A DNA stretch of 64,000 nucleotides from Gracilimonas tropica DSM 19535 (lineage in GTDB: Bacteria > Bacteroidota > Rhodothermia > Balneolales > Balneolaceae). The position numbers and the translations under genes were made by a program. The notes beneath the pieces are model-generated. The model was not told the DNA's origin. It did not search any database and saw only the letters and a program-made list of their open reading frames with translations. Below are positions 1 to 64,000 of the stretch, piece after piece (position 1 is the stretch's first letter; each line of letters opens with the position of its first letter). Where the stretch lies: NCBI RefSeq assembly GCF_000375425.1, contig NZ_AQXG01000008.1:62001-126000 (forward strand), written 5' to 3'.

Positions 1-142
1 GGATGTGGTGCGTCTCACTTAAAAAAATAAAGATACAAAGAAGGCGGGAGCTGTTAAAATGTATGCCTTGGGAATTTTGATTGTTGATTTATGATATGGG
101 AGTGAACGAACATATTCCCAATAAATTTTTATCTGCGCAACG

Positions 143-481
143 CTATTCACCAATGTGTTTATGAGTCCCTTTGCTATGACGTTTACGAAGTTTTTTGATC
201 ACTTTGTGAAGCGGAATTTCTTTTTCGGCCAACAGCAGCATGAGGTGAAAAATGAGGTCAGCAGCCTCTCCGATAGTTTCTTTGTCTTTTTTGTTTTTAG
301 ATGCGATCACGGTTTCAACGGCTTCTTCCCCAACCTTTTGAGCGATCTTATCCAACCCTTTCTTATACATAGAAGTAGTATACGAACCGTCAGGCATTTC
401 TTCTTTTCGGTCGTATAACAGTTCCTCGAGTTCAATAAGAAATTCAAAATCTTTTTGTGTGATCGTCTTGATATCAGCCAT
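143..481 (-). CDS. hisE: Phosphoribosyl-ATP pyrophosphatase (HisE)
   Basis: Hydrolyses phosphoribosyl-ATP to phosphoribosyl-AMP, the second step of histidine biosynthesis, in the cytoplasm. The 112-residue protein starting MADIKT has the all-alpha HisE/MazG-type motifs: KVGEEAVE at residues 49-56 and EAADLIFH at 72-79, which supply the acidic Mg-binding residues. Length matches stand-alone HisE; no HisI (cyclohydrolase) domain is fused. The reading frame stays open for 93 more codons upstream, to about position 760, but that part has no HisI motifs and contains a sequence repeated at 2378-2411, so I place the start at 481. It is separated from hisA and hisF by about 9 kb, so the his genes here are not one operon. 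Confidence 0.9.
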   Translation of the reverse strand: MADIKTITQKDFEFLIELEELLYDRKEEMPDGSYTTSMYKKGLDKIAQKVGEEAVETVIASKNKKDKETIGEAADLIFHLMLLLAEKEIPLHKVIKKLRKRHSKGTHKHIGE

Positions 482-675
482 ATCTAAAATATTTGATGCA
501 ATTTTTTGCGGGTGTGAAGTTCTGCTTTTTATGGCACTCAAACAATGTGTTATTCGAAATTTAACATTGCCAGGTAATTCCAACCTTTTCTCATTCTCGT
601 TCCGAACCACCGGTTCCGATAGCCGCAAAGAATATAATAGCCCAACTTCCGATGGACTATTTCTCCATATAGATA

Positions 676-709
676 ATCGGGCGGAGGTTTTTATTATTTG
701 GATACTTAA
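676..709. repeat. Dispersed intergenic repeat, copy 1
   Basis: A 34-bp segment beginning AATCGGGCGGAGG and ending TTTGGATACTTA recurs, with a few changes, at 2378-2411. Both copies are in non-coding stretches on the same strand. This copy falls in the open frame upstream of hisE, which argues that the upstream frame is not translated. The rest of 482-760 shows nothing else recognisable. Confidence 0.6.
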
Positions 710-926
710 CTCCAAAAAAATCATTACTTGATCCAACATCTCGCACCCTCCGTTAGCCACATAATTTGATTATGTAGCGAACACCTCCCTCAAAGGAGGA
801 CTCTTTGAACATCGAACAGAAGAACACTTAATCACAAATGTTGAAGTGAAAAAATCGCTTCACGATTCAATATTCTACAGCAGGTTTCTCTAAGCTACCA
901 CAAACCTTTATGTCCACTTCAAGAAG

Positions 927-976
927 TCTCCCCTCAAGGGGAGATCAATTCAAAAAAGGAACAGCTTTTTTGAATT
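927..976. repeat. Paired hairpins in the 761-1057 gap
   Basis: Two adjacent inverted repeats. TCTCCCCT/AGGGGAGA at 927-944 has a 2-base loop. A perfect 11-bp repeat AATTCAAAAAA/TTTTTTGAATT lies at 947-957 and 966-976. The first belongs to the CTCCCCTCAAGGGGAG family seen again at about 31310-31328. The gap between hisE and the AttH-like gene holds no gene I can support. Confidence 0.55.
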
Positions 977-1032
977 TCGTAGGGTGTTGGCGCCATAGCA
1001 TCAATATCTTCACCGAATCCTTCCTCCTTCAA

Positions 1033-1057
1033 TGTTCGATGTTCCTTGTTGGATGTT
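1033..1057. repeat. 3'-end repeat GTTCGATGTTCC, copy 1
   Basis: Contains GTTCGATGTTCCTTGTTG followed by GATGTTC. It directly abuts the stop codon of the minus-strand AttH-like gene. Two more copies abut or nearly abut the stop codons of other minus-strand genes at 2483-2514 and 17747-17779. Confidence 0.6.
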
Positions 1058-2227
1058 CTACTCATACCCGGTCATCTCGATAAAACCGTTGCCGCCGATT
1101 TCCTCTCCGTCCATTTGGCCGGAAACCGAAAGGGTGCCTTCAAAATATCGTACGGAAACATCCATCTCCTGATCCGGGAACAGGGTGGCCAGATCAAGTT
1201 CAAGATTATATTTTGGTATTTGAAGCGTCCATTTTGATGGGTAACTGGCTCCGCTGTGAGGACTTTCCCAACGATCCAAAACATCCAAATTCACTTCCTC
1301 TGGAGAGATATTGACTTTATTTCCATCCGGATCAACAAGAGAACCCACGGTAAATTCACTCACTGAGCCATCTGCATTTCGGAGCTGATAATACATCAGG
1401 TCGTAGCCGTTGGAGAGCTGAATGGAGAACCAATCCCAGCCTTCCTGCTCACGATCCAGCGCCGAAGTACTCCATTCGTGGTCCATCCAGCTTGAGCCAC
1501 TCACTTCCAGTTTTTCTTTGTTTATAGTGATGGAGCCTTCTGCATCCATACGGGTGAAGGCCAGGTAATAGGATGCATTTCCTTCTTCCTCTCCTTTTTT
1601 ATCGTATCCATTTTCCCCTTGAAGCACCAACGGTTTGGCAGGTGTAACGGTGAGATCGATCGCCGTGCCATTTTCCATTTTTGCTTTTAGTTGAACCGGG
1701 AAATTTTTGTCGTCAGTTTCTTCAGGATCAACCCGAAGAATTTCCCAGTCTTCCAGCCAAATGCGATAGGGATCCACTTGAGCACCGGCTAAACCTGCGG
1801 CACCGCGACTGTATCGCTCTTCAAAAACATGGTTTTCATTTTGGACGTCCGAAATCGCAAAGTGCCCCAGATATAACTGATCGGTATTCCATCCCTTATA
1901 AAAAGGCTGACTTGGATTGAGACTGTCCGGCGGATTCAGCTGGCTTCGAAAAATGGTGAATTGATATCCAAAATGACGTCCTTCCTCTGTAAACACATTC
2001 CCGGTGTAGTACCACCACTCTGTTCGGAACCCGGGATGCGGACCGTGATCATCCGGAAACACAAATTCACGCGGACCTGTAGCACGAAGATAACCTTCTT
2101 CATCCCCGCCGCCCATCGCTTCAGCTACGGATATGGAAGCGGTGATTTCTTCCTCGCCCCCGGAATTCATCCATACGATTCCAGCCACCAAGATTATCGC
2201 GAATATGCTCCAATATATTTTTTTCAT
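1058..2227 (-). CDS. AttH/CrtC-type lipocalin-like protein, membrane anchored
   Basis: A 389-residue protein with a single N-terminal hydrophobic segment (residues about 5-20) and no lipobox, so probably anchored to the outside of the cytoplasmic membrane. The body has the AttH/CrtC hydroxyneurosporene-synthase-like fold signature: TEWWYYTGN at residues 69-77 and SSWMDHEWS near 245, with the conserved Trp, Asp, His and Glu of the family. Proteins of this family are often encoded beside an FtsX-type permease and a LolD-like ATPase, and here it is the last gene of that set, 291 bp after the permease. Many are misnamed carotenoid hydratase or iron transporter; no carotenoid genes are nearby. Its probable role is handling a lipophilic envelope substrate for the transporter, which is inference. 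Confidence 0.8.
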   Translation of the reverse strand: MKKIYWSIFAIILVAGIVWMNSGGEEEITASISVAEAMGGGDEEGYLRATGPREFVFPDDHGPHPGFRTEWWYYTGNVFTEEGRHFGYQFTIFRSQLNPPDSLNPSQPFYKGWNTDQLYLGHFAISDVQNENHVFEERYSRGAAGLAGAQVDPYRIWLEDWEILRVDPEETDDKNFPVQLKAKMENGTAIDLTVTPAKPLVLQGENGYDKKGEEEGNASYYLAFTRMDAEGSITINKEKLEVSGSSWMDHEWSTSALDREQEGWDWFSIQLSNGYDLMYYQLRNADGSVSEFTVGSLVDPDGNKVNISPEEVNLDVLDRWESPHSGASYPSKWTLQIPKYNLELDLATLFPDQEMDVSVRYFEGTLSVSGQMDGEEIGGNGFIEMTGYE

Positions 2228-2270
2228 TTTGCCACTAATTATTTAATCCTAAAACTCGTTTTTTGACTCT

Positions 2271-2318
2271 TAACCAAGCTCCAGCTTGGTTACGCATTCC
2301 AGGAAGCTCCTGCTTCCT
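2271..2318 (+). repeat. REP pair (REPIN), solo copy
   Basis: Two palindromes separated by 8 bases: TAACCAAGCT-CC-AGCTTGGTTA (2271-2292) and AGGAAGC-TCCT-GCTTCCT (2301-2318). The second palindrome and the spacer (GCATTCC against GCAGTCC) match the pairs that flank the RAYT gene at 28148-28194 and 28872-28920, so this is probably a dispersed copy mobilised by that enzyme. Confidence 0.7.
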
Positions 2319-2377
2319 ACTTGTCAGCTTTGGGGATATTTTGTCCAACCTCCGATCTACATTTTTCCTAAAAAACC

Positions 2378-2411
2378 AATCGGGCGGAAGGTTTTCTATT
2401 TGGATATCTTA
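2378..2411. repeat. Dispersed intergenic repeat, copy 2
   Basis: Near copy of 676-709. It is followed by the imperfect palindrome CCCCGGGA-TAAAT-TCCGGGG at about 2412-2431. The whole 2228-2518 gap consists of repeat-like DNA, with no gene. Confidence 0.55.
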
Positions 2412-2482
2412 CCCCGGGATAAATTCCGGGGCTATTCATATTTCATCCCTATCGGGATTTCTTTCTTAATTCAATATTTGGG

Positions 2483-2514
2483 TGTTCCTTGTTCGATGTT
2501 CCTTGTTGGATGTC
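2483..2514. repeat. 3'-end repeat GTTCGATGTTCC, copy 2
   Basis: Contains GTTCCTTGTTCGATGTTCC and then TTGTTGGATGTCC. It ends four bases from the stop codon of the minus-strand FtsX permease at 2519. Same family as 1033-1057 and 17747-17779. Confidence 0.6.
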
Positions 2515-2518
2515 CTTT

Positions 2519-5065
2519 CTATTCATTTCTCAAAGCATCCGCAGGGTTTGCTTCGGACATTTTTTTGGAGGGATAAATTCCCGCCAAAAGTGCTGCTATG
2601 ATCGCCAATGCAACGGCCTGAATCAGTACTTCCGGGGTGATCATAAATTGCAACGTCCAGCCGAAGGAGCGCAAATTTATTACATATACCAAAATGTAGG
2701 CCATCAAAATTCCCAGGGGGACGGACAAAATTCCGGCCATTACACCCATCACTCCGGTTTGGGAGATCACGTAATTCCAAAGCTGACCAGGGGTCATTCC
2801 GTTTGCCCTGAGCACCGCTAATTCACGGGCTCGTTCTAACTGAAGAGCCATCAATGCGCTCAACACGCCCATAAATGCAACTAAAATCGCCAGCATTCTG
2901 AGTACAATCGTTACCGTAAAGGTCCGGTCAAAAATCTCGATGGAAGCTTCTCGCAGTCCTCGGTTCGAACGGATAAAAACTTCCTGCATTCCCGATACAC
3001 GCTCCCTGAGTTGTTCTACCAAGGCCTCTACCTCCACTCCTTCTTCAGCATAAAGTGCTAACCCAGATACAGCATCGTCATCAAAAAATTGATTATAGAT
3101 TTTTCTGCTGATGGTCACCGTTCCAATATCGGAAGCATAATCAAAGTTAATGGCCTGAATTACGAACGGCTGATTTCCGGCATCGGTATCAATAAAAAGA
3201 GTGTCTCCCAGCCCAACATCATTCCTATAGGCATACACCTCAGAAACCATCACAAGATCTTCCTGAGTATATCTTTGCCAAAAATTGGGTCCGCTTTCCT
3301 TCAGTTGAAAAGCGTCCTTAGCCGCGGCTCCCTGATCGATGGCTACCAGATTGTCGGTTCCATAATTGGTTCTTACATCCACGCTTCGAACCGTGCTTGC
3401 TTCGGCTACGCCTTCGGTTTCTTTGAGGATTTGCACCAAATTCAGCTCCAGAGTGGCATCGGCTTGTCGGGTTACGGAGCTTGGGGGTTGAATGTACACA
3501 TCGGCTTGCAACTGCGCCTCCAGCCAGGAAACGACCGTAGTGCGGAAACTGTCCACCATCACCCCAACACCTACGGTAGCCGCGATTGCGACCGCCAAAG
3601 CTGCGATTGCAACCGATGTTCGGCTCAATTCCGTGACCACTCCCCGAACCGACATCTTCCCGATCAATCCGTTTATGGCTCCCAGCAAAGGACGGAATAA
3701 TTTTGCCATTCCTACAATAAACAGCGGAGTGATGAGCGCAAATCCCACGATCATAAATAAAAGTGAAGAATATCCCGCTGCAATTCCACCGTTTGGAATA
3801 AGCAGAATTCCCACTCCGGCTAATCCGCCGAGGATGCCATATCCGGCCAATGGTAAAATTCTTGAAGTGATCTTTGATTCATTGGAAGATCGTTTTAGCA
3901 CCGTGGTGACTTCAGCTTGTGAAGCCTCGCGCGCCGGCCAAAATGCGGCTATTAACGTGGCTCCAATTCCCAAAACGATTCCCTTCAACAGCGGAAAAAC
4001 ACCGATAGATAATTCCTGAACCGACAGCACAAAGTATAGATCGTTGATAGATTGAGTGACCAATTTCACTAAGCCTTGTGCAAGTATGATTCCGGCAACA
4101 ATTCCGATCACGGTTCCCAATGCACCGATCAAGAGTGCTTCTTTCAGCACGGTAAATAAGATCTCATTTTTGGTAACGCCCAACGCTCTTAGTCTCCCGA
4201 TCAACGGACGGCGCTGTACCACGGAAAAGGTCATGGTATTATAAATCAGGAACATCCCGACCAACAGTGCCAGCATACTTAAAGCTTGCAAGTTGAACTC
4301 GAAAGCGCGGGTCATTTGTTCGACGGTTTCTGTGCGGGAATCGGACCGGATGATTTCTGCTCCCTCCGGCAACAATGGTTTTATTTCGGCTTGAACCGAT
4401 TCTGAATTTTCGGGAAGGATGAGGTCGATGCGGGTGAGCTCTCCTTGCATATCGAACAGTCGCTGAGCGGTGCTGACATCCACCAATAAAATACTTTCCA
4501 GGGCTTGTTGACTGCGGTCATCGCTGGCTTCGATAATTCCGATAAGTCGAATCTGAAACCCTCTTCCACCTACCGAAATTTGTAATGTATCTCCAATCTC
4601 AGCCTGAATTTCTTCTGCTACAGAGGCCGCTACCAATCCGGAATTCTCACCGTTTATAAATTCTGAAAGTTCAATTCCTGCCCGTTGGCTTGCGTAATCC
4701 CGAAATGGTTCCTCGGCGATAGGATCAACCCCAAGCACCTGAAACGTTCGGTTCAGACCATCGACCCGGGCATAACCCTCCACCACGGGGGCTGAATTTC
4801 TGAAGCCTGATTCCACCCGCAGATCCCGGTAAACCGATTCGTCCAGGTTTTCCCCTGCGCCTCGAATTTGATGCGTTGCTTTGCCGGTCACAGCTTCGGT
4901 TGAGAGTTGAAAAGCTTTCTCGGCACTGGAATTTGAGAGATCAATAGAAACAACAACGGCAACGCCGAGTGCAACGCCCAAAATGGAAAGCGCAAAATGC
5001 CAGGGATGTTTTTTCAGGAATCGCAGGCTGGACAGCCACAATAAATTGGAAGAGTTTGAAGCCAT
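2519..5065 (-). CDS. ABC transporter permease, FtsX/YbbP type
   Basis: An 848-residue membrane protein. It has an N-terminal membrane segment (residues about 22-42), a large extracytoplasmic MacB-type core domain, a first FtsX block of several segments (about 255-380), a second periplasmic domain, and a C-terminal FtsX block (about 720-840). Two FtsX domains in one chain is the YbbP/AttF-AttG arrangement rather than the single-domain MacB. It lies downstream of its ATPase with a TAATG overlap (the stop and start share base 5065), indicating translational coupling. With the AttH-like gene it forms an exporter or lipoprotein/lipid extraction complex; the substrate is unknown. Confidence 0.88.
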   Translation of the reverse strand: MASNSSNLLWLSSLRFLKKHPWHFALSILGVALGVAVVVSIDLSNSSAEKAFQLSTEAVTGKATHQIRGAGENLDESVYRDLRVESGFRNSAPVVEGYARVDGLNRTFQVLGVDPIAEEPFRDYASQRAGIELSEFINGENSGLVAASVAEEIQAEIGDTLQISVGGRGFQIRLIGIIEASDDRSQQALESILLVDVSTAQRLFDMQGELTRIDLILPENSESVQAEIKPLLPEGAEIIRSDSRTETVEQMTRAFEFNLQALSMLALLVGMFLIYNTMTFSVVQRRPLIGRLRALGVTKNEILFTVLKEALLIGALGTVIGIVAGIILAQGLVKLVTQSINDLYFVLSVQELSIGVFPLLKGIVLGIGATLIAAFWPAREASQAEVTTVLKRSSNESKITSRILPLAGYGILGGLAGVGILLIPNGGIAAGYSSLLFMIVGFALITPLFIVGMAKLFRPLLGAINGLIGKMSVRGVVTELSRTSVAIAALAVAIAATVGVGVMVDSFRTTVVSWLEAQLQADVYIQPPSSVTRQADATLELNLVQILKETEGVAEASTVRSVDVRTNYGTDNLVAIDQGAAAKDAFQLKESGPNFWQRYTQEDLVMVSEVYAYRNDVGLGDTLFIDTDAGNQPFVIQAINFDYASDIGTVTISRKIYNQFFDDDAVSGLALYAEEGVEVEALVEQLRERVSGMQEVFIRSNRGLREASIEIFDRTFTVTIVLRMLAILVAFMGVLSALMALQLERARELAVLRANGMTPGQLWNYVISQTGVMGVMAGILSVPLGILMAYILVYVINLRSFGWTLQFMITPEVLIQAVALAIIAALLAGIYPSKKMSEANPADALRNE

Positions 5066-5769
5066 TATTTTGCGAATTCGGCCGGTTCTACCTGTTCTAA
5101 TTTTCCGCCCCGAAGTTCTACCACGCGATCTGCAATCTCACAAATATCACGATCGTGCGTAGCTAAAATAATGGTACGGCCATTTTCCCTGACTGATTTG
5201 TTCAGTATATCAAGAATGGTTTTGCCGGTTTCGTAATCAAGGTTACCAGTGGGTTCATCGGCCAGAATCAGCATGGGTTCGTGAGCTAATGCCCGTGCAA
5301 TAGCTACCCGCTGTTGCTCTCCCCCGGAGAGTCGATCCGGATAGCTGTCTCCGCGATCACCGAGTCCCACTTCATCCAAAAACTGTTGGGCTTTTTTTTC
5401 TGCAGATGCGTCGGAATCTCCCTTTAATTTTAGTGGGAGGAGCACATTTTCGAGCGCAGTCAAAGTGGATATCAAATTGAATGATTGAAAGATGAAGCCA
5501 ATATTTTTTCTTCGGAATAGCGTTCTGGAATTTTCATCCATTCCGGCCAGATTGGTACCACCAATTACGACTTGACCGGAATCCGGTTTATCGATGCCGC
5601 TTACCAAATTCAGCAAGGTGCTTTTGCCTGAGCCTGAGCGTCCGAGCAGCACGATCATCTCTCCTTCCTTAACCGAGAGTTCCAGGTCGTCTAAGACAGA
5701 ACGGGATTTTGTTCCCTCCTGATAGCTTTTAGTGAGTTTGTTGAGCTGAATATGTGCGTTTTCTTTCAT
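5065..5769 (-). CDS. ABC transporter ATP-binding protein, LolD/YbbA type
   Basis: A 234-residue ATPase energising the FtsX permease encoded immediately downstream. Visible motifs are Walker A GRSGSGKST, Q-loop FIFQSFNL, signature [15 protein letters not shown] and Walker [13 protein letters not shown], followed by the H-loop ATHD. This is the lineage of LolD, MacB and FtsE, which power mechanotransmission rather than classical import. I start it at the ATG of MKENAHIQ (5769). An in-frame ATG at 5805 and a TTG at 5811 would add 12-14 residues; neither has a convincing ribosome binding site. It is the first gene of the ATPase-permease-AttH operon. Confidence 0.88.
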   Translation of the reverse strand: MKENAHIQLNKLTKSYQEGTKSRSVLDDLELSVKEGEMIVLLGRSGSGKSTLLNLVSGIDKPDSGQVVIGGTNLAGMDENSRTLFRRKNIGFIFQSFNLISTLTALENVLLPLKLKGDSDASAEKKAQQFLDEVGLGDRGDSYPDRLSGGEQQRVAIARALAHEPMLILADEPTGNLDYETGKTILDILNKSVRENGRTIILATHDRDICEIADRVVELRGGKLEQVEPAEFAK

Positions 5770-5863
5770 TCTGATGATTTGGTCATTATTGCTACGACCA
5801 AACATCAACAACCCGGTATTTGTTCCTTATAAGTTGCTCCATTGGGAAACAAAAATTTCCCCA

Positions 5864-5896
5864 TAAAAAAAGGCGTCTGAATAAATCAGACGCCTT
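5864..5896 (-). terminator. Rho-independent terminator of the LamG/T9SS gene
   Basis: A perfect 11-bp stem AAGGCGTCTGA (5870-5880) and TCAGACGCCTT (5886-5896) with loop ATAAA. On the minus strand the stem is followed by a run of seven T. It lies 20 bp after the stop codon of the gene ending at 5916 and shields the ABC operon from read-through. Confidence 0.92.
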
Positions 5897-5915
5897 AAAC
5901 CGGAAGATCAATTGA

Positions 5916-8900
5916 TCATTTCACCAACATCATTTTTTGGGTCTTTTCAAAATTGGCTGCACGCAGTCGATAGATATACATACCACTTGGCAGCCCTTTT
6001 GCATCAAATACGACGCTATGGCTTCCTGCAGCTTGTTTCTTGTTTACCAGTTTTGCCACTTCCTGCCCCAATGTATTGAATACGGTAAGTTGAACTTGTG
6101 ATGCCTCAGGGAGAGCATATTTAATATTCGTAGTTGGGTTGAATGGATTCGGGTAATTGTGATGGAGCTTGAACTCTTCGGGTACACCGGGTTCTTCCGT
6201 GATCTCCGTTGATTCCACCATGTCTACGCCTACGGTTACCGTCGTTTCACCGCCGTCTTCATCCGTAACTTTAATATCAAGAGTCGCGGAACCATCAAAA
6301 CCCTTATTTGGACTTAAGGTCAGGTTTCTGCCATCAAAGTCTATATTTATTCCGGAGGTATCCACGCTAAAGCTGTACGTTAAGGCTGAATCCGGGGATT
6401 CCACATCGCCGGTGCGTGCATACATATCGGCAGTAAAGGAGCCCTCAAATGCTATCTTTATGTTATTCTCAAAACCGGCCAGCTCAGGCAGATCATTGAC
6501 AGAAGTCACATTTACGATCAGCTTTTGAGATACCGTTGTAGCACCATCCGAAGCCTGAACTTCCAAAGTATCCGTTCCAAATATGTTATCCAGTGATTGA
6601 AACACCAGGCTGGTATCTTGCTGAACCTCAGCTTCCACTATGTGGCATGGTACCTTTATGGAGTAGGAAAGCACCGGGTTATCGTCATCCTGAAAAACCG
6701 TATCTAAATCTGCTACAGTCAATGTTCCAAAATCTTCTTCGATGGTAACTTCCTGAATTGGGTTCTCGATTACCGGCTGACTGCTTAGTGCGTTCGAATT
6801 AATAAAAGTAGCATCACCTTGTAACTCTCCACTCATTGCCCTTGTAGCAGAGCTGTGAGTGAGGCTTGAACCGAGATCTTCATCAAACCTCAAATAGGTG
6901 ATCAACCCATCCTGAGAACCGTTGAGCATCTTATAATAATTATCGTCGATTTCAGATTCTGTTCTGGTCACATTCCAGATCCGGATCTCGTCCATTGCTC
7001 CGCTGAAGAAGTTTGCATCAAGAGCATTCGGGGCTCCTAATAACAACGGTTGTCCATTCGAACCAATCGATCGGGTCTCACTGTCTGTACCATCCAGTTG
7101 ACCGTTTATATAGATCTTAAGGTCTGTACCGTCATAAGTGGCAGCGATATGCGTCCACTGATTGGCCGGAATACTTGATCCGCTAACCACTCTTGGGCCG
7201 CTATTGTTGATGTCCCCAATGGTAAATGAAGCCGTAACAGCATCACCGGCCCCTTCCAACCTGAGCATGTATCCGCCACCGGTTGAACCTTTTTGCAGAA
7301 TGATAGCATTTTCATCACTGTTGCCATCGTGATTCACCCAGGCTTCCACTGTCATTGAGTGGTCATAATTTTGGTAAAGCTGTTCGTATCCGTCAAGAGA
7401 ATTTCTGCTGTCAAAACGCACATAATCCAGCTCTCCATCCAGTTCCAGGGCATGTCCTGCTCTGTAAGACGAGACTCTTGCCGGAGCAATGTAGCTCAGA
7501 TCACTTTCCTGACCTTCAGCATTTATCACAGTAGCTTCGTAAAAGTAAGAATTTTCAGCTTGCACATCGGCATCACTGTAAGAAGAGGTTGAAGACAGCG
7601 TAGCGATCTCCGTACGATCACTTCCGTCCTGAGTTGTAGAGCGGTACAATTTATACTGGGCTGCTGCTGCACCATCCCGGTTCTCTACACTCACATTAAC
7701 CAAACTGCCCGATGCTTCGGTAAAACGGTAAGGTGCCACCGGAAAAACTCCTGAAGCTTGAATACCAATATCTCCATTTACGGGAATCAACTCCATATCG
7801 GTGTGATATGTATCCGAACTTCTAACAATACTATTTCCTGTATCATCGAATTTATAGTATAACTCAAGTCCTACTTCGTTCCCGGTATAAGGACTGTTGA
7901 AATGATCTTCGATATCCTGCCGGGGAAGAGCTACACTCCAAATTCCCAATTCATCGATCTGCCCGCTGTAAAAATAGCTTGATGCTGCTGCGTCTGCCCC
8001 TATGAACAGATCAAGATCGTTATTTCCAATAGTTCGTGTTTCAGTGTTGGTTGCATCCAGTTTTCCATTCACATAAACCTTTAGGTCCGTTCCATCATAA
8101 GTTCCTGCGACATGGGTCCATTGATGCGCCGGTATACTGGAATTAGAAATAATCGTAGGTCCTCCGTTATTCACATCCCCGATCGCAAAAGCAAGCCGGG
8201 GAGCCTGGCCTTTTCCGTCAAATCGCAGAACATAACCTCCATCGGTTGAGCCCTTGGCCATGATAACAGCATTTTCATCACTCTGTCCATCATGTTTTAT
8301 CCAGGCATGAACGGTGATCCCGGTTCCGGTGATATCCAACGATGGTCGTTCTGACACGGCCCCATAAGCATTTTTGGACAGATGTAAACTTGCTCCTCCA
8401 AACTGACTGTAAGGAGTTGCATTAACATTTCTTGAAAAATCACTTTCATTACCTGACCCATTTACCGTCGTAACTTCATAATAATAGGTGACTCCGTTAT
8501 CTACATCCGTATCCGTAAAACTACTTACCGTTGAAGCTGCCGTTGCAACGCTTGTGCGGTCAATTCCATCCGGTTGTGTGGAACGGTAGATCTCGAATGA
8601 TGCGGCATCATTTTCGTTATTAGGCCCCAATCTCTCATCCCAGGTTAATTCTACCTGACCGTTCTTATTTTGAATATACACTTCCGGAGCAATCGGTACA
8701 GCTCCCGGAGTTACCACCGTTGCATCTCCAACCATAGATAAGCCGCTGGATCCGGCCATATCATTTACGGTGCTGCTTGTTACATCATCAAAGTCATAAA
8801 AAGCGATCAATCCGGCTTCACTGCCCGTTAATTTTTCAAGATAACTGTCAGCAATTTCAAAAGCCGATCTTGTGGTATTCCAAATGCGTACTCCATCCAT

Positions 8901-9482
8901 TTGACCACTCAAAAAATTTGTGGATAAAGAAGCATCCGTCCCCAAGGTGAGGTTATTACTATTTGAACCGATGCTGCGTGTTTCCGTGTCGGTAGCATCC
9001 AATTCGCCATCAATATATATCTTCAGAAATTGACCGTCATAGGTAGCTGCCACATGGGTCCATCGATTGGCAGGAAGTCCACTTTCTGAAATAACCTGAG
9101 GCCCTCCATTATTGAGGTCACCGATCACAAACCGTAAATAGGTTTCATCACCTTCCCCAATTAGTTGAAGGCGGTAACCACTACCATTCACCCCTTTGTT
9201 AATAATGAAGGCATCCTGCACACTGTTGCCATCATGCTTAACCCACGCTTCCAGGGTAATGTTGTAACCGCTGATATCCAGGGCTGCATTATGAGCTGCC
9301 GTTGCATAATCTCCGTTTCCATCCAGACTTAAAGCAGCTCGCTGAGCCATCACCTGAAAGGAGACAAATGTCATCAGCAACACCATCATGGCTCTCTTCG
9401 TCCATGGCTGTATTTTTTTTCTGAGTACATAGCCCGTACCCTCTTTGTTATTATTTTTTTGTAAAGTATCTGTTTTATTCAT
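5916..9482 (-). CDS. Secreted LamG-repeat adhesin-like protein with T9SS sorting domain
   Basis: An 1188-residue secreted protein. The signal peptide lies within residues about 25-47, after a long charged N-terminal extension, and ends VMAQ. It is followed by three LamG/concanavalin-like lectin domains (about 48-255, 365-560 and 675-875), recognised by repeated phrases such as ALDISGYNITLEAWVKHDG and QWTHVAATYDG, each separated by a fibronectin-III-like segment. A cadherin-like tandem follows (about 900-1090). The last 80 residues are a type IX secretion C-terminal domain with the HNYPNPFNPTTNIKYALP motif and the terminal SGMYIYRLRA block. It should be exported by T9SS and held on the surface or released, probably binding polysaccharide (inference). 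No catalytic domain is visible. Confidence 0.87.
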   Translation of the reverse strand: MNKTDTLQKNNNKEGTGYVLRKKIQPWTKRAMMVLLMTFVSFQVMAQRAALSLDGNGDYATAAHNAALDISGYNITLEAWVKHDGNSVQDAFIINKGVNGSGYRLQLIGEGDETYLRFVIGDLNNGGPQVISESGLPANRWTHVAATYDGQFLKIYIDGELDATDTETRSIGSNSNNLTLGTDASLSTNFLSGQMDGVRIWNTTRSAFEIADSYLEKLTGSEAGLIAFYDFDDVTSSTVNDMAGSSGLSMVGDATVVTPGAVPIAPEVYIQNKNGQVELTWDERLGPNNENDAASFEIYRSTQPDGIDRTSVATAASTVSSFTDTDVDNGVTYYYEVTTVNGSGNESDFSRNVNATPYSQFGGASLHLSKNAYGAVSERPSLDITGTGITVHAWIKHDGQSDENAVIMAKGSTDGGYVLRFDGKGQAPRLAFAIGDVNNGGPTIISNSSIPAHQWTHVAGTYDGTDLKVYVNGKLDATNTETRTIGNNDLDLFIGADAAASSYFYSGQIDELGIWSVALPRQDIEDHFNSPYTGNEVGLELYYKFDDTGNSIVRSSDTYHTDMELIPVNGDIGIQASGVFPVAPYRFTEASGSLVNVSVENRDGAAAAQYKLYRSTTQDGSDRTEIATLSSTSSYSDADVQAENSYFYEATVINAEGQESDLSYIAPARVSSYRAGHALELDGELDYVRFDSRNSLDGYEQLYQNYDHSMTVEAWVNHDGNSDENAIILQKGSTGGGYMLRLEGAGDAVTASFTIGDINNSGPRVVSGSSIPANQWTHIAATYDGTDLKIYINGQLDGTDSETRSIGSNGQPLLLGAPNALDANFFSGAMDEIRIWNVTRTESEIDDNYYKMLNGSQDGLITYLRFDEDLGSSLTHSSATRAMSGELQGDATFINSNALSSQPVIENPIQEVTIEEDFGTLTVADLDTVFQDDDNPVLSYSIKVPCHIVEAEVQQDTSLVFQSLDNIFGTDTLEVQASDGATTVSQKLIVNVTSVNDLPELAGFENNIKIAFEGSFTADMYARTGDVESPDSALTYSFSVDTSGINIDFDGRNLTLSPNKGFDGSATLDIKVTDEDGGETTVTVGVDMVESTEITEEPGVPEEFKLHHNYPNPFNPTTNIKYALPEASQVQLTVFNTLGQEVAKLVNKKQAAGSHSVVFDAKGLPSGMYIYRLRAANFEKTQKMMLVK

Positions 9483-9659
9483 TTTAACTTCTCATTTTTA
9501 TTTCTCAAGGTTTATATATCATCATTTACGAAGTTGAAATGAGAATTAGCTCAGTCTTTAATTTTAAACATCACTTTTTTATTGATGATATCTTCTCTCC
9601 TTCCATTTTGAGTAAGAAAAGAAGTGCTGTAACCCCTAACTTTATGCAAAAAAGAATCC

Positions 9660-10376
9660 ATGCAAACTATTCCTGCCATTGACCTTTTAGACGGGCAAGC
9701 CGTTCGGCTACATAAAGGTTCTTACGAAGAAGTCACAGTCTACGACCAATCACCGCTTAATCAAGCCCAAAAGTTTAAAGATGCTGGGTTCAATCATATC
9801 CATGTGGTAGACCTGAATGGAGCTAAAGAAGGTAAATTTGTGAACCTGCCGCATATTCAGCAGATCATAGATGAGTTGGAAATCTCGGTTCAAACCGGAG
9901 GCGGCATTCGGTCTTTTGAGGATGTGGAGATGCTTCTTGATGCAGGACTTTCCAAAGTGATTTGCAGTTCTATGGCTATCAAAAATGAAAAGGACTGGCT
10001 TAGGTCTCTGGAACAATATCCCGAAAATATGATTCTGGGAATGGATCTGAAAGATGGCAAAATCGCCTACTCCGGCTGGCTGGAAACGGCTGAAGAATCG
10101 GTGGAATCTTTTTTGAGCCGGATGATTGATCGGGGATTACAAGAAGTACTTTGCACCGATATTTCCAAAGACGGCACTTTGGCCGGCCCAAATTTTGAAC
10201 TCTACAACGACCTCCATAAAAATTTCCCTGAGATCAGATTAATTGCTTCCGGCGGGGTTTCTTCTTTGGAAGATCTGAACATCTTGAATGAGGCTAACAT
10301 TGACGCCGTAGTAATTGGAAAGGCCTATTATGAAGGACGAATTTCACTTGAAGAAATGGCTGCTTTTAACGCCTGA
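9660..10376 (+). CDS. hisA: ProFAR isomerase (HisA)
   Basis: Isomerises ProFAR to PRFAR in histidine synthesis. A 238-residue TIM barrel with the expected motifs: PAIDLLDG near the N terminus (catalytic Asp8), QTGGGIRSFED for the first phosphate-binding loop, TDISKDGTLAGPN with the second catalytic Asp, and IASGGVSSLED plus VIGKAYYEG for the second phosphate site. Start at the ATG at 9660. It is transcribed divergently from the LamG gene. hisH, which usually precedes hisA, is absent here, and hisF follows 1.6 kb later beyond an opposite-strand serpin gene. Confidence 0.95.
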   Translation: MQTIPAIDLLDGQAVRLHKGSYEEVTVYDQSPLNQAQKFKDAGFNHIHVVDLNGAKEGKFVNLPHIQQIIDELEISVQTGGGIRSFEDVEMLLDAGLSKVICSSMAIKNEKDWLRSLEQYPENMILGMDLKDGKIAYSGWLETAEESVESFLSRMIDRGLQEVLCTDISKDGTLAGPNFELYNDLHKNFPEIRLIASGGVSSLEDLNILNEANIDAVVIGKAYYEGRISLEEMAAFNA

Positions 10377-10521
10377 TGATAAAAGTAGGCCGCACAGCTT
10401 GTCCGACTATTATTCTACAGAATTGAATGTACGATATTAAAATCCTTTGTTTTATTGAGATAAATAGATTCCTGTCTTCACAGGAATGACTATATCCTCT
10501 CACTCATCTTGTCTTCAAATT

Positions 10522-10548
10522 AAAAAAGCCGGACAAGCTGTCCGGCTT
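10522..10548 (-). terminator. Rho-independent terminator of the serpin gene
   Basis: Stem AAGCCGGACA (10526-10535) and TGTCCGGCTT (10539-10548) with a 3-base loop. On the minus strand it is followed by T residues (A run at 10522-10527 on plus). It sits 21 bp past the serpin stop codon. A degenerate related sequence (GGCCGCACAGCTTGTCCGAC) occurs at about 10388-10407, just after hisA. Confidence 0.88.
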
Positions 10549-10569
10549 ACTTGTTTCTACGAGATAATC

Positions 10570-11808
10570 TCAGGTGTTCGGGTTGATCATTTTTCCCATA
10601 AAAATTATTGCTCCGGTGCTTTGTTCACGAATTACAAATACAAAGGGACGATTAGCGTAGAATGAAGGCGGAGCAGAATCAACCATACTTACAGACGTTA
10701 CAGCAGCAGCTTCTGTCCCTTTCTCATCTACAGTAACAAAGGTTTTATGCTTTACCTCACCGATCCACAGTCCGCCTTTTGCATGTATTCCTGTGAAATC
10801 AGCACTTGTGTTGAATGGCACCTCCATCCCCATTGACTTAAGCACATCATTCAGCGTGATTTCATATTCCATCTCAAATTTAGGGAGATTGACTATAGTT
10901 CTGGAATAGGATAACTGATCAATCCATGAATTAAAGTTATCGTAGGTCAGGTCATTTTCTATAAACTCATTTACGGAGATATTTTCATCGGCAGGCATCA
11001 CCAATGTCATGCTATACAAGCTGTCTCCATAAGGTAAATCCAGCATATGTACTTCATCAGAGAAATAAGCATTAAATTTTTTATCCTGATTCATCATATC
11101 TACGGTCACTTCATCCCCGTTCTCAAGGAAAAAAGAAGCTTCCCTTGTTTTTTCTTCCTCAAAAGGATGTGTCCAATCTCCTTTAAAATAAATCGCATTT
11201 ATGAGGTACATAAGAACATTTGGAGGGATATTTCCACTAATAATTTTTTCTATTAAACCATTGGTATTATCCTCAACCCACTGATTGATGATTTCTGCAG
11301 ATTTCGGATCATTAAAATCCAGTTCATCAGCAACTGCATTAAAATAGGTTTCGAGGTCATTGATGAACTCTTCTTCTACCTGAAACCCTTCCCGGCTCCA
11401 CACCGAATTGGCAATTTCCATATCAACTTTAGAGTCCGCTTCCTTCAACCGCTCGATCAAAAGCTGATACCCTTCGTTTATTTCTTCCATTTCTATCTCC
11501 TGGAAAGCAAGTGTCTCACGCATCTGATCAAAAGTTTCTCCCCGGGCACCATTCATCGTCATGCCTAAGGCTATTGAAATACTCAGGGGTGAAATAAAAA
11601 TATTTTTCTCGCCATCGTAAGCAATAGTATGTTTGAAAATATCAAAACTGAATGAATGCCCGGTCTCAACTAATTTCTTCTCGGCAGTTGTAAGCTCTTT
11701 TGGAACATTAATTTTGTCATCCGGACCCGATATATTATCCGTGCAACTCCATAATAAAAAGAACCCGGAAATTATTGTGATAAGCGGAAGTATTCTCTTG
11801 TATCTCAT
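10570..11808 (-). CDS. Serpin lipoprotein (serine protease inhibitor)
   Basis: A 412-residue serpin with a lipoprotein signal peptide: hydrophobic residues 7-20 and lipobox LLWSC, lipidated Cys22. Serpin landmarks include the helix-B region FISPLSISIALGMTMNGARG, the breach/shutter segment VNLPKFEMEYE and the C-terminal NRPFVFVIRE strand. The reactive-centre hinge EKGTEAAAVTS (362-372) has the small residues needed to insert into sheet A, so it should be inhibitory. Counting from Gly364 as P15 places the scissile bond near Ser378-Ala379, which suggests an elastase/subtilisin-like rather than trypsin-like target. The loop is about one residue shorter than in alpha-1-antitrypsin. It may protect the envelope from secreted proteases of self or neighbours (inference). 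Confidence 0.93.
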   Translation of the reverse strand: MRYKRILPLITIISGFFLLWSCTDNISGPDDKINVPKELTTAEKKLVETGHSFSFDIFKHTIAYDGEKNIFISPLSISIALGMTMNGARGETFDQMRETLAFQEIEMEEINEGYQLLIERLKEADSKVDMEIANSVWSREGFQVEEEFINDLETYFNAVADELDFNDPKSAEIINQWVEDNTNGLIEKIISGNIPPNVLMYLINAIYFKGDWTHPFEEEKTREASFFLENGDEVTVDMMNQDKKFNAYFSDEVHMLDLPYGDSLYSMTLVMPADENISVNEFIENDLTYDNFNSWIDQLSYSRTIVNLPKFEMEYEITLNDVLKSMGMEVPFNTSADFTGIHAKGGLWIGEVKHKTFVTVDEKGTEAAAVTSVSMVDSAPPSFYANRPFVFVIREQSTGAIIFMGKMINPNT

Positions 11809-11995
11809 GACTTTATAATTTGGTCTGAGAACATATTAATAAAGATTTCTGACAAAGAAAATTGTGAACCTTTCATATGAAATCAAATCAGCATCATTAA
11901 ACCGAACACTACACATTATTTTATTTATCTTTCCGTTGGATTTATTCCTCATAACGTTATAATTAACTATTTATACAGCAGACTCAGATTTCCGC

Positions 11996-12775
11996 ATGCT
12001 CACAACACGCATCATTCCCTGCCTGGATATTAAAAACGGTAGAACCGTTAAAGGCGTAAATTTTGAAGGACTTCGGGATGCCGGCGACCCGGTTGAACTG
12101 GCCAAACGCTACAGCGGTGAAGGCGCGGATGAGCTCGTATTTTTAGACATCACAGCTACCCTCGAAAAAAGAAAGACGCTGGTTGAATTGGTGAAGCAAA
12201 TCGCAGCTGAGATCAATATTCCGTTTACGGTGGGCGGGGGAATCAAAACCGTAGATGAAATTGAAGAACTTTTAAAATCCGGTGCAGATAAAGTATCTCT
12301 GAATAGCAGTATCGTCAAGGATCCGGATCTCATCAATCGCGCATCTGATGCATTTGGTGCTCAGGCGATTGTAGCGGCCGTTGACGCGAAACGGAATGGG
12401 GATTCCTGGAATGTATATGTAAAAGGCGGAACCGAGGATACGGGTCTTAACGCTTTGGAATGGATGCAGGAAGCAGAACAGCGAGGAGCGGGAGAGATCT
12501 TACTCACCAGCATGGACCGCGATGGAACTAAAGCAGGTTTTGATACCGAACTCCTAAAAAAAGTAAACGATCTTGTTCGCATTCCGGTGATTGCCAGTGG
12601 CGGCGCAGGCACCATTCAGCACTGCATTGATGCGGTAAAAATTGCAAACGCAGATGCCGTCTTAGCAGCCAGCATCTTCCACTTTAAAGAGATCGAGATC
12701 AAAGACCTCAAGCAGAAAATGAGTGAAGCCGGCATTGAAGTGCGCACAAATCACACCCTTTCGGTACAAGAATAA
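11996..12775 (+). CDS. hisF: Imidazole glycerol phosphate synthase cyclase subunit (HisF)
   Basis: The cyclase half of IGP synthase converts PRFAR and ammonia (from HisH) into IGP and AICAR. A 259-residue TIM barrel with [15 protein letters not shown] at the N terminus (catalytic Asp11), [24 protein letters not shown] with the second catalytic Asp near 170, IASGGAGT and AASIFHF. Length is typical. HisH must be encoded elsewhere. The upstream gap to the serpin gene is divergent. Confidence 0.96.
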
Positions 12776-13059
12776 TTTTCTTAGAGCTTGACCATTTTAT
12801 TGGATTTCGAAAAAAATTAATTTTTATATTTATAAACCTAATTTATTTAGGATAAAATTTCTTTCAGCTTGTAAGCGCTTTTCCAAAAGCTGAAGTAAGA
12901 TTCGAGTTCATTCATGCATTCAAGTTCCCCTTTCAAAAGAAAAAATAGCTTTTAAATTCATTAAGAAGACATTTTAAATTTTTGAGCGTTTGACAAAGAA
13001 AGATTTTTTGTGCTTTTTGATGGTACTCATCTCGCCTAACCATCGAAGTATAAAATACA

Positions 13060-16000
13060 ATGAACCGAAATAATTTAAGTTATACCGGTGAAGAAAGTTC
13101 TGCCTGTGGGGTAGGCTTTATCGCCAGCCGAAAAGGAGTCTATGCAAATGAACATCTGTTAAACGGACTTCACGCGCTGAAGTGCGTAGAGCATCGCGGA
13201 GCGTGCGGAGCAGATGGAGTAACCGGAGACGGAGCCGGCATTATGACAGATATTCCGTTCAACATGTTTGGCTATGAACAGGATACCGTTGCCATTGCCA
13301 CTTTATTTGTGACCAACGATCCGGTAAAACAACGGAAAAGTTTACAGTTATTTGAGAACACCTTTGAATTCATGGGGCTTCCAATTTTGGAATACCGGGA
13401 TGTTCCCATCAACAAAAAAGTTCTTGGGAAAGAAGCTCTTGCCACACTGCCTGACATCAAGCACGTCGTAATAGAAAGGCCTGCAAAAAGCAGAACCAAT
13501 CTAGCTTTCGATACGCTTTTATATAAGGCAAAACAGCTGACTATGCAGAAATTGTATTCCACTGAATTAGTGGGAAATTTATTCTTTACTTCTCTGTCGG
13601 CCCAGACCATCGTGTATAAGGGACTTTGTAAAGCCGAATCGTTACAAGATCTCTATCCCGATCTTCAAAATCCGGAGTATAAAACCCGATTCACTTTATT
13701 CCACCGAAGATTCAGTACCAACACCCGAACCTCGTGGGATAAGGTACAACCATTCAGACTGATCGGACATAATGGTGAGATCAATACGATTGCCGGAAAC
13801 CGATCCTGGGCAAAATCTCGGGAAAAAATGATTGGTGCTGAGAAGTATGAATTGCTCACACGCAAAGGTATCAGCGACTCTGGCAGCTTCAATGAAATGG
13901 TAGAAGCCATGCGTTACCGAAGCGGTGTTCCCAATGTGGAAGACATTCTTGCCCTGATGGTTCCACCTGCCAGTGTAGATAATGAATTTTATACGTTTTG
14001 GAGCCGTGCTATGGAGCCCTGGGATGGCCCGGCATTCATATCGTACGCAAATGGATATACCATCGGTGCCCGACTCGACCGAAATGGATTCCGCCCGGCA
14101 AGATGGGCTCGAACGGAAGATCATTTCTATCTTTCTTCAGAAGCAGGAACCTTTGAAGTAGATGAATCAAGGATTGAAGCCAAAGGAACGTTATTTGCCG
14201 GTCGTGGAGTTACACTTGACCTCGATACCGGAGATGTTCATTTCCGAGACCCAAGTCATTCCAAAGAAAATGAAGATGCCAAATTCGATGCCCGCCTCAC
14301 CCCCATTCCTGAAGAAGTTGGCGATCCAAAAAAATCGTATCTCGAAAAACTCCCGCTATTCAGCTACACCGATGAAGAATTAAGCAAAGTGATCTACCCG
14401 ATGGCTACAGATGGCAAAGAACCGGTTGGGTCTATGGGTGATACGGCCCGACTTGCCGTTCTATCCACTGAACCAAGATCATTTTTCGATTATTTTTATC
14501 AGAATTTTTCCCAGGTCACCAATCCTCCGCTGGACTATATCCGCGAGCAGGTGGTTACCGATCTTAGAACGCACCTCGGGAAAAAACCGAACATTTTTGA
14601 ACCTAAAGAACTCATCCCACCGGCTCCGGCTTTCTTGCTGAAAAGTCCTTTTCTGAGTTTGTCACAGATGGATTACCTGCATTCTATTGTGGGCGGAGAT
14701 CTTTCGGAAGAACAAATTGTGCCGGTTCGGCTTTCCATGACTTTCAAACGTACGCATGGTGTTGTCGGCTTCAAAGCCAAACTGAAGGAACTGGCCGATC
14801 AAGCTATAGAAGCGGCTCAAAAAGGACATTCCATTATTATTTTAAGTGATCGGGATGCTTCTTACGAATATCCGGCCATTCCTTCGTTGCTTGCGCTACG
14901 TTCGGTTGTAAATAATCTGAATGAACAGGGGTTGCGGCTCAATGCTTCCGTTGTGATTGATTCCGGTGAAGTGAAGAACACGCATCACGCAGCGGCCATT
15001 ATTGGATTTGGGGCGTATGCTGTTTGTCCTTACATGGCACTTGATGTTGCCCGAAATGATGACAACCGCGCACTCAAAAAGCTGGATGCGGATACCAAAG
15101 AGCGCAATTATTTGCATGCGTTGGAACAAGGATTGCTAAAGATCATGGCGAAGTGCGGAATTTCTGTGGTTCGCAGCTATCAAAGTGCAAAATTATTTTC
15201 CGCAGTAGGACTTGATAAACAAGTGATTCGCGATTTCTTCCCCGGAATCCAAAGTCCTATTGGAGGGATCACGCTCGATCAAATTGGCGAGCAGGTTCTT
15301 GAGCGAACGCAACATTTGCGGGATGAAGACCTCAGCGAGATGAAGCCGCTGAAGACCTATCAATACAAAGAACACGCCCGTGGGAAAATGGGTGAAAAGC
15401 ATTCGATGACGAGCTCGCGATCTAAAGCCATCCACGAATTGGTGCGCGATAAAAAGCTCGATCTCACCGACATGCAGCTGTTCGATGAATATCTAAAAGC
15501 CGGTCATGAGGATGAACCGGTAGCATTGCGCCATTTGCTGGATACAAAGAAAGCCGAAGAGCCTCTGGATCTGGAAGAGGTGAAATCCATTGATCATATT
15601 CTTCAAAAATTTGGTTCTGGAGCCATGTCATTTGGAGCCATCAGTGCTGAATCTCAGCGCGATATCTTCAAAGCCATGAAAGAGATCGGCGGGCGCTGCA
15701 ACAGTGGCGAAGGCGGCGAAAATCCCTATTATTTTACGGAGGGAATTTCAGCTTCCGTTAAACAAATTGCCTCTGGGCGTTTTGGCGTCACCGGAGAGTA
15801 CCTGGTTGCCGGAGACGAAATTCAGATCAAAGTTTGTCAGGGTGCCAAGCCAGGTGAAGGAGGTCAGCTGATGGGAATCAAAGTAACGGAGGACATCGCC
15901 CGCGCCCGATTTGCCAATCCCGGCTTCGACCTGATCTCTCCTCCTCCACTCCACGACATTTACAGCATCGAGGATCTGAAGCAACTTATTCACGATCTCA

Positions 16001-17493
16001 AGCAACTTCACCCCGAAGGAAAAGTGAGTGTGAAACTGGTTTCTGGTGTGAATATCGGAACCATTGCGGTGGGTGTAGCCAAAGCCGGAGCGGATGTCAT
16101 CCAGGTTTCCGGTGGAGAAGGAGGAACCGGAGCGGCTTCGTTGAGTTCCATGAAACACGCCGGATTACCTTGGGAAATCGGACTTCCTGAAGTGCATCAA
16201 TCCCTGGTAGAAAATGACCTTCGGGATCATGTGATCCTCAGAACTGATGGCGGACTTTCGTCCGGAAAAGACATTGTACTCGCTTCTATTTTAGGAGCTG
16301 AAGAATTCGATTTCGGGAAATTGTTGCTGATCGCGGAAGGCTGCATTATGGCTCGAATTTGTGAGAAGAATACGTGTCCAACCGGAATTGCTACGCACGA
16401 TCCGAAATTCAAGGCCAAGTACAAAGGCCACAAAGATCATGTGGTGGATACGCTGAAGTATCTTGCCCAGGATGTGCGTCGCGAACTGGCCAAAATTGGA
16501 GCTTCTTCTTTGGATGAAGTTTTTGGGCAGACCCAGTATCTGCAAATGCATCCTGACCGGGAAGAGCTTATCAAAGAGAAAAACTTCGATTTAAGCTATT
16601 TCCTGAATGCTCCTTCATACAAAAAAGAAGAAAATCTGTCCGGACTTTCAGATCCTATCAGTCCGCTGAACCGACAAATTGTGGATGATCTTTCCGAAGC
16701 CATCGACAACAATGAAGATATCAGCAAGGAATATGAGATCTACAATACCGATCGTTCTGCGCTGGCTACTTTATTTGGTGAAATGTCTCGCAAAATGAGC
16801 AAGCAGCGGCTGAAGGAAATCAAGGAAGGCAAAGAATTCAAGAACCCATACAGCAAAACCATTTCCCTCACTTTCAATGGAAGTGCCGGTCAGAGTTTTG
16901 GCGTATTCCAAACCGGAAATGTAGATGTACGACTAATTGGTGAAGCCAATGATTCGGTCTGTAAATCCATGTCGGGTGGGAAAACCGTGATTGTTCCACC
17001 AAAAGAAGCAAGGTATGAACCGAGCGAGAATGCCCTTATCGGAAATTGTGCTTTATACGGTGCCACCGGGGGGCGGTTTTATGTATACGGCCAGGCCGGC
17101 GACCGATTTGCTGTCCGCAACAGTGGTTGCACGGCTGTTGTGGAAGGAACCGGATTGCATGCCTGCGAATACATGACCAACGGAACTGTGGTGATTCTGG
17201 GTGGAACCTCGAACAACATCGGCGCGGGAATGACGGGAGGAGAATTGTTCCTCTTTGAAGATCCCGGCAGTAAGGTAAATCGCGAGTACATTGATGCGGT
17301 AACCCTTTCCGAAAAAGATGAGCAAAAGCTGAAAACTATTATTCAGGATTATCAAAAAGAAACCGGTTCAACCAAAGCCGATTATATTTTGTCGGATTGG
17401 GAGAATGTGAAATCACAATTCAAGAAATACATTCCGGTTTCTATGATTGACAAGGAAACTCAAACTGAAAAAGCTTCTGTGGAGAATAATTAG
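13060..17493 (+). CDS. gltB: Glutamate synthase large (alpha) subunit
   Basis: Transfers the amide nitrogen of glutamine to 2-oxoglutarate. A 1477-residue protein with the expected order. A 15-residue propeptide precedes catalytic Cys16 (ACGVGFIAS), opening a class II glutaminase domain to about 425. A central domain follows, then the FMN-binding synthase domain (about 800-1180) with GEGGENPYYF and VSGGEGGTGAA. The [3Fe-4S] cysteines are in CIMARICEKNTC (about 1095, 1101, 1106), and the C-terminal GXGXG beta-helix is at about 1240-1440. The gltD small subunit is not adjacent on either side. Upstream, 12776-13059 holds no gene but includes an AAGCGCTT palindrome at 12873-12880. A strong terminator follows. 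Confidence 0.97.
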   Translation: MNRNNLSYTGEESSACGVGFIASRKGVYANEHLLNGLHALKCVEHRGACGADGVTGDGAGIMTDIPFNMFGYEQDTVAIATLFVTNDPVKQRKSLQLFENTFEFMGLPILEYRDVPINKKVLGKEALATLPDIKHVVIERPAKSRTNLAFDTLLYKAKQLTMQKLYSTELVGNLFFTSLSAQTIVYKGLCKAESLQDLYPDLQNPEYKTRFTLFHRRFSTNTRTSWDKVQPFRLIGHNGEINTIAGNRSWAKSREKMIGAEKYELLTRKGISDSGSFNEMVEAMRYRSGVPNVEDILALMVPPASVDNEFYTFWSRAMEPWDGPAFISYANGYTIGARLDRNGFRPARWARTEDHFYLSSEAGTFEVDESRIEAKGTLFAGRGVTLDLDTGDVHFRDPSHSKENEDAKFDARLTPIPEEVGDPKKSYLEKLPLFSYTDEELSKVIYPMATDGKEPVGSMGDTARLAVLSTEPRSFFDYFYQNFSQVTNPPLDYIREQVVTDLRTHLGKKPNIFEPKELIPPAPAFLLKSPFLSLSQMDYLHSIVGGDLSEEQIVPVRLSMTFKRTHGVVGFKAKLKELADQAIEAAQKGHSIIILSDRDASYEYPAIPSLLALRSVVNNLNEQGLRLNASVVIDSGEVKNTHHAAAIIGFGAYAVCPYMALDVARNDDNRALKKLDADTKERNYLHALEQGLLKIMAKCGISVVRSYQSAKLFSAVGLDKQVIRDFFPGIQSPIGGITLDQIGEQVLERTQHLRDEDLSEMKPLKTYQYKEHARGKMGEKHSMTSSRSKAIHELVRDKKLDLTDMQLFDEYLKAGHEDEPVALRHLLDTKKAEEPLDLEEVKSIDHILQKFGSGAMSFGAISAESQRDIFKAMKEIGGRCNSGEGGENPYYFTEGISASVKQIASGRFGVTGEYLVAGDEIQIKVCQGAKPGEGGQLMGIKVTEDIARARFANPGFDLISPPPLHDIYSIEDLKQLIHDLKQLHPEGKVSVKLVSGVNIGTIAVGVAKAGADVIQVSGGEGGTGAASLSSMKHAGLPWEIGLPEVHQSLVENDLRDHVILRTDGGLSSGKDIVLASILGAEEFDFGKLLLIAEGCIMARICEKNTCPTGIATHDPKFKAKYKGHKDHVVDTLKYLAQDVRRELAKIGASSLDEVFGQTQYLQMHPDREELIKEKNFDLSYFLNAPSYKKEENLSGLSDPISPLNRQIVDDLSEAIDNNEDISKEYEIYNTDRSALATLFGEMSRKMSKQRLKEIKEGKEFKNPYSKTISLTFNGSAGQSFGVFQTGNVDVRLIGEANDSVCKSMSGGKTVIVPPKEARYEPSENALIGNCALYGATGGRFYVYGQAGDRFAVRNSGCTAVVEGTGLHACEYMTNGTVVILGGTSNNIGAGMTGGELFLFEDPGSKVNREYIDAVTLSEKDEQKLKTIIQDYQKETGSTKADYILSDWENVKSQFKKYIPVSMIDKETQTEKASVENN

Positions 17494-17538
17494 AATCTTG
17501 ATCTCACTCACTCATTGATTCTTTTTAGCAGTAGCTTT

Positions 17539-17570
17539 CCCCATACACAAATCGTGTATGGGGTTTTTTA
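17539..17570 (+). terminator. Rho-independent terminator of gltB
   Basis: Perfect 10-bp stem CCCCATACAC (17539-17548) and GTGTATGGGG (17554-17563), loop AAATC, followed by TTTTTTATTTT. It lies 46 bp downstream of the gltB stop codon. Confidence 0.93.
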
Positions 17571-17632
17571 TTTTGCTGATTTAGATCTTTTCAGTCTTGA
17601 GCGAAGCGGAGACTGGAAAATAGTAGCTAATT

Positions 17633-17648
17633 CAAGTCTTCAGACTTG
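17633..17648. repeat. Small palindrome in the gltB/DtxR gap
   Basis: CAAGTCT-TC-AGACTTG. It is surrounded by further degenerate copies of 'AGTCTTGAG'/'CTCAAGACTT' between 17590 and 17730. These pair loosely to make a longer imperfect inverted repeat. No gene is visible in 17571-17784. Confidence 0.5.
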
Positions 17649-17746
17649 AGGATGCTAAAAATCTTAAGTCACCGCTCGGAAGAATTTGAATTTCTTTTTT
17701 AAATACTTGGACTCGCTCAAGACTTAAGATATCAGATAACCTCAAG

Positions 17747-17779
17747 GTTCGATGTTCCTTGTTCGATGTTGGATGTTCA
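17747..17779. repeat. 3'-end repeat GTTCGATGTTCC, copy 3
   Basis: GTTCGATGTTCCTTG followed by GTTCGATGTTGGATGTTC. It ends 5 bp from the stop codon of the minus-strand DtxR-family gene at 17785, the same placement as copies 1 and 2. Confidence 0.6.
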
Positions 17780-17784
17780 ACAGC

Positions 17785-18468
17785 TTAAGCTTCCACTAAA
17801 TACACTTCGGTAGCAACGGCATGTCCGATCGTTTGCTGTTGTTCTTCTTCAAGGGTAACCGTAACCGGGCCATTAAAGGGTGCTTTTTCAAGTACTTTGA
17901 TCTTGACACCCGGCAGTACTCCGATCTTTTCCAAATACCGCAGCAGTTCCGGATCCTGATCTTTGACCCGGCCAATGATATAGGGTGTATTGAAATCAGC
18001 TTCCGCAATAGACAGTTGAGCCATTTCCGGCATTACGCCGTCTTTAGAAGGGATTGGGTCGCCATGGGGATCGTGTGTGGGGTGATTCAGGAGTTCCGCA
18101 ATTCGGTCTTCAAACTGCTCTGAGATGTGATGTTCAAGCTTCTCGGCTTCGTCGTGAACTTCATCCCAGGAATAGCCCATCACTTCCTTCAGGTACAATT
18201 CAAGCAAACGGTGATGGCGTAATATCTCCAATGCGATCTTCTTCCCGGATGCTGTAAGCTTGGCACCTTTATACGATTCATGATCCAGCAAATTCATCTT
18301 TGCCAGCTTCTTCAGCATATTGGTCACCGAAGCTGATGAGACTTCCAGCGCATTGGCGATATTAGTGGTGGTTGCTTTCTCTCCTTCCGTTTGAAGCACG
18401 TAGATTACTTTCAGGTAGTCTTCAATGGACTGGCTCAGCCCCATTTTATTTTTAATGGATTCTTTCAA
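17785..18468 (-). CDS. DtxR/MntR-family metal-dependent transcriptional repressor
   Basis: A 227-residue regulator that should repress metal-uptake genes when loaded with Fe2+ or Mn2+. The N-terminal winged helix (about 10-70) contains the recognition segment NALEVSSASVTNMLKKLAK. The dimerisation/metal-binding domain follows (about 75-145), with HHRLLELYL and DEAEKLEHHISE supplying His and Glu ligands. The C-terminal 75 residues form an SH3/FeoA-like domain. Full length groups it with the three-domain DtxR/IdeR type. Start at 18468; an internal Met9 (18444) is an alternative. It lies 50 bp after the phosphatase gene on the same strand, so they may be co-transcribed. No metal transporter is next to it. 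Confidence 0.88.
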   Translation of the reverse strand: MKESIKNKMGLSQSIEDYLKVIYVLQTEGEKATTTNIANALEVSSASVTNMLKKLAKMNLLDHESYKGAKLTASGKKIALEILRHHRLLELYLKEVMGYSWDEVHDEAEKLEHHISEQFEDRIAELLNHPTHDPHGDPIPSKDGVMPEMAQLSIAEADFNTPYIIGRVKDQDPELLRYLEKIGVLPGVKIKVLEKAPFNGPVTVTLEEEQQQTIGHAVATEVYLVEA

Positions 18469-18518
18469 AGCTGGTATTTTGGGTCAGAATTAGTATAAAG
18501 TTAGGTAAAATACAAAAA

Positions 18519-21125
18519 TTACTGATTTACTGAGGCATCTGCTTTTATAATCACCAACGTCATATCGTCGTGCTGTTTGGCCACGCCTTTGAATTCTTTC
18601 ACATCATCCACAATGATCTCCAGAATTTTTTCAGAGGATGCCTTTCGTACTCCTCGTACCAGGCGCTCCAGGCGTTCCTCCCCATAAAATTGGTTACCCG
18701 GACTCAGCATCTCGGTTATGCCGTCAGTGTAAAGAATAACCACATCACCCTCTTTCAATTTCAGGGTAGACTCCTTGGTGGTTTTCAGGAACATATCCCC
18801 CTTTGCTACGCCAATTCCAAGTCCGTCCGGTTTCAGCCACTCGGAATCACCATTGGACCTCAAAACAAGCATGGGATTATGTCCGGCTCTGGCAAAGGTA
18901 AACTGCCGTTTATCCGCCTCCAGAATTCCATAGATCATAGAAATGAATGTTCCGCGTGTAGCATTTTCGTTGAACAATCGATTCAATTGATTCAAAAGCT
19001 CAACCGGAGACATTATTAACGCACTCAAACTATGAAGTACACCCTTGGTAAAGGTCATATAAAAAGACGCCTTTATCCCTTTACCACTTACATCCCCAAT
19101 AGCAATAGCGGTGCGCTGATCTCCAAGCGGGATCATATCGTAATAATCGCCCCCGGTTTCCTGGGCAGGAATACAAACCCCTGCTATATCAATTCCGGGC
19201 AGGTGATGAATCCGGGAGGGTAAGAACGTTTGCTGTACAATTCGGGCAATCGAAAGTTCTTGCTTAAGGCGTTGCTCTTTAGCCTGTTCTTCAATGTAAG
19301 CAGGCACATATTCCGGTAATTCATTGCGATCACTTCCTTTAAAGATGAAGTAGATCCCAAAAGCGACAAAAGTAACCAGCATGATCCCAAACAGCCAAAA
19401 AGCGTTAGCATCGGGAGACCCTTCCAGCACCCAGCCTTTGGATGTTGACAGTAAATTCACAAAAATGAAGAATCCGAATACCACCGGAAGAATATCATAT
19501 CGCAAATAAAAATATCCCAGCACTAACCCGATAACGGCTCTTGTGGTATGGTCTAAACCTGCGGGTTGAAGCTCAAAAGGGATCACGTCCATCAATCCAA
19601 AAATTACCGCGGAAAGTATCGGAATGACCCACTCTTTGCCCGACAAGCCCTTAATTTGATTTCCCGCGATCAGGAAAATCGGTACCATAATAAGCAGTAC
19701 TATGAGTGAACTCACCATCAGGTTACCGATGGAAGGAAAGAGAAATTGGTTTGAAATGAAGCCGGTATCAGCTGAGATGTAGCCGTTTGAAGAGAAATAC
19801 AGAAAAATGCCCAGGGTTCCGGCCAAAATACCTCCAATACTCACGGCCTGGATGATTCCCCAGCCCATCGGTTTGTTCATGAATAATCCGCGCCGGACCA
19901 AGTCCCATGTTTTTAACTTTTCCGGCCAGTACTGTCGGGTAATGGAATCGCTGACAGCCGTTAATACAAAGAAGCCAACCGCACTCACCGCTCCTAAAAC
20001 AGCCACCAGCATGGCACCGTTAATGAGCTGATTGGTTCCAATATTTGAGAATGCGAAACCAAAATCGTTGGCAAATTGCAGCACCCAAAAGGCGGGCGCC
20101 ATAAAACCGGCGATCACAGCAATGATCATAGCCGGACGGGTATCGAGGGCCCGGGCTTTGATCCGAAGGTAGAATACAAACAGCAGCCATAAGGAAAAAA
20201 GCACGATGATCAGCAAGGATATACTTTCCAATATATCCTGGAAATCAGCATTCCGGACCGTTACCTGAGGTTCAAGGGTATAAGCAATAGATTTGACCGA
20301 ACCGGCCGGCAATACATCCAAATTAAGTTTAACGGAACTGTTCGTTGAGGCATCCTCATAACTCCAATAGGTTCTGGCAAACCGAATGCCTCCTTCGTCC
20401 ATGATCTCAATGGAATCCTGAGAAAAATCGAAAGTTCCCCAAAGCGTACGGTTCAGATAAAAACGAGCCAGATTCCGAATGTTATCCATGCTGTAATATC
20501 GTGCCTCATCTTCGCCACGCAATACCCGTAACCGATCTAAAATACTTTGTTCGCGACTCGCACTTGCGGATCCTGTCAAATGCTGATAATCTGTGAGCCC
20601 TGCAATGAGAGAGTCCTCCAATCCCCGGGTGTATTCCTCCACTTGATCCCTAAACACAGAACGCACTGCAAACCGATTGGCGGGACGCTGCTGATTTAAG
20701 AATTCAGCATTTGCCGAGTACCCCACTACTTTTCCATTTCCGCCGAACGCCATCGTAACGGATGGATTTTCTTGCGAATTGACCCTATTGGTTTGCCTGA
20801 CTTCCCAGCTTAGCAACGGGATCTGCGAAAGAAAATCTGATTCTGCTACCCGCTCTTTGAAATCTCTTTTTCCCCATTTTTTTTGTAGCGTATCGATATA
20901 GGCATGTTCAGCCTGCAACTCGGCTCCGGCATAAAAATCAACAGAGTTGAATTGCCAGCTTTGCAATACTGAATCCGCTTTCTGAACAACTTCATTTTCA
21001 TTCAGACTGGTTTGCTGACCGGAAAAGGGATGATCAGCATTAAATGAATAAAAGAACCACCCAAGTCCGATGACCCCGAGCAGTATGATCAATAATTCCC
21101 TAAAGAGTTGTTTTCTCTGTTGCAT
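18519..21125 (-). CDS. Membrane-bound SpoIIE/RsbU-type PP2C phosphatase
   Basis: An 868-residue protein. It has an N-terminal membrane segment (about 10-28), an extracytoplasmic sensory region to about 290, and some nine or ten hydrophobic segments between 295 and 605. A short coiled linker (EEQAKEQRLKQELSIARIVQQ) leads into a cytoplasmic SpoIIE-type PP2C domain (about 635-862). That domain keeps the metal-binding acidic residues in ETGGDYYDM, AIGDVSGKG and the late DDMTLVII. Such phosphatases usually dephosphorylate an anti-anti-sigma factor (RsbV type) to start partner switching. No RsbV, RsbW or sigma factor is encoded nearby, so the target is unknown. Confidence 0.88.
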   Translation of the reverse strand: MQQRKQLFRELLIILLGVIGLGWFFYSFNADHPFSGQQTSLNENEVVQKADSVLQSWQFNSVDFYAGAELQAEHAYIDTLQKKWGKRDFKERVAESDFLSQIPLLSWEVRQTNRVNSQENPSVTMAFGGNGKVVGYSANAEFLNQQRPANRFAVRSVFRDQVEEYTRGLEDSLIAGLTDYQHLTGSASASREQSILDRLRVLRGEDEARYYSMDNIRNLARFYLNRTLWGTFDFSQDSIEIMDEGGIRFARTYWSYEDASTNSSVKLNLDVLPAGSVKSIAYTLEPQVTVRNADFQDILESISLLIIVLFSLWLLFVFYLRIKARALDTRPAMIIAVIAGFMAPAFWVLQFANDFGFAFSNIGTNQLINGAMLVAVLGAVSAVGFFVLTAVSDSITRQYWPEKLKTWDLVRRGLFMNKPMGWGIIQAVSIGGILAGTLGIFLYFSSNGYISADTGFISNQFLFPSIGNLMVSSLIVLLIMVPIFLIAGNQIKGLSGKEWVIPILSAVIFGLMDVIPFELQPAGLDHTTRAVIGLVLGYFYLRYDILPVVFGFFIFVNLLSTSKGWVLEGSPDANAFWLFGIMLVTFVAFGIYFIFKGSDRNELPEYVPAYIEEQAKEQRLKQELSIARIVQQTFLPSRIHHLPGIDIAGVCIPAQETGGDYYDMIPLGDQRTAIAIGDVSGKGIKASFYMTFTKGVLHSLSALIMSPVELLNQLNRLFNENATRGTFISMIYGILEADKRQFTFARAGHNPMLVLRSNGDSEWLKPDGLGIGVAKGDMFLKTTKESTLKLKEGDVVILYTDGITEMLSPGNQFYGEERLERLVRGVRKASSEKILEIIVDDVKEFKGVAKQHDDMTLVIIKADASVNQ

Positions 21126-21208
21126 GAATGGTACTACGAAAAATATCCGTTAGGTTTCGTGAATATGCTTAGATTATTGGAAACATCGAAATTGAAAGAT
21201 AGCATTTT

Positions 21209-21979
21209 ATGTGTCTTATCACCTTTGCCTATAAAGTTCACCCTGATTATGAGCTGATCTTGGCCGGAAACCGGGATGAATTCTACGCACGACCTACCCG
21301 AAAGGCTCAATTCTGGACGGAAGAAGGCCACCCGGATATTTTAGCCGGAAAAGACCTGGAAGCCGGAGGAACCTGGCTTGGTGTTCATAAAGATGGTCGA
21401 TGGGGAGCTCTCACAAATTACAGAGATTTTAGTATCCAAAAAGTTAACCCACCATCACGCGGGGAGCTTGTATTAGATTATCTGGCTTCCGGCAAAAAAG
21501 GAGAAACATATTTAAGGCACATAAAACCCAAGGCGGGACATTACAATGGTTTCAACTTGTTGCTTGGAGACCGCCAAGGGCTTTACCATTTACACAATCA
21601 GGAGAAGAAGATCCATAGAATTGAACCGGGGATACATGGTTTAAGTAATGCTTCACTCGATACCCCGTGGGACAAACTCACAAAAGCCAACCAACAGCTG
21701 GCCTCATTGATCAAAAATGAAAACCTAAGCAAGGAGGCTTTGTTCGAACTCCTGCTAAATGAAGAAAAAGCCCCGGAAGAGAATCTTCCTGAAACCGGTT
21801 TATCTCCGGAAATGGAAAAAGCGGTTTCCTCCATTTTCATCAGGACGGAAGGATATGGTTCCCGTTGTTCTTCCTTGTTACTCATCGATAAACATGGAAA
21901 TGTTGACTTTACAGAACGTCGTTATATTCCCGGAACAAAGGAGATCAATGGCGAACAACATTTTGCATTCTCCCCTTAA
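21209..21979 (+). CDS. NRDE (TANGO2-like) family protein
   Basis: A 256-residue protein with the invariant N-terminal MCLI, in which Cys2 becomes the first residue after Met removal, as in Ntn-type hydrolases. The family-defining NRDE motif is in AGNRDEFYARPT, followed by GGTWLGV and GRWGALTNYRD. Eukaryotic TANGO2 is linked to haem and lipid handling; the bacterial function is not established. Start at the ATG at 21209. It is divergent from the phosphatase gene and followed by nhaC in the same direction after 83 bp. Confidence 0.88.
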   Translation: MCLITFAYKVHPDYELILAGNRDEFYARPTRKAQFWTEEGHPDILAGKDLEAGGTWLGVHKDGRWGALTNYRDFSIQKVNPPSRGELVLDYLASGKKGETYLRHIKPKAGHYNGFNLLLGDRQGLYHLHNQEKKIHRIEPGIHGLSNASLDTPWDKLTKANQQLASLIKNENLSKEALFELLLNEEKAPEENLPETGLSPEMEKAVSSIFIRTEGYGSRCSSLLLIDKHGNVDFTERRYIPGTKEINGEQHFAFSP

Positions 21980-22062
21980 CTTTTATCTAATATTTCATTA
22001 AATAGGCGTCCAATTATTTTATCGTTACCTTAATCGCCTCTTATTTCATTTAAACCCCATTT

Positions 22063-23544
22063 ATGACGTATAAAAATACCAAACCCACGCTTCTACAGGC
22101 CTTCATCCCAATTATATTTTTGATCATTGCACTTTTTATCAACGTGCGCATTTTTGGGGATGCTTCCCTCGACGGTTCCAACCAAATTATCCTTATGCTC
22201 TCAGCAGGGGTAGCCAGCCTGGTGGCGCTGAAGTTGGGTTTTAAATGGAAAGAGATTCGAAACGGTATCGTAAAAAGTATCAGCTCGGCAATGTCTTCCA
22301 TTATTATTTTGTTGTTGATCGGGTCTTTGGCCGGTACCTGGCTTCTTAGCGGCATTGTTCCGGCAATGATCTATTATGGATTGATGGTTCTTAACCCCAC
22401 CATATTTCTCTTCGCTGCCTGTGTGGTATGTGCCGTTGTGTCTGTAGCAACCGGGTCTTCCTGGACTACAGCGGCAACCGTGGGTATTGCACTTGTTGGA
22501 ATAGGAACCGCACTTGGCCTGAATCCGGGAATGGTAGCAGGGGCCATTATTTCCGGTGCCTATTTTGGGGATAAAATGTCTCCTTTGTCTGACACCACCA
22601 ACCTTGCCCCAGCCATGGCGGGAACTGATCTTTTCACGCATATTCGCTATATGGCATATACCACTGTTCCGTCGATCACTATCTCCCTCATCTTGTTTTT
22701 GATCCTTGGTTTTATGTTCGGAGGAAACGCCCAACCGGTAGATACCCATGAAATTCTGAATGCCATAGATGGTGTATTCAATATCAATGGATGGCTTTTT
22801 ATTGTACCGGCCTTGGTGGTCTTTCTGATCGTTAAAAAGATACCGGCCATTCCTTCCATTTTGGCCGGCGCTCTGTTAGGAGGGTTGTTTGCCATTATTT
22901 TCCAGCCCGATGTCATTCACTCTGTATCCGGCTATGAAGATGCCTCCTGGGAATCTACCTATGTGGGTGTAATGATGGCTTTCTATGGTGATATCAGCAT
23001 CACTACCGGAAATGCCATCGTAGATGACTTACTTAGCTCCAGCGGGATGTATGGAATGTTAGGAACCGTGTGGCTGATCATGTCAGCTATGATCTTTGGC
23101 GGCGTGATGGAAGCCAGCGGCATGCTTAAGCGTATTGCTGAAGCCGTTATATCCATGGTCAACTCAACCGGATCGCTGATCGCATCTACGGTAGGTACTT
23201 GTGTATTCTTTAACGTCACTGCATCGGATCAATATTTAGCCATTGTAGTGCCGGGCCGTATGTACACCGACACTTTTAAAGAAAAAGACCTGGCTCCTGA
23301 AAACCTGAGCCGTACTCTTGAAGACTCCGGAACCGTCACTTCTGTTTTGATTCCATGGAATACCTGTGGCGCTTACCATTCCAGTGTTTTGGGAGTTTCA
23401 ACCTTTGCTTACTTCCCCTTCGCATTCTTTAACCTGATCAGCCCATTCATGTCTATCTTTTATGCCTATGCCGGTATTAAGATCAGAAGTTTGGCAGAAG
23501 CCGGCGGTGAGCCGATGAATGAAGATGACTTTGATAATCCGTAA
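22063..23544 (+). CDS. nhaC: Na+/H+ antiporter, NhaC family
   Basis: A 493-residue inner-membrane antiporter with about eleven hydrophobic segments. Characteristic features are the SVATGSSWTTAATVGIAL segment and the GAYFGDKMSPLSDTTNLAPA motif, which carries the acidic and polar residues conserved in NhaC. A later VPWNTCGAYH-type loop (IPWNTCGAYHS) is also present. It exports Na+ in exchange for protons, consistent with a marine or halophilic host. It reads as a single gene with a hairpin just downstream. Confidence 0.92.
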   Translation: MTYKNTKPTLLQAFIPIIFLIIALFINVRIFGDASLDGSNQIILMLSAGVASLVALKLGFKWKEIRNGIVKSISSAMSSIIILLLIGSLAGTWLLSGIVPAMIYYGLMVLNPTIFLFAACVVCAVVSVATGSSWTTAATVGIALVGIGTALGLNPGMVAGAIISGAYFGDKMSPLSDTTNLAPAMAGTDLFTHIRYMAYTTVPSITISLILFLILGFMFGGNAQPVDTHEILNAIDGVFNINGWLFIVPALVVFLIVKKIPAIPSILAGALLGGLFAIIFQPDVIHSVSGYEDASWESTYVGVMMAFYGDISITTGNAIVDDLLSSSGMYGMLGTVWLIMSAMIFGGVMEASGMLKRIAEAVISMVNSTGSLIASTVGTCVFFNVTASDQYLAIVVPGRMYTDTFKEKDLAPENLSRTLEDSGTVTSVLIPWNTCGAYHSSVLGVSTFAYFPFAFFNLISPFMSIFYAYAGIKIRSLAEAGGEPMNEDDFDNP

Positions 23545-23545
23545 G

Positions 23546-23634
23546 TATCAGCTGATAGTAACTTTCAGGCTTCAGCTATCAGCTTGGTAAAGTGGTAAAG
23601 TTTTAACCGGTGACGACTACTCTGCGTCGTCACC
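23546..23634. repeat. Inverted repeats between convergent nhaC and M61 genes
   Basis: An AGCTGAT/ATCAGCT-family element at 23546-23575 is followed by a 9-bp stem GGTGACGAC (23609-23617) and GTCGTCACC (23626-23634). No T run follows on either strand, so it is not a classical terminator, though it lies where one is expected. Confidence 0.55.
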
Positions 23635-23660
23635 AACTTATTGGAATAGAAATACTTGTA

Positions 23661-25448
23661 TTATTTCAACCAAGCTGCTCTTTTATTTTGCTGAGACCGG
23701 CTGGCATTTTCATTTATTGCAGTTTTGAATGAAGCATCTTCAGATAAGATCACCATTGCAGATTTTTGCTCTCCCCATCTTAAGAAGGTGATTTCAACCT
23801 CATCACCGGGAGCATACTTTTTCAGAATCTCATCCACATCATTCACTGAACTCAAACGTGTTCCGGCAATCGAAAGAATCTCATCCGTTGATTCAATCCC
23901 GGCATCATAAACCGGAGAACCTTTGATGGCATTGGATCGAAGTTCCCCCACTCCATTTTCGATACGAATATTTGTCCCTAAACTTGCTTCACCCGGATTC
24001 GCCTTTCCAAAATTCACCCCAACACTCGCAAATAAGGATTTATAATCCGGCATTTGGCTGTCAAAGATGTACTTATCGAAAAAGTTGGTTGCGAATTCTT
24101 GACCGGCATATTCAGCCAAAGCGGCTTCAATATCTCTGTTTGTATACGGGACTTCAGGTTCTCCAAATTTCTTCCACATGAGCTTCATGAAGTCATCGAT
24201 ATTTTTGTTGCCTTCCAGGTTTCGCAGCGACAGATCCAGCGCCACCCCTAGTACACTTCCATAACTGTAATACGAAATGAAGGTGTTTTCGCGATTTACC
24301 GGATCTACGGAACGAGCGGCATCCACAAAAGGGGCCTGATAACTCATTTCAACGGGATTGAAAAACTGTCGGCCGGGATGATTGAATACATAGTTGAGTC
24401 CGCCTGCAAGTCCACGAATGTATTCCTCTTCAGAAAGAATCCCCGCTCGCTGAAGGATCAGATCATCAAAATAACTCGTAAAGCCTTCAGCAAACCAGAG
24501 TTCGCCACTCATGTTGGCTTCTTCAAAATTAAACGGTTCCAGGCTGGCCGGACGGATGCGTTCTACATTCCAGGTGTGAACAAATTCGTGGGAGATCGTG
24601 CCAATGCTCGTTTCACCAAGCGGTTCATCCAGAGGTTTCGAGTTCGTCACGATCGTTGAATTCCGATGCTCCATTCCATCTCCACTGGCATTTGGCATGT
24701 AGCAACTCAAAAAGACGTACTCACCGTAATCCAATTCAGGAAGTCCGCCAAAAACGTCAACTTGCTCGTTTACGATCGCCATCACTTTTCCAAAATACTC
24801 GTCCACTTCAGACTCAGTTGCCGGCGTGTGAAGGGCCAGCTTAATGGTTTGATCGCCTACCCTTTCAGAACGCTCATGGAAATTTGCGATCTCAACCGGA
24901 CTGTCAAGGAAGTAGTAAAGATCGGGTGCATAATACGTGTTTCCCTTCAATGGCTTAAGCTGAGTCGCCACTTTCCAATCCAGGTCGTTACGAACGTCAA
25001 AAGTTATTTCGATGGGCCGGTGACCGTAGTCCCGTGCCCAGGCAAAGGTAGCCGGCATGTTGAGATGGGCATGCGTTTCATCGACTTGTGAATACGTTCC
25101 GTCTCCCCGATTGGCAAACAATGTGTACTCAAATTTCACGGTTCCATCATGACCGCTGATGTTCCATTGATGCGGATTGGGCCGCGTTACTTCCAGCTCA
25201 TTTCCTTCACTGTCAGTTGCCTTCACTCCGTACACATTCTTGGCAAACTCGTGCAGCGCATATCTTCCGGGAGAGGTCCGGCTCATTCGAACTTCCAGCA
25301 CTTTGTTATCCAGATTAGTGTACGTCACCGATATTTCTGCTTCATGATGAACAGCGTTTTCGAAGGAAATCTCGTATTTGGTGGTGGTTTGGGCTTGGAG
25401 TGATAAAGTGAGAAGTGATAGAGCGAGCGTAAATAGAATTTTTCTCAT
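23661..25448 (-). CDS. Secreted M61-family metallopeptidase with PDZ domain
   Basis: A 595-residue exported peptidase. The signal peptide (1-20) ends LSLQAQ. An M61 N-terminal beta-domain is followed by the zinc-binding HEFVH (His287, Glu288, His291) with the third ligand Glu321 in WFAEGFTSYFDDL, as in glycyl aminopeptidases. A C-terminal PDZ domain occupies about 490-570 (VGELRSNAIKGSPVYDAGI). It should act in the periplasm or outside the cell as an aminopeptidase with preference for small N-terminal residues (family knowledge). It is convergent with nhaC. Confidence 0.92.
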   Translation of the reverse strand: MRKILFTLALSLLTLSLQAQTTTKYEISFENAVHHEAEISVTYTNLDNKVLEVRMSRTSPGRYALHEFAKNVYGVKATDSEGNELEVTRPNPHQWNISGHDGTVKFEYTLFANRGDGTYSQVDETHAHLNMPATFAWARDYGHRPIEITFDVRNDLDWKVATQLKPLKGNTYYAPDLYYFLDSPVEIANFHERSERVGDQTIKLALHTPATESEVDEYFGKVMAIVNEQVDVFGGLPELDYGEYVFLSCYMPNASGDGMEHRNSTIVTNSKPLDEPLGETSIGTISHEFVHTWNVERIRPASLEPFNFEEANMSGELWFAEGFTSYFDDLILQRAGILSEEEYIRGLAGGLNYVFNHPGRQFFNPVEMSYQAPFVDAARSVDPVNRENTFISYYSYGSVLGVALDLSLRNLEGNKNIDDFMKLMWKKFGEPEVPYTNRDIEAALAEYAGQEFATNFFDKYIFDSQMPDYKSLFASVGVNFGKANPGEASLGTNIRIENGVGELRSNAIKGSPVYDAGIESTDEILSIAGTRLSSVNDVDEILKKYAPGDEVEITFLRWGEQKSAMVILSEDASFKTAINENASRSQQNKRAAWLK

Positions 25449-25522
25449 GACGGAATTTTGAGATTACAATTATTGGGACGTGAATATGGAGAGGAATGGG
25501 ATAAGGTTCAAGGTTTTAGGTA

Positions 25523-25561
25523 CAAGGTACAAGTTTTCACAAACGAAAAACTTGTACCTTG
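25523..25561. repeat. Perfect 15-bp inverted repeat
   Basis: CAAGGTACAAGTTTT (25523-25537) and AAAACTTGTACCTTG (25547-25561), loop about 9 bases. It is embedded in a wider degenerate array of AAGGTACAAG/CTTGCACC words from about 25503 to 25645 that reaches the hmgA stop codon. No T run. Confidence 0.7.
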
Positions 25562-25643
25562 CTTTGCATTGTAAAGAAATTGGTAACCTCGCAGAGCGAT
25601 CCTCACCAGGACAAACTTGCATCTTGCACCTAACTTCTTGCAC

Positions 25644-26798
25644 CTATTCTTCAATCCAGGAGTACGGATAGCTCGGATCGTCCAGCCGCATGGCTTCTTC
25701 GGTTACATACATCGGATGGAACGTATCGATCATCACCGCATACTCGTCGGTTTCTTCAGCGCCGATACTGGCTTCGGCTTTTCCGGGCTGAGGTCCGTGT
25801 GGAATGCCTCCGGGATGCAGCGTGATATCCGCATAGCCAATGCCTTTTCGGCTCATGAAATCTCCTTCCACATAATAGATCATCTCATCGGAATCCACGT
25901 TGGAATGGTTGTAAGGCGCCGGAATGGATTCAGGATGATAATCGAATTTACGTGGACAGAAACTGCATACCACATAATTGGTGCCCCGGAAAGTTTGATG
26001 TACCGGTGGTGGCTGATGGATGCGTCCGGTGATCGGCTCGAAATCCCGAATGTTGAAGATCCAGGGATACAAATATCCGTCCCAACCCACTACATCGCAC
26101 GGATGATGATCGAATGTGTAATGATGGAATCGACCGCCTTTCTTGATGCGCACTTCAAACTCCCCTTCTTCGGGATGAAAAAGCTGCTCGGAGGGCAGAC
26201 GAAAATCCCGCTCACAAAATGGGGAGTTCTCCATGAACTGTCCCATTTCAGAAAGATATCGTTTAGGAAACTCAATGGGACCGGTTGAATCAGCAAATAA
26301 AAACCGCGCCTCGTCTGACTCAAAGTTCATTTGATAGGTCGTGCCGCGCGGAAGGAAAATATAATCGCCCCACCCAAAATCGAGTCGGCCAAAAACCGAC
26401 TGAATATGCCCCTCACCTTCATGAATGAACAGCAGTTCGTCATGCTCTCCGTTTCGATAGAAATAATTCATGCTGTCGGTGGGCCGCGCTACGCCGATTT
26501 GGATATCATTATTGAACATCAGCACCTTTCGGCCGGTGATTGGATCTCCACCTGCCGGAACATCTCTGGTTTTGATCAAGCGATGGCGCAACGTTTTCTC
26601 ATCGGCTTTCTTGATGATCACTTCAGCACCTTCCTCGATCTTCTTGACCCGCGTAGGCATGTGGTGGTGATACAACAGTGAGCTATTCCCGTGAAATCCC
26701 TCGGCTCCGAATAACTCTTCGGTATATAATTCACCGTCCTCTCTTCTAAAAACGGTATGACGTTTATGGGGAATCTTCCCTAATGCGTGGTAGTACAT
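25644..26798 (-). CDS. hmgA: Homogentisate 1,2-dioxygenase
   Basis: Opens the ring of homogentisate to maleylacetoacetate, in tyrosine/phenylalanine catabolism. A 384-residue cupin enzyme. The iron site is recognisable near the C terminus: His298 and the following acidic pair Asp304/Glu305 in NHSNVDSDE, and His334 in PHGPQPG. HHYTFDHHPCDVVGWDG in the centre is also typical. It lies 78 bp after hppD on the same strand, so the two steps from 4-hydroxyphenylpyruvate are co-transcribed. The next enzymes (maleylacetoacetate isomerase, fumarylacetoacetase) are not here. Confidence 0.95.
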   Translation of the reverse strand: MYYHALGKIPHKRHTVFRREDGELYTEELFGAEGFHGNSSLLYHHHMPTRVKKIEEGAEVIIKKADEKTLRHRLIKTRDVPAGGDPITGRKVLMFNNDIQIGVARPTDSMNYFYRNGEHDELLFIHEGEGHIQSVFGRLDFGWGDYIFLPRGTTYQMNFESDEARFLFADSTGPIEFPKRYLSEMGQFMENSPFCERDFRLPSEQLFHPEEGEFEVRIKKGGRFHHYTFDHHPCDVVGWDGYLYPWIFNIRDFEPITGRIHQPPPVHQTFRGTNYVVCSFCPRKFDYHPESIPAPYNHSNVDSDEMIYYVEGDFMSRKGIGYADITLHPGGIPHGPQPGKAEASIGAEETDEYAVMIDTFHPMYVTEEAMRLDDPSYPYSWIEE

Positions 26799-26876
26799 GA
26801 CTGGAAATTTTGAATTTTGGATTAGAAATTTTGAATAGGCTTACACAATTCAAAATTCATAATCTCTAATTTATAA
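26799..26876. repeat. Inverted AT-rich repeat between hppD and hmgA
   Basis: Words AAATTTTGAATTTTGG and ATTTTGAAT face TTCAAAAT and ATAATCTCTAATTTATAATT, giving an imperfect hairpin that fills the whole gap. Its outer end runs to the hppD stop codon. Confidence 0.5.
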
Positions 26877-28013
26877 TTACAAATTGCCTCTCAGCTCTTG
26901 TTCGCGTTCAATGGCTTCGAAAAGGGCTTTGAAATTTCCTTTCCCAAATCCACGGGCGCCTTTGCGCTGGATGATCTCATAAAACAAGGTCGGTCGATCT
27001 ACAACCGGCTTCGTAAAGATCTGCAGCAGATAGCCTTCATCATCCCGATCTACTAAAATTCCCAATTCCGCCAGCTTGTCGATGGGCTCGTCGATCTTGC
27101 CAACGCGTTCTTCCAGTTCTTCATAATAGGTGGTTGGAACCGAGAGAAATTCCACCCCACGGTCGCGCAATTTGGTTACTGTATCAATGATATCGCCCGT
27201 AAGCATTGCCACGTGCTGCACGCCCGGACCTTCAAAGAAATCGAGGTATTCTTCGATCTGGGATTTTTTCTTTCCTTCCGCCGGTTCGTTGATCGGGAAC
27301 TTGATCATGCCACGTCCGCCGGCCATCACGCGGCTCATCAACGCGGAATATTCGGTGGAAATGTCTTTGTCGTCAAAGCTGATGTATTGGGTGAAGCCGA
27401 GTACATCGCGATAGAAATCCACCCAGTCGTTCATGCGGCCAAGCTCCACATTGCCCACACAGTGATCCACAAACTGTAGACCGACATCTTCTGTTTTGAT
27501 CAGGCTTTCTTTGGCTTTGAATCCAGGCATAAACAAGCCATCATAACTGGAGCGATCGATGAAGGAATGGATCACATCGCCATAGGTTTTAATGGCTGCT
27601 TTGCGAATGACTCCATCTTCATCTTTCAGGTCGTGGGGTTCCAGCACCGGTTCCGCACCTCGCTTCACCGACTCGTTGAACGCCCGGTCCACATCTTCCA
27701 CATGCATGGCAATGTCCTTGATTCCATCTCCGTGTTTGTGAATGAATTTCGCGATCGGAGAATTGCTGTTTAGCGGAGCTGAAAGCACAAACCGAATATT
27801 GCCCTGCTCCAAATAATAAGAAGTCCGATCCCGAATGCCGGTTTCCAATCCGGAGTATCCTTTCAGTTCAAACCCAAAAGCCGTGATATAGAAATGTGCC
27901 GCCTGCTTGGCGTTGTTCACATAATGTTCTACATAATCCACATCCTGAAGTCCAAGATGATCATCAAATTTCTCTTCTACGGGTCGTTCGAGGGTTTCTT
28001 GTTGATTAGCCAT
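26877..28013 (-). CDS. hppD: 4-hydroxyphenylpyruvate dioxygenase
   Basis: Converts 4-hydroxyphenylpyruvate to homogentisate. 378 residues from the ATG of MANQQETLE; an in-frame GTG two codons upstream (28019) is less likely. Two vicinal-oxygen-chelate domains. The Fe(II) ligands are His184 (VDHCVGN), His267 (GVQHVAM) and Glu346 ([10 protein letters not shown]). The C-terminal lid [15 protein letters not shown] is intact. It is first in the hppD-hmgA operon. Its upstream region carries a 13-bp motif also found before paaA. Confidence 0.96.
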
Positions 28014-28063
28014 GTCCACACTTGTTTATTTTGAATTACTTCACACTTGAAAATACAAAATAA

Positions 28064-28076
28064 AAAAGCGCTTCCA
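28064..28076. promoter_or_regulatory. Candidate operator shared with paaA (AAAAGCGCTTCCA)
   Basis: AAAAGCGCTTCCA, 51 bp upstream of the hppD start, contains the palindrome AAGCGCTT. The identical 13-mer, in inverted orientation relative to transcription, occurs at 29023-29035 before paaA. A possible binding site for a common aromatic-catabolism regulator (inference). Confidence 0.5.
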
Positions 28077-28147
28077 TAAGGTAAAGATCTGAGGCTCATC
28101 GCTTTTTAGAAAATCCGCCCCAATGATCTTTTCAGTCTTTGTACTCG

Positions 28148-28194
28148 TTACGAAGCTCCGGCTTCGTAAAGCAGTCCCGGAAGCTCCAGCTTCC
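28148..28194 (+). repeat. REP pair (REPIN) downstream of the RAYT gene
   Basis: TTACGAAGC-TCCG-GCTTCGTAA (28148-28169), spacer AGCAGTCCC, then GGAAGCT-CC-AGCTTCC (28179-28194). It lies 2 bp from the RAYT stop codon. The reverse complement of 28872-28920 has the same order, so the transposase gene is bracketed by inverted copies. Confidence 0.88.
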
Positions 28195-28196
28195 CC

Positions 28197-28730
28197 TCAA
28201 ATAATCCTATCAATATCTATGAACCCACTACCTCCCAAATAATCCCTCGCTGATGAATACCGCCAATCTTCCGGTTTATCCACATATCCCCGTTTAACCG
28301 GATTAAAGTGCACATACTTGATCTTCTGATGCAACATCTTCTCCGTAGAAATTTGCTTGGGATGATATCCCTCCTGCCACACTTGATAGGCAGACTCTTT
28401 CTTGCCTCTTTTCCGTGAAAATGCCAGCTGCTTTAAATAAACCTGATTATTCTTTGATTTCAGAAGATCCAAGACCTGTTTGGCCGTATATGATTTAATG
28501 CTTTGCAGACATGTTTTTAAATCCTCGTGCTCAGCAATCAAATGAAAGTGATTTTCCATGATACACCAGGCATATATTTTGAGTCCATTTTGGGACTGAT
28601 GATGCTTTATTGCTTCAATGACATATCGCGCAATTTCCGTTTTAGAAAATAGTGGCAATCCATGTACAAAACAGCTGGTAAGCAAATAAGGATACCAAGG
28701 TTCGTGTTGTTTGTATCGGCTTCTTCCCAT
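28197..28730 (-). CDS. REP-associated tyrosine transposase (RAYT, Y1 family)
   Basis: A 177-residue Y1-type HUH endonuclease. The HUH motif is MENHFHLIAE (His61, His63). The RAYT-typical KYVHFNPVKRGYV carries Tyr139, the best candidate nucleophile; Tyr81 is another possibility. The C-terminal WRYSSARDY is also characteristic of the family. RAYTs act on REP palindromes and are usually single-copy domesticated genes rather than selfish IS elements. Inverted REP pairs lie on both sides (28148-28194, 28872-28920), with a solo pair at 2271-2318, so the cognate substrate can be read from the sequence. It lies between the two aromatic catabolic operons. Confidence 0.92.
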   Translation of the reverse strand: MGRSRYKQHEPWYPYLLTSCFVHGLPLFSKTEIARYVIEAIKHHQSQNGLKIYAWCIMENHFHLIAEHEDLKTCLQSIKSYTAKQVLDLLKSKNNQVYLKQLAFSRKRGKKESAYQVWQEGYHPKQISTEKMLHQKIKYVHFNPVKRGYVDKPEDWRYSSARDYLGGSGFIDIDRII

Positions 28731-28871
28731 GGTCTTTTTTTATAGTAAGAGCGATGGGAATGGGATTCCTTACATATTTTTTGAAAAAGCCTCCTCCCTG
28801 GTCATCCTGCTTATGCAGCTCTGGCTTCCAGTCGTTCAGTATAGGAGGTGGGCGGCTCATTATATTTCACG

Positions 28872-28920
28872 GGAAGCTGGAGCTTCCCCGACTGCGTTGC
28901 GAAGATGGACCTTCGCAACG
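28872..28920 (-). repeat. REP pair (REPIN) upstream of the RAYT gene, inverted
   Basis: GGAAGCT-GG-AGCTTCC (28872-28887), a short spacer CCGACTG, then CGTTGCGAAG (28895-28904) and CTTCGCAACG (28911-28920). Read on the minus strand it matches 28148-28194 in order and spacer (GCAGTC). A degenerate REP-like word occurs at about 28805-28825. The remaining 28731-29056 contains no gene. Confidence 0.85.
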
Positions 28921-29022
28921 AGAATAAACGAGAATAAATCAGGAAATCTGGGATGCTACCTTCAAATCACATTATATTTCAATTCCCGAACTACTCTTTT
29001 TAAATTCCTGTTAAAGAGACTG

Positions 29023-29035
29023 AAAAGCGCTTCCA
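29023..29035. promoter_or_regulatory. Candidate operator shared with hppD (AAAAGCGCTTCCA)
   Basis: AAAAGCGCTTCCA, 22 bp before the paaA start codon, identical to 28064-28076. The position between promoter and start codon suits a repressor operator. No regulator gene is encoded next to it. Confidence 0.5.
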
Positions 29036-29056
29036 AAAAACCGTATATTCATCATT

Positions 29057-30001
29057 ATGGAAAACCAAGAAAAGTTAGACGAATTTCAAGCTCGCATTGA
29101 TGCGGGCGAAAAGATTGAACCGAAGGACTGGATGCCGGAACGGTACCGCCAGCAGCTCATTCGAATGATGAGTCAGCACGCCCACTCTGAAATTGTGGGT
29201 ATGCTACCCGAAGGAAATTGGATCGAAAGAGCTCCTTCCCTGAAAAGAAAATTGGTACTGTTAGCCAAAGTGCAGGATGAAGCCGGGCACGGACTTTATT
29301 TATACAGCGCAACGGAGACGCTTGGTATTGACCGAAGCGAATTGGTTGATCAGTATCTGTATGGGAATGCCAAATATTCCAGCATCTTTAACTATCCTAC
29401 CATGACCTATGCCGATATCTGCGCCATTGGCTGGTTGGTAGATGGTGCTGCCATCGTGAATCAAACCATGCTGGCGCGTTCTTCCTACGGTCCCTATTCC
29501 CGTGCAAACGTGCGTATCTGTAAGGAAGAAAGTTTCCACAAAAAGCAGGGCTATGAGATGTTGGCCAAAATGGCTTCGGGAACCCCTGAACAGCAGAAGA
29601 TGGCGCAAGATGCCGTAAATCGCTGGTGGTGGCCAAGCCTGATGATGTTTGGTCCGCATGATTCGGATTCTCCCAACAGCGCCGAGCTCATCAAGTGGCA
29701 AGTGAAATTGAAGACCAACGATGAACTTCGACAGCATTTTGTAGATCGCATGGTGATGGAAGCCGAAGCCATCGACGTCACTCTTCCCGATCCCGATCTG
29801 ACCTACAACGAAGAAACTGGTCATTGGGATTTTGGTGAGATTCCCTGGGATGAATTCTGGAACGTGGTGAAAGGCAACGGCATCATGAATCGAGATCGTA
29901 TGAAAGCACGTCGTTCGGCCCATGAAAATGGCGAATGGGTGCGTGAAGCGGCTGTTGAATATGCCCGCAAGAAGAAATTACGAGAAGAGAAAGCATCTTA
30001 G
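29057..30001 (+). CDS. paaA: Phenylacetyl-CoA 1,2-epoxidase, catalytic subunit PaaA
   Basis: The diiron subunit of the multicomponent oxygenase that epoxidises the ring of phenylacetyl-CoA. 314 residues, typical length. It has the ferritin-like carboxylate/histidine pattern, for example [14 protein letters not shown] and [15 protein letters not shown]. It also keeps [17 protein letters not shown] and the C-terminal [10 protein letters not shown] block of PaaA. First gene of the cluster; start at the ATG of MENQEK. It works with PaaB and PaaC, plus the reductase PaaE, which is not in this window. Confidence 0.96.
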
Positions 30002-30056
30002 ACAGTTATCAGTTTACAGTGAACAGTTTATCAGAGCTCACGTCTCACTATCAGAT
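30002..30056. repeat. Intergenic repeat between paaA and paaB
   Basis: Words CAGTTATCAG, TTTACAGTGAACAG and TTTATCAG repeat and partly pair. It starts directly after the paaA stop codon. Confidence 0.5.
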
Positions 30057-30077
30057 CATTTTAAATCAATTATTTTA

Positions 30078-30380
30078 ATGTCAGATACAAATAATAAAGA
30101 CAACTGGCCTCTTTGGGAGGTTTTCACACAACCTAAATCCGGGAAGCCTCACGAACACGCCGGCAGCCTTCATGCTGCCGATGAAGAAATGGCCCTTCAA
30201 AATGCCCGTGATACCTACGCCCGAAGAAATGAAGGCGTAAGCATCTGGGTAGTGGAATCAAAGCACATCACGGCTTCAACACCGGAAGATATGGGGCCGT
30301 TTTTTGATCCGGCCAATGATAAGCCATACCGACATCCCCAATTTTACAGTGTACCAAGAGCCGTTAAGAAAAGATCATGA
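30078..30380 (+). CDS. paaB: Phenylacetyl-CoA epoxidase subunit PaaB
   Basis: A 100-residue small subunit of the epoxidase, of the PaaB family: PLWEVFTQPKSGKPHEHAGSLHAAD at the N terminus, then ALQNARDTYARRNEGVSIWVV and ITASTPED. The reading frame is open further upstream to 29922, but the family-conserved start is the ATG at 30078 (MSDTNNK). It overlaps paaC by 4 bp (ATGA), so the two are translationally coupled. PaaB is thought to organise the epoxidase complex rather than catalyse. Confidence 0.94.
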   Translation: MSDTNNKDNWPLWEVFTQPKSGKPHEHAGSLHAADEEMALQNARDTYARRNEGVSIWVVESKHITASTPEDMGPFFDPANDKPYRHPQFYSVPRAVKKRS

Positions 30381-31162
30381 GTACAGCAACGAAAGAACTA
30401 ACAAAACAAGAAGCTTTTTTAACCTACTTACTCCGTTTAGCAGATGATCGATTGATCCTTGGCCAGCGAAATTCCGAATGGTGCGGGCACGGACCTCAAC
30501 TAGAGGAAGACCTCGCTATCGCCAATATTTCCCTGGATCTGATCGGACATGCTACCGCCCTTTATGAGTATGCCGCAGAAGTGGAAGATGAAGGGCATGA
30601 TGAAGATCATTTCGCCTATTTCAGGGATGATCGTGAGTTTACCAACCTGCAGCTATGTGAACTCCCCAAAGGTGATTTCGGATTTACCATTGCTCGACAA
30701 TTTTTGTTCAGTGCGTTCAGTTATTTCCAATACGAGCGACTCAAAGAAGCTCAAGATGAGCAATTCACCGGAATGGTGAATAAGCACCTGAAAGAGATCA
30801 AATATCACCTTCGACATTCCCGCGAGTGGGTTTTGCGTTTAGGTGATGGGACGGAAGAAAGTCACAACAGAATCCAGGAATCTTTCGATGAGCTTTGGAT
30901 GTATACCGATGAACTCTTTTATATGGATGAAGTGGATGAGTGGATGATCAAGGAAGGCCTGGGGGTTGATTCCTCTGAATTCAAAGATGAATGGAAGAAA
31001 TTGGTTGAGGATACGTTAACAGAAGCAACACTCACCGTTCCCGATTGGGATCAATTCATGATGAGTGGCAGCCGAAAAGGAATTCATACCGAGCACCTGG
31101 GACATATGCTGGCACAGATGCAGTTTTTGCGTCGGTCCTATCCTGATGCGGAGTGGAAATAA
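30377..31162 (+). CDS. paaC: Phenylacetyl-CoA epoxidase structural subunit PaaC
   Basis: A 261-residue ferritin-like partner of PaaA that lost catalytic iron but is needed for the AC heterodimer and substrate binding. Recognised by LLRLADDRLILGQRNSEWCGHGPQLEEDLAIANISLD-type N-terminal sequence, the KEIKYHLRHSREWVLRLGDG segment and the C-terminal HTEHLGHMLAQMQFLRRSYPDAEW. Start overlaps the paaB stop. A long inverted repeat follows before paaD. Confidence 0.95.
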   Translation: MSTATKELTKQEAFLTYLLRLADDRLILGQRNSEWCGHGPQLEEDLAIANISLDLIGHATALYEYAAEVEDEGHDEDHFAYFRDDREFTNLQLCELPKGDFGFTIARQFLFSAFSYFQYERLKEAQDEQFTGMVNKHLKEIKYHLRHSREWVLRLGDGTEESHNRIQESFDELWMYTDELFYMDEVDEWMIKEGLGVDSSEFKDEWKKLVEDTLTEATLTVPDWDQFMMSGSRKGIHTEHLGHMLAQMQFLRRSYPDAEWK

Positions 31163-31188
31163 ACTTTTAAAGTTTAAACTATAAAATA

Positions 31189-31328
31189 GTCCTCTCTTGA
31201 GGGAGGTGCCGACCGAATGGGAGGCGGAGGGTGTTGTCACCAAGGAGTAAATTGCTTGAATCAAACTCAAATTCCCTTGGCTACAACACCCCTCCCGGCT
31301 AAAGCCGTACTCCCCTCAAGGGGAGACT
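31189..31328. repeat. Long imperfect inverted repeat between paaC and paaD
   Basis: Left arm 31189-31243 (GTCCTCTCTTGAGGGAGG ... GGGTGTTGTCACCAAGG) pairs with right arm 31275-31328 (CCTTGGCTACAACACCC ... CCCCTCAAGGGGAGAC). Arms are about 54 bp, separated by about 31 bp. The shared ends CTCCCCTTGAGGGGAG place it in the same family as 927-944. Confidence 0.8.
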
Positions 31329-31364
31329 TACTTTGCTAAAAATTAATTTCTCAGCCAAACAATA

Positions 31365-31877
31365 ATGCCAACCATCCAGTTACATACCGAAGAACAGATC
31401 TGGGACTTTCTGAAGGAAGTGACCGATCCCGAAATACCGGTGTTGAATATCGTGGAGATGGGGATTGCGCGTAAGGTTGAAGTGGACGAAGATGGCAAAG
31501 TGCTGGTCAAGATCACCCCAACGTATTCCGGCTGTCCCGCTATGAATGCCATCGAAAAGTTGGTAAACGAAAAGCTGAAAGAACGTGGAGTTGCTGATTT
31601 TTCAGTGAAGCTTGATTTCGCTGAAACCTGGACCACCGACTGGATGACGGATGAAGCAAAGGTAAAACTCAAAGACTATGGCATCGCCCCGCCGGAAAAA
31701 ACCGAAGATGAAGACGACGATTTTCTAAAGAGCCTGTCTAATACAAAAATTGTTCCCTGCCCTTACTGTGATTCTTTTGAGACTGAATTAGTAAGTCAGT
31801 TTGGGTCTACGGCTTGTAAATCACAATATTATTGTAATGAGTGCGAGCAGCCTTTCGAGCATTTTAAGTGTATCTAA
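31365..31877 (+). CDS. paaD: Phenylacetate pathway protein PaaD (MIP18-family, zinc ribbon)
   Basis: A 170-residue PaaD. The N-terminal DUF59/MIP18 domain (about 8-105) has EVTDPEIPVLNIVEMGI and YSGCPAMNAIE, as in Fe-S assembly factors. The C terminus has a four-cysteine metal site, CPYC then CNEC. PaaD is thought to help mature the Fe-S/diiron components of the epoxidase. Its stop codon begins the left arm of the next inverted repeat. Confidence 0.93.
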   Translation: MPTIQLHTEEQIWDFLKEVTDPEIPVLNIVEMGIARKVEVDEDGKVLVKITPTYSGCPAMNAIEKLVNEKLKERGVADFSVKLDFAETWTTDWMTDEAKVKLKDYGIAPPEKTEDEDDDFLKSLSNTKIVPCPYCDSFETELVSQFGSTACKSQYYCNECEQPFEHFKCI

Positions 31878-32020
31878 TTACGGATTTCACAGATTTTTAA
31901 TTGATCCTTTTCAAACTCTGCGGTTTATATAAATAACATTTTTGGGAAAAGGCTGTCATTGAATAACTTCTCTCAGAATAATAATCCGTGTAATCCTTAA
32001 ATCCGTCAGATCCGTGATTA
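31875..32020. repeat. Inverted repeat spanning paaD stop to paaG start
   Basis: Left arm TAATTACGGATTTCACAGAT at 31875-31895 and right arm AATCCGTCAGATCCGTGATT at 32000-32020 match at about 17 of 21 positions when one is reverse complemented. The left arm contains the paaD TAA; the right arm contains the GTG used to start paaG. A CTCTGCGGTT word of another family sits inside at about 31918. Confidence 0.75.
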
Positions 32021-32793
32021 AAACAACTTTATCCGATGGCATCTTCACCATCACCCTGAACCGCCCCGATAAGCTCAACAGCTTTAATTTTGAGATGGGT
32101 AGTCAAATGAAAGAGGCCTTGATTCAGGCCGAATCAAATGATGAGGTTCGATGTGTCTTGCTCACCGGAAACGGTCGTGCTTTCTGCGCCGGGCAGGATC
32201 TTGCCGAAGCTACTGAAGTATCCAACGATCCGGATCGTGATCTTAGCGAAATTGTGTATCATACCTACATCCCTATTATCAAAGGGATTCGGGAATTAGA
32301 GAAACCGGTAGTTTGTGCTGTGAACGGAACAGCAGCCGGAGCCGGAGCTAATATTGCTCTTGCCTCCGATATCGTGATTGCCAGCCAAGAAGCCAAATTC
32401 ATTCAATCCTTCTCCCAGATCGGATTGATCCCGGATAGTGGCGGAACCTACATCCTGCCCCGGTTGATCGGATTAGCCCGGGCAACCGCACTTACTTTTC
32501 TGGGTGAAAAAGTATCCGCACAGGAAGCCGTTGAAATAGGGATGATCTGGAAAGCTTATCCCGCTGATTCTTTCATGGATGAAGCATTATCCATCGCCCA
32601 AAAACTAGCCAAAATGCCTACCCGTGGATTTGGTCTCACTAAACGTGGATTCAATGCAGGGTTTTCAAACAGCCTGGAAGAACAAATGAAACTGGAAGCC
32701 AAGCTTCAGGCCGAAGCCGGTGAAACCCACGATTATAATGAAGGCGTTCAGGCCTTTCTGGAGAAACGAAAGCCAGACTTCAAAGGTCAGTAA
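32014..32793 (+). CDS. paaG: Enoyl-CoA hydratase/isomerase PaaG
   Basis: A 259-residue crotonase-fold enzyme. In this pathway PaaG isomerises ring-1,2-epoxyphenylacetyl-CoA to oxepin-CoA. Oxyanion-hole segments are GRAFCAGQDLAE and VNGTAAGAGANIALASD. The catalytic-region loop FSQIGLIPDSGGTYILPRLIG has Asp (PDSGG) at the position typical of PaaG rather than the second Glu of hydratases. Start is a GTG at 32014, with no better ATG in frame, and it lies inside a repeat arm. Confidence 0.88.
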   Translation: MIKTTLSDGIFTITLNRPDKLNSFNFEMGSQMKEALIQAESNDEVRCVLLTGNGRAFCAGQDLAEATEVSNDPDRDLSEIVYHTYIPIIKGIRELEKPVVCAVNGTAAGAGANIALASDIVIASQEAKFIQSFSQIGLIPDSGGTYILPRLIGLARATALTFLGEKVSAQEAVEIGMIWKAYPADSFMDEALSIAQKLAKMPTRGFGLTKRGFNAGFSNSLEEQMKLEAKLQAEAGETHDYNEGVQAFLEKRKPDFKGQ

Positions 32794-32796
32794 GTT

Positions 32797-32879
32797 CACA
32801 GATTTCACAGATTCCGGAATAATATGGAAGGGTAGATCTTGGCGAACTTTGCGAAAAACTTTGCGTACTCTGCGGTTAT
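32797..32879. repeat. Mixed repeat words between paaG and the DUF4260 gene
   Basis: TCACAGATTTCACAGATTCCGG is a half element of the CGGATTTCACAG family. It is followed by GCGAACTTTGCG, AACTTTGCGTACTCTGCGGTT, a half element of the CTCTGCGG family seen at 37004 and 39783. Confidence 0.5.
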
Positions 32880-32905
32880 AACTAAAAGCCTAAACCGTTT
32901 TGAAT

Positions 32906-33283
32906 ATGGAACTCACCAAGAACCTTAGAACCCTTCTAAATCTCGAAGAGCTATTACTTTTCATTGGTTCGGTTATTCTTTTTGGAATAGCCACCGAATA
33001 TAGCTGGTGGATGTATGCCCTCCTCTTCTTCCTGCCTGATATTGCTTTCGCAGCTTACCTGATCAATACACAAGTTGGTTCATGGGTGTATAACTTCCTT
33101 CACCACAAAGGCGTCATAGTCATACTGATCCTGGCTGGATATTACTTATCTATTCCTATACTCCTTGCAGTTGGGATTGTATTCCTGGGACATTCATCTT
33201 TTGATCGGGTCGTTGGCTACGGACTTAAATTCCCCGATGATTTTAAGCACACGCATTTGGGTAGGATTGGTCCCCAAAATTAA
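32906..33283 (+). CDS. DUF4260 family small membrane protein
   Basis: 125 residues with about four hydrophobic segments and the DUF4260 C-terminal signature GYGLKFPDDFKHTHLG. Function unknown. Start at the ATG at 32906; a TTG two codons earlier is unlikely. It has no known role in phenylacetate metabolism and, with the toxin-antitoxin pair, interrupts the cluster. Its stop codon directly abuts the stop codon of the convergent vapC-type gene. Confidence 0.85.
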   Translation: MELTKNLRTLLNLEELLLFIGSVILFGIATEYSWWMYALLFFLPDIAFAAYLINTQVGSWVYNFLHHKGVIVILILAGYYLSIPILLAVGIVFLGHSSFDRVVGYGLKFPDDFKHTHLGRIGPQN

Positions 33284-33703
33284 TCAAAGCTCATCTATTC
33301 CTACCACATATTCTGAGTACGCCGTATTCGCTACCCCATTCAAAAACCTTTTATCAGCTGTATAGAATATTCCTTGATATTCCACTGCTAAAGCTAAATA
33401 GCAAGCATCATACTGTGTAATCGGAAACCGAGTTGATATGAAAAGTACTTCTTTACTTAGCTTTTTGTAAGGAATGACAATGAAGGGTAAATTTCTTATG
33501 ATCGAAAAAATTTCCTCAGCTCCCGGAATATCCAACTCTCCCTTTCTAACCTTTTTCGACAAAATATTGTCAATCTCAATTAAGAACAGATCCGGAACTA
33601 CAAAGTTATCCAGTTCAGAAAAAAACCGCCGTGCATTATCACTGCCATCTTCCGGTAAAAACCACTTTATGGCAAAACATGCATCTATTACAGGTACTTT
33701 CAT
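33284..33703 (-). CDS. vapC: PIN-domain toxin, VapC type
   Basis: A 139-residue PIN-domain RNase with the four acidic metal-binding residues in place: Asp7 (VIDACFAIKWF), Glu43 (LIEIDNIL), Asp99 (TQYDACYLALA) and Asp117 (TADKRFL). VapC toxins cleave tRNA or rRNA and are neutralised by the upstream antitoxin. The start overlaps the antitoxin stop by 4 bp. Oriented against the paa genes. Confidence 0.88.
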   Translation of the reverse strand: MKVPVIDACFAIKWFLPEDGSDNARRFFSELDNFVVPDLFLIEIDNILSKKVRKGELDIPGAEEIFSIIRNLPFIVIPYKKLSKEVLFISTRFPITQYDACYLALAVEYQGIFYTADKRFLNGVANTAYSEYVVGIDEL

Positions 33704-33966
33704 TCTTCCCTTTCTTTCGAAAGATCTTCGGCACTATCGGAAAACTTCTTCCCAGTGGCTTTGTACCTCATATACACATCTCTGACCATGCTCTTGGTTT
33801 CCTCTAACTCTGGCCCGGCATATAGCTCCAGCAAAGACTTTAACTCTGCTTGCAGTGAGCGGTTATTTCTTTCTGCTCTCTTCTTCAGATTGTTAAGGGT
33901 TTTTTCTTCAATATTTCGTACTAAAACGTCAGGCACATCTCCTCTTGCTTTATTGATTGATATCAT
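33700..33966 (-). CDS. Ribbon-helix-helix antitoxin (FitA/VapB type)
   Basis: 88 residues from the ATG at 33966 (MISINKARGDVPDVLVRN). The N-terminal 45 residues fit a ribbon-helix-helix DNA-binding fold (PDVLVRNIEEKTLNNLKKRAERNNRSLQAELKSLL), as in FitA-like antitoxins. The C terminus is charged and would wrap the toxin. An upstream in-frame start at 34011 would add 15 residues and is less likely. A TGATATCA-rich palindrome (ATTGATTGATATCATTATGATATC) at about 33952-33976 overlaps the start and may be the autoregulatory operator (inference). Confidence 0.82.
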   Translation of the reverse strand: MISINKARGDVPDVLVRNIEEKTLNNLKKRAERNNRSLQAELKSLLELYAGPELEETKSMVRDVYMRYKATGKKFSDSAEDLSKEREE

Positions 33967-34085
33967 TATGATATCTTTTTTAAAAATGACTTTCAAGTCC
34001 AAATTTTTCATTCAATTTACAACGCATTCCGATTCAGAATCCTTATCTTGGAAGCGATTTTTCAGACGATAAACCAAGAAATTCT

Positions 34086-35261
34086 ATGATATCAAACGAT
34101 GCAAAAATTGGCGTAATTGGCGCCGGAACAATGGGAACCGGAATAGCGCAGGTTGCGGCCACACAAGGTCACCATGTTTTCCTTTATGATGCTTATCCGC
34201 AACAACTCGAAAAATCAAAAGCAGGACTGGAAAGTATTCTCGCCCGACAGGTTGAGAAGGAACGAATGACACAAAAAGAAGTGGATGGAATTTTAAATCG
34301 CATCAACTTTGTAGATAACATTACCGGTTTCGGAGAATGTGGATTTGTGATCGAAGCGATCGTAGAAGACCTTGATATAAAAAAAGACACCTTTGCCCGC
34401 CTTGAAGGCATTGTTTCAAAAGATTGCGTGCTTGCTTCCAACACCTCTTCCCTCTCTGTTGCAGCAATCTCTTCTGCACTGAAAAAGCCTGAACGATTTT
34501 TAGGTGTTCACTTTTTCAATCCGGCACCGCTGATGAAATTAGTGGAAATTATCCCGGGTATCGCCACTGATAAACAAGTTTTTGAAAGCACCAAGACATT
34601 CATCAAAAGCTGGGATAAGATCACCGTTTCCGGTAAAGATACACCGGGATTTATCGTGAACCGGGTAGCCCGGCCGTTTTATGGGGAAGCCCTCAGAATC
34701 TATGAAGAAGGAATCGCGGATGCTGCCACCATCGACTGGGCCATGAAGGAGATCGGTGGATTTCGCATGGGTCCGTTTGAACTGATGGACCTGATCGGCC
34801 ACGATGTAAATTATGAAGTCACGAGCACGGTATTTGAAGCTTTTTATTACGACCCCCGATTCAAGCCCTCTTTCGCCCAAAAGCGAATGGTAGAAGCCGG
34901 GTGGCTGGGACGAAAATCGGGCCGTGGGTTTTATAATTATAATGATGATACCAAAAACCCTGAGCCAACTAAAGACAAACAACTCGGTCAAAAGATCTTC
35001 AATCGTATTCTCACTATGCTTATCAATGAAGCATGTGATGCCGTATTTATGAATATCGCCTCTGTGGAAGATGTAGATCTGGCCATGCAAAATGGCGTAA
35101 ATTATCCCAAAGGGTTACTGCAATGGGCTGATGAGATCGGACTCAAAAACGTGCTCGACAGAATGACGGCCCTTCAGGTTGAATATCGCGAAGATCGTTA
35201 TCGCCCCAATCCGTTGTTGAAGAAAATGGTGGCGGATGGAAAGAGTTTTTATGAAGAATAG
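34086..35261 (+). CDS. paaH: 3-hydroxyacyl-CoA dehydrogenase PaaH
   Basis: 391 residues. It oxidises 3-hydroxyadipyl-CoA to 3-oxoadipyl-CoA with NAD+. Rossmann motif GVIGAGTMGTGIAQ at the N terminus; catalytic region LASNTSSLSV and GVHFFNPAPLMKLVEII with the conserved His-Glu pair; PGFIVNRVARPFYGEALRI hinge; then two copies of the C-terminal dimerisation domain. Start at the ATG of MISNDAK. It begins the second half of the paa cluster after the toxin-antitoxin insertion. Confidence 0.94.
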   Translation: MISNDAKIGVIGAGTMGTGIAQVAATQGHHVFLYDAYPQQLEKSKAGLESILARQVEKERMTQKEVDGILNRINFVDNITGFGECGFVIEAIVEDLDIKKDTFARLEGIVSKDCVLASNTSSLSVAAISSALKKPERFLGVHFFNPAPLMKLVEIIPGIATDKQVFESTKTFIKSWDKITVSGKDTPGFIVNRVARPFYGEALRIYEEGIADAATIDWAMKEIGGFRMGPFELMDLIGHDVNYEVTSTVFEAFYYDPRFKPSFAQKRMVEAGWLGRKSGRGFYNYNDDTKNPEPTKDKQLGQKIFNRILTMLINEACDAVFMNIASVEDVDLAMQNGVNYPKGLLQWADEIGLKNVLDRMTALQVEYREDRYRPNPLLKKMVADGKSFYEE

Positions 35262-35332
35262 CTGTTAGCTATCAGACTTCAGTTTTAATCTGTAACCAAA
35301 AAACTGAAAGCTGATCGCTGACGGCTGAAAGC
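35260..35332. repeat. AGCTGAAAGCTGA-family inverted repeat (paaH-paaI)
   Basis: Left arm AGCTGTTAGCTATCAG...TTCAGTTTT at 35260-35286, right arm AAAACTGAAAGCTGATCGC...GAAAGCT at 35299-35332. The first two bases of the left arm are the AG of the paaH stop codon TAG. Confidence 0.8.
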
Positions 35333-35348
35333 TTAGATAACAACGACT

Positions 35349-35771
35349 ATGAGTAAAGACAAGAATGCCATAATAAACAACATGCTTTCCAACGACCCTT
35401 TCTCCCAATGGATGGGAATTGAGGTATTGGAATCTGAACCGGGTTATTGCAAACTTTCGATGAAAATTCGGGAGGAAATGACCAATGGATTTGGAGTTTG
35501 TCATGGCGGAATTACATTCTCATTTGCTGACAGTGCCCTTGCTTTTGCATCAAATTCCCGTGGAACTATTTCTCTCGCTTTAGAGAACAACATAAACTTT
35601 ACAAAGAAAGTGAGTGTTGGAGATACTTTGACAGCCGAAACCGAGGAACTTCAAAATGGTCGGACTATCGGCGTGTACAAAGTCCGCATTAAAAATCAAG
35701 ATGAAGAGTTGACAGCGGAGTTCAGAGGCACGGTTTACAGAACCGGCAAGCAACACGAAATTGAAGATTAA
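35349..35771 (+). CDS. paaI: Phenylacetate pathway thioesterase PaaI
   Basis: A 140-residue hot-dog thioesterase. It has the PaaI signature NGFGVCHGGITFSFADSALAFASNS, which contains the catalytic Asp and the Gly-Gly helix start. It removes CoA from dead-end ring-hydroxylated or stalled thioesters and so relieves CoA sequestration. Start at the ATG at 35349. It is followed closely by paaJ (18 bp). Confidence 0.93.
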   Translation: MSKDKNAIINNMLSNDPFSQWMGIEVLESEPGYCKLSMKIREEMTNGFGVCHGGITFSFADSALAFASNSRGTISLALENNINFTKKVSVGDTLTAETEELQNGRTIGVYKVRIKNQDEELTAEFRGTVYRTGKQHEIED

Positions 35772-35789
35772 AATTGAAGATTTAAGATT

Positions 35790-37001
35790 ATGGCAGACGC
35801 ATTTATTATTGACGGAATCCGAACTCCTATTGGCAAATTAAAAGGAGCGCTCTCCCCCATTCGGGCCGATGATCTCGCAGCAATTCCTATCAAGGAGCTC
35901 ATCAAACGAAATCCTGAAATTGAGTTGGAAGCCATCGAAGATGTGATTCTTGGATGTGCCAATCAGGCGGGAGAAGATAACCGAAACGTAGCCCGAATGG
36001 CTTCGCTATTGGCAGGAATTCCAGTTTCAGTACCGGGTGAAACGGTGAACCGATTGTGTGCTTCCGGAATGAGTGCAACCGTGAAAGCCTATCACGCCAT
36101 CAAAGCCGGCGAAGGAGATCTGTTCATCACGGGTGGAGTCGAACACATGACGCGCGGTCCGATCGTTTTAGGAAAAGGATCCTCCCCTTATTCAGGAACC
36201 ACAGAAATGCATGATTCCACTTTTGGCTGGCGATTCATCAACCCGAAAATGGAAGAAATGTATGGCACCGATGGCATGGGCATGACCGCTGAAAATGTGG
36301 TCGAAAAATACAATATCAGCCGTGAGGATCAGGATAAATTTGCAGCGTGGAGTCAGCAGAAAGCCGGAGCCGCTCGTGATTCGGGAAGATTAGCCAAAGA
36401 AATTGTGCCGGTTGAAATTCCCCGCCGAAAACAAGATCCGCTTTTGTTTGAACATGATGAATTTATGCGTCCCGACACCACTCCCCAAGTGCTCTCCAAA
36501 CTGCGTCCCGCTTTCCGAAAAGATGGTTCTGTAACGGCCGGGAATGCTTCCGGACTGAATGACGGAGCCGGAGCCTTGTTAGTCGCTTCCGATCAGGCGG
36601 TTAAAGATTTTGGTTTGAAGCCGAAAGCACGAATTGTTGCCCATGCGGTTTCAGGAATAGAACCAAGAATTATGGGATTAGGTCCGGTTGAAGCAGCTCA
36701 AAAAGTATTAAAAAGGGCCGGAATGAAACTGGACGATATGGACGTCATCGAATTGAATGAAGCTTTCGCCGGACAATCCCTCGGTGTAACCCGATTGCTG
36801 GAAATGGATGATGATGACCCACGGCTCAACCCAAACGGCGGAGCGATTGCTTTGGGTCACCCATTGGGTATGACCGGTCAGCGATTGCTACAAACGGCCA
36901 CGGTCGAACTTCATGAAAAAGAATCTCACCAATATGCGCTTTGTATGTTGTGTGTAGGGGTTGGGCAAGGCATGGCGGTGATCCTTGAGAAGACAACTTA
37001 A
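35790..37001 (+). CDS. paaJ: 3-oxoadipyl-CoA/3-oxo-5,6-dehydrosuberyl-CoA thiolase PaaJ
   Basis: 403 residues, thiolase fold. Active residues: Cys90 (VNRLCASGM), His357 (ALGHPLGMTG) and Cys388 (MLCVGVGQG). The last motif reads CVGVGQG instead of the more common C-I/V-G-G-G-Q-G. It cleaves both the C8 and C6 3-oxoacyl-CoA intermediates, giving acetyl-CoA and succinyl-CoA. The short gap after paaI includes an ATTGAAGATT duplicate. Confidence 0.93.
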   Translation: MADAFIIDGIRTPIGKLKGALSPIRADDLAAIPIKELIKRNPEIELEAIEDVILGCANQAGEDNRNVARMASLLAGIPVSVPGETVNRLCASGMSATVKAYHAIKAGEGDLFITGGVEHMTRGPIVLGKGSSPYSGTTEMHDSTFGWRFINPKMEEMYGTDGMGMTAENVVEKYNISREDQDKFAAWSQQKAGAARDSGRLAKEIVPVEIPRRKQDPLLFEHDEFMRPDTTPQVLSKLRPAFRKDGSVTAGNASGLNDGAGALLVASDQAVKDFGLKPKARIVAHAVSGIEPRIMGLGPVEAAQKVLKRAGMKLDDMDVIELNEAFAGQSLGVTRLLEMDDDDPRLNPNGGAIALGHPLGMTGQRLLQTATVELHEKESHQYALCMLCVGVGQGMAVILEKTT

Positions 37002-37003
37002 TT

Positions 37004-37087
37004 TACCGCAGAGCTCGCAGAGCCTGCGCAAAAGACGCTAAGTTTTCTTTCTGCGAACTTTGCGAAACCTTAGCGCTCTTAACGGTT
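37004..37087. repeat. CTCTGCGGTTA-family inverted repeat (paaJ-paaY)
   Basis: TACCGCAGAGCTCGCAGAGC and GACGCTAAG on the left face GCGAAACCTTAGCGCTCTTA and ACGGTTA on the right. The element fills the gap between the paaJ stop and the paaY start. Confidence 0.7.
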
Positions 37088-37103
37088 ACAAAAAATGGTT
37101 CTT

Positions 37104-37697
37104 ATGGCAATTTATGAGTTTAATGGATATAAGCCTGTAGTTCACGAAACAGCATTCGTGCATCCTCAAGCAGCGGTTACGGGAAATGTGATCATCGGGA
37201 GGGATGTGTATATCGGTCCGGGAGCAGCTATTCGTGGCGACTGGGGCAAAATCGTGATCAAAGACGGATGTAATGTACAGGAAAATTGTACGATCCATAT
37301 GTTTCCGGGAGTTACGGTGACGTTAGAAGAATCGGCTCATGTAGGCCATGGAGCTATTATTCACGGAGCGCACCTTGGCGAAAACTGTTTGGTTGGTATG
37401 AATGCCGTGGTCATGGATAATGTGAAGGTTGGGAAAGAATCCATTATTGGGGCATTATCTTTTGTTCCGGAAGGTATGGAGATCCCGGATCGTAAAGTGG
37501 TCGTTGGAAACCCGGCAAAGGTCATAAAAGATGTTACCGATGAAATGGCTGCCTGGAAAACCAAAGGGACTGGATTATATCAACAGTTACCTGGTGAATT
37601 ACATAACACGCTAAAGGAATGCGAACCGCTTCGTGAAGTACCGGAAGATCGGGAAGATCAGAAGATGGGCTATGAGACGTGGGGGAAGACGAAGTAA
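37104..37697 (+). CDS. paaY: PaaY-like gamma-carbonic-anhydrase-type protein
   Basis: A 197-residue left-handed beta-helix hexapeptide-repeat protein with PaaY features: GDWGKIVIKDGCNVQENCTIHMFP, AHVGHGAIIHGAHLGENCLVGMNAVVMD and the His residues of the gamma-CA metal site. PaaY proteins have thioesterase activity on pathway by-products (family knowledge). I use the ATG at 37104 (MAIYEFNGYKPVV), which aligns with known PaaY starts; an upstream ATG at 37095 would add three residues. Confidence 0.9.
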   Translation: MAIYEFNGYKPVVHETAFVHPQAAVTGNVIIGRDVYIGPGAAIRGDWGKIVIKDGCNVQENCTIHMFPGVTVTLEESAHVGHGAIIHGAHLGENCLVGMNAVVMDNVKVGKESIIGALSFVPEGMEIPDRKVVVGNPAKVIKDVTDEMAAWKTKGTGLYQQLPGELHNTLKECEPLREVPEDREDQKMGYETWGKTK

Positions 37698-37725
37698 TTT
37701 TAAATTTTTAAATGCTAAATGTTAA

Positions 37726-39780
37726 ATGGGACGAGATAAGATTAAGGTAACGAGTTATATAAAAGGTGAGTGGATTGAGCAAGGGAAGGAAACCGACCTC
37801 ATCAGTGCAGTAACCAATGAGCCGGTTGCTCAGATGGTAGAAGCGGATATTAATTATAAATCAGCGCTGGAATATGCACGGACGGTGGGAGGACCTAAGC
37901 TTCGGGAAATGACCATTCACGAGCGGGCGTTCAAGATCAAGTTTTTGGGGCAGTATCTGATGGAGCGAAAGGAGAAGTATTATGAGATCTCCACGCATAC
38001 CGGGGCTACCCGTGCCGATTCCTGGATCGATATTGAAGGTGGTATCATCACGGCATTTGGCATTTCCAGTAAATCACGTCGCCATCTATCAGATCTTCCC
38101 TGGCATGTGGAAGGCGATACCGAGCGACTTTCCCGTAAAGGCTCTTTCATGGGGCAACATATTTGCGTTCCAAAGCATGGAGTAGCTGTTCATATTAATG
38201 CCTTTAACTTTCCGATCTGGGGAATGTTGGAGAAATTGGCTCCGGCTATTATTTCGGGGATGCCGGTGATCGTGAAGCCCTCTCCCATCGGGTCTTACCT
38301 TTCCTGGGAAGTCTTTAAGGATATCATTGAATCCGGAATGCTACCGGAAGGCTCGGTTCAGTATATCGCTGCGGATAAGCCCGGAGACCTGCTCGATCAC
38401 CTCAACAGTCAGGATTCTGTGGCTTTCACCGGTTCAGCCCTGACAGGTAAAAAACTGAAAGCTCATCCGAATATCATTGCCAATAATGTGTCTTTTAATC
38501 TTGAGGCGGATTCGCTGAACTGCTCTATTCTTGGGGAGGATGTCACGCCGGATATGGAGGAATTTGACCTTTTCATTAAAGAAGTGGCGCGAGAAATGAC
38601 GGTCAAAACCGGACAAAAGTGTACAGCCATTCGAAGAACCATTGTCCCGGAACATTTGGAAGAGAAAGTGATCGATGCCTTAAAAGCCCGATTGAAGAAA
38701 ACCACGATCGGCGATCCGGCTCAAAAAGAAACGAGAATGGGGCCGCTTGCCAGTTCTCTGCAGGCAGAACGATTTGAGGAGCAACTTCAGCAATTATCCG
38801 AGATCACCGAAACAGTTTATATGGCTGATGGCGATCAGAAAAATGCCTTCACCAATCCACGGGTACTTGTGTGTCACAAACCCATGCAGGTGGATGAGGT
38901 CCACCGATTGGAAGCATTCGGCCCTATGACCACCGTAATGCCTTACAAAACTGCTGAAGAAGCCATCGAGATCGCCAATAAAGCCAATGGTTCGTTGGTT
39001 GGATCTTTGTTTACAGCAGATGATGATCTTGCCCACAAAATAACCATGGGTTGTGCTCCCTACCACGGCCGGTTTATGGTGATCAACAAAAATTCGGCTG
39101 GGGAATCTACGGGACATGGTTCGCCTATCGCTTCATTAGTTCACGGCGGACCCGGTCATGCCGGCGGAGGTGAAGAGTTGGGCGGTGCTCGGGCCGTCCT
39201 TCACAATATGCAACGAATTGCATTACAGGGATCACCGACTACTTTGCGGAACATTGTGAAGCAGCACATAAAAGGAGCCGAAACCCGGGAATCTGAAAAA
39301 CATCCGTTCCAGAAATATTTTGAGGAACTGGAAATTGGGGAAGCATTCACCACCGATAAGCGAACCGTTACCGAAAAAGATGTGGAAGATTTTGCAGAAT
39401 TAAGTGGCGATCATTTTTACGCCCATACCGATCCTGAAGCTGCAGCTCGTTCCCTCTTTGGGAAGATCGTAGCCCATGGTTATTTCGTACTTTCCGCGAC
39501 AGCCGGTTTATTTGTGCACCCTGATGAAGGTCCCGTGATGCTGAATTACGGATTGGAAAATCTTCGATTTGTAGCACCGGTTGCTCCTGGAGATATCATT
39601 CAGGCCAAGTTGATCCTGAAGCGAAAGAATGTCCGCCAACAGAAGAAAGATGATCCATTCCCATTCGGCGTGGTGTATTGGGATGTGGAAGTGATGAATC
39701 AGCAGGATGTTTTGGTAGCCGAATACACCATCTTGACGCTGATGAAGCGGAAAAAGAAATTACCTATAGACGAAAAATAA
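37726..39780 (+). CDS. paaZ: Bifunctional oxepin-CoA hydrolase/aldehyde dehydrogenase PaaZ
   Basis: 684 residues, typical fusion length. The N-terminal aldehyde dehydrogenase (about 1-525) has FNLEADSLNCSIL and catalytic Cys299 in TGQKCTAIRRT. The C-terminal MaoC/hot-dog hydratase (about 545-680) has Asp562 and His567 in SGDHFYAHTDPEAA. The hydratase opens oxepin-CoA and the dehydrogenase oxidises the resulting semialdehyde. The short gap to paaY contains an AAATTTTTAAATGC repeat word. Confidence 0.95.
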   Translation: MGRDKIKVTSYIKGEWIEQGKETDLISAVTNEPVAQMVEADINYKSALEYARTVGGPKLREMTIHERAFKIKFLGQYLMERKEKYYEISTHTGATRADSWIDIEGGIITAFGISSKSRRHLSDLPWHVEGDTERLSRKGSFMGQHICVPKHGVAVHINAFNFPIWGMLEKLAPAIISGMPVIVKPSPIGSYLSWEVFKDIIESGMLPEGSVQYIAADKPGDLLDHLNSQDSVAFTGSALTGKKLKAHPNIIANNVSFNLEADSLNCSILGEDVTPDMEEFDLFIKEVAREMTVKTGQKCTAIRRTIVPEHLEEKVIDALKARLKKTTIGDPAQKETRMGPLASSLQAERFEEQLQQLSEITETVYMADGDQKNAFTNPRVLVCHKPMQVDEVHRLEAFGPMTTVMPYKTAEEAIEIANKANGSLVGSLFTADDDLAHKITMGCAPYHGRFMVINKNSAGESTGHGSPIASLVHGGPGHAGGGEELGGARAVLHNMQRIALQGSPTTLRNIVKQHIKGAETRESEKHPFQKYFEELEIGEAFTTDKRTVTEKDVEDFAELSGDHFYAHTDPEAAARSLFGKIVAHGYFVLSATAGLFVHPDEGPVMLNYGLENLRFVAPVAPGDIIQAKLILKRKNVRQQKKDDPFPFGVVYWDVEVMNQQDVLVAEYTILTLMKRKKKLPIDEK

Positions 39781-39782
39781 TT

Positions 39783-39863
39783 TAACCGCAAAGGACGCCA
39801 TGTTTGCGCTAAGTACGCTAAGTACATCGCGGTCCTTGCGAAATCTTAGCGCTCTCTGCGGTT
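39783..39863. repeat. CTCTGCGGTTA-family inverted repeat (paaZ-crotonase)
   Basis: TAACCGCAAAGGACGCC and TTTGCGCTAAG on the left pair loosely with CTTGCGAAATCTTAGCG and CTCTCTGCGGTTTA on the right. Same family as 37004-37087. Confidence 0.7.
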
Positions 39864-39888
39864 TATTAAACATATAGAATTAGGAAAC

Positions 39889-40653
39889 ATGTCAGAACAA
39901 AACGGAGCCGTAAACCTAAGTATCAACAATAATATCGGGACGATTGAATTCTATCACCCCAAAGGAAATTCGTTGCCCGGAGCTATCCTCAGAGAATTGG
40001 CCCAAACCATAACCGATGCCGGTGAAAATAATGAGATCAGAGTGATCGTAATCAAAAGCCGGGGCGATGGTGCTTTTTGCGCCGGGGCTTCATTTGATGA
40101 GCTGATCGCGATCGAAGATTACGATACAGGCAAAGAATTCTTCATGGGATTTGCACTCGTTCTGAATGCCATGCGTACCTGCCCAAAGCTGATCATCGTT
40201 CGGGTGCATGGAAAAACTGTAGGCGGTGGAGTGGGCATTGCATCTGCCGGTGATTACACCTTTGCCCATGAAAATGCATCGGTAAAACTGAGTGAGCTGG
40301 CCTTGGGAATCGGCCCGTTTGTAGTGGGACCGGCCGTTGAACGAAAAATTGGAACAAGTGCATTTTCAGCCATGGCCGTGGATGCCACTAATTGGTATGA
40401 TGCTAAATTTGCCCGGGAAAAAGGCATGTTCAATAAGGTCTTTGATTCGGTAGCCGACCTCGATCAAGCCGTAAAAGAACTGGCCGAACAGTTAGCAAAA
40501 AGCAGCCCCGATGCCATGAAAAACCTAAAGGCTGTTCTTTGGAAAGGTACCGACGATTGGGATCTGTTGCTGGAGCAACGGGCTGAGATCAGCGGACGAT
40601 TGGTGCTATCCGACTTCACCAAAAATTTTATCAAAAAGTTCAAAGAAAAGTAA
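39889..40653 (+). CDS. Enoyl-CoA hydratase/isomerase family protein, possible PaaF
   Basis: A 254-residue crotonase-fold protein with the oxyanion segments GAFCAGASFDEL and VHGKTVGGGVGIASAGDY and a Glu in the helix VKLSELALGIGP. Given its place at the end of the paa cluster and the absence of another candidate, it probably hydrates 2,3-dehydroadipyl-CoA (PaaF role). The loop after the first catalytic Glu (IGPFVVGPAVERKIG) differs from the usual PGAGGTQRL, so assignment rests mainly on context. It abuts a convergent histidine kinase gene with no intervening base. Confidence 0.72.
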   Translation: MSEQNGAVNLSINNNIGTIEFYHPKGNSLPGAILRELAQTITDAGENNEIRVIVIKSRGDGAFCAGASFDELIAIEDYDTGKEFFMGFALVLNAMRTCPKLIIVRVHGKTVGGGVGIASAGDYTFAHENASVKLSELALGIGPFVVGPAVERKIGTSAFSAMAVDATNWYDAKFAREKGMFNKVFDSVADLDQAVKELAEQLAKSSPDAMKNLKAVLWKGTDDWDLLLEQRAEISGRLVLSDFTKNFIKKFKEK

Positions 40654-43620
40654 TTACAGCTCTTTAGGTAAGGTAATCTTGAAGGTTGTTCCCTCATCAT
40701 TGAAGATCTCTATATCTCCTTTGATCTGGCTGGTGAGCGAATGAATAAGCGTGATACCCAACGAAGTCCGTTTTTTAATGATCAGTTCTTCGGATATACC
40801 TACACCATCATCTTTTACCTGAAGAAGATATCGATTGCCCACATATGGCCGGAATTCCACCCAAATATTCCCTTCTTTCAATTTATTGAAAGCGTGTTCG
40901 TAACAATTGCTGATCAATTCATTGAGAATCAAACCGCAAGGAATAGCGATGTTTACATTTAACTCGCCCGGCCGGATGTCCATATGCAATTTGATATCTT
41001 TATCCTGTCCCTGCATGGAAGCTGATATCCTGTGAATGAGGTCTTCCGCAAAGGCTTTAAAATCCACATCAGTAAGGGTTTTACTTTGATAGAGCTTTTC
41101 GTGGATGGAGGACATCGTTTGGATGCGCTGCTTGCTGTTTTCAATGGCAGCCTTTGCTTTTGCATCTTTAATCTTAAAACCTTGTAGCTCCAGAAGGCCT
41201 GAGATCACCGCCATATTATTTTTTACGCGATGATGTATTTCCTTGATCAATAACTCTTTCTCATCCAGGGCTTGCTTTAATTCGGAGGTTCTCTCTTCCA
41301 CCATTTTACGCAGGTTCTTCTTCTCGTAATACAAAAGAAACATTCGGACTTTGAGATACATCAACCCGCCAATCACAATTATTGCCAGCACATAGAACCA
41401 GGTTCTCTTCCAATAAGGTTTTTCGATTTCAATGGAAGCCAGGGTAACAGGCGCTCCCCATCCCGATTGAATACTCTTGGTTTGTACTTCCAATTGGTAT
41501 TGGCCGGGACTTAAGTTTGTGTAACTGAGTTCCGGCTGACCGTAACGTTGCTGCCACTCCTGCTCAAAACCCTTCAAACGATACCGAAAAAACACACGCT
41601 GTGGGTTTTCATAAAACAGTGATGCGATATTAAAAGCCACATTATTTTGGTTGTGAGCAAAAGCATGAGTTTCAGGATCACCCAAATCAACTTCTCGTCC
41701 ATTTACACTAAATGATTGAATGATTGGTTTGGGAGCTGGCTTCTGATATGGCTGGATATCACCTTCATATTTGATGAGTCCATGCGTGAAAGAGCCGAAC
41801 CAAAGATCCCCGTTATTATCCATGTGGGAAGCCATAAAATTCATTTCAACGCCTTTCCCAAAATCCTGAAGCGGGTAGAAAAACCCATTGATGACATTCC
41901 GCTTTTCTTTAGGTAAAGATGCCATCTTATGGTAATGCAAGCCTCCGCTTGTTCCCTGCCAGATATTACCTTCATTATCGAACTGTAAAAACTGGGTTTC
42001 TTTTAAAAATTCATCCGGTAAGGTGTAATTGTACAGAGCCTGAATCTGATCTTTTTCGTCAAAAGTAATTCTTGAAAAGCCAACATTAGTACCCACCCAG
42101 AAAGTACTGTCCCCGGATTGGGTAATGAAGTGCATCGATGAACCTTCAATACCATCCTCAAAAGAAAATGACCGAACTGAATCTCCTTCTACTTTATGAA
42201 TTCCCTGATCACTGACCGCCCAGATATTCGACTCAAAATCTTTGAACAACGACCACACAAAATTGTCTGCTAATCCCTGCTCTGAATTAAAACTCGTGAA
42301 TTCATTATTTTCATATTTCAAAAGGCCGGATTCTGTAGCAATCCATAAGGCACTCCCATCTACCAAAATATCCTGCAGCGCCCAATTTTTCAGGCCAATT
42401 TTAGCATCATAATCAGTAAAGTTTTGACCATCAAACTCTACCAACTGTGAGTAACTATTCTGTATCAATAAATTCCCATTAGACAACTGATCGATATCCC
42501 AAATCTCCTTGTAGTCCACCAATTCATTTGGTATTCGAAAATGTTGTGAATTACCTTCCTCGTTGAATTTGGTAAGACCTGTTTCCGTTCCCAGCCAAAG
42601 GCCTGCCTCATTGTCAAAGATCACATTCACTGACTCACCTAAAACAAAATCTGAATCCCTGTATATCCTGAATCCCCTGCTGCGGAGGATGTTAACTCCG
42701 TTTTCATCGGTAGCTACCCAAACCCGACCTTGATTATCTTCATGTAGGCTATACACGTAATTGGAACTCAAGCCATTACTTTTGTTGATGTGGGTATAAT
42801 TTTCTCCATCATACAGATAAATCCCATCACCTTCCGTCGCAATCCAGAGTGTCCCTGTTCCATCAACAAGCACAAAATATACATACTCCAAATCCTCACC
42901 GTTAATCGACTCTATGGCTTCCCATTTCTTTCCATCAAATACCGAAACACCGTTACTGGTGGAGGCCCATATATTCCCTTCGTCGTCTTCTGCAAAATTA
43001 TAGACCGATGCCCCGCTTAAGCCATCTTCTGTGGTTACCGTCCGGATAGTATCTCCTTCAAATATGGCAATTCCATTCCAGGTACCAATCCACACTTCGT
43101 CAGGCTCCTTATGAAACAAATTCCAGGTATAATCGGAAGGAAGCCCCTCCTCTTCAGTCAGCTGAATCATAGTCTCTTTATCCCAGATAAAAACCCCATG
43201 ACCATAGGTGGAAAACCATAACCTGCCATCAACTGATTCTGATACATGCATTACGGACAATGAATCCAATGCTGAGAGCTCCGGCAGATATCGTATGCTG
43301 TCACCTTCAAAGATTCCGACACCGGCTTCTTCAAACGTTATCCAAAAACGATCTTCAGAATCTATAAAAAGATCATATACAAGATCGCTGCGTAAACCGT
43401 GCTTGGTGGTATAGGAAGTTGGCTCCGTACCATCGTACCGCACCAAGCCTTCATAAGTGGAAAGCCAGATATAACCATTTTCATCCTGAAGCACATCTCC
43501 AATCTGGCCGGCGGGCAGACCTTCATTAGTCGATATTTTTTTGATATCGAAAGTCTGTGCCTTACTTGCTCCTGTACTCAGGATAGCAATAAAACCTAAT
43601 AAAACTATACTTTTATTCAC
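40654..43620 (-). CDS. Two-component propeller sensor histidine kinase
   Basis: A 988-residue sensor. It has a signal peptide (1-21, ending SKAQ), then about 14 WxSTxxGL-type propeller repeats forming a large periplasmic two-bladed sensor (about 25-650) and a Y_Y_Y domain (about 665-735). One transmembrane helix (about 743-765) is followed by a HisKA_2 dimerisation domain with KEIHHRVKNNMAV (His796/797) and a HATPase domain (NELISNCYEHAF, DDGVGI, SLGITLI). Unlike Bacteroides hybrid regulators it has no receiver or AraC domain, so it must signal to a separate regulator, not present here. Ligand unknown; proximity to the paa genes may be accidental. Confidence 0.9.
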   Translation of the reverse strand: MNKSIVLLGFIAILSTGASKAQTFDIKKISTNEGLPAGQIGDVLQDENGYIWLSTYEGLVRYDGTEPTSYTTKHGLRSDLVYDLFIDSEDRFWITFEEAGVGIFEGDSIRYLPELSALDSLSVMHVSESVDGRLWFSTYGHGVFIWDKETMIQLTEEEGLPSDYTWNLFHKEPDEVWIGTWNGIAIFEGDTIRTVTTEDGLSGASVYNFAEDDEGNIWASTSNGVSVFDGKKWEAIESINGEDLEYVYFVLVDGTGTLWIATEGDGIYLYDGENYTHINKSNGLSSNYVYSLHEDNQGRVWVATDENGVNILRSRGFRIYRDSDFVLGESVNVIFDNEAGLWLGTETGLTKFNEEGNSQHFRIPNELVDYKEIWDIDQLSNGNLLIQNSYSQLVEFDGQNFTDYDAKIGLKNWALQDILVDGSALWIATESGLLKYENNEFTSFNSEQGLADNFVWSLFKDFESNIWAVSDQGIHKVEGDSVRSFSFEDGIEGSSMHFITQSGDSTFWVGTNVGFSRITFDEKDQIQALYNYTLPDEFLKETQFLQFDNEGNIWQGTSGGLHYHKMASLPKEKRNVINGFFYPLQDFGKGVEMNFMASHMDNNGDLWFGSFTHGLIKYEGDIQPYQKPAPKPIIQSFSVNGREVDLGDPETHAFAHNQNNVAFNIASLFYENPQRVFFRYRLKGFEQEWQQRYGQPELSYTNLSPGQYQLEVQTKSIQSGWGAPVTLASIEIEKPYWKRTWFYVLAIIVIGGLMYLKVRMFLLYYEKKNLRKMVEERTSELKQALDEKELLIKEIHHRVKNNMAVISGLLELQGFKIKDAKAKAAIENSKQRIQTMSSIHEKLYQSKTLTDVDFKAFAEDLIHRISASMQGQDKDIKLHMDIRPGELNVNIAIPCGLILNELISNCYEHAFNKLKEGNIWVEFRPYVGNRYLLQVKDDGVGISEELIIKKRTSLGITLIHSLTSQIKGDIEIFNDEGTTFKITLPKEL

Positions 43621-43778
43621 GGTATAACCCCTAAGAATTTAACCGTGTAAAGATGGGGAATTAATTGACTATAAAAAATTAGTAGTTTTTTAGCCGTTTT
43701 GGTCTGTTAATCACTATTTACTACAATTGATTTTATGAATTGCTATACTCTGCCAAACTTCTAATCAACTTTTCTACT

Positions 43779-46700
43779 ATGCGATATCTTGCTTTCATTT
43801 TAACGCTGATTTTTGCCGGCACCCCCCTTTTTGCTCAAGAAAAAGAATGGGACGTTACCAACCCCGACCTGGGTGAAACAACTGAAGTCACATTTACCAC
43901 CGATGAAGGCACCTGGATGAATGTGGATGTGAGTCCCGATGGCAGCCAGATCGTATTTGACCTGTTAGGCGATATTTTTCTGTTGCCCATTGAAGGTGGC
44001 GAAGCTGAATTGCTGCGAGGCGGACATGCTTACGAAATTCAACCACGCTTTAGCCCGGATGGCTCCCAAATTCTGTTTACCAGCGATGCCGGTGGCGGCG
44101 ATAACATTTGGGTAATGGATGCGGATGGCGAAAATGCCAAACAGATCACCGACGAAAGCTTTCGACTTTTGAACAATGCTGTCTGGGCTCCGGATGGAGA
44201 ATATATTATCGCCAAGAAGCATTTTTCTTCTACGCGTTCTTTGGGAGCCGGTGAGATCTGGATGTACCACAAATCTGGCGGAGCAGGTATTCAATTAGTA
44301 GAAAAAGCCAACGAACAGCAGGACATCGGCGAACCCTGGGTTTCTCCGGATGGGCAGTATGTGTATTACAGTCAGGCCGTATATCCCGGCGGATATTTTC
44401 AGTATAACAAAGATCCAAATAGCCAGATCTATGTGATTCGTCGCTATGATCGTGAGACTGGCGATATCGAAACGGTAACCGGTGGAAATGGTGGGGCGAT
44501 CCGGCCTCAGGTTTCTCCCGATGGTGAAACGCTGGCTTTTGTAAGACGAGTTCGCACCAAGTCTGTACTCTTTTTGCGGGATCTGGATACAGGACGCGAA
44601 TGGCCTGTGTATGAAGATCTAAGCAAAGACATGCAGGAAGCATGGGCTATTTTTGGCCCCAATGCCAATTTTAACTGGATGCCCGACAATCAGCATATCA
44701 TTATCTGGGCAAACGGGAAGATCAACAAGATCAATACCGAAACCCATGAGGCAGAAGTCATTCCTTTTGAAGTGGAATCTTCGCACGAGATCGTGAAAGC
44801 CGCTCGCTTTAAGCAAGAGGTTGCTCCAGATAAATTTACCGTAAAAGCCGTTCGTCATTTAAAAACCTCACCTGATGGAGATCGTGTGGTATGGAATGCG
44901 GCCGGATACCTCTGGATCAAAGAACTCCCCAATGGAACACCCAGGAGATTGACATCCGGATCTGATTTTGAGTTCGAGCCGGCCTTCTCTCCCGACGGAC
45001 GATCACTCGCTTACGTTACCTGGAGTGATGAAGAGATGGGTGCCATCAACGTGATTGAATTCAATCGCCGTGGAAATGCGGGTTCTCCCCAAAAGATAAC
45101 AACCGAAAAAGGCATTTATCGTGAACCGTCTTTTGCTCCGAATGGCCGAACCATTGTATTTCGTAAAGAAAGCGGCAATGGTCAGCAAGGATTTATACAT
45201 ACCTTGAATCCCGGAATTTATACGATTTCGGCCAATGGAGGTGAAAGTACTATGATCACCGATGAAGGTGCGCTCCCGAAATTCAGTCCGGATGGAAGCC
45301 GTATTTTTTATCAAACCGGTGGATACATTTTTGGAGCCATTGATAAAGCTTACAAGAGCGTAAATTTGCGGGGTGAAGATGAGATCACGCATTTCACTTC
45401 GAGCTATGGGCATGAATTCGCTCCAAGTCCCGATGGCAAATGGATGGCGTTTTCTAATCTTCATAAAGTATACCTGGCTCCCATCCCCAAAACCGGAAAA
45501 ACGATAGAGTTGAACCCAAACACCAAAGCCATTCCGGTGAAGCAGATCTCGGAGGAAGCAGGGTATCACATGCACTGGTCGGATGACAGCCAAAAAATTC
45601 ACTGGACGCTCGGTGAAGAATATTTCACTGTTGACCTGAAAGACACGTTCGGTTTTGTGGATGGGGCTCCTGAAGAACTCCCTGAGCCTCCGGCTGAAGG
45701 CATTCACCTGGGACTTGAACTTGAAACCTATGTACCTGAAGGAACCATCGCCTTCACCAACGCGCGCATTATCACCGTGAATGATGACAATGAGGTGATT
45801 GAAAACGGAACTATCGTAGTCGAAGGAAATCGCATCGTTTCACTAGGAACTGATGTAGAAGTCCCATCCGGCGCCAAAGTGATTGACGCCTCTGGAAAAA
45901 CCATCATGCCGGGTATCGTGGATGTGCATGCTCATATTGGAAACTTCCGATTGGGAACCAGTCCGCAGCAACAGTGGGAATATTATGCAAACCTCGCTTA
46001 TGGAGTAACGACTGCACACGATCCTTCTTCGAATTCAGAAATGATCTTTTCTCATTCAGAAGCTGTGAAAGCCGGAAATATGGTAGGACCGCGTATTTTC
46101 TCAACGGGAATCATTCTGTATGGAGCCGATGGTTCTATCAAAACCGAAATCAACAGTTATGAAGACGCACTGTTTGCCCTCGAACGAACCAAAGCCTGGG
46201 GCGCCTTTTCAGTGAAAAGCTATAATCAGCCGCGAAGAAATCAGCGGCAGCAGGTGATGAAAGCCGCCAAAGAACTCGAAATGATGGTAATGCCGGAAGG
46301 TGGTTCTACCTTCACACACAACATGAGTATGATCCTGGATGGACACACAGGTATCGAGCATAACATTCCGGTAGCTCCGCTTTATAATGATGTTGTTCAA
46401 CTGTGGGCAGGAAGTGAAACCGGTTACACCCCAACGCACGTTGTGAATTATGGAAGCATGAGTGGTGAGTATTATTGGTATCAGAAAAATAATGTGTGGG
46501 AAAACGAGCGACTGCTGACTTTCACTCCGCGCAGTGTGATCGATCCACGGTCTCGCCATCGTACGATGATTCCGGATGAAGAATACGAGAATGGTCATAT
46601 TCTAACCGCAGAATCAGATAAGAAATTAGCCGATGCCGGAGTAAAAGTGAACCTTGGAGCACACGGTCAGCTTCAGGGACTGGGCGCCCATTGGGAACTC

Positions 46701-47057
46701 TGGATGTTCGAGCAAGGCGGCATGAGTAATATGCAAGCCCTCCGTGTGGCCACCATCAACGGAGCCCATTACCTGGGTATGGATCATGAGATCGGTTCCC
46801 TGGAAGAAGGTAAACTGGCCGACTTGGTAGTGTTGGATAAGAATCCTTTGGAGAATATCCGAAATACCAATTCGGTGACGCATACTATGGTCAATGGCCG
46901 CTTGTTTGATGCGGCTACCATGAATGAAGTGGGTAATCAGGAAAACGAGCGTCTTCCTTTCTGGTGGGAACGTGACAGCTACGACAAGGAATTCGACTGG
47001 CATGCCATCACGCTGGCCCCAGCCGGACTACAGTGTACTTGTTTTGGTGCGCATTAA
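43779..47057 (+). CDS. Secreted TolB-propeller/amidohydrolase fusion
   Basis: 1092 residues from the ATG at 43779 (MRYLAFILTLIFAGTPLFAQ, a signal peptide); an earlier ATG at 43740 would spoil it. The N-terminal 650 residues are PD40/TolB-like beta-propeller repeats (for example SPDGSQIVFDL, FSPDGSQILFTSD). The C-terminal amidohydrolase/TIM-barrel domain (about 670-1080) has the metal motif VDVHAHIG (His about 716 and 718), later His in GGSTFTHNMSMILDGHTG, and LADLVVLDKNPLENI. The family is broad (peptidase- or cyclic-amide-like); the substrate cannot be read from the sequence. A strong terminator follows. Confidence 0.9.
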   Translation: MRYLAFILTLIFAGTPLFAQEKEWDVTNPDLGETTEVTFTTDEGTWMNVDVSPDGSQIVFDLLGDIFLLPIEGGEAELLRGGHAYEIQPRFSPDGSQILFTSDAGGGDNIWVMDADGENAKQITDESFRLLNNAVWAPDGEYIIAKKHFSSTRSLGAGEIWMYHKSGGAGIQLVEKANEQQDIGEPWVSPDGQYVYYSQAVYPGGYFQYNKDPNSQIYVIRRYDRETGDIETVTGGNGGAIRPQVSPDGETLAFVRRVRTKSVLFLRDLDTGREWPVYEDLSKDMQEAWAIFGPNANFNWMPDNQHIIIWANGKINKINTETHEAEVIPFEVESSHEIVKAARFKQEVAPDKFTVKAVRHLKTSPDGDRVVWNAAGYLWIKELPNGTPRRLTSGSDFEFEPAFSPDGRSLAYVTWSDEEMGAINVIEFNRRGNAGSPQKITTEKGIYREPSFAPNGRTIVFRKESGNGQQGFIHTLNPGIYTISANGGESTMITDEGALPKFSPDGSRIFYQTGGYIFGAIDKAYKSVNLRGEDEITHFTSSYGHEFAPSPDGKWMAFSNLHKVYLAPIPKTGKTIELNPNTKAIPVKQISEEAGYHMHWSDDSQKIHWTLGEEYFTVDLKDTFGFVDGAPEELPEPPAEGIHLGLELETYVPEGTIAFTNARIITVNDDNEVIENGTIVVEGNRIVSLGTDVEVPSGAKVIDASGKTIMPGIVDVHAHIGNFRLGTSPQQQWEYYANLAYGVTTAHDPSSNSEMIFSHSEAVKAGNMVGPRIFSTGIILYGADGSIKTEINSYEDALFALERTKAWGAFSVKSYNQPRRNQRQQVMKAAKELEMMVMPEGGSTFTHNMSMILDGHTGIEHNIPVAPLYNDVVQLWAGSETGYTPTHVVNYGSMSGEYYWYQKNNVWENERLLTFTPRSVIDPRSRHRTMIPDEEYENGHILTAESDKKLADAGVKVNLGAHGQLQGLGAHWELWMFEQGGMSNMQALRVATINGAHYLGMDHEIGSLEEGKLADLVVLDKNPLENIRNTNSVTHTMVNGRLFDAATMNEVGNQENERLPFWWERDSYDKEFDWHAITLAPAGLQCTCFGAH

Positions 47058-47120
47058 GCCGTTGGCTATCCCATAATTAACCAATATTGATCGGATAAAC
47101 CCGAACGCAGTTTGTAACTT

Positions 47121-47148
47121 AAAGCCTCCTAATGTGGGAGGCTTTTTT
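47121..47148 (+). terminator. Rho-independent terminator overlapping the next start region
   Basis: Stem AAAGCCTCC (47121-47129) and GGAGGCTTT (47137-47145), loop TAATGTG, with T residues to 47148. It lies 64 bp after the amidohydrolase stop. The loop contains the only canonical in-frame start codon of the following transporter gene. Confidence 0.9.
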
Positions 47149-48067
47149 AATTTCAGAAGGATTCGTCATCAACAACCAAAAACTCTCTGCCCTACTCATA
47201 GCTGCTACCGGTATTATCCTGTTCTCATCCAAAGCGGTAATGGTGAAATTGGCCTATGGCTATGAGATTGATGAGCTTTCTCTACTGCTCCTTCGCATGG
47301 TTTTTGCCCTGCCTTTTTACCTTTGCGTATGGATCTATAAACGTTCGGAATGGAAAGAACGTCCGCTTAGCATCAAGCAATGGGCCGGAGTGATTGCCCT
47401 TGGATTGGTCGGTTATTACTTTGCCAGCTTTTTCGATTTCAAAGGATTGACCTACATCAGTGCCAGCTTAGAGCGACTGATCCTTTTTACCTATCCAACT
47501 ATAGTACTCATCCTCAGCGCCATCTTCCTGAAAAAGAGAATTACTGGATTCCAGATCACAGCTATCCTGATTACCTACGCCGGGCTTGCCATCATTTTTC
47601 TGGACAATCAAGGTATTGCTTCCGGAGCAACCGAAGATGTTATCACCGGCTCGGCCTTCATCCTGCTCAGTGCTCTGACTTATGCCATGTATTTAACCGG
47701 CACCAATTTTATGATCGGCGGCATTGGCACCTTGCGACTCACAACTATTGTAATGAGTATGTCGTGTTTGTCAGTGATCATTCATTTCTCTTTTGTTCAG
47801 ACTCCGGATATTTTTGGCTATCCTTACCAAATATATTTGATAGGTATTTTGATGGCTGTTTTTGCTACCGTTCTTCCTTCCTTTATGATCAATGAGGCCA
47901 TCAAGCAGATAGGAGCACCGGATGTTTCTATTTTGGGGAGTTTGGGACCGGTTTCAACGATTACGCTGTCCATGATCTTTTTAGGTGAACGATTGACCCT
48001 CATTCAGTTTTTTGGCGCCTTGGTTATCATCTCCGGAGTTGCGATAATCACATTGAACAAACGCTGA
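47132..48067 (+). CDS. DMT/EamA-family transporter
   Basis: An integral membrane protein of up to 311 residues with ten predicted helices in two EamA repeats. Motifs include ISASLERLILFTYPTIVLILSAIFL in the first half and SILGSLGPVSTITLSMIFLGERLT in the second. The substrate is unknown (metabolite exporter class). The start is unresolved: the only ATG before the first helix (47132) is in the terminator loop. Otherwise translation would need a rare start such as the ATC at 47168, which follows an AGAAGGA ribosome-binding-like sequence. The next canonical ATG (Met37) would remove half of helix 1. Confidence 0.87.
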   Translation: MWEAFLISEGFVINNQKLSALLIAATGIILFSSKAVMVKLAYGYEIDELSLLLLRMVFALPFYLCVWIYKRSEWKERPLSIKQWAGVIALGLVGYYFASFFDFKGLTYISASLERLILFTYPTIVLILSAIFLKKRITGFQITAILITYAGLAIIFLDNQGIASGATEDVITGSAFILLSALTYAMYLTGTNFMIGGIGTLRLTTIVMSMSCLSVIIHFSFVQTPDIFGYPYQIYLIGILMAVFATVLPSFMINEAIKQIGAPDVSILGSLGPVSTITLSMIFLGERLTLIQFFGALVIISGVAIITLNKR

Positions 48068-48077
48068 CTCCACCGCT

Positions 48078-48782
48078 ATGACACACGATCAACTCATCAG
48101 AGAACTCCAAAAATACGCTGATCCTGAAAAAGCCAAGCATTCTGCACGTTTCTTCAGAGCGGGTCCCGGGGAGTATGGTGAGGGAGATAAATTTCTTGGA
48201 ATCAAGGTCCCGCCACAACGTAAAGTCGCCAAGAAATTTCAGGATATGGAATTGGATGAAGTGGCTAAATTGCTTCATAACAAGTATCACGAAGTTCGGC
48301 TTACGGCAGCTTACCTATTAGTTTACAAAGTGGAGAAAAGAGATCAACAAACTCTGGAGGCCGTAGTGAAATGTTATCTCAAAAATCTGGAAGGCATCAA
48401 CAATTGGGACTTGGTCGATAGTTCCTGCCACAAGATTCTTGGTCCCTATTTTGAAGATAAAGAACGAAACCTGCTATACGATTTTGCCCGTTCTGAGGAT
48501 CTTTGGAAGAAACGCATCGCGATGATCTCCTGCTATCATTTCATCCGAAATAATGATTTTGAAGATGCCCTTAACATCGCTGAAATTCTGGTGAATGACG
48601 ATCATGATCTTATCCACAAAGCCGTTGGCTGGATGCTCCGCGAGATCGGTAACTGGGACTTAGAAGCTGAAGAATCATTCCTGAAAAAACATTACCAAAC
48701 CATGCCTCGCACCATGCTCCGGTATGCCATCGAGAAATTTGATGAGCCTTTACGATTGAAGTATTTGCACGGGGAGATTTAA
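48078..48782 (+). CDS. DNA alkylation repair protein, AlkD-like
   Basis: A 234-residue all-alpha HEAT-like repeat protein of the AlkD/AlkC DNA glycosylase family. Conserved segments are FLGIKVPPQRKVAKKF, HEVRLTAAYLLV, NNWDLVDSSCHKILGPY and HKAVGWMLREIG, including the Trp-Asp pair that cradles the lesion. It should excise 3-methyl- or 7-methylpurines without base flipping. It lies 10 bp after the DMT transporter gene and is probably co-transcribed. Confidence 0.9.
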   Translation: MTHDQLIRELQKYADPEKAKHSARFFRAGPGEYGEGDKFLGIKVPPQRKVAKKFQDMELDEVAKLLHNKYHEVRLTAAYLLVYKVEKRDQQTLEAVVKCYLKNLEGINNWDLVDSSCHKILGPYFEDKERNLLYDFARSEDLWKKRIAMISCYHFIRNNDFEDALNIAEILVNDDHDLIHKAVGWMLREIGNWDLEAEESFLKKHYQTMPRTMLRYAIEKFDEPLRLKYLHGEI

Positions 48783-49042
48783 GTGCGTTCTGACTCCCCT
48801 CCCTGAAAGCAACAGCAAGCTGTTCTTTCGGTCCCTCCAGCGGGACATAGGTTTCTTAGCTTTAACAACTTTGTAGGATTGATTACTCAAAGATATTTTT
48901 CACTGGAATGAACCTATCTCTCTTTGGAGAGAGACCGATTTCAGCTCTGCTGGAAATCAGAGAGAGGGCTGTTTAAACGGTCTAAAATTTAATTCCTACA
49001 CCGTCCAAGCGGACGCTTGAACTAGTACTGGGTTTTAAAACC
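48783..49042. repeat. Imperfect inverted repeats between convergent genes
   Basis: CTCCCTGAAAGCAACAGCAAGCTGTTC and GTCCCTCCAGCGGGAC near 48798-48846, then CTCTCTTTGGAGAGAGACC and CAGCTCTGCTGGAAATCAGAGAGAG near 48930-48966. Each forms a hairpin, and the two halves pair loosely (ACATAGGT/ACCTATCT). No gene and no clear T-run terminator. Confidence 0.5.
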
Positions 49043-50410
49043 TCAAAACCGCAGCGTAAACGTAGATCCTTTTCCCTTTTCAGAATTCAGGATCAAGCTG
49101 CCACCGTGCAAGCGCATGATCTGCCGGGATAAACTTAGCCCGATCCCTGAGCCTTTTGTTTTTCCATTTCCACCAACCGTATAGAAGGGAATGAAGATCT
49201 TTTCCTTCATCGCTTTTTTCACACCGGGACCGTTATCCTGGATATGAATGACCGTGCGACCCGATTCATCGATCTCTCCTCTCAATATTACTTTTCCTCG
49301 TTCCTGCTCATCCAATACCCGGATTGCATTTTTCGTTAGATTGATCAGCACCTGCTCCACCAAATGCGGATCTGCCGTCAGCTCTAAACTCTCAGGGTCA
49401 CAGGCTATATTAATGTCAACTCCTACTTCTTCAGCCTGATTTTTCATCAAACTCGAAGTTCTTTTTAAGACCTCCATCACGCTAAATTGCTCAAAATTTG
49501 GATCGGGAATCTGCGTAAAATCTCGATAAGAATTCACAAACCGCATCAAACCCTGACTTCGGTTACTGATGGTATTCAACGCTTCGGTCACATCCTGAAT
49601 GGTTTCGGTATTCAACTTTACCTCCTCTTTTTCGGGGTCGAGGTGTTCTTCCAGCAGCATCTTCACCGTTCCGGAAAGTGAAGAGATCGGCGTAATGGAA
49701 TTCATGATCTCGTGCGCCAGAACCTGCGTCAAATTTTGCCAGGCTTCCATCTCTTTTTCTTCCAGTTCGGTATGAATGTTTTGGAATGAAATGAGCTTAT
49801 ATGCTTCATCCCGCATCCTGAATTCTGTCGCGTACATGGCCAACTGCAAGGTTTCATTTTGAACCGTGATTCGAATCAGGCTACGCGTTCCGCCTTTCTG
49901 CTTTTTAACCGATTCATAAAGTTTTTCAGAGATGGATTTTAGCGAATCAACCGTCCTGATCGTTGCCACTTTGAACAATCGTTTTGCCGCGGTATTCAGT
50001 AACACCACCTCGCCATTCCCATTCACACACATCAACCCAATACCTATATGCTGCACCACCGTTTCCAGATACCGAATGCTCTCCTCCTTCTCGCTCCGCT
50101 CTTCCTTGAACCGATCGATCACTTCACTAAAGGAGGCATTCAATTCATCAAAATTACTCCCCAACCCGTGATTTCGGAATGAACCGGTGAAATCGGAATA
50201 ACGGATGGCATCCAGAAAACGAGTCAACAATACATTCGTCCGTTCCAGGTAGTGGATCAGCGAAACGATCTCCCCAATGATGATCACCCCAAGAATACTT
50301 ATGCTCACGTAATAAGACGTCTCCAGTATCAGATACATCAATCCCAGTAGCGAAAGCGCCAGCAACGCCACACGAACAATTATTCCGAACCGAAAGGATT
50401 TGAAGATCAT
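49043..50410 (-). CDS. Sensor histidine kinase, NtrY-like
   Basis: A 455-residue kinase. Two membrane helices near the N terminus (about 10-28 and 33-53) leave almost no periplasmic loop, so it probably senses within the membrane or cytoplasm. A HAMP-like segment and a PAS domain (about 113-215) follow. HisKA has His233 in LAHEIMNSITPISSLSG; HATPase has NLTKNAIRVL, DNGPGVKKAM and GSGIGLSLSRQIM. It lies downstream of the sigma-54 response regulator gene on the same strand and is its evident partner. An AGCTGA-type inverted repeat separates the two genes. Confidence 0.92.
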   Translation of the reverse strand: MIFKSFRFGIIVRVALLALSLLGLMYLILETSYYVSISILGVIIIGEIVSLIHYLERTNVLLTRFLDAIRYSDFTGSFRNHGLGSNFDELNASFSEVIDRFKEERSEKEESIRYLETVVQHIGIGLMCVNGNGEVVLLNTAAKRLFKVATIRTVDSLKSISEKLYESVKKQKGGTRSLIRITVQNETLQLAMYATEFRMRDEAYKLISFQNIHTELEEKEMEAWQNLTQVLAHEIMNSITPISSLSGTVKMLLEEHLDPEKEEVKLNTETIQDVTEALNTISNRSQGLMRFVNSYRDFTQIPDPNFEQFSVMEVLKRTSSLMKNQAEEVGVDINIACDPESLELTADPHLVEQVLINLTKNAIRVLDEQERGKVILRGEIDESGRTVIHIQDNGPGVKKAMKEKIFIPFYTVGGNGKTKGSGIGLSLSRQIMRLHGGSLILNSEKGKGSTFTLRF

Positions 50411-50416
50411 TTTTGA

Positions 50417-50529
50417 GCAATCAGCTGTCAGCCATCAGGCTTCAGCTATTTTTGTTTGAGATTATAATTCTAAGTCGATCCATATTTTCAAAAAAGGCAA
50501 GAAAACTGAAAGCTGATGGCTGAAAGCTT
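50417..50529. repeat. AGCTGAAAGCTGA-family inverted repeat (regulator-kinase gap)
   Basis: Left arm GCAATCAGCTGTCAGCC...TTCAGCTATTTT at 50417-50452 and right arm AAAACTGAAAGCTGATGGC...AAGCTT at 50502-50529, separated by a 49-bp unpaired centre. Confidence 0.75.
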
Positions 50530-50534
50530 TCTTC

Positions 50535-51908
50535 CTACAATCCATACTTCTCCAGTCTTCGGTAAAGAGAGGCTCTCGTCAACCCTAACTCATCGGCCGC
50601 ATGCGAGATATTTCCTTCGTGCTTGTCCATGGCTTTGCGGATGACCGTTTTCTCCACTTCTTCCAAATTTAATCCGGCCACAGGAAGTTGGTCATTGTTT
50701 TCGGGTCTGGAGGTCAGCAAGAAATCTCCTTTTTGTAATTCATCCTCATCAGTCATGATCACAGCACGTTCCACGGCATGTTCCAGTTCCCGAATATTTC
50801 CCGGCCAATGGTATTCTTTTAAGTGATCGGTGGCCTGTTCGGTGATCCCATGAATTTCTTTCTTATACTTCGTTCGATACTTCTTCAAAAAATGCTCGAT
50901 TAGTAGAGGGATGTCTTCCATTCGCTCCCGTAGCGGAGGCAACTTCACTTCAATCGTATTGATCCGATACAACAGATCCTGCCGAAAATCCTGATTTTTT
51001 ACCATTTCCCCAAGATTCTCATTGGTAGCGCACACCAGCCGAATATTGATCTTGGAAGTTTTGTTGGAGCCGATTCGTCGAATCTCATGCGTTTGTAAGG
51101 CCGATAGTAATTTGGGTTGTAGCTGAAGCGGAATATTCCCGATCTCATCCAGAAAAAGGGTCCCTCCATTGGCAATTTCAAACCGACCGGCCCTTGATTC
51201 TTTGGCATCGGTAAAAGCTCCTTTTTCATGACCGAATAGCTCACTTTCAAACAGACTTTCCGGCAATGCCCCCATATCCACCGAAATGAACACATTCTCA
51301 CTGCGATTGGACCGCCGGTGCAACGCCCGTGCTACCAACTCCTTCCCGGTTCCATTTTCTCCGGTGATAAGCACATTGGCATCGGTTTTGGCCACCTTTT
51401 CAATGGTTTGAAACACCTGTTCCATCGCCCGACTCTCCCCAATGATATTCTGATACGGCTGTTCCATATCTGCCTTGAGGACAGCATTTTGAGTTTTAAG
51501 TCGTTGGGAATCGCGCTTGCTTTGGCTGAGGTTCATGGCCGAGGTGACCGTCGCTAACAGTTTTTCATTTTGCCAGGGTTTCAGCACAAAATCGGAAGCG
51601 CCCATTTTAACAGCTTGAACGGCTTTCTCTACATCTCCATAAGCTGTAATCAGCACCACCGCCATCGCCGGATCGATCTCAAGAATTTTCTCCAGCCACG
51701 TAAAACCTTCTTCCCCGCTGCTTACATCTTCCGTGAAATTCATATCCAAAAGTACCGTGTCATAATCGTACTCCTTCAGCAAAGCTGGAATCAGCTTGGG
51801 ATTGGTTTCCACATCCACTTTTTCCACGTGTTGCTTGAGATACAGACGCGCCGCATTCAGCACGTCCGTATCGTCATCAACCACTAAAATTCGTCCGGTT
51901 TTTTTCAT
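50535..51908 (-). CDS. Sigma-54-dependent response regulator, NtrC family
   Basis: 457 residues. The receiver domain (about 5-122) has Asp55 as phosphoacceptor and an insertion after it (NFTEDVSSGEEGF). The AAA+ domain (about 152-380) has Walker A GENGTGKE at 183-190 and Walker B GGTLFLDEIG. The sigma-54 contact loop reads GAFTDA (230-235), not the canonical GAFTGA; this variant retains the Phe-Thr core. The C-terminal Fis-type helix-turn-helix (about 420-457) ends HAADELGLTRASLYRRLEKYGL. It is the likely activator of the two matched sigma-54 promoters at 52159 and 56575. It is divergent from the adaptor gene. Confidence 0.94.
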   Translation of the reverse strand: MKKTGRILVVDDDTDVLNAARLYLKQHVEKVDVETNPKLIPALLKEYDYDTVLLDMNFTEDVSSGEEGFTWLEKILEIDPAMAVVLITAYGDVEKAVQAVKMGASDFVLKPWQNEKLLATVTSAMNLSQSKRDSQRLKTQNAVLKADMEQPYQNIIGESRAMEQVFQTIEKVAKTDANVLITGENGTGKELVARALHRRSNRSENVFISVDMGALPESLFESELFGHEKGAFTDAKESRAGRFEIANGGTLFLDEIGNIPLQLQPKLLSALQTHEIRRIGSNKTSKINIRLVCATNENLGEMVKNQDFRQDLLYRINTIEVKLPPLRERMEDIPLLIEHFLKKYRTKYKKEIHGITEQATDHLKEYHWPGNIRELEHAVERAVIMTDEDELQKGDFLLTSRPENNDQLPVAGLNLEEVEKTVIRKAMDKHEGNISHAADELGLTRASLYRRLEKYGL

Positions 51909-51935
51909 TATATAATAGTTTTTCAGTGCGATGAT

Positions 51936-51988
51936 GTTATAGTGTTACGGTGTTTGGATCTGGCTTTTAAAACACCATAACACCTTAA
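51936..51988. repeat. Inverted repeat upstream of the response regulator
   Basis: GTTATAGTGTTACGGTGTTT at 51936-51955 and AAACACCATAACACCTTAAC at 51969-51988 match at about 16 of 20 positions as reverse complements. This is another word family (TGTTATGGTGTT), placed between the regulator start and the sigma-54 control region. Confidence 0.7.
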
Positions 51989-52066
51989 CATTACCCTATG
52001 CCAATTCCATACCATTTGTAACATTTCGGCTTTAAATCAGTCTTGATGATAGTTTTGGGATTTTCG

Positions 52067-52105
52067 ACTGTCCGATATCGAACACCAGGTGTTGGAATGT
52101 GAACA
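52067..52105 (+). promoter_or_regulatory. Tandem enhancer sites of the adaptor operon
   Basis: Site 1 TGTCCGATATCGAACA (52069-52084) is a near-perfect inverted repeat. Site 2 TGTTGGAATGTGAACA (52090-52105) starts 21 bp later, two helical turns. The intervening CACCAGGTG also forms a small palindrome. The same arrangement occurs at 56483-56521. The distance to the downstream -24 element (90 bp from site 1) is right for a sigma-54 activator. Confidence 0.8.
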
Positions 52106-52158
52106 ATAATTAGGAAAGAATCATCCTTATTTCACTTTTAACTGTGGTTGGCTTAGTT

Positions 52159-52174
52159 TGGCACGCATCTTGAA
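52159..52174 (+). promoter_or_regulatory. Sigma-54 promoter of the adaptor/ATPase operon
   Basis: TGGCAC-GCATC-TTGA: -24 GG and -12 element with consensus spacing, one mismatch to TTGC at -12. It is 161 bp before the adaptor start codon. A half element of the AGCTGA repeat family lies in the leader (52257-52291). Confidence 0.8.
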
Positions 52175-52334
52175 ATTACGGTACACAAAGTGAAGTTATT
52201 CTTTCGCGTTTGAAACCAAAAATCACAATGAACGTCAGATACTCACCAATTCAAACTAAAAGCTGAGCGCTAAATGCTGATGGCTTTTGTACTTGAAATA
52301 ATAACTAAGGATATAAATTATAGGCTTTACCCTT

Positions 52335-53591
52335 ATGGGAATGGATCGAAAAATTGAGAAGAAAACCTGGACCTTGAAACGGATCTTAATGATTGCCGCG
52401 ATCGTGGCTTTTGTGGGACTCAGCATTTACGCGTTCTGGTTCATGGATGTGCGCTCCACTTTGAATGTTGAACGAGAAAAGATCACCATCTCAGAAGTTC
52501 GGGAAGACACTTTTCAGGAATTCATTCAGGTTACCGGTACAGTTCAACCCATACAAACCATTTACCTGGATGCCATCGAAGGCGGTGTGATTCAAAATGT
52601 GTATCTGGAATCCGGCACGATGGTCGAAAAAGGAGACACCATTCTCACCCTTACTAACTCAGGCCTGCAGCTTCAGGTAATGGGACAAACGAATGGCCTG
52701 TACGATCAGATCAACAATACTCGAAATTCTCGTTTGGCACTTGAACAAAATACCCTTCGATTGCAAGAACAACTGGCCAATGCCCGATCTCAAATGGAGA
52801 TCCTGAGGGGGCAATACGAACGCCAACAAAAACTGATTGAACGAGACCTTATTTCAGAAGAAGAATTCCAGACCACTAAAGAAAACTATGAATTTCAGAA
52901 GCAGCGGTACGAGTTAACCTATGAATCGTATGTCAAAGATTCGGTTCAAACCATACGACAAATGCAGCAGTTGGATCAATCAGAACAACGGATGTACCAA
53001 AACCTGGAGGCTGTTCAGCAAATTCTGGATAATCTCACAGTCAAAGCACCAATAACGGGACAGTTGAGTACGATCGAGCTCAATCAGGGACAGTCAATTT
53101 CATCCGGCGAGCGTATTGGTCAGGTCGATATTCTGGACAATTATAAAGTCCGTGTGGCGATTGATGAGTATCACCTTTCAAGAATTACACAAGGACTTCG
53201 TGGTTCTTTCAACTTTGATGGACAAACCCATGAGCTTGAGATCACCAAAATTTATCCGGTGATCAACAACGGGCAGTTTGAAGTGGATATGGAATTTGTG
53301 AATGAAGCACCGAATAATTTACGCAGGGGTCAGACGGTTCGAATTCGCCTTGAATTGGGTGAATCGGCCAGTGCGGTTCAAATTCCCCGGGGCGGATTTT
53401 ACCAAACCACCGGCGGTAACTGGGTTTTTGTTGTGAATGATGACGAAGGCCGCGCCTACCGCAGAGAAATTAGATTAGGCCGGCAGAACCCCGAATATTT
53501 TGAAGTGCAATTTGGCCTGGAACCGGGCGAGAAAGTGATTACCTCGAGCTATGATACTTTCGGCGACAATGAAGTGCTTGTTTTAGAGTAG
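52335..53591 (+). CDS. HlyD/MacA-like membrane fusion (adaptor) protein
   Basis: 418 residues. N-terminal membrane anchor (about 17-35), lipoyl half (VYLESGTMVEKGDTILTL), a long coiled-coil hairpin (about 115-225, rich in Gln and Glu), the second lipoyl half (LTVKAPITGQLSTIELNQGQ), a beta-barrel domain and a membrane-proximal domain to the end. It links an inner-membrane ABC permease to an outer-membrane channel; no TolC-like gene is in the window. The first gene under the sigma-54 promoter; the ATPase follows. Start at 52335 (MGMDRK); the second Met, at 52341, is equally possible. Confidence 0.9.
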   Translation: MGMDRKIEKKTWTLKRILMIAAIVAFVGLSIYAFWFMDVRSTLNVEREKITISEVREDTFQEFIQVTGTVQPIQTIYLDAIEGGVIQNVYLESGTMVEKGDTILTLTNSGLQLQVMGQTNGLYDQINNTRNSRLALEQNTLRLQEQLANARSQMEILRGQYERQQKLIERDLISEEEFQTTKENYEFQKQRYELTYESYVKDSVQTIRQMQQLDQSEQRMYQNLEAVQQILDNLTVKAPITGQLSTIELNQGQSISSGERIGQVDILDNYKVRVAIDEYHLSRITQGLRGSFNFDGQTHELEITKIYPVINNGQFEVDMEFVNEAPNNLRRGQTVRIRLELGESASAVQIPRGGFYQTTGGNWVFVVNDDEGRAYRREIRLGRQNPEYFEVQFGLEPGEKVITSSYDTFGDNEVLVLE

Positions 53592-53664
53592 CTGTCAGCC
53601 GTCAGTTCTCAGCTTTCAGTTTACCTCGAAAACACTGAAAGCTGAAGTCTGATAGCTGAAAGCT
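53590..53664. repeat. AGCTGAAAGCTGA-family inverted repeat (adaptor-ATPase)
   Basis: Left arm AGCTGTCAGCCGTCAG...CTTTCAGTTT at 53590-53622, right arm AACACTGAAAGCTGAAG...GAAAGCT at 53631-53664. The left arm begins with the AG of the adaptor TAG stop codon, as at 35260. Confidence 0.8.
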
Positions 53665-53735
53665 TTATAGTTAGAGCATCTAACACCTAATTCCTTACAA
53701 AATTTTAAAAGACCATTAAACCAAATACTGAAACC

Positions 53736-54425
53736 ATGATTCAAACAAAAAATCTAAAAAAGGTCTACACAACTGAAGAAGTGGAAACCACTGCGTTAAG
53801 CAACGTGAATCTCGAAATTAATGAAGGGGAATTTGTAGCTATTATGGGTCCTTCGGGATGCGGGAAATCTACTCTACTTAATATCATGGGACTGCTCGAC
53901 AATCCCTCTGACGGCGAGTATCATTTCCTGGGGCATGAGATTTCCAATCACTCTGAGCGGGAACGAGCTCAGCTTCGCAAAGGAAACATCGGTTTCATCT
54001 TCCAGAGCTTTAACCTGATCGACGAGCTGACGGTATTCGAAAATGTGGAACTGCCGCTCCTTTATCTGGGTGTTGATTCTGCCGAGCGTAAAGAAAAAGT
54101 AGAAACCGCGCTCGACCGTATGGGTATGATGCACCGCCGTAATCACTTTCCTCAGCAGCTCTCCGGTGGACAGCAACAGCGTGTAGCCATTGCACGCGCC
54201 GTAGTAGCCAACGCCAAACTCATTCTTGCCGATGAGCCCACCGGTAACCTGGATTCCGATCATGGTGACGAAGTGATGAAGCTTTTGGCCGAACTCAACG
54301 AAGCCGGAACAACGATCGTGATGGTAACCCACTCGCCTCACGATGCTGACTATGCCCGACGTGTCATCCACTTATTTGATGGTCATGTGGTGACTGAGAA
54401 CATGCAGGAAGGTTTTCATGTGTAA
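53736..54425 (+). CDS. ABC transporter ATP-binding protein, MacB/LolD type
   Basis: 229 residues. Walker [11 protein letters not shown]-loop FIFQSFNL, signature [14 protein letters not shown], Walker [14 protein letters not shown]-loop VTHS. It lacks its own permease domain, so it must serve the FtsX-type permeases encoded after 56705, which have no ATPase of their own in the window. In the same operon as the adaptor. Confidence 0.93.
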
Positions 54426-54426
54426 T

Positions 54427-54506
54427 AGTTCTCAGCCGTCAGCAATCAGCTTTCAGTTCCATTGATCTTGAAATTAACTGAAAGCTGAAGACTCAAAGCT
54501 GATCGC
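54427..54506. repeat. AGCTGAAAGCTGA-family inverted repeat (after ATPase)
   Basis: Left arm AGTTCTCAGCCGTCAGC...CTTTCAGTT at 54427-54458 and right arm AACTGAAAGCTGAAGAC...CTGATCGC at 54476-54506. It begins 1 bp past the stop codon. The rest of the gap to 54678 shows no gene or recognisable promoter. Confidence 0.78.
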
Positions 54507-54678
54507 ATTTGGCATGTTATGATCTGCCGGACATTTTGGACTTCCTGGGGAGTTTAGGATCCTAAGAAATTTGTACCGGGTTTAGTACCATCGGCATATT
54601 CGTAAAAAGTATTTTCTGATACAGCCATAGTTTTTACCTTGAGCTACTCTCAGAATTGATCAATACTTACCAGACTTC

Positions 54679-56214
54679 ATGCCCAAAAAAAGAACCCTCG
54701 TTTTCTTTCTGACATCTCTTTTTATTTATTCAGGATGTCAACCGGTTAAGAACTTACTTAAGAAACCACAACCCAAAGAATTTCCCCAGGTTCAACGCGA
54801 ATTCCGTGCAGCCTGGGTGGCTACAGTCGCTAATATAAACTGGCCAAGTGCTCCGGGACTCCCTGTTGAACAGCAGCAGGAAGAAGCGATCCAACTTTTG
54901 GACCTGCTTCAACGAAATAACTTCAATGCCGTGATTTTTCAGGTACGGCCACAAGCGGATGCACTGTATAAGAGTACCTTGGAACCTTGGTCTTATTACC
55001 TGACCGGAGAGCAAGGAGTAGCTCCCGATCCGTATTATGATCCACTCAGTTTCTGGATTGAAGAAGCTCACAAACGTAACCTGGAACTTCATGTATGGCT
55101 GAATCCTTACCGGGCCCATCATACCACCGGAGGATTGATCTCCGAAAGTTCGGTCGTAAACACCAAAAGTGAACTTGTAAAAGAACTTGACAGCGGATAC
55201 TGGTGGTTCGACCCCAGTCTCAAAGCTACCCAGGATCATTCTCATGCCGTCGTGATGGATATCGTGAAACGCTACGATATTGATGGAGTCCATTTCGATG
55301 ATTACTTCTATCCCTACCCCTCTTACCACAACGGAGACTTCCCCGATGATGAAAGTTGGGAAGCGTATCAAAAATCGGGAGGAAAACTAAGCCGGGGAGA
55401 CTGGCGCCGAAAAGCCGTAGATGATTTTATTGAGCGGGTATATCGTTCCATCAAAGAAGAAAAGCCCTATGTTAGATTTGGTATCAGTCCCTTTGGAATT
55501 TGGCGTCCCGGCCATCCAAACTCTATAGAAGGATTTGATCAATACGAGGAACTCTACGCCGATGCCAAAAAATGGTTAAACGAGGGCTGGGTAGATTACT
55601 TTACTCCGCAGTTATATTGGCCGGTGAACCAGGTACCTCAAAGCTTCCCGGTATTATTGAATTGGTGGGATGAACAAAATTACAAAGACCGGGATGTATG
55701 GCCCGGAATGAGTATTGGCCGGTTTCAGGGCAATCAACAAATTGATGAGGTGCTGAATCAAATCATGATCACACGAGGTATCACTCCCAAATCACCCGGA
55801 ACGGTACACTGGAGTATTGAACCTTTGGTTGGAAATGACTCATTACAGCAAGCACTGCAAAACACTGTTTATGCGGAGCAGGCAGTGGTTCCCCCCATGG
55901 ACTGGCTCTCAAACCGTGTACCTAAAAAACCGGAGGTGAATAGTACTTTATCTACAAATTATCTCGAGGTTTCCATCCAGAAAAAGCCCGAAGAAATCGA
56001 TCATTGGACTATTTATGCCAAATATGGGAATCGATGGAAGATCAGGAAAGTGAACAAATTTACGGATCATTTCAAAGTAACTGCATACATCCCTGTTTCA
56101 CCTTCAACTGAGGAATCCCCGCATTTTCAAAAGGTGCACATTCTTGATGAAGTATTTGTAACCTATCAAAATCGATATGGTTTGGAAAGTGAGGCGACTA
56201 AAATCACTTTTTGA
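54679..56214 (+). CDS. Glycosyl-hydrolase-like (GHL10/DUF187) lipoprotein
   Basis: 511 residues. Lipoprotein signal: hydrophobic 6-17 and lipobox IYSGC, Cys20. The body is a GHL10 TIM barrel with REFRAAWVATVANINWPS, FQVRPQADALY, HVWLNPYRAHH, DGVHFDDYFYPYP and YFTPQLYWPVNQ, which include conserved acidic residues of the family. Related proteins act on peptidoglycan or exopolysaccharide; no activity can be assigned. It lies between the ATPase and the permeases of the sigma-54 controlled transporter, which may indicate a joint envelope role. Confidence 0.9.
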   Translation: MPKKRTLVFFLTSLFIYSGCQPVKNLLKKPQPKEFPQVQREFRAAWVATVANINWPSAPGLPVEQQQEEAIQLLDLLQRNNFNAVIFQVRPQADALYKSTLEPWSYYLTGEQGVAPDPYYDPLSFWIEEAHKRNLELHVWLNPYRAHHTTGGLISESSVVNTKSELVKELDSGYWWFDPSLKATQDHSHAVVMDIVKRYDIDGVHFDDYFYPYPSYHNGDFPDDESWEAYQKSGGKLSRGDWRRKAVDDFIERVYRSIKEEKPYVRFGISPFGIWRPGHPNSIEGFDQYEELYADAKKWLNEGWVDYFTPQLYWPVNQVPQSFPVLLNWWDEQNYKDRDVWPGMSIGRFQGNQQIDEVLNQIMITRGITPKSPGTVHWSIEPLVGNDSLQQALQNTVYAEQAVVPPMDWLSNRVPKKPEVNSTLSTNYLEVSIQKKPEEIDHWTIYAKYGNRWKIRKVNKFTDHFKVTAYIPVSPSTEESPHFQKVHILDEVFVTYQNRYGLESEATKITF

Positions 56215-56482
56215 AAATGCGATTCTCTCAATCAGTGTTAAGTTTAATCATATCAATGAAAGTCTGTGAGCTGATGACGGAAGTTCAGGTGCCCTAACAA
56301 TTCATTATACCCAAAATATTCATGGTAAGAAACTGCTTTGGCGGTCAATCCTTGTCTTTCAAAAGCATCTGATAAATTGAGCGTAACGATGGTTATTTGA
56401 TACCAACATCAATATTCTTTTTAGTATGCAATAAATGTGCTTTTTTACAAACAACAGATTCGCTCAACGCAGGAAATCAATT

Positions 56483-56521
56483 ACTGTCCGCTTCTGAACA
56501 CCGGGTGTAGTAAACCGAACA
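56483..56521 (+). promoter_or_regulatory. Tandem enhancer sites of the permease operon
   Basis: Site 1 TGTCCGCTTCTGAACA (56485-56500) and site 2 TGTAGTAAACCGAACA (56506-56521), again 21 bp apart. Blocks ACTGTCCG, GAACACC and GGTGT are shared with 52067-52093, while flanking DNA is not similar. Of the 490-bp gap 56215-56704, this and the next entry are the recognisable content. Confidence 0.8.
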
Positions 56522-56574
56522 GTTTTCATGGTAAGACCCTTGTTTTCAGCGATTTTAAGGCTATTAAAAGATCT

Positions 56575-56590
56575 TGGCACACTTATTGAC
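56575..56590 (+). promoter_or_regulatory. Sigma-54 promoter of the permease operon
   Basis: TGGCAC-ACTTA-TTGA, the same core and spacing as at 52159, 130 bp before the first permease start. A half AGCTGAT element lies between them at 56678-56697. Confidence 0.8.
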
Positions 56591-56704
56591 CAAGAGGTTT
56601 TCGTGATGGTATCGAATAGAAAATAACTATCAGCACTCATCCGCCAACTGACGGGTGTCAAATTGGGTCTACTGAAAGCTGATGATCGCTGAAAACTTAG
56701 AATT

Positions 56705-59119
56705 ATGATTAAAAATTATCTGAAAATTGCTCTTCGTAATCTTAGAAAAAATAAAAGTCATACTATAATAAATATTGGCGGACTCTCTCTGGGTATTATC
56801 TGTTCGCTTGTTATTTTTTTGGTTATCCAGTTTGACCTGAGTTTTGATAATTGGCATACCGACAGCCATCGGATTTATCGGGTGGTTACCGAGAATACTG
56901 ATTATGGAATTTTAGATCATAACTCCGGCGGCCCCTATCCCAGAGCCGAAGCAATTCGTAATGATATCAATGGAATTGAATATGTTGCTTTAGTAAACAC
57001 TAATTTTAGATCAGCTGTGGTTTCTATCCCCGGAAGAAGCAGCACAGGAAAAAAATTCAAAGAAGAAGAGCTCGCTTTTGTTGACCCCGAATACTTCAAC
57101 ATATTTACTTATAAATGGGTAGCCGGCGATCCTGAAACCGCTCTTCAAAAACCAAATACCGTTGTTTTAACAGAAGGCTTTGCAAACAAAATGTTTCAAA
57201 GTACCGATGTAATTGGCCATTCATTGACTGTTTTCACCGAGGACTTCGTGGATGTAGAAATTACCGGGATAGTAAAAGATCCTCCCAAAAACACCGATTT
57301 TCCATTTAAAATATTTGTAGCAAGTAACTCAAGATCCAGAGCGGGCTATACCTATGCAGAAACCGATACAGAATGGTCAAGCACTTCCAGCGGATACCAA
57401 AACTATGTAAAGTTAAAGCCCGGTATAACTCCTGAAGAAATAAACAAACAATTTGACCTGCTGATCACCAAGTATAGTGGGGAGGAAGTAGCAGCAGATA
57501 AAAATTACTTTTTGCAACCTCTTTCGGACATTCATTTTGATGCCCGATTTGACAATTACTCCGGGCGCATCATAGAAAAGAAAACATTATTAGCGCTTGG
57601 TATTATTGGATTTTTGCTTCTACTAACAGCATGCATCAATTTTGTAAATTTAAACACAGCCATAGCTGTTCACCGATCAAAAGAAGTAGGACTTCGGAAA
57701 ACGTTAGGTGGAACCAAAACTCAGCTTACGCTTCATTTTTTGGGTGAGACCGCACTTATTGCATTGATTTCTATCATTTTAGGAATTGGTATCACTGAGG
57801 TAGTATTACATGGTATTGAACCTATACTTGGTTTTACCCCTGTATTGAACCTGTTTTCAAACCCGGAATTAATACTCTTTTTAGGGCTTCTTTTTATTGT
57901 GATAACAATTGCGGCAGGGTGGTATCCGGCACGCCATCTTTCAAGTTATAGTCCTATTGATGCTATTCGAAATAAAATCAATGCAAGTTATGGACAGGGG
58001 CTTGTACTTCGTCGCAGCCTTATCATTATTCAATTTGCGATCACTCAAATCCTTGTGATTGGCACTGTTATAATTTCCAGCCAAATTAAATTCTTTCAGT
58101 CCAAAGATCTTGGATATAACAAAGAAGCTATTGTAGAAGTCACCATACCAAATGATGACGAACAAGTTCTGAACACCTTCAAGAATCAGCTTCTTAATGA
58201 ATCCGGTATTCAAAATATAACCTTCTCTAACACCGGAACTACGAGTAATAATACCTGGTCGGCCAACTATCTGATCATGAAAGATAGTGTCCGGTTTGAA
58301 AATAACGCCCATGTCAAATTTGTAGATAACGATTTTGTAGAAACCTATGGTCTTACCATCTTAGCAGGCCGAGATCTTGCCCCCTCCGATACGGTGAATG
58401 AATACCTCGTAAATGAAGCCTTTGCCAAGCAAGTTGGTTACGAAAATAATTACGAAAAACTCCTCGGAAAATATAATCGCTTTTACGGAATTGATGCTCC
58501 AATTGTAGGAGTGGTGAAAGACTTCAATACCCAATCGCTCCATACCGAACTTCCTCCTGTAGTGATTACAACAAGACGCAACTTCTACGTAGGTGCAATA
58601 CAAATTAATCAGGAGCAAACTAAAGATGCCCTATCAGCTATTGAAGAAACCTATAAGCTGGCATTTCCTGATTATGTGTTTGAATATGAATTTCTGGACG
58701 ACAGCATCGCAAAAATGTATGAACATGAGCAAAGAACCGCTCGCATAATGGATGCTTTCACCTTTGTGGCCATTGTGATTGGATATCTTGGGTTATTTGG
58801 TTTGATTTCGTACATGGCTACGACACGAACAAAAGAAATCGGGGTACGAAAAGTTTTGGGTGCTACTCTCGCTGACATTTTGAAAATCTTCGGCATGGAG
58901 TTGACTTTATTAACCGGAATTTCATTTATCGTAGCAGCTCCAATTTCCTGGTACCTGATGCAAAAATGGCTTTCAGACTTTGCCTATCGTATTGAAATTG
59001 GAGCAGAAATATTTGCTATAGCTTTTTTAGGAACCATCGTACTGGCGATACTCACCGTTGGATATAAATCCTTCTCTGCGGCTATGCAAAACCCCGTGGA
59101 CAGTTTACGAAGTGAATGA
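56705..59119 (+). CDS. ABC transporter permease, MacB-PCD/FtsX type (1 of 3)
   Basis: 804 residues. N-terminal helix (about 20-42) after the KNYLKIALRNLRKNKSHTIIN start. Periplasmic MacB-core domain to about 285. FtsX block with helices near 290, 345 and 390. A second helix-plus-periplasmic unit begins RRSLIIIQFAITQILVIGTV, and the final FtsX block (about 680-795) ends NPVDSLRSE. This duplicated layout without an ATPase domain is common in Bacteroidota. First of at least three tandem paralogues behind a sigma-54 promoter; start at the ATG at 56705. Confidence 0.92.
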   Translation: MIKNYLKIALRNLRKNKSHTIINIGGLSLGIICSLVIFLVIQFDLSFDNWHTDSHRIYRVVTENTDYGILDHNSGGPYPRAEAIRNDINGIEYVALVNTNFRSAVVSIPGRSSTGKKFKEEELAFVDPEYFNIFTYKWVAGDPETALQKPNTVVLTEGFANKMFQSTDVIGHSLTVFTEDFVDVEITGIVKDPPKNTDFPFKIFVASNSRSRAGYTYAETDTEWSSTSSGYQNYVKLKPGITPEEINKQFDLLITKYSGEEVAADKNYFLQPLSDIHFDARFDNYSGRIIEKKTLLALGIIGFLLLLTACINFVNLNTAIAVHRSKEVGLRKTLGGTKTQLTLHFLGETALIALISIILGIGITEVVLHGIEPILGFTPVLNLFSNPELILFLGLLFIVITIAAGWYPARHLSSYSPIDAIRNKINASYGQGLVLRRSLIIIQFAITQILVIGTVIISSQIKFFQSKDLGYNKEAIVEVTIPNDDEQVLNTFKNQLLNESGIQNITFSNTGTTSNNTWSANYLIMKDSVRFENNAHVKFVDNDFVETYGLTILAGRDLAPSDTVNEYLVNEAFAKQVGYENNYEKLLGKYNRFYGIDAPIVGVVKDFNTQSLHTELPPVVITTRRNFYVGAIQINQEQTKDALSAIEETYKLAFPDYVFEYEFLDDSIAKMYEHEQRTARIMDAFTFVAIVIGYLGLFGLISYMATTRTKEIGVRKVLGATLADILKIFGMELTLLTGISFIVAAPISWYLMQKWLSDFAYRIEIGAEIFAIAFLGTIVLAILTVGYKSFSAAMQNPVDSLRSE

Positions 59120-59122
59120 TAA

Positions 59123-59210
59123 ATAGCGGTCAGAGCTCAGACTTCAGCTTTCAGTTTTTCAAGGTCGAAACAACTGAAAGCTGAGAGCTGACGACTGAAT
59201 GCTAAAAGCT
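59123..59210. repeat. AGCTGAAAGCTGA-family inverted repeat (permease 1-2)
   Basis: Left arm ATAGCGGTCAGAGCTCAG...CAGTTTTT and right arm CAACTGAAAGCTGAGAGC...AAAAGCT. It nearly matches 61606-61694 base for base, and both are followed by TAAAACAATG. Confidence 0.82.
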
Positions 59211-59217
59211 TAAAACA

Positions 59218-61602
59218 ATGCTTAAAAACTACTTTAAAATTGCCTGGAGAAATTTCAGGAGAAATAAATCGTATTCTATAATTAATGTTCTCGGACTTTC
59301 CATTGGTTTGGGCAGTTTGATTTTGATCTCCCTTTTTGTCAGTGATGAACTCAGCTATGATCGCTTTCATGAAAACAGCGACGAAATCTATTTTGTAGGA
59401 AGAGAAAGCACCTTCGGGGGGAATAGCAATAAGGGTATAAGCACTCCCTTCCCGGTAGGTCCTACTATGGAAAAAGAAATTCCCGAGGTGGAACATGCTG
59501 TCGTCACGCTATACAATGGCTCTGGAGATGTGAGTACTAATAGTGAAGATTTTTCAGAAGAAGACCGTGTTTTGCATGCTTCGGAAGACTTCTTCAACAT
59601 GTTCTCTTTTCCCTTAAAAGTTGGGGATGCGAAAACCGTTCTTGCTGATCCAAATTCTGTAGTGATCACTGAAGAAATAGCCGAAAAATACTTCGGGGAT
59701 GAAGATCCACTCGGAAAAACACTGCATATCAACCGATATGAAGAAGGAGAATACATTGTCACCGGTATTGCTGAAAACATGCAGCAAAACTCCTATTTAA
59801 GCTTTGACATCATTCCTTCTATCAAAAGCACTTCTTATTCCGAGTCTCATCGTGATTCCTGGGGCTCAAGCATGTTTAATACTTACATTCAGCTTCAGGA
59901 TGGGAAAACATGGAAAGATATTAAGCCAAAGGTAGCTGAGTTGGTCGAAAAAAATCTTGGCGAGGAATCCACGGTTTCCTTCTTTCAGATTCCATTGACA
60001 GAGTTATACCTCTCTGAACATACCTCAAGCAGTGGGTTCCAGGGAAATAGTAAGTATGTGTATATTTTTTCTGCCATTGCGCTATTCATCCTGATCCTGG
60101 CATGTATCAATTATATGAACTTAGCAACGGCCAGGGCTATGCAGCGTTCCCGAGAAGTAGGGGTTAGAAAAGTGGTTGGAGCCGGCAAACCTCAGCTTGT
60201 TTTCCAATTCATTGGGGAGGCCGTATTAGTATCGGTATTCGCATTTATTGTGGGACTTTTTATTGCTGAAATTATGCTGCCTTTTTTCAATGACTTCATC
60301 GGAAAAGATTTAGCACTGAACATTTCAGAAACCGGATCTCTATTATCTCTTCTATTCCTCATCTCAATTGGAGTTGGAGTTCTCTCCGGCAGCTACCCAG
60401 CCTTCTTTCTGTCTCGGTTCAAGCCTTCAACCGTATTGAAAACCACTTCTCATCGAAGTGTAAAAGGGGGTGGTTTTAGAAAGATTTTAGTTACTCTGCA
60501 GTTTGTGGTTTCAACAGCGCTGATTATCTGCACACTTATTGCATTCAACCAATTACAGTTTGTTCAAAACAAAGATCTTGGTTTCCAGGATGATCAGGTT
60601 ATGTATATTCCCGCCCATCAGATCAGGGGTAATTTAGAAACCTTTAAAGAAATAGCACTGAATCATTCTTCGGTATTAGATGCTTCTGCTGCCACCGATA
60701 TTCCGGGAAGATTTGGGATGCGAATGGGGCAAGCCTTCGATCCTGATAATCCAGATGATCCATTTTATGCCCATCAACTAAGAACCGATGCAGATTATGA
60801 TGATGTTTTGAATTTAGAGATGGCTGCAGGTAGATTTTTTGATAAAGACCGAACAACAGACCGAGACAATGCCCGTGTTATAAATGAAGCAATGGTTGAA
60901 AGATTGGGATGGGGTGAACCGGAAAATGCCGTCAATAGAATGATCGCGGATAGTTCCACAGTTGTAGTTGGTGTCGTAAAAGACTTTCATTTCAAATCAC
61001 TCCACGAAAAGATTGGACCGGTTTATATGCAAATGAAACCTTCGGAACCAGGTACTTATACTTCATACTCAATGTTAGTTCTGAAATTCAACCCAGGGCA
61101 GGTAGAATCCCTTATCTCTTACTTACAGGAAGAGTGGAAGAATCTTTGGCCTGAAGATCCGCTGGTTTATCATTTTCTGGATGAGAAATTTGCTGAACAG
61201 TATGCTACCGATCAAAAGCTTAGTCGCGCATTTTCAGCATTTGCGTTTGTTGCCATCTTCATTGCTTGTTTAGGATTGTTTGGTTTAGCGGCATTCTCCG
61301 CTCAAAAGCGCACCAAAGAAATCGGCATCCGAAAAGTCCTGGGAGCATCGGTTGCCAACATTGTCACCCTGCTCTCCAAAGATTTTGTGAAACTGGTGAT
61401 CCTCGGTTTTGTTATCGCCATTCCCATTGCCTGGTACGCCATGAACCAATGGCTGGCTGATTTTGCGTATCGCATCGAAATTGGTCCCGGAATATTTGCC
61501 CTGGCTGGAATCGCGGCTTTGGTGATCGCTTTGCTGACGGTTAGCTGGCAATCCATCAAAGCAGCCGTAGCAAACCCCGTAGATAGTTTAAGAAGTGAAT
61601 GA
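59218..61602 (+). CDS. ABC transporter permease, MacB-PCD/FtsX type (2 of 3)
   Basis: 794 residues, same architecture as its neighbours: KNYFKIAWRNFRRNKSYSIINVLG start and N-terminal helix, MacB-core domain (about 45-280), first FtsX block (YVYIFSAIALFILILACINYMNLA onwards), second half beginning FRKILVTLQFVVSTALIICT, and a C-terminal FtsX block ending NPVDSLRSE. The last third, from RTKEIGIRKVLGASVANIVTLL onward, is almost identical in DNA to permease 3, unlike the rest of the gene. Confidence 0.92.
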   Translation: MLKNYFKIAWRNFRRNKSYSIINVLGLSIGLGSLILISLFVSDELSYDRFHENSDEIYFVGRESTFGGNSNKGISTPFPVGPTMEKEIPEVEHAVVTLYNGSGDVSTNSEDFSEEDRVLHASEDFFNMFSFPLKVGDAKTVLADPNSVVITEEIAEKYFGDEDPLGKTLHINRYEEGEYIVTGIAENMQQNSYLSFDIIPSIKSTSYSESHRDSWGSSMFNTYIQLQDGKTWKDIKPKVAELVEKNLGEESTVSFFQIPLTELYLSEHTSSSGFQGNSKYVYIFSAIALFILILACINYMNLATARAMQRSREVGVRKVVGAGKPQLVFQFIGEAVLVSVFAFIVGLFIAEIMLPFFNDFIGKDLALNISETGSLLSLLFLISIGVGVLSGSYPAFFLSRFKPSTVLKTTSHRSVKGGGFRKILVTLQFVVSTALIICTLIAFNQLQFVQNKDLGFQDDQVMYIPAHQIRGNLETFKEIALNHSSVLDASAATDIPGRFGMRMGQAFDPDNPDDPFYAHQLRTDADYDDVLNLEMAAGRFFDKDRTTDRDNARVINEAMVERLGWGEPENAVNRMIADSSTVVVGVVKDFHFKSLHEKIGPVYMQMKPSEPGTYTSYSMLVLKFNPGQVESLISYLQEEWKNLWPEDPLVYHFLDEKFAEQYATDQKLSRAFSAFAFVAIFIACLGLFGLAAFSAQKRTKEIGIRKVLGASVANIVTLLSKDFVKLVILGFVIAIPIAWYAMNQWLADFAYRIEIGPGIFALAGIAALVIALLTVSWQSIKAAVANPVDSLRSE

Positions 61603-61605
61603 TAA

Positions 61606-61694
61606 TAGCGGTCAGCGCTCAGAATTCAGCTTTCAGTTTTATCAAAATCGAAACTACTGAAAGCTGAGAGCTGAAGGCTGATCGCTAAAAGCTT
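61606..61694. repeat. AGCTGAAAGCTGA-family inverted repeat (permease 2-3)
   Basis: Left arm AGCGGTCAGCGCTCAG...CAGTTTT, right arm CTACTGAAAGCTGAGAGC...AAAAGCT, with an ATCGAAA-type centre. It closely resembles the unit between permeases 1 and 2, so gene plus spacer may have duplicated together. Confidence 0.82.
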
Positions 61695-61700
61695 AAAACA

Positions 61701-64000
61701 ATGATTAAAAATTACCTGAAAATTGCTCTTCGAAATCTAAGAAAAAATAAAATTGATTCGGCCATAAGCATTGGGGGATTAGCGGTGGGTTTAGCCTGTT
61801 GTATCCTGCTGGTTTTTTATGTGCGGTTTGAATGGTCACACGACAATTTCCATGAAAATAAGGATCGGCTATACCGAATAACGGACCAAACTACCGCGAG
61901 GAATTCCGGGGAGATTCAAAAGAATTTAACCACCCCATACCCTCTTGCAGCAGTATTGGATTCAACTTTTCCTGAAATAGAGCGGGTAATGAACATTGCT
62001 TTAGGACCGGTACATATTTTAGATCGCGGCAAATTTCATCAAGTTGAGGTCACTTTTGCCGATCCCGGTTTTTTTGAAGCCTTCACCTTTCCCATTTTAT
62101 ATGGAAATTCTACATCACCACTTGAAAATCCTGATCAACTGGTGCTTACCGAAGATGAAGCCCTTCATTATTTCGGAACCAAAAATGCCGTTGGAGAAAC
62201 CCTGTCGTTCAAGCTTCACGAAACGGAATATGATCTTACTGTAGCTGCTGTAGCCGAAAACCCACCGGCCAATTCCAGCCTTACCTTCAATATTGTCCTT
62301 CCCTTCGAAAACTATTTCAGATCGGTACCTAAAGAAAGAGTGGATACCTATCGCAATAGCTGGTATATCGGATTTGGAGAAACCTGGGTTCTGCTTAATG
62401 ATAAATCTTCTGCTAAGGACCTGACCTCAAAATTCCCGGAGTTATTGAGATCTCATTTAGGCAGTTTTGCGGAAACACAACAAATGGTAATGGGGCTTCA
62501 GCCACTCAATGGAGCCTACTTCGATCAAGAATATCGGTCTTATATTACCGGCAATACCAACATTTTATACTCATCAATTTTAGGTGGAATTGCGCTGGTT
62601 ATTCTCATCATTGCAGGAATGAATTTCATGAGCCTTACCCTTAGTCGCGCTTCTCAGCGCAGTCATGAGATAGGGATTCGTAAGGCAGCAGGTGCGCAAC
62701 GGGGACAAGTCAGTTTTCAGTTATTTGGAGAAGTCTTTGTTACCTGTACCATTGCCATCCTCTTGGGGCTCATGTTAGCTGAACTCGCTTCCCCCTTCTT
62801 TCAAAACCTAACCGGCAAAGCCTTTGAAGTTTCTATCATCAGCGATCCGGTATTATGGTTCGCTTTGTTGGTCATAGTAGGCTTTATTACCATTATAACA
62901 GGCGGATATCCTGCTTTCCAAATGGCCCGAAAGAACACGGCACGTATGTTTTCATCCCGCCGAAGTACCGAACGAATTCCTTTGTTTGTGAAAGGGTTGA
63001 TCATCGCACAATTCGCCCTTTCTATCGCCTTCCTCATTGCCACTTTTACCATGAACAGTCAGCTGAACTTTCTGCTTAATAAGGATTTGGGATTCGACTC
63101 CTCCAATGTGATCACCGTGGAAATACGAAATCAGGCTGAAGCCGCAAAGCAAGCAGAATTATTTGCCGATGAAGCTCAACGACTTCCCGGAGTAGAACAG
63201 GTAGCCAAAATTGGAAGTGCCTATCGGGGCGATCCAAGATATATGCAAGCAAAAATCGGATTTGGGATGGGAACCATGGGCTCAAGCACTAGTCTGGAAG
63301 GTTTTGATCATAGTATAACCTCTGAAATTATCGATGAGCATTATCTTGAAGTTATGGGAATGGACCTTTTGGAAGGTCGAAATTTCTCCCCGGATCGTCC
63401 GTCTGAATTAAAAAATGGAATTATCATCAATGAAAAATTTGCAGAAATCATGGGATGGGATAATCCGGTAGGACAAGTCATAAAAGATAAAGCCGAGGGC
63501 TGGACGCCTCCATTTGATGGCAAAGAAGTAATTGGTGTGGTAGATAATTTTCATTTTCGACCTCTTTATGAACAACTTCAACCCATTGCCCTTCAGCATT
63601 TAGAAGGAGCTGGGTTTGATGTTCCCGGAACCATACTTATAAAATCCCGACCAGGAATGCTCAGCGAAACCGTCGATCAGCTTTCTGCTCTTTGGAATGA
63701 AGTATTACCTTCTGCTACCTTCAATTACAGTTTTTTAGATGAGCTGGTGGAAATGCAATATCAGGAAGAGCAACGCTGGCGGAATATCATCTGGTTCGCT
63801 TCCATTATGGCAGTTGCACTTGCCAGTTTTGGTTTATTCGGATTAGCTGCTTTAGCAGCCGAACGCAGAACTAAAGAAATCGGCATCCGAAAAGTCCTCG
63901 GGGCTTCGGTTGCCAACATTGTAACTCTGCTTTCCAAAGATTTTGTGAAACTGGTGATCCTCGGTTTTGTGATCGCCATTCCCATTGCCTGGTACGCCAT
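61701..64000 (+). CDS. ABC transporter permease, MacB-PCD/FtsX type (3 of 3, cut by window end)
   Basis: Open from the ATG at 61701 (MIKNYLKIALRNLRKNKID) to the window edge, 766 codons without a stop. N-terminal helix GLAVGLACCILLVFYV, MacB-core domain, FtsX block with GIRKAAGAQRGQ, second half from FVKGLIIAQFALSIAFLIAT, and the C-terminal block RTKEIGIRKVLGASVANI. Probably about 30-35 codons are missing at the 3' end. Its first 50 bp closely match permease 1 and its last 130 bp closely match permease 2, a mosaic relation. Confidence 0.9.
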   Translation, partial: MIKNYLKIALRNLRKNKIDSAISIGGLAVGLACCILLVFYVRFEWSHDNFHENKDRLYRITDQTTARNSGEIQKNLTTPYPLAAVLDSTFPEIERVMNIALGPVHILDRGKFHQVEVTFADPGFFEAFTFPILYGNSTSPLENPDQLVLTEDEALHYFGTKNAVGETLSFKLHETEYDLTVAAVAENPPANSSLTFNIVLPFENYFRSVPKERVDTYRNSWYIGFGETWVLLNDKSSAKDLTSKFPELLRSHLGSFAETQQMVMGLQPLNGAYFDQEYRSYITGNTNILYSSILGGIALVILIIAGMNFMSLTLSRASQRSHEIGIRKAAGAQRGQVSFQLFGEVFVTCTIAILLGLMLAELASPFFQNLTGKAFEVSIISDPVLWFALLVIVGFITIITGGYPAFQMARKNTARMFSSRRSTERIPLFVKGLIIAQFALSIAFLIATFTMNSQLNFLLNKDLGFDSSNVITVEIRNQAEAAKQAELFADEAQRLPGVEQVAKIGSAYRGDPRYMQAKIGFGMGTMGSSTSLEGFDHSITSEIIDEHYLEVMGMDLLEGRNFSPDRPSELKNGIIINEKFAEIMGWDNPVGQVIKDKAEGWTPPFDGKEVIGVVDNFHFRPLYEQLQPIALQHLEGAGFDVPGTILIKSRPGMLSETVDQLSALWNEVLPSATFNYSFLDELVEMQYQEEQRWRNIIWFASIMAVALASFGLFGLAALAAERRTKEIGIRKVLGASVANIVTLLSKDFVKLVILGFVIAIPIAWYA

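Follow-up and report, generated by a model that had tools for sequence, protein, structure and literature searches.

What reads two sigma-54-like promoters that lie close together, each preceded at the same distance by the same tandem operator and each facing genes of a membrane exporter, and what does their fixed geometry mean? The sequence comparisons reported here, which start from the window (the whole stretch of 64,000 nucleotides analysed) and extend to its relatives, give high confidence that the modules are composite elements through which one two-component system exerts sigma-54 control, with a predicted feedback and an exporter as output. A module recurring before membrane-exporter genes probably marks the targets of one uncharacterised two-component regulator.

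Two matched modules and their operator

Direct reading of the sequence bears out the preliminary description of a block, ACTGTCCG-N5-GAACACC-N-GGTGT, at 52067 and 56483, with second sites TGT-N7-YGAACA that start at 52090 and 56506, 21 bp past the first TGT, and TGGCAC-N5-TTGA at 52159 and 56575, 92 bp from the first base of the block and 90 bp past the first TGT in both modules. As located by sequence reading and motif scans, module 1 has on the plus strand a distal operator site TGTCCGATATCGAACA (52069..52084) and, 21 bp from it, a proximal site TGTTGGAATGTGAACA (52090..52105), followed by a spacer of 53 bp (52106..52158, strandless) and a −24/−12 element TGGCACGCATCTTGAA (52159..52174, plus strand) facing the adaptor and ATPase genes. 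Module 2, also on the plus strand and located in the same way, has its distal site TGTCCGCTTCTGAACA at 56485..56500, its proximal site TGTAGTAAACCGAACA at 56506..56521 and, across another strandless 53-bp spacer (56522..56574), its −24/−12 element TGGCACACTTATTGAC at 56575..56590, facing a permease run.

With up to three mismatches allowed, the tandem operator matches three times in the 3.83-Mb genome, at the two window copies and at C8:129909, and its reversed control gives 0. This third module starts 3,909 bases after the window ends, and the patterns used picked up no fourth in the 3.83 Mb. It is the tandem pair that is specific and not the single site, as TGTCCG-N5-GAACA with one mismatch has 51 matches against 30 in the reversed control. 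A fourth exact single-site match, C24:6476, is on an unrelated contig and was rejected as a module because no second site accompanies it. TGGCAC-N5-TTGM alone, with one mismatch, is at chance level in the window (10 matches, 7.6 expected from shuffles), its exact matches there falling only at the two module sites.

When the genome and its relatives were scanned for tandem sites plus promoter, the arrangement was seen to recur in many Bacteroidota and in some other bacteria; its conservation is wide. The operator as given by 192 modules consists of two 16-bp palindromes in tandem, each TGTNC[G/A]-N4-[C/T]GNACA, spaced by 21 bp or two helical turns; the site first proposed, TGTCCG-N4-YGAACA, is strongly supported as an operator but was drawn too narrowly and occurs twice per module. 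Similarly the GAACACC-N-GGTGT link holds for both window modules but not as a general feature, for the third copy in the same genome reads GATGT and the linker columns of the 192 modules carry little information. The motif is not equally common inside genes: ORFs of more than 150 aa are overlapped by 13 of 130 and 5 of 72 modules, several of which touch only a probably over-extended 5' end.

Spacing and spacer phasing

A geometry pattern that demanded TGG and TTG and left the gap free over 31 lengths gave 88 modules in 36 genomes, and 82 of them fall in five lengths, placing the sigma-54 element 88–92 bp from the first TGT (at 90 bp in 54). The departures are 78/79 bp in two modules, 97 bp in one and 101 bp in three, and five of these six are shifts of about one helical turn. 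Other gap ranges returned one match (7–37) and two matches (69–99), each of them a module already in the count read a second time, and reversed controls gave 0 matches in all three gap-range searches. A looser search, with two mismatches and the promoter not required, produced two reversed-control matches, and two of its order-level matches look like chance. Fixed spacing, wide recurrence and co-occurrence with the regulator together lend strong comparative support to the earlier contention that the arrangement is under selection.

AT content in the spacer oscillates with a period of about 10 bp (97 spacers of less than 55% identity; z = 13, with none of 2000 shifts reaching that strength), in five blocks that keep a steady ~10-bp period and extend back to the operator; this is a property of the module set, unproven for a single spacer such as that of module 1. 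Phasing power is 0.080 in the spacer against 0.021 on the opposite side where no regulator gene lies, although there a weak 10-bp signal remains (n = 116, z = 4.5, 0 of 2000 shifts as strong), and is 0.054 on the regulator side (n = 31, z = 4.9), stretches themselves counted as modules having been left out of that set.

It seems to us an evenly balanced proposition that the tandem operator, a statically curved spacer and the promoter make up one rigid composite unit of fixed helical register, often mirrored on the regulator side by another promoter in register, and that one activator uses it in several phyla to connect scattered stand-alone ABC permeases with an ATPase/adaptor set that they share. 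If so, how 'orphan' permeases are run would be explained. A possible but less favoured explanation of the phased AT blocks is that they are minor-groove contacts, made by RNA polymerase alpha subunits or an HU-like protein, or else a general trait of sigma-54 promoters, and not a static bend. The blocks span roughly −35 to −75, a region in which other promoters have known alpha-subunit contacts, and, as 0 control promoters of other activators passed the filter, the phasing could be shared by sigma-54 promoters generally in these taxa. However, five blocks of ~10-bp period reaching back to the operator suit curvature, and register is kept when spacing changes by one turn.

On the regulator side of module 1 a divergent sigma-54-like element, TGGTATGGAATTGGCA (51999..52014, minus strand), faces the response-regulator gene, 91 bp from the operator as read on that strand; its score is low (5.0), and congeners, and often modules of the wider set, have similar elements at this offset. 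Among 52 regulator-divergent modules the best reverse-side match lies 86–93 bp from the operator in 29 (P 3e-18 against a chance rate of 8 in 95 positions, uncorrected for ancestry) and 96–103 bp from it in 11 more, whereas with no regulator or second module facing that way only 14 of 125 lie at 86–93 bp (P 0.17). From these positions the divergent regulator gene would often have its own promoter in register.

The probable activator and its partner

The adjoining gene (50535..51908, minus strand), described earlier as that of a sigma-54 activator, encodes an NtrC-type response regulator with a receiver, an AAA+ sigma-54 interaction domain and a Fis-type HTH (PF00072, PF00158 and PF02954, all over cut-off), and is the putative operator binder. 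In place of the canonical GAFTGA loop this regulator has GAFTDA, as do 51 of the 57 regulators found on module loci; four keep GAFTGA and two have GAYTDA. The deviation weakens only its standing as a canonical NtrC-type activator. The partner histidine kinase (49043..50410, minus strand) has, as judged by hydropathy only, an N-terminal membrane hairpin with almost no extracytoplasmic loop, and by hydropathy such a hairpin is present in 48 of 48 kinases beside the regulator.

Comparative evidence strongly supports a link of this regulator to the operator. An orthologue (at least 63% identity and over 600 bits, the next best match reaching 348 bits and 40%) is present in 29 of 93 family genomes, namely all 27 with a module and two with TGGT-variant modules, and the 64 genomes without it gave 0 matches to the TGGC module pattern, the TGGT pattern having been run on others only. 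With the 27 TGGC-matched genomes the co-occurrence has a Fisher P of 2e-21, not corrected for ancestry. Module loci carry 57 distinct regulators (at least 50% identity), and in the 56 whose C-terminus is visible the recognition helix is nearly constant. Further NtrC-type regulators are encoded in family genomes, and a few loci, from Comamonas and three from alphaproteobacteria, match the pattern with neither the regulator orthologue nor a transporter in view, so that another activator might read the operator. This is improbable given that modules accompany the orthologue in 29 of 29 family genomes and the TGGC pattern in 0 of the 64 others, that the regulator and adaptor genes usually flank the operator, and that the HTH is conserved along with it.

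Putative target genes

Module 1 leads, as first described, to adaptor and ATPase genes: a HlyD/MacA-like periplasmic adaptor (52335..53591) and a MacB/LolD-like ABC ATPase that is not permease-fused (53736..54425), both on the plus strand and assigned by profile matches. Module 2 had been placed before three permeases but there are four consecutive ones, the last beyond the window; on the plus strand these are a MacB_PCD/FtsX permease (56705..59119, profile matches), a second (59218..61602) and a third (61701..64000) that continues past the window end. Module 3 leads three more permeases and an ATPase. Permease P0005 has FtsX and MacB_PCD only, its ATPase being a separate gene, and the permease aligns with MacB structures. 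Only seven of the twelve large permeases in this genome are in module-led runs, and for the remaining five (two on C7, one on C4, C8:65k and C8:140k) no module was found in a scan of the window and loci L009, L255, L257, L262, L265, L266, L268 and L269.

Across 119 named loci, 102 of 130 modules lead to a gene for a permease, adaptor, ATPase or regulator, a single small unassigned ORF intervening in 18 of the 102, and in the home phylum 65 of 72 modules in 51 loci do so, with such an ORF intervening in one. Of the 43 unassigned first genes, the 10 that were tested gave a beta-lactamase fold (4), an outer-membrane efflux protein (3), PadR (2) or DUF4097 (1). An ATPase or adaptor is absent within 4.5 kb of 83 of 95 permease-led modules, in the sequence available at those loci. 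As an ATPase is lacking in the neighbourhood of most permease-led modules, stand-alone permeases are probably coordinated with a single ATPase/adaptor set through the operator they share. This offers an answer, open to test, to the question of how ATPase-less permeases come to be paired with an ATPase.

The DNA between operator and promoter had been called otherwise unrelated, which is nearly right: identities among the three spacers of this genome are 0.38, 0.40 and 0.43 against 0.29–0.30 for shuffled spacers (P 0.10, 0.07 and 0.025), a slight excess that could come from the periodic AT pattern. Together with the paralogy of many downstream genes this excess is what would be seen were the modules recently spread copies of one promoter, their fixed spacing inherited without function. 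We think that very improbable, since the spacers have almost fully diverged while operator, promoter and spacing persist, since five of the six spacing departures are about one-turn shifts, and since distant families and phyla show the arrangement before different gene types.

Promoter identity

The proposal that TGGCAC-N5-TTGA is a sigma-54 promoter is strongly supported by comparative evidence, from the spacing set and the activator co-occurrence. After TGG the 192 modules have C in 84% and A in 89%, which fits the sigma-54 −24 element in a TGG...TTG pattern with GG-N10-GC; the −12 C of that pattern is not conserved, TTG being followed by A in 35, G in 29, T in 21 and C in 15%. With two models rpoN was not found in the draft assembly of this genome (48 contigs, 98.8% complete), but it is present in 10 of 10 congeners searched, a sigma-54 DNA-binding-domain match over cut-off occurs in 34 of 38 relatives searched, and its absence is likely an assembly gap. 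The missing rpoN would suit a promoter region read by sigma-70, in which the operator serves a repressor and TGGCAC-N5-TTG is incidental, but this is scarcely credible when 82 of 88 matches use five of the 31 free lengths, the regulator carries a sigma-54 activation domain and those 34 relatives have the sigma-54 match.

A proposed activation pathway

For the sigma-54 module and its adjacent regulator the following pathway can be envisaged. The phosphorylated regulator would bind both sites as dimers, on one helix face, and its AAA+ ring would assemble there; the phased AT blocks may pre-curve the short interval of about 63 bp such that the ring meets sigma-54 RNA polymerase. Firing would then switch on the MacA-like adaptor and ATPase genes together with many genes for permeases, and would feed back positively on those for the regulator and kinase. 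What the hairpin kinase senses is probably a membrane-internal disturbance or the state of the exporters, and envelope-active molecules may be the likely substrates, this being the weakest step of the proposal. For an uncharacterised envelope-export response, widespread in Bacteroidota and also present outside them, the analysis supplies an operator, its likely activator and a list of targets.

Relation to known systems

NtrC-type activators such as AtoC, ZraR and PrsR of the PEP-CTERM system (structures e.g. 4l4u) share the receiver, AAA+ sigma-54 domain and Fis-type HTH, and likewise use tandem sites upstream of a −24/−12 promoter, but have canonically GAFTGA where GAFTDA is found here. In NCBIfam the regulator falls under the curated cut-off of the best 25 of 90 matching models; for PrsKR (XrtA/PEP-CTERM) it scores 430.5 against a cut-off of 502.6 bits (TIGR02915) and the kinase 78 against 300 (TIGR02916).

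Textbook sigma-54 enhancers act over variable distances. In contrast to the nearly fixed operator–promoter distance here, the available text on D. vulgaris has most sigma-54 promoters less than 100 nt from a site and four more than 300 bp away, and has an NtrC enhancer able to act from 15 kb (PMC4641369). The modules offer well over a hundred natural sequences for studying the short-range geometric coupling of sigma-54 enhancer and promoter. Sigma-54 promoters are predicted to be enriched before COG0577 FtsX-like permeases in Bacteroidia, Gammaproteobacteria and Opitutia, in what the paper calls the first evidence of a sigma-54/COG0577 link, given in its available text without activator, operator, spacing or stand-alone-permease logic (PMC12316311, PLoS One 2025). 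Only that paper seems to touch the link in the literature as accessible, where no operator, activator or geometry for it was found; the available text of PMC9723704 and PMC3162934 yielded nothing on these transporters. New here are the ~10-bp AT oscillation of the spacer, the in-register divergent promoter and the ATPase-less permease-led modules.

MacAB-TolC, DarBCD-type exporters and ADOP permeases (TIGR03434) have in common with these genes an architecture of adaptor, ATPase and MacB_PCD/FtsX permease. However, MacB is an ATPase–permease fusion whereas the two are separate genes here, and scores are under the cut-offs for the MacA/MacB models, for ADOP (274.8 against 622.3 bits) and for the NCBIfam equivalogs of the DarBCD darobactin exporter (adaptor 225 against 450, ATPase 280.6 against 375 and permease 159 against 700 bits). 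No publication was found on a pairing of intramembrane sensing with sigma-54. In the Bce-type peptide-sensing modules of Firmicutes a two-helix kinase with a minimal loop stands beside FtsX-type ABC transporters. By hydropathy a two-helix kinase with a very short loop stands beside such transporters here too (48 of 48 kinases), but the regulator is OmpR-type there and a sigma-54 activator here, where an adaptor is also present.

Modules, spacing and spacer composition

The preliminary description had placed two sigma54 control modules at 52067 and 56483, and on direct reading of the sequence the operator blocks, the second sites at +21 bp and the TGGCAC-N5-TTGA elements at +92 bp (52159 and 56575) all lie where it had put them. 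Each module is a tandem operator of two palindromic sites followed by a spacer and a putative sigma54 −24/−12 element. Its assignment of module 1 to the adaptor (HlyD/MacA-like) and ATPase (MacB/LolD-like ABC) genes also holds, but module 2 leads four permeases (MacB_PCD/FtsX-type) and not three. With up to three mismatches allowed, a search of this genome (3.83 Mb in 48 contigs) finds three copies of the tandem operator, which share one contig and one strand, and at that tolerance its reversed control gives no match. The third module lies 3,909 bases beyond the window end, has its promoter also at 90 bp from the TGT and is followed by three permeases and an ATPase; modules lead only seven of the 12 large permeases of the genome. 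Between the first ATPase gene and module 2 sits a GHL10 glycoside-hydrolase-like gene (54679-56214), and gaps between genes carry short imperfect repeats rich in AGCTGA/TCAGCT (around 50430-50530, 53600-53660, 54430-54510, 59146 and 61628).

From 192 unique modules the operator consensus is TGTNC[G/A]-N4-[C/T]GNACA, in two copies 21 bp apart, where TGT, ACA, TGG and TTG were preset in the pattern and the remaining letters were free (for named loci two further letters were preset, C at position 5 and C directly following TGG). With two mismatches and no promoter required, the operator pair is present in 17 of 58 relatives, against two matches for the reversed control. Joined to a 38-68 bp gap and TGGC-N7-TTG it is found in 27 of 93 Balneolaceae genomes and in 29 of 395 sampled Bacteroidota genomes, family members counted in, and the reversed control gives none in either set. 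A looser pattern yields 88 modules in 36 genomes, 29 having the regulator orthologue and seven picked for matching the phylum scan, a selection made on presence of module or regulator and not on any one exact spacing. The offset from the first TGT of the operator to the start of the TGG element is 90 bp in 54 of these modules, 89 in 16, 88 and 91 in five each, 92 in two, 101 in three, and 78, 79 and 97 in one each. Gap ranges of 7-37 and 69-99 bp in the same genomes return one and two matches, each re-reading a module already counted, in one case by way of a triple-site array in genome G028 (C4:116748-116871; loci L114 and L290), where three operator sites 21 bp apart stand upstream of the promoter. 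In contrast to the variable operator-promoter distances of Desulfovibrio vulgaris sigma54 systems, as given in PMC4641369, the offset is 88 to 92 bp in 82 of the 88 modules here.

Counted by column, AT content within the 53-bp spacer is highest near columns 42, 52, 62, 72 and 82; for 97 spacers below 55% identity, none of 2000 circular-shift controls reaches the power observed at 10.3 bp (z=13). The z is 9.1 for 54 spacers below 45% identity and 5.1 for the 17 such spacers of the phylum alone; an A-tract measure is weaker than AT content, its lowest z being 2.7, with 20 of 2000 shifts equally strong, in that 17-spacer set. When the sides of the operator are compared with no overlap between the sets, AT power is 0.080 on the main side with regulator-led modules left out (n=91, z=12.7), 0.054 on the regulator side with those counted as modules left out (n=31, z=4.9), and 0.021 on the opposite side where no regulator is present (n=116, z=4.5), yet still exceeding all shifts; the phasing is therefore associated mainly with the operator-promoter interval. 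Intrinsic bends have a role at sigma54 promoters. The phasing may reflect static bending, protein contacts at successive turns, or something general to sigma54 promoters in these bacteria, for which no control promoters of other activators passed the filter.

The adjacent regulator and its kinase

The NtrC-type response regulator gene adjoining module 1 (50535..51908, minus strand) has orthologues (63% identity or more, scores above 600 bits) in 29 of the 93 family genomes, clearly separated from its next-closest relatives at 348 bits and 40% identity. All 27 family genomes with the TGGC pattern fall within these 29, the two remaining carriers (G032 and G076) have TGGT-type modules, and the 64 genomes with no orthologue, scanned for the TGGC pattern, give no match. 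This co-occurrence (27/2/0/64) has a Fisher P of 2e-21, a statistic that ignores ancestry. Usually the regulator and adaptor genes are divergent with the operator between them. Module loci carry 57 different regulators with 50% identity or more; the recognition helix is nearly constant in the 56 whose C-terminus is visible, and the sigma54-contacting loop reads GAFTDA in 51 of the 57, as it does in the window's regulator. GAFTDA in place of GAFTGA is perhaps a lineage trait, because it also occurs in one less related regulator.

For 29 of 52 modules the best promoter-like match toward the regulator gene lies at 86-93 bp, measured from the operator (chance 8.4%), and for a further 11 at 96-103 bp, an outcome unchanged when regulator-led modules are dropped from the promoter model; promoters so placed would provide feedback on the regulator gene. 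On sides faced by neither a regulator nor a second module the count at 86-93 bp is 14 of 125 (P 0.17); before cleaning, this comparison side gave 29 of 139. The window's candidate sigma54-like element toward the regulator (51999-52014, minus strand) scores low with GG-N10-GC intact, and comparable elements stand at this offset in congeners.

In the partner kinase (49043..50410, minus strand) and in related kinases encoded next to the regulator (32% identity or more), 48 of 48 tested, hydrophobic stretches adjoin at the N-terminus and are never more than 25 residues apart, mostly just a few; Pfam finds on the partner kinase only HisKA, below cut-off, and HATPase_c. By analogy with Bce kinases, our best guess is a signal that arises inside the membrane or is passed on by the exporter. 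As with the five large permeases that no module leads, a point against the proposed sigma54 control is that neither TIGR02395 nor PF04552 finds rpoN in the 48 contigs of this assembly; with PF04552 the gene is over cut-off in 34 of 38 genomes searched, including all 10 congeners, and its absence here is probably an assembly gap.

Target genes and taxonomic spread

Downstream genes were scored as the first same-strand gene per module, duplicates of one sequence counting once. Among the matches listed, the 130 modules on 119 named loci lead a permease (44), an adaptor (24), an ATPase (8), the regulator (8), a small ORF then a permease (18), another gene (18) or none in view (10). Of the 72 modules on 51 loci of the phylum, 32 lead a permease, 25 an adaptor, six the regulator, one an ATPase and one a small ORF then a permease, with another gene after six and none in view after one. 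Ten of the first genes left unassigned (43 in all) were examined with Pfam, which gave a beta-lactamase fold for four, an outer-membrane efflux protein for three, PadR for two and DUF4097 for one. No ATPase or adaptor lies within 4.5 kb for 83 of 95 permease-led modules, many named loci being 8-kb tiles only, and therefore some of these partners may sit outside the sequence examined. PMC12316311 predicts sigma54 promoters before FtsX-like permeases, and its authors call this the first evidence of such a link; in the literature searched, partly in excerpt and with subscription journals thinly covered, no description of the operator, the regulator or the geometry was found. The beta-lactamase-fold (PF00144) first genes are at loci L099, L107, L169 and L215, and in this genome such a gene (L009:13125-14183) belongs to the cluster that has no module. 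A small ORF often stands between the module and a large stand-alone permease (L134, L225 and similar Spirosoma, Larkinella and Runella loci), and is PadR-type in the two cases examined.

In named genomes the fixed-length pattern matches at least 119 stretches, mostly from Bacteroidota, including Runella, Spirosoma, Larkinella, Pontibacter, Sphingobacterium and Chitinophaga. Record labels outside that phylum are carried by 18 of 119 among the matches listed, these labels being the records' own and MAGs possibly misbinned. Eight of these 18 combine a downstream adaptor with a regulator at 50-61% identity: three gammaproteobacterial MAGs (one Woeseiaceae), an unclassified proteobacterium, two Aminicenantes, a Neomarinimicrobiota and an Acidobacteria. 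The Comamonas match and three alphaproteobacterial matches have neither a downstream adaptor nor a regulator orthologue in their loci. These alphaproteobacterial loci (L129, L131 and L195, two with the label Niveispirillum) do have both operator sites, with a TGGC element at an offset of 90.
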